NCBI GenBank assembly: GCA_017557475.1
Contig: JAFYYO010000283.1
Coordinates: forward strand, 1-8,270
DNA: 8,270 nucleotides
Direction of reading: 5' to 3'
Origin: Bacteroidaceae bacterium
Lineage (GTDB): Bacteria; Bacteroidota; Bacteroidia; Bacteroidales; Bacteroidaceae
Each line of letters begins with the position of its first letter. Position 1 is the first letter of the stretch. The notes below the pieces were generated by a model that saw only the letters and a list, made by a program, of their open reading frames with translations, ran no database searches and was not told the DNA's origin. Position numbers and translations under genes: made by a program. Positions 1 to 8,270 of this stretch are shown here, one piece after another.

Positions 1-336
1 CGCATCTTCCTTCATTCGATTGATGAGCGTATAGATTTCAGGTGTCTTCTCCTTTGAGAGTTCCATGCCGAAAGCCTCAGAGAAGACCTCGAGGATGTTG
101 CCGGTCGAGGTGTTGGCATCCTTGATGGCTTGCTGACCGCGTTCAGTCTTGCGATGCGTTTTGCCGTATTGATACATGTGGAAGTCCTGCTCGAAAAGGA
201 GCGAACCGAATGCTGGTGGAGGCCCCATGAAGGTCGTGTCGTGCGGTGCTTCTTCCTTTGTCAAGTAATGATTAGACTGCCCATAGGCAATAATAGCGAT
301 GAACAAAAACGCCAAAAGGCTGATAGTTTTTTTCAT
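1..336 (-). CDS. Class A non-specific acid phosphatase (PAP2 superfamily), N-terminal 112 residues, partial
   Basis: This is the 5' part of a gene that runs off the left edge; the reading frame is open to base 1. The peptide starts MKKTISLLAFLFIAIIAYGQ, a typical signal peptide with likely cleavage near AYG/QS, so the enzyme should be exported. The mature part has the N-terminal features of PhoN/PhoC-like class A acid phosphatases: YLTKEEAP (residues 24-31), a PPPAFGS segment (about 39-45), a Y-x-x-G-K-x-x-R-x-T-x-RG-x-x-A stretch (about 56-69), and FSEAFG followed by a TPEIY-x-LI-x-RM-x-EDA region up to the edge. In the family these enzymes release phosphate from many organic phosphomonoesters in the periplasm. 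The catalytic KX6RP, PSGH and SRX5HX3D motifs lie beyond the window, so activity cannot be judged. The start is the only ATG directly before the signal peptide. A promoter core lies 56 nt upstream. The family call is by recognition, not by a search. Confidence 0.85.
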   Translation of the reverse strand, partial: MKKTISLLAFLFIAIIAYGQSNHYLTKEEAPHDTTFMGPPPAFGSLLFEQDFHMYQYGKTHRKTERGQQAIKDANTSTGNILEVFSEAFGMELSKEKTPEIYTLINRMKEDA

Positions 337-392
337 AATGTTATGTTAGTTTGAAGGTTTAGCTCGACGTAAGTCAAAGGTTTTTGCAGATG

Positions 393-400
393 CAAAGGTA
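393..400 (-). promoter_or_regulatory. Bacteroidetes -7 promoter element for the acid phosphatase gene
   Basis: On the minus strand this reads TACCTTTG, an exact match to the TAnnTTTG element recognised by the Bacteroidetes primary sigma factor. It lies 56 nt before the phosphatase ATG. No clean TTTG element is seen at -33; that region is AT-rich repeat. The surrounding 11-mer (TGCAAAGGTAC on the plus strand, 391-401) occurs again at 6321-6331 in front of the small ORF. Confidence 0.65.
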
Positions 401-408
401 CAACAATT

Positions 409-439
409 AATTCATAATTTATAATTCATAATCCATAAT
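409..439. repeat. Short AT-rich direct repeats
   Basis: Three copies of a 10-mer occur: AATTCATAAT at 409-418 and 423-432, and AATCCATAAT at 430-439. They lie just upstream of the phosphatase -7 element, where a -33 element and upstream contacts would be expected. Such AT-rich tandem words are common in Bacteroidales intergenic DNA. They may help DNA melting or act as an UP-like region; this is inference. Confidence 0.6.
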
Positions 440-486
440 TATTGCTTTCAGGCAATTGTTTGTGAGAAAGCTTCCTGTTGTGTCCG

Positions 487-640
487 TCAACTAGGCGTGC
501 CTAGTTGTAAAACATAACGTGCCTAATTCGTCAACTAGCCGTGCCTAGTTGGCAAACTAGGCGTGTTATGTTTGCAATCATAACGTGTAATGATTGCCAA
601 TGACGCGTGTAATGTTTGCGATTATAACGTGGAATGTTTT
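487..640. repeat. Seven-unit 22-bp periodic palindromic array with invariant CGTG core
   Basis: Seven consecutive units of exactly 22 bp each carry CGTG at the same offset: CGTG starts at 496, 518, 540, 562, 584, 606 and 628. Around the core the arms are inverted repeats. Unit 1 is perfect (CAACTAGGC, spacer GT, GCCTAGTTG; 488-507). Unit 3 (531-552) and unit 5 (575-596) each have one mismatch per arm. Arms also pair across the unit borders 3/4 and 4/5, with one mismatch each. The arms come from a few words (CCTAGTTG, TTATGTTTG, TAATGATTG, TAATGTTTG). Phase is lost on both sides: the predicted core positions 474 and 650 lack CGTG. The array sits between the terminator of the cysteine-rich gene and the phosphatase promoter. 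Function is unknown; protein binding on one DNA face every two helical turns, or RNA hairpins, are possible. Confidence 0.85.
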
Positions 641-655
641 CAAACGCACCTAACG

Positions 656-684
656 AAAAAGGGACGCACCTAAGCGCGTCCCTT
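656..684 (-). terminator. Rho-independent terminator of the cysteine-rich surface protein gene
   Basis: Read on the minus strand, AAGGGACGC (684-676) pairs perfectly with GCGTCCCTT (667-659) across an 8-nt loop, and the T run continues to 656. It begins 18 nt after the TAA at 703-705. The loop and left arm contain ACGCACCTAA (664-673, plus strand), which is repeated at 644-653 just outside the stem. Confidence 0.85.
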
Positions 685-702
685 CTGTATAGGAGAGTCC
701 TG

Positions 703-3700
703 TTATTTTTTCAGATACTTCTTGTTTCCTGTAATGACGATGCCCTTGTAGTCAGCACCAACCTTCTGACCAGCTAAGTTGTAAGTGCCCTTGTTAAGGT
801 TATCGTTAGCGTTAACGTTATCTATGCCGTCGATGTAGTCCTGACGTGCAAGCGTTACCCAGCCGGTAACATGATAGTTGCCTGCGTTCACGACGCCGAT
901 GTCCTCAACGAATGTCCTGCCGTCGCTCCCAGGTATGAGTTCGATGCCATCGTTCAGGTCGAGGGCGTGGAAGTTCTGGATTGAAGCCGTACTGCCCTTT
1001 GCCTGCAGCATGGTTTGTGTGCCGTACATGTGGATTGATGGCAGTGCTGCGGCAGATGCCCTGCGTCCCTGCATGCCGCAGTTTTGTCCTATGCAGTTTA
1101 CCGTCAGGTTCACGTCGTCCTTCAGCACGATGTCGTTCCAAGTCACGATGCCGTTGCCGTCAGATGTGATGCTCAGCGAACCGCCGCCCTGGAAGGTAAC
1201 AGTCGAGGCTTCACCTGGAGTTCTCAGAGCCATGCCGACATTGTTGTCGCTGGCAGTGATGGTGTTTTGACCGACGAGGTTGATCTTGAGGTCGGTTGTC
1301 TTTGCAGCGATGCCGCCCACTTCTGTGGCACCAAGAGTGGCATTGTTCAGCGTCAGGGTGTTTGTCTCGGAGACGTAGCTGACCTTGCCGTCGCCTAAGA
1401 CGTCGTGCTTGTTGATGTTGTAGACGTCGGTGCCGGCCACAGTGATGTTGTAGGCAATGGGTGCTTCCTGACTTGTCGTCACCAGGAAGGTTGCCTTGCC
1501 TTTCGTGTAATGATTGTTGGCTTCACTGGTAGCGATGATTGTGGCGGAGCCTTCCTTCAGGATGGTTACCCTGCCCGTCGTGGCATCCACTGTGGCAATG
1601 GTCTCGTCGGAGCTCTTATAGGTGACTGTCAGATTGCCAGGAGTTTTAAGCAACTGTGGAGCCGCTACCGTTGCGCCTACGCTGGCCGTCACAATCTTCT
1701 CTTTGAATGTCAGGCTCGGCACGTTCTTCCTATAGATGGCGCGAACAGTTACGTTGTTGGGCGACATCCATGCCCAGCGGTTGCCATATGTCGGGCTGGA
1801 CGACGGACCCCATCCGCCAGCCCACTCAACGTCGTATTCATCGCGCAACATGTTGCTGGCATCTTCAACGACCTCCCAATGCAGGAAGTCCTTCCTCCAC
1901 TGGTCTTCAGGCTCCAGTCGTATGGGCACGCCGCCGCGCACTTGCAGCTTGCTGCTCGTGTTCGTGTCGAGCACATAGTTGTTTCCGACGCGGGTGCCTG
2001 TCGTGGCCACACCGTCCTCGATGGTCAGCGTGTACTTCTCTTCCGTCTTCCTGACGTTGCAAGTCAGGGATATTTCGGGTGAGGAGAGGTAGATGGTCTC
2101 ACCATTCTCGTCGAGCGATCTTAGATCAAACGTTAAGGCACTTTCATAGTCTTCCACTATATTCTTCGGTGTGATGGTGAGTGTCAAACCCTCGAAGCTC
2201 ACATCTGCCAAGTCGTTTTCCTCAATAGCATAGGTGAGGGTCTGGATGTTGTCGCGGCCTACAGACTTGAAGGTGATGGTCTGCGACGGAGCAGGCTGGC
2301 CATAGGTCCACTCGAAGCGGAGCTTTGTCTTGTCGGGCTTCAATGTATAGTCGGGACCAGTGTAGTCTGTGATGCGAGTCTCAATATGAGTCTCATCGCG
2401 CTCGCAGACGCGCTGCTCCATGCCTTTTATCTTTGTGGTAGCTTCGCGAATGGTCTCCCACTCACCCCATTCGTGGCCGAGAGCTTCTTCTCTCTCGCCC
2501 TTTTGGACAAGCTTGTTGCAGTACTTGCAATAGAGGTTGTCGTCGTGGCCGGCTCTGGTGCAGGTTGGGGGATTCGCAGAGGATTCCCGTCTTTGATAAT
2601 CCGTCCAAATCTTTCCAGGATTTGGGCCGTACAGCTTGTCCTTATCCCACAGACCATGTCTGAGCGGTGTTCTCTCACCCTTGACGGTTTTGCCACAGCG
2701 GTTGCACAAGAAGTCGCCGCTCCAGCCATGCGTTGCGGTGTTCGGTATTCCATTATTATAACCATACTGCCTCCATATCGAACAATACTCTATATCCTCC
2801 GTGCCTTCTATCGGTGTGTCGGGCAGGTCGTGACCGAGGGCTGGGATGCGTGCGCCTGCGGCTAATACCTCGCCACAATCCGAGCAGAGTGTGTCTGGCT
2901 CGTGGCCATAGCCTCCGCAAGTTGGCTCTACGCGCGATCCTCGTTTGGTTCCTCCAGTATGGTTGCACTCCTCACTGTCTGCGACGATGGTGGCAGGACC
3001 GTTGGGCATTATGAAGGTGGTTTGCTTGCTTGTTGCCGATGCGAAATTTATGCGAGGCAAGTCGATGTCGCTTCTGCCACCGTCCCATGCTATATTCGTT
3101 TCGCCTGTCCATCCTGTGCCGTCGTACCACCGCACGAACTTGACAGGCTTGTGGTTGAAGTTGGTGTCCATCATCCTGGCAGACTTCGGATCGAAAGTGA
3201 TGGTAATGGTGACTCCTTGTTGGGCATAAGCAACAGGTATATATGTATATCTGGAACCTGTCTGTATTCGAAACTTAGCTGTGCCGCCTAGTATCATGAT
3301 GGGCCAGGAGCCGTAGGGGAAGTACTGGACTTGATCGTAGCCGCACACTTCGCAGTAGCGTATAAGCTTTCCGGGTTCGCTTTCCGACTTGGCGTCCTTC
3401 GTGCATTCCCACATCGTCCATACATGATTCTCAGTCTTTATCTGGTCGCAGACCTTACATTTAACATGATGTGACTCGGGACCCCATCCGCCCTTCTCTG
3501 GGTCTGGTACATAATGGCCGTTTACGGTGATTTCAATCTCACGGAACGAGTACCAGTCGTGGGTATGCGGCAGTTTGTCCGTCTTTATTGTCTTTGAGTA
3601 TCCGCAAGCAGAGCAGATAAGCTTGTTCTCGCCCATCTTTGTCTCGGTGGCTTCGGTAATGACTTCTGTCTGGTCGAAGTTGTGGTCAACAGCTGGATTG

Positions 3701-5940
3701 GGACTTGCGAGTCCGCAAACGCAGACGAACCAATGCTGGGTGATGCTGTATTTCGCAATGTCGAAGCTGTGAACATGATTCGGGTCAACTTTCGGAATGA
3801 CCTCGGTATTCTTGTAGGAGCAGTCCAAACATGTTTGTTCGCGCAGTCCTGTCTCAGTGGAAGTGGCAGGACGGACAAGTGTCCATTCGCTAAAGCGGTG
3901 CTTGGGAGTATTCTTTACGACGCCGCACTCGCCATAGCAGCAGTTTTCGTGCGTCTCGCTGTCCTTTGCCGTATAGCGTCCGAAGACATGCTGGGCATTA
4001 ACATAGGCTACATTACTTGTTACGCTGCCGTTGGCATTGCTCACGACGCAGTAGTACTTGTGGTAGTTCTGCCTCTCGCACTCGTCGGTAAGGACAAGAG
4101 CCTTCAGCGTGGCAGTCTGTGCACCCTCTGCCTTCCACGAGTCTGTGACCGGTTGGGCAGTGCCAGTGCCGTATTGTTCATACCATTGATAGGAAAGGTT
4201 CTCGCCGCCAGCCTTTACCTTGAAAGTGGCATAGGGGTCATCGGAGTTTGTCCAAGCAGTTGTGTTGGTCTTGCCTGTGTAGTCGGTTGGCTGGATGATG
4301 ATGTAGGGCTTGCCGTCGGCGGAAACTTCATAGTATGGTATGGAAATGATTCCCATCTTATAGTTGCAGACCTCACAATTGACTTGTGCCGTTCCGTTTG
4401 TGTGAGTGGTGGGGTTGGCAGCAGTCAGTGTGACAGGTGTTCCTTCGCTGTGGATGGCCTTGCTCAGGGCAATGCCGCAGTCTTCGCAGACGAGCCAGTG
4501 GGCATTGCTGTCTATTCGCCATGTTGAGCTGACGTTCTGGTGCTCGCAATTCTCATCGTGGTTGCAGAGTTCGAGGCATTGGTCGTCTTCGTAGCACCAG
4601 TGCTCGGCAAATTCGTCGCTTTCGATGCAGAGGTCGTGGTCGCAGCCCACGGACGATGTGTTGTCGGCGCAGCAGTCGAGGCAGAGCTCGCAGATGTCGC
4701 AGCGGTCTTCGCCCTCGTAGCAGTCGCCGCACTGGTCGCAGATGAAGTGGCCGTCGGCATCGTCGTTCTCTGGGCAGACGTTGTGCTCGCAATGCTCTTG
4801 GCAGTCAGGACAGAGTCCGCAGTACTCGCAGAGTTCGCCCTCGTCGAAGCAATTGCCGCAGTCGGGACAGACATGGTCGTCAAAGTCCGGACCATCGGGA
4901 CAGAGTTCGTGTTCGCAATGATAGTCTTCCTGGCAGCTTGCACAAAGTCCGCAATACTCGCACTCCTCATCCTCAGGACATTGCCCACACTCAGGACAGA
5001 GGTGGTCTTCATAGTCGGCGGAAGCTGTGCAGTAGCCGTGTCCGCAGCCTTCCGACTCGCTGTTCTCGTGGCAGCAACTCTCGCAAAGTCCGCAGTCGTC
5101 GCAGAGGTCAAGGCCAGCGCCTTCGGTACACTTGCCACATTGCCCGCATTTCCATTCGTTGTCTTCGCAACAGAAAATGCAGTGGTCGCCGCCATCGGTG
5201 CACCATTGGACTTCGTCGCCAAAGCAATGGCCGCATTCAGGGCAGTGTTCCTCGCTTTCAGCACAGCTTTCGCAAAGTCCGCATTCGGGGCAGATGTCCT
5301 CGTCGCACATAAAACATTCGCGACAATGAATGAGGTCTTCGGCAGCAGCATCTGCCATACAATTGCCACAGATGCCGTGGTCAGCACAGGCGTCGCTTGT
5401 CAGTGCCTCTGTATCTTCGCCATCGATGACGAGACAAATGCCGCACACCGAGCATTGCAGTTCGCTGCAGTCTGTGCAGTGATGCTCTAACATGCCATAC
5501 TCGCAGTCGCACTCCACGGCGCCTTCACCAAATATCTCGTGACAATAGCGGCAAGCCTCCGAGAAGACACCACTTTCGATAAGTTCGTCGGCACAGTCGT
5601 AGCAGATGTATTCGTCTAATTTGTTGTAGATACCTTCGTGATATTCGCCGTTGTCAATGCAATCACTGCAATACTGACAGTGATGCGAACGATAGCAATC
5701 GGGATTCGCGTCTAGTGAACATGAGCCGCAATCGTCGCAGAATAAATCTGCGGCAGCCTCTTCAGCCTCGGCAGAGCTTTCGGCATAGATGGTGTACTCG
5801 GCGCCACACTCGCCGCAAGTGGCTACGGCTTCGCCCCAAGTGTCGGTCCATTCCCAGTCCCAGGCATGGGCATGCAGCAATGGGAACATCGTTATGGCAA
5901 GAGCCACAGTCATTCTCATAAGGGGTTGAAACTTCTTCAT
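703..5940 (-). CDS. Very large secreted cysteine-rich mosaic surface protein (1745 aa), function unknown
   Basis: No named family is recognised for the whole protein. Residues 1-26 form a signal peptide (Lys-Lys start, hydrophobic core, cleavage near AHA/W), followed by a Trp cluster WDWEWTDTW. Residues 42-465 are an acidic cysteine array with 79 Cys. Residues 466-535, 651-715, 720-790, 791-870 and 990-1190 are modules pairing His/Trp with CxxC (for example Cys485/488, 704/707, 776/779, 863/866, 1019/1022, 1079/1082, 1138/1141). An Ig-like fold fits 536-648 (SYQWY...YYCVVSN). InlB-B-repeat-like segments fit 885-988 (F-x-RWYDG...FIMPNGPATIVA) and 1303-1405. A beta-sandwich is likely at 1198-1298, a Big_2-like domain at about 1409-1490, and a beta-helix-like region at 1495-1700. 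The tail at 1717-1745 resembles Bacteroidetes sorting tails. Adhesion or metal binding at the cell surface is inference. The start is set by the signal peptide and the promoter 31 nt upstream. No break in frame is seen. Confidence 0.93.
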   Translation of the reverse strand: MKKFQPLMRMTVALAITMFPLLHAHAWDWEWTDTWGEAVATCGECGAEYTIYAESSAEAEEAAADLFCDDCGSCSLDANPDCYRSHHCQYCSDCIDNGEYHEGIYNKLDEYICYDCADELIESGVFSEACRYCHEIFGEGAVECDCEYGMLEHHCTDCSELQCSVCGICLVIDGEDTEALTSDACADHGICGNCMADAAAEDLIHCRECFMCDEDICPECGLCESCAESEEHCPECGHCFGDEVQWCTDGGDHCIFCCEDNEWKCGQCGKCTEGAGLDLCDDCGLCESCCHENSESEGCGHGYCTASADYEDHLCPECGQCPEDEECEYCGLCASCQEDYHCEHELCPDGPDFDDHVCPDCGNCFDEGELCEYCGLCPDCQEHCEHNVCPENDDADGHFICDQCGDCYEGEDRCDICELCLDCCADNTSSVGCDHDLCIESDEFAEHWCYEDDQCLELCNHDENCEHQNVSSTWRIDSNAHWLVCEDCGIALSKAIHSEGTPVTLTAANPTTHTNGTAQVNCEVCNYKMGIISIPYYEVSADGKPYIIIQPTDYTGKTNTTAWTNSDDPYATFKVKAGGENLSYQWYEQYGTGTAQPVTDSWKAEGAQTATLKALVLTDECERQNYHKYYCVVSNANGSVTSNVAYVNAQHVFGRYTAKDSETHENCCYGECGVVKNTPKHRFSEWTLVRPATSTETGLREQTCLDCSYKNTEVIPKVDPNHVHSFDIAKYSITQHWFVCVCGLASPNPAVDHNFDQTEVITEATETKMGENKLICSACGYSKTIKTDKLPHTHDWYSFREIEITVNGHYVPDPEKGGWGPESHHVKCKVCDQIKTENHVWTMWECTKDAKSESEPGKLIRYCEVCGYDQVQYFPYGSWPIMILGGTAKFRIQTGSRYTYIPVAYAQQGVTITITFDPKSARMMDTNFNHKPVKFVRWYDGTGWTGETNIAWDGGRSDIDLPRINFASATSKQTTFIMPNGPATIVADSEECNHTGGTKRGSRVEPTCGGYGHEPDTLCSDCGEVLAAGARIPALGHDLPDTPIEGTEDIEYCSIWRQYGYNNGIPNTATHGWSGDFLCNRCGKTVKGERTPLRHGLWDKDKLYGPNPGKIWTDYQRRESSANPPTCTRAGHDDNLYCKYCNKLVQKGEREEALGHEWGEWETIREATTKIKGMEQRVCERDETHIETRITDYTGPDYTLKPDKTKLRFEWTYGQPAPSQTITFKSVGRDNIQTLTYAIEENDLADVSFEGLTLTITPKNIVEDYESALTFDLRSLDENGETIYLSSPEISLTCNVRKTEEKYTLTIEDGVATTGTRVGNNYVLDTNTSSKLQVRGGVPIRLEPEDQWRKDFLHWEVVEDASNMLRDEYDVEWAGGWGPSSSPTYGNRWAWMSPNNVTVRAIYRKNVPSLTFKEKIVTASVGATVAAPQLLKTPGNLTVTYKSSDETIATVDATTGRVTILKEGSATIIATSEANNHYTKGKATFLVTTSQEAPIAYNITVAGTDVYNINKHDVLGDGKVSYVSETNTLTLNNATLGATEVGGIAAKTTDLKINLVGQNTITASDNNVGMALRTPGEASTVTFQGGGSLSITSDGNGIVTWNDIVLKDDVNLTVNCIGQNCGMQGRRASAAALPSIHMYGTQTMLQAKGSTASIQNFHALDLNDGIELIPGSDGRTFVEDIGVVNAGNYHVTGWVTLARQDYIDGIDNVNANDNLNKGTYNLAGQKVGADYKGIVITGNKKYLKK
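706..798 (-). other. C-terminal sorting-like tail of the large protein
   Basis: Residues 1715-1745 end in Y-N-L-A-G-Q-K-V, then KGIVI, then K-K-Y-L-K-K at the extreme C-terminus. The same plan (Y-A-L-D-G-R-K-L, KGIFI, KK-I-L-K) ends the protein at 8004-8270. In Bacteroidetes such tails resemble the last strands of type IX secretion (Por) C-terminal signals. Whether this short form directs type IX export is inference; no secretion gene is in the window. Confidence 0.55.
4546..5817 (-). repeat. Coding cysteine array: 79 Cys in 424 residues, 43-residue repeats in its second half
   Basis: This stretch encodes residues 42-465 of the large protein. From residue 206 the pattern C-x2-C-x2-C-x(4-8)-C-x2-C-x2-C-x2-C recurs, with first cysteines at 206, 233 (degenerate), 265, 315, 358 and 401. 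The last three copies are spaced exactly 43 residues apart and add a C-x(3-4)-C or C-x4-C pair (342/347, 384/389, 433/438). Recurrent words are CPECG, CEYCGLC and CDDCGLC. Linkers are rich in Asp and Glu, with His before many cysteines. Residues 42-200 contain the same clusters in less regular form. Zinc-ribbon-like knuckles use paired CxxC, so metal binding is plausible; disulfide-linked folding is the alternative. The DNA copies have diverged more than the cysteine pattern. Confidence 0.9.
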
Positions 5941-5971
5941 AGTCTATAGTTATTTATTAATAATGTGTGTG

Positions 5972-6002
5972 CAAAGTTATAAATTTCTGTTCACAAAGAC
6001 AA
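5972..6002 (-). promoter_or_regulatory. Promoter of the large cysteine-rich protein gene
   Basis: The minus strand reads TAACTTTG at 5979-5972, an exact TAnnTTTG -7 element, 31 nt before the ATG at 5940. A TTG at 6002-6000 sits 20 bp upstream and is the best -33 candidate; a TTTG at 5997-5994 is only 14 bp away. The element lies between the small ORF and the large gene, and the -33 candidates fall at the 3' end of the small ORF. The leader before the ATG is A/T-rich with no Shine-Dalgarno sequence, as is usual in this phylum. Confidence 0.65.
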
Positions 6003-6164
6003 GCGTTCTTGAATCTTTTTGTCTATCATTTGCTCCAGTTTGGGCTCTATCTGCTTCCACTTCTTCTCGAGAAGCCTGTCCACCAGTGCCTCTTGCTCAT
6101 CGAGGAAGCCGAGATACTCAGCTGCAAACCTGTGAGCCGCCTTTTGCTTTTCAGATAGAACCAT
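5991..6164 (-). CDS. Small charged, probably helical protein (57 aa), hypothetical
   Basis: An ATG at 6164 opens a 57-codon frame ending in TGA at 5991-5993. The peptide starts MVLSEKQKAAHRFAAEYLG and ends IQERLSL. It has no signal peptide or membrane segment, is dense in Lys, Glu, Arg and Gln, and shows hydrophobic residues at roughly 3-4 residue spacing (EYLGFLDEQEALVDRLLEKKW, about residues 16-36, then IEPKLEQMIDKKIQERL), so one or two amphipathic helices or a coiled coil are likely. Codon choice (GAG, AAG, CTC, CTT) resembles the neighbours. It ends 50 nt before the large gene; the large gene's -7 element lies in that gap. It could be read from the promoter core at 6323-6330, about 160 nt upstream. 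I recognise no family. Alternatives are a chance ORF or the coding part of a leader RNA; the biased composition favours a real small gene. Confidence 0.5.
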   Translation of the reverse strand: MVLSEKQKAAHRFAAEYLGFLDEQEALVDRLLEKKWKQIEPKLEQMIDKKIQERLSL

Positions 6165-6172
6165 ATTTTATT

Positions 6173-6208
6173 AGTAGTTAAGGGAGTTAAAGTAGTTAAG
6201 GGAGTTAA
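6173..6208. repeat. Perfect 18-bp tandem duplication built of 9-mers
   Basis: AGTAGTTAAGGGAGTTAA occurs twice head to tail at 6173-6190 and 6191-6208 without mismatch. Each copy is two related 9-mers (AGTAGTTAA, GGGAGTTAA). It begins 9 bp upstream of the small ORF's ATG and would lie in its leader. It is inversely related to the 9-mer run at 6264-6299. Confidence 0.85.
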
Positions 6209-6263
6209 GGACATTACAATTCTTCGTTGAGAACTGCCAATTTGAGCGAGCAAGACTATCGTC

Positions 6264-6299
6264 TTTAACTCCTTTATCTCCTTTTACTCCTTTTACTCC
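6264..6299. repeat. Four tandem 9-mers, inverted relative to the 6173-6208 repeats
   Basis: TTTAACTCC, TTTATCTCC, TTTTACTCC and TTTTACTCC follow one another at 6264-6299. Their reverse complement (GGAGTTAAA-like) matches the 9-mers at 6173-6208, so the two 36-bp runs form an imperfect inverted repeat around a 55-bp centre. A transcript from the 6323-6330 promoter could fold into a long hairpin ahead of the small ORF. Short 9-bp satellites of this kind occur in Bacteroidales spacers. Confidence 0.75.
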
Positions 6300-6322
6300 C
6301 ATTTATTCTTTTTTTTCTGCTG

Positions 6323-6330
6323 CAAAGGTA
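6323..6330 (-). promoter_or_regulatory. Bacteroidetes -7 promoter element upstream of the small ORF
   Basis: The minus strand reads TACCTTTG, matching TAnnTTTG, within the 11-mer TGCAAAGGTAC that also precedes the phosphatase gene. No convincing -33 TTTG is seen. Any transcript would have a leader of about 150 nt, holding both 9-mer repeat runs, before the ATG at 6164. Confidence 0.55.
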
Positions 6331-6394
6331 CGAAGGTTTTGTAGAAGGTCGGTTGATAAAATCTTCCAAAATAGTTGTTATTTTCTTCCAAAAA

Positions 6395-6424
6395 CGAAAA
6401 AAGCGAGCCCGAAAGCCCGCTTTT
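6395..6424 (-). terminator. Rho-independent terminator of the C69 dipeptidase gene
   Basis: On the minus strand AAAAGCGGGC (6424-6415) pairs with GCTCGCTTTT (6408-6399), with one G-T wobble and a 6-nt loop, followed by T residues to 6397. It starts 8 nt past the TAA at 6433-6435 and separates the dipeptidase transcript from the small ORF promoter. Confidence 0.85.
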
Positions 6425-6432
6425 CAGCATCG

Positions 6433-8004
6433 TTAGAAGCCCGACCAGAACTGCCGCCAGTATTTCTTAGCTAGTTCATCCCAGCGTCCGATGGTGGCAT
6501 TGAAGAAGTCTGCGGTGTAGCCATTGAGGAATTCAGTCCTTTTCTTCTCGTCTGTGTTCCACCAAGTCTGCTCCACGAAGGCTTGTTCGCGATGGGCCTT
6601 ATCCCAGAAATATTGCTGAGCTTTCTGTATCGATTCGCGCGTTTGTCCCCATTTCATCGAGGAAATTCGGTTGGCTTCGCGATAATGCCAAAGTGCCGCA
6701 TCTTCTCTTTTCCTATGCTGACCGCAGACGCCAAGCATCATAGGCAACTCGGTATTGCCAGCGAAGATGGGGAAGCGGGGAGACTGTCCTGGATTATCAA
6801 GCGCAATCCAAGCTACTCCGCCTATCTCGTCGGGCATCCACGAACGCAGCTGAATGACTGTGCTATAAGCGCACCAAGACACGCTGACTGTGCGGATGTT
6901 CGCCATCGTGGAGTCGTTCAGGAGGCCTGCATAGCGGCGAATTTCGTCTGGACGCATCCAAGGATTGCTTATCAAAGGCTTTCCTCCTTTCAACTTCACC
7001 TCGCCGTTTCCCTTCGAAAGCGAGTCGATTTTGCACGAAAGACTCAGGTCCGTTCCCTCATAATAGGAGCCGAGAAGTTTCGAAACTGTCTCGACAGAAA
7101 CCTTCTCTTTTGGTTTCACCGAGAGAGGTAATTCGCCCATTTCATCGGTAAAATTGGCCTCGGGAGCCAACTGCTGCATGATGAAAAGTTCACGAACGCT
7201 GTAGTTTTTCGGTTCGTTGAAATAATTGCCGCCCGAGTAAGCTTTCCAGAATGAGAATTCCTCCTTGCCGTCCCAGAGTTTCAACTGTTTTGCGACGGAG
7301 AAGACGTTGTCCGACGCCATGAAATGATCCGTATCGCTCAGGTCGATTTTACCTATTCTGCAGATGTTCGCGCTGACCGCAACTTCGTCATCAGGAATGC
7401 GTTGAGCAGCCCAGACACCGCCTATCTGCTTCGGTCCTTCACCGAAAACCTCGAATATCCACACTTCCTTCTGGTCGGCAATGGTAAGGCATTCGCCACT
7501 GTCTCCGTAGCCGTACTGCTTGATGAGGCTGCCCATGAGACGGATTGCTTGACGGGCCGTCGTGCAACGTTGCATGGCAACTTTTTGAAGCTCCTCAATC
7601 ATAAAGAGTCCTTTCTCGTTTTGCAGGGTGTCTCGACCGCTGATAGTCGTCTCTCCCATCGCAAGTTGCTTCTCGTTCAAGCAAGGATAAGCCGTATTGA
7701 GGAAGCGGTAAGTATGGCGAACTTGAGGTATCGTGCCTCTTTCCTTGACGCCGCTCATGTCCTTCGAATGCTCGGTATGCATCGTCCCCTCGTATATGCT
7801 CATGATGGTGTCGCGAGGGTAATCCTTGGCAGGCTCGATGCTCATCCAGGTCCGATACCACGAGTCGCAAGTGTGGCTGGTCATAACCGAGCCATCGACA
7901 GATGCGTTCTTGCCCACCATAATACTGGTGCAGGCGTCTCTTTCAGTTTGTGCCGAGCAGAAACAAGCCCAGCCGAATATAGCGAAAAGTGCTAAATGTC
8001 TCAT
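6433..8004 (-). CDS. Secreted C69-family dipeptidase (523 aa)
   Basis: Peptidase family C69 enzymes are Ntn hydrolases that cleave dipeptides after autoprocessing exposes an N-terminal catalytic cysteine. Here a signal peptide (residues 1-18, cleavage near CSA/Q) and a few pro-residues precede DACTSIMVGKNASVDGSVMT. Cys25 is therefore the expected nucleophile, in the usual family context. Further family-like segments are SHTCDSWYRTW (43-53), EVWIFEVFGEG (180-190), the W-A-A-Q-R-IPDDEVAVSANICRI block (198-217), SDTDHFMASDN (223-233), NPWMRPDEIRRYAGL (347-361) and GGVAWIALDNPGQSPRFPIFAG (395-416). The length of 523 is normal for Bacteroidetes members. The start is fixed by the signal peptide; its ATG shares a base with the previous gene's TAA (TAATG), which suggests translational coupling. 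The likely role is degradation of small peptides in the periplasm. A terminator follows directly. The frame is intact. Confidence 0.93.
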   Translation of the reverse strand: MRHLALFAIFGWACFCSAQTERDACTSIMVGKNASVDGSVMTSHTCDSWYRTWMSIEPAKDYPRDTIMSIYEGTMHTEHSKDMSGVKERGTIPQVRHTYRFLNTAYPCLNEKQLAMGETTISGRDTLQNEKGLFMIEELQKVAMQRCTTARQAIRLMGSLIKQYGYGDSGECLTIADQKEVWIFEVFGEGPKQIGGVWAAQRIPDDEVAVSANICRIGKIDLSDTDHFMASDNVFSVAKQLKLWDGKEEFSFWKAYSGGNYFNEPKNYSVRELFIMQQLAPEANFTDEMGELPLSVKPKEKVSVETVSKLLGSYYEGTDLSLSCKIDSLSKGNGEVKLKGGKPLISNPWMRPDEIRRYAGLLNDSTMANIRTVSVSWCAYSTVIQLRSWMPDEIGGVAWIALDNPGQSPRFPIFAGNTELPMMLGVCGQHRKREDAALWHYREANRISSMKWGQTRESIQKAQQYFWDKAHREQAFVEQTWWNTDEKKRTEFLNGYTADFFNATIGRWDELAKKYWRQFWSGF

Positions 8005-8270
8005 TATTTTAGTATTTTCTTTCCATCATGAATGAATATCCCCTTTGAAGGCTCACCAGTCAGTTTGCGGCCATCGAGAGCGTAGTAGTCTGTGACATTA
8101 AGGTCCTTAAGGTCTCTAAGGACATTTGAATCGATGCCGGTTATCTCGTCGTCGGAGATGACGGGATGCAGGGTGATGCGGTCGAAGTTAGGTGCCCAAA
8201 GGTCATCATACGCTTGAATGGTGATGGTATTCCTAGAGCCCTCTTTCAAGGTGACGGGTATCATCTTCCA
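8004..8270 (-). CDS. C-terminal 88 residues of a secreted protein with probable CBM6/35-like module, partial
   Basis: The frame is open to the right edge, so only the 3' end is present and the start lies outside. The visible part begins WKMIPVTLKEGSRNTITIQA and continues to W-A-P-N-F-D-R-I-T-L-HPV. That order (V-x-V-x-L-K-x-G-x-N-T-I-x-I, then W-x-PN-x-D-x-I-x-L) is the usual last-strand pattern of family 6/35 carbohydrate-binding modules, often attached to glycoside hydrolases. The end, Y-A-L-D-G-R-K-L with KGIFI and KK-I-L-K, is the same kind of tail as on the large protein. The catalytic part, if any, is not visible. The TAA overlaps the dipeptidase ATG by one base, so the two genes are very probably one operon. 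The carbohydrate-binding call is recognition of a short segment and is moderately sure. Confidence 0.7.
   Translation of the reverse strand, partial: WKMIPVTLKEGSRNTITIQAYDDLWAPNFDRITLHPVISDDEITGIDSNVLRDLKDLNVTDYYALDGRKLTGEPSKGIFIHDGKKILK

Follow-up and report, generated by a model that had tools for sequence, protein, structure and literature searches.

A Cys/His-rich domain in surface proteins of gut anaerobes as a likely extracellular zinc-finger array, with a possible transfer between phyla

Anaerobes, as a rule, are taken to avoid cysteine in the proteins that they export. The locus described here raises the question of what an exported protein of a Bacteroidaceae bacterium would do with 79 cysteines in a segment of 424 residues. 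In the window, i.e., the whole stretch of 8,270 nucleotides that was analyzed, this segment belongs to a protein of 1745 residues (Table 1). A preliminary description of the DNA had called the protein exported, and its leader, MKKFQPLMRMTVALAITMFPLLHAHA, indeed reads by eye as a Sec signal peptide. The cysteine content was also given correctly (18.6%), and positions 4546-5817 correspond exactly to residues 42-465 on the minus strand. Three readings had been offered for the segment, namely a surface metal store, a metal-stiffened stalk and, if oxidized, a disulfide ladder, and these are weighed below.

Table 1. Positions in the window of the gene and its features, with the basis of each assignment
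Feature	Residues	Position	Strand	Basis or remark
Whole gene	1-1745	703..5940	-	1745 residues, stop codon counted in
Signal peptide	1-26	5863..5940	-	By eye from sequence
Cys/His-rich domain	42-500	4441..5817	-	101 conserved Cys/His columns; AlphaFold model
Irregular N-terminal part of the Cys/His-rich domain	42-258	5167..5817	-	Two putative four-ligand sites, from co-loss
Repeat unit 1	265-313	5002..5148	-	Strict repeat pattern
Repeat unit 2	315-356	4873..4998	-	Strict repeat pattern
Repeat unit 3	358-398	4747..4869	-	Strict repeat pattern
Repeat unit 4	401-447	4600..4740	-	Strict repeat pattern
Module like the predicted ZBDs of the T. ramosa IgA protease	~467-536	4333..4542	-	Family profile against 9qa6 sequence, placed on the window by eye
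Second ZBD-like module	~721-797	3550..3780	-	Family profile against 9qa6 sequence, placed on the window by eye
Big_2 Ig-like domain	1407-1479	1504..1722	-	Pfam PF02368, E 5e-10
C-terminal tail YNLAGQKVGADYKGIVITGNKKYLKK		706..783	-	Pattern common to three other related-locus proteins

The arrangement of the cysteines was compared with 2000 shuffles that preserved the amino acid composition. The C-x2-C-x2-C clusters that had been pointed out do exceed chance, 19 being present against a shuffle mean of 2.6 and a maximum of 11. In residues 42-465 the same was true of the simple CxxC motif (39; mean 14.5, maximum 25) and of the longer CxxCGxCxxC (4; mean 0.04, maximum 2). The other 1280 residues of the protein contain 34 further cysteines. 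The domain is also strongly acidic, with 114 Asp and Glu, 7 Lys and Arg, and a pI of about 4.05. Repeats starting at residues 315, 358 and 401 with a spacing of 43 residues had been reported, together with degenerate copies at 206, 233 and 265. The three starts and their spacing are right and the copies at 206 and 233 are partial, but the one at 265, which lies 50 residues before 315 and has 12 Cys/His like the others, is a full unit, making four in all. By the search pattern, these units measure 49, 42, 41 and 47 residues and share the strict consensus C-x2-C...C...C-x2-C-x2-C-x2-C...C-x-H-x2-C...H. Beside the fourth knuckle there is a second Cys in units 1 and 4, and a His in units 2 and 3.

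The suspicion that no named family fits was borne out by database searches. In Pfam, neither residues 27-500 nor residues 299-449 matched any family at E ≤ 1, hence no LIM, RING, PHD or FYVE profile, and equally no profile of a known disulfide-rich family such as EGF or TNFR; NCBIfam gave no family for the protein. The domain thus has no model in the copies of Pfam and NCBIfam searched, yet a single protein search with residues 27-500 retrieved 246 relatives at E ≤ 0.001, of which 120 were listed. PF26918 is annotated on many of these 120 but is absent from the listing of the two nearest, P0002 and P0003, and is therefore probably not the Cys/His-rich domain. Searches of an open-access library listed no paper on the domain by title, and it is in this sense that we call it undescribed. 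Among PDB entries, the best match to the Cys-rich part by sequence profile was a double-zinc-ribbon protein (E 0.03), and the best match to the domain by fold had an E of 0.12; neither is significant. The AlphaFold2 model is confident, with a pLDDT of 90.7 for residues 27-500 and 88.0 for residues 299-449. In the Foldseek lists, which comprised the best 50 of 75 and the best 50 of 197 rows, 11 of the first 13 rows of the former were zinc-finger proteins, although these matches too fell short of significance. LIM, RING, PHD and FYVE zinc fingers, which resemble the domain in their paired CxxC knuckles and Cys/His ligands, stood at the top of both the Foldseek and the VIA-align lists, again without significance. 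A viral fold library returned two matches at E ≤ 0.001, both to uncharacterized giant-virus proteins and both with a TM-score of 0.10.

Conservation was examined in an alignment, A1, of 74 hand-chosen rows: the window, nine of 12 related loci found by a scan of genome contigs (designated L001-L012) and 64 of the 120 listed relatives. It is to be noted that A1 omits many fragments and close copies, that L011 and P0045 form a duplicate row in the tree, and that an earlier 64-row alignment served as a first look only. In A1, 101 columns, extending up to residue 497, retain one or the other of Cys and His in 75% or more of the filled rows; 81 of them are mainly Cys, and the residues of the window protein itself at these columns are 80 Cys and 21 His. 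Near-invariant His accompany the Cys at positions 87, 205, 253, 313, 356, 398, 447, 461, 467, 481 and 497. Many His are in fact conserved to the same degree as the Cys, and just five residues other than Cys or His reach 90% or above. The two amino acids exchange in 17 of the 101 columns, most clearly at 188 (35 Cys, 38 His), 101 (51 and 16) and 239 (60 and 10). His was also the commonest substitute for Cys, filling 42 of the 191 substituted cells of 83 Cys columns and appearing in 12 of these columns, where BLOSUM62 would predict a share of 1.6%; this is a count that is uncorrected for kinship of the rows and draws 26 of its 42 His cells from two columns.

The pattern of ligand loss points in the same direction. 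A clade of 12 rows has 34 of its 38 ligand substitutions at C68, C144, H154 and C169, which are lost in 7, 5, 12 and 10 rows, respectively; all four are gone in two rows, or in four if gaps are counted. Another clade, of three rows, has lost C217, C220, H232 and C239 throughout, along with C258, C407 and C424. In the remaining 59 rows, positions 68 and 144 are never substituted, and the rows with a loss number 3 at 154, 4 at 169, 2 at 217, 7 at 220, 3 at 232 and 1 at 239, a comparison in which the two clades were chosen after their losses had been seen and each may represent a single event. Since both sets consist of three Cys and one His, they suggest zinc sites rather than disulfides, and we infer from the sequences that they make up two four-ligand sites. 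A disulfide-rich domain, on the other hand, would be expected to lose its Cys pairwise and to have dispensable His. What was found instead was near-invariant His and, in two clades, losses centered on three Cys and one His, incomplete in most rows of one clade.

A relative at the level of sequence was found for the body that follows the domain. The family profile of A1 matched the C-terminal part of PDB entry 9qa6 with an E of 2.9e-19, in two stretches (1.4e-8 and 1.3e-8) that map to the ZBD-like modules of Table 1. Single-sequence searches with the whole protein (E ≤ 1) and with residues 461 onward (E ≤ 10) gave no match to 9qa6. This entry is the IgA protease of Thomasclavelia ramosa, which is reported to have 24 Cys with disulfides absent from structures and models, and up to eight zinc sites identified or predicted; those of its ZBD1 and ZBD2 are predicted as two His and two Cys or three Cys and one His, in three-stranded sheets (PMC12237041). 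The two proteins are alike in being surface-type proteins of gut anaerobes, with Cys/His sites in an exported chain free of disulfides, and ZBD1 and ZBD2 are homologous in sequence to the two modules that come after the Cys-rich domain. They differ in that the ZBD sites are not CxxCxxC repeats, and in that the N-terminal Cys-rich domain of the window protein is unmatched there. No protease domain was detected in the window protein by Pfam or NCBIfam. The profile match thus groups the downstream body with the IgA-protease ZBD modules, which are predicted to bind zinc, and leaves the N-terminal domain without a counterpart in that protein.

Genomes related to that of the window were searched for machinery of disulfide formation and of secretion, with 14 control genomes. 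DSBA was found in none of 13 related genomes (8 of 14 controls), VKOR in one of 13 (3 of 14 controls) and DsbB in none of four (6 of 14 controls). At least three of the 13 (L002, L003 and L005) are metagenome assemblies, so that single absences are weak, while the agreement on DSBA across all 13 is stronger. The type IX sortase NF033707 scored over its cut-off in all four related genomes searched and in none of the 14 controls. The tail of the window protein, YNLAGQKVGADYKGIVITGNKKYLKK, resembles a type IX sorting signal, and two of the three other related-locus proteins that end in this pattern have a leader by eye. The shared tail and the sortase are as expected of type IX cargo. Unlike such cargo, the window protein has no sorting-tail match in NCBIfam (E ≤ 1), nor do the Bacteroidota-type relatives P0025, P0036, P0008 and P0022 (E ≤ 10), and in many of the relatives the protein ends in SLH, dockerin or another part instead.

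These observations bear differently on the readings of the domain. An oxidized, Cys-rich stalk resembling eukaryotic EGF- or TNFR-like proteins would suit an exported location and abundant Cys, and can draw on the single genome with VKOR and on a megalin chain that appears in the listed part of the Foldseek results. We nevertheless consider such a disulfide ladder highly improbable in view of the near-invariant His, the 17 columns of Cys/His exchange, the losses on sets of three Cys and one His, and the lack of DSBA (0/13), DsbB (0/4) and, in 12 of 13 genomes, VKOR. The IgA protease, whose ZBDs are related to the downstream modules, also argues against it, being reported as devoid of disulfides in structures and models (PMC12237041).

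The cysteines could also serve a metallothionein-like surface sponge that catches zinc, or another soft metal, and so aids uptake or gives protection. Metallothioneins, which are short intracellular Cys-rich chains, do share the very high Cys density, and the acidity of the domain, as well as the surface position suggested by the tails, would favor such a store. The present domain, however, is a long part of an exported protein of 1745 residues, with His ligands, regular repeat geometry and surface-type C-terminal parts in the relatives. Of 147 fetched proteins, 79 have exactly four units, by far the commonest copy number, as would be expected of a fold more than of a store. The most frequent ligand span recurs in 64, 54, 41 and 52 of the 74 rows for units 1, 2, 3 and 4, the high pLDDT would indicate a defined fold and not a loose sponge, and inspection of the ORFs of L001-L012 by eye showed no neighbor in all contexts (see below), all of which make the sponge unlikely. 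A redox role at the surface, through a rubredoxin-like iron-thiolate or mixed-metal array, is suggested by the CPxCG knuckles and by a short relative, P0140, with a rubredoxin-like domain at its end (PF21349, E 1.7e-11). Rubredoxin sites, however, are Fe(Cys)4, whereas many sites here must contain His, and a reading of the neighborhoods of L001-L012 by eye brought no gene for electron transfer to notice, so that we give this array very little credence. Of the readings offered in the preliminary description, the metal-stiffened structure is thus the best, considering the Cys and His ligands with their exchange, the form of the losses, the absence of DSBA, DsbB and VKOR from nearly all related genomes searched and the usual four units. 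A ‘tip’ is likelier than the ‘stalk’ of that reading, because the domain lies at the N-terminal end of the protein and the parts that look like anchors at the C-terminal end.

Our preferred explanation, to which we assign a probability of roughly 0.7, is that residues 42-500 form a zinc-finger array, i.e., a zinc-stapled, rigid and acidic head at the distal tip of an anchored surface protein. The domain would consist of small zinc fingers made up of CxxC knuckle pairs, a short helix and a CxHxxC loop. A repeat unit, with its 12 Cys/His, would hold about three zinc ions, and the 101 ligand columns, at four per ion, would give about 25 for the domain. The chain would be exported unfolded via Sec and take up zinc outside the cytoplasm instead of making disulfides, the zinc then stapling it into a rigid, elongated head. 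A long body of zinc-ribbon-like and Ig-like modules would carry the head outward, and the C-terminal signal, probably of type IX in Bacteroidota, would fix the protein to the cell, leaving the head as the distal tip. That the metal is zinc, the number of ions, the type IX export and the surface position are all what we infer from this evidence taken together. We think that the tip binds a partner or a surface in the gut or rumen, which is the least certain part of the explanation; the invariant residues are almost all ligands and thus bespeak a fold rather than a partner.

The distribution of the relatives was then considered. Named relatives include metagenome-assembled genomes (MAGs) of Bacteroidaceae, and those bearing SLH domains include Hominicoprocola and an Eubacteriales bacterium. 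The 12 loci of the contig scan lie in Bacteroidaceae, Prevotella, Prevotellaceae or Bacteroidales MAGs, several of which derive from the gut of buffalo, goat, roe deer or yak. In samples around the genome of one locus, 12 of 139 genomes in the genus had the domain, as did two of 201 in the family and one of 395 in the phylum, the central genome being included each time, and one genome had four copies. A search for a stand-alone small version gave 26 matches at E ≤ 1e-6, a large number of them on contigs of small size; a shorter version that bears SLH is P0132. The upstream C69 peptidase gene of the window recurs in L002, L003 and L006, while L001 and L010 share another gene context and L004 and L005 a third; in the ORFs of L001-L012, all judged by eye, no neighbor common to all contexts was seen, and we claim no operon partner. 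A phage or plasmid origin was unsupported, as six exact peptide patterns found no match in viral contigs and tblastn found none in plasmids (E ≤ 1e-5).

The relatives are similar over much more than the Cys/His-rich domain. Of 20 compared, 12 give an unbroken alignment to the window protein that starts no later than residue 52 and runs past 1400. The alignment covers 68-1363 for P0085 and 65-1179 for P0090, and it is in pieces for six distant ones. Their C-terminal parts vary, comprising the window-type tail, dockerin, SLH, EF-Tu domains 2 and 3 and, in P0090, what is by eye a sortase-like end. A core of about 1400 residues with differing C-terminal anchors suggests transfer between phyla. When residues 27-500 were placed on a quick tree, SLH and sortase-type tails versus Bacteroidota-type and EF-Tu tails required one change over 46 of the 74 rows, the 28 rows with dockerin or unclassified tails being left out, and 15 changes when all six anchor labels were counted. 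In this count, the rows of the loci were taken as Bacteroidota-type by assumption, except L004 and L005, which have dockerin; the tail of L002 is lost at the contig end, and that of L007 falls outside the search pattern. A pair of SLH rows adjoins the clade that holds the Bacteroidota-type rows, with SH-aLRT values of 83 for that clade and 99 for both together. The single change and the position of the SLH pair suit a single transfer, which was probably from Bacillota, given a tree rooted at its midpoint and phyla assigned mostly from the tails.

Zinc fingers are mostly regarded as parts of intracellular proteins. Taken together, and at somewhat less than even odds, we tentatively propose an undescribed extracellular zinc-finger array, with about 25 sites per chain, that takes the place of disulfides in surface proteins of anaerobes from gut and rumen. 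Its ectodomain of about 1400 residues would have moved once from Bacillota into one lineage of Bacteroidales and been refitted there with the anchoring tail of that lineage, a common function in recognition at the tip being kept. If this is true, it would account for an apparent exception to the avoidance of cysteine in the exported proteins of anaerobes, and zinc would give large surface structures of anaerobes the stability that aerobes obtain from disulfides.

Two positions in the N-terminal Cys/His-rich domain of the main protein were compared across its alignment (74 rows, comprising the window sequence and chosen relatives), in which residues 101 and 104 were both cysteine in 51 rows, and His101 together with a non-ligand residue at 104 was found in 16, the window sequence included. 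In the 13 related genomes that were searched for VKOR, the sole match was located at G692:C59:7744-8109, inside a 540-residue frame.

Features flanking the main gene, and the two compared positions within it
Feature	Position	Strand	Details
Acid phosphatase PhoC-like protein, N-terminal part	1-336	-	truncated at window end; E 2.5e-21
Residues 101 and 104 of main protein	5629-5640		compared across 74 alignment rows
C69-family peptidase	6433-8004	-	upstream of main gene; Pfam E 3.5e-59
Protein, C-terminal part only	8004-8270	-	tail ALDGRKLTGEPSKGIFIHDGKKILK

The phosphatase-like match (NCBIfam) scored far below the curated cut-off. The peptidase, as judged by eye, also neighbors the relative's gene in three related loci (L002, L003 and L006). 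The partial protein at 8004-8270 ends in a stretch similar to the main protein's putative sorting tail.

At least 11 relatives that carry the Cys-rich domain (P0038, P0046 and nine more) were found to end in elongation factor Tu domains 2 and 3; in P0046, these domains (PF03144, E 2.8e-10; PF03143, E 1.3e-10) both lie behind a dockerin. Such domains are a strange C-terminal part for a surface protein.
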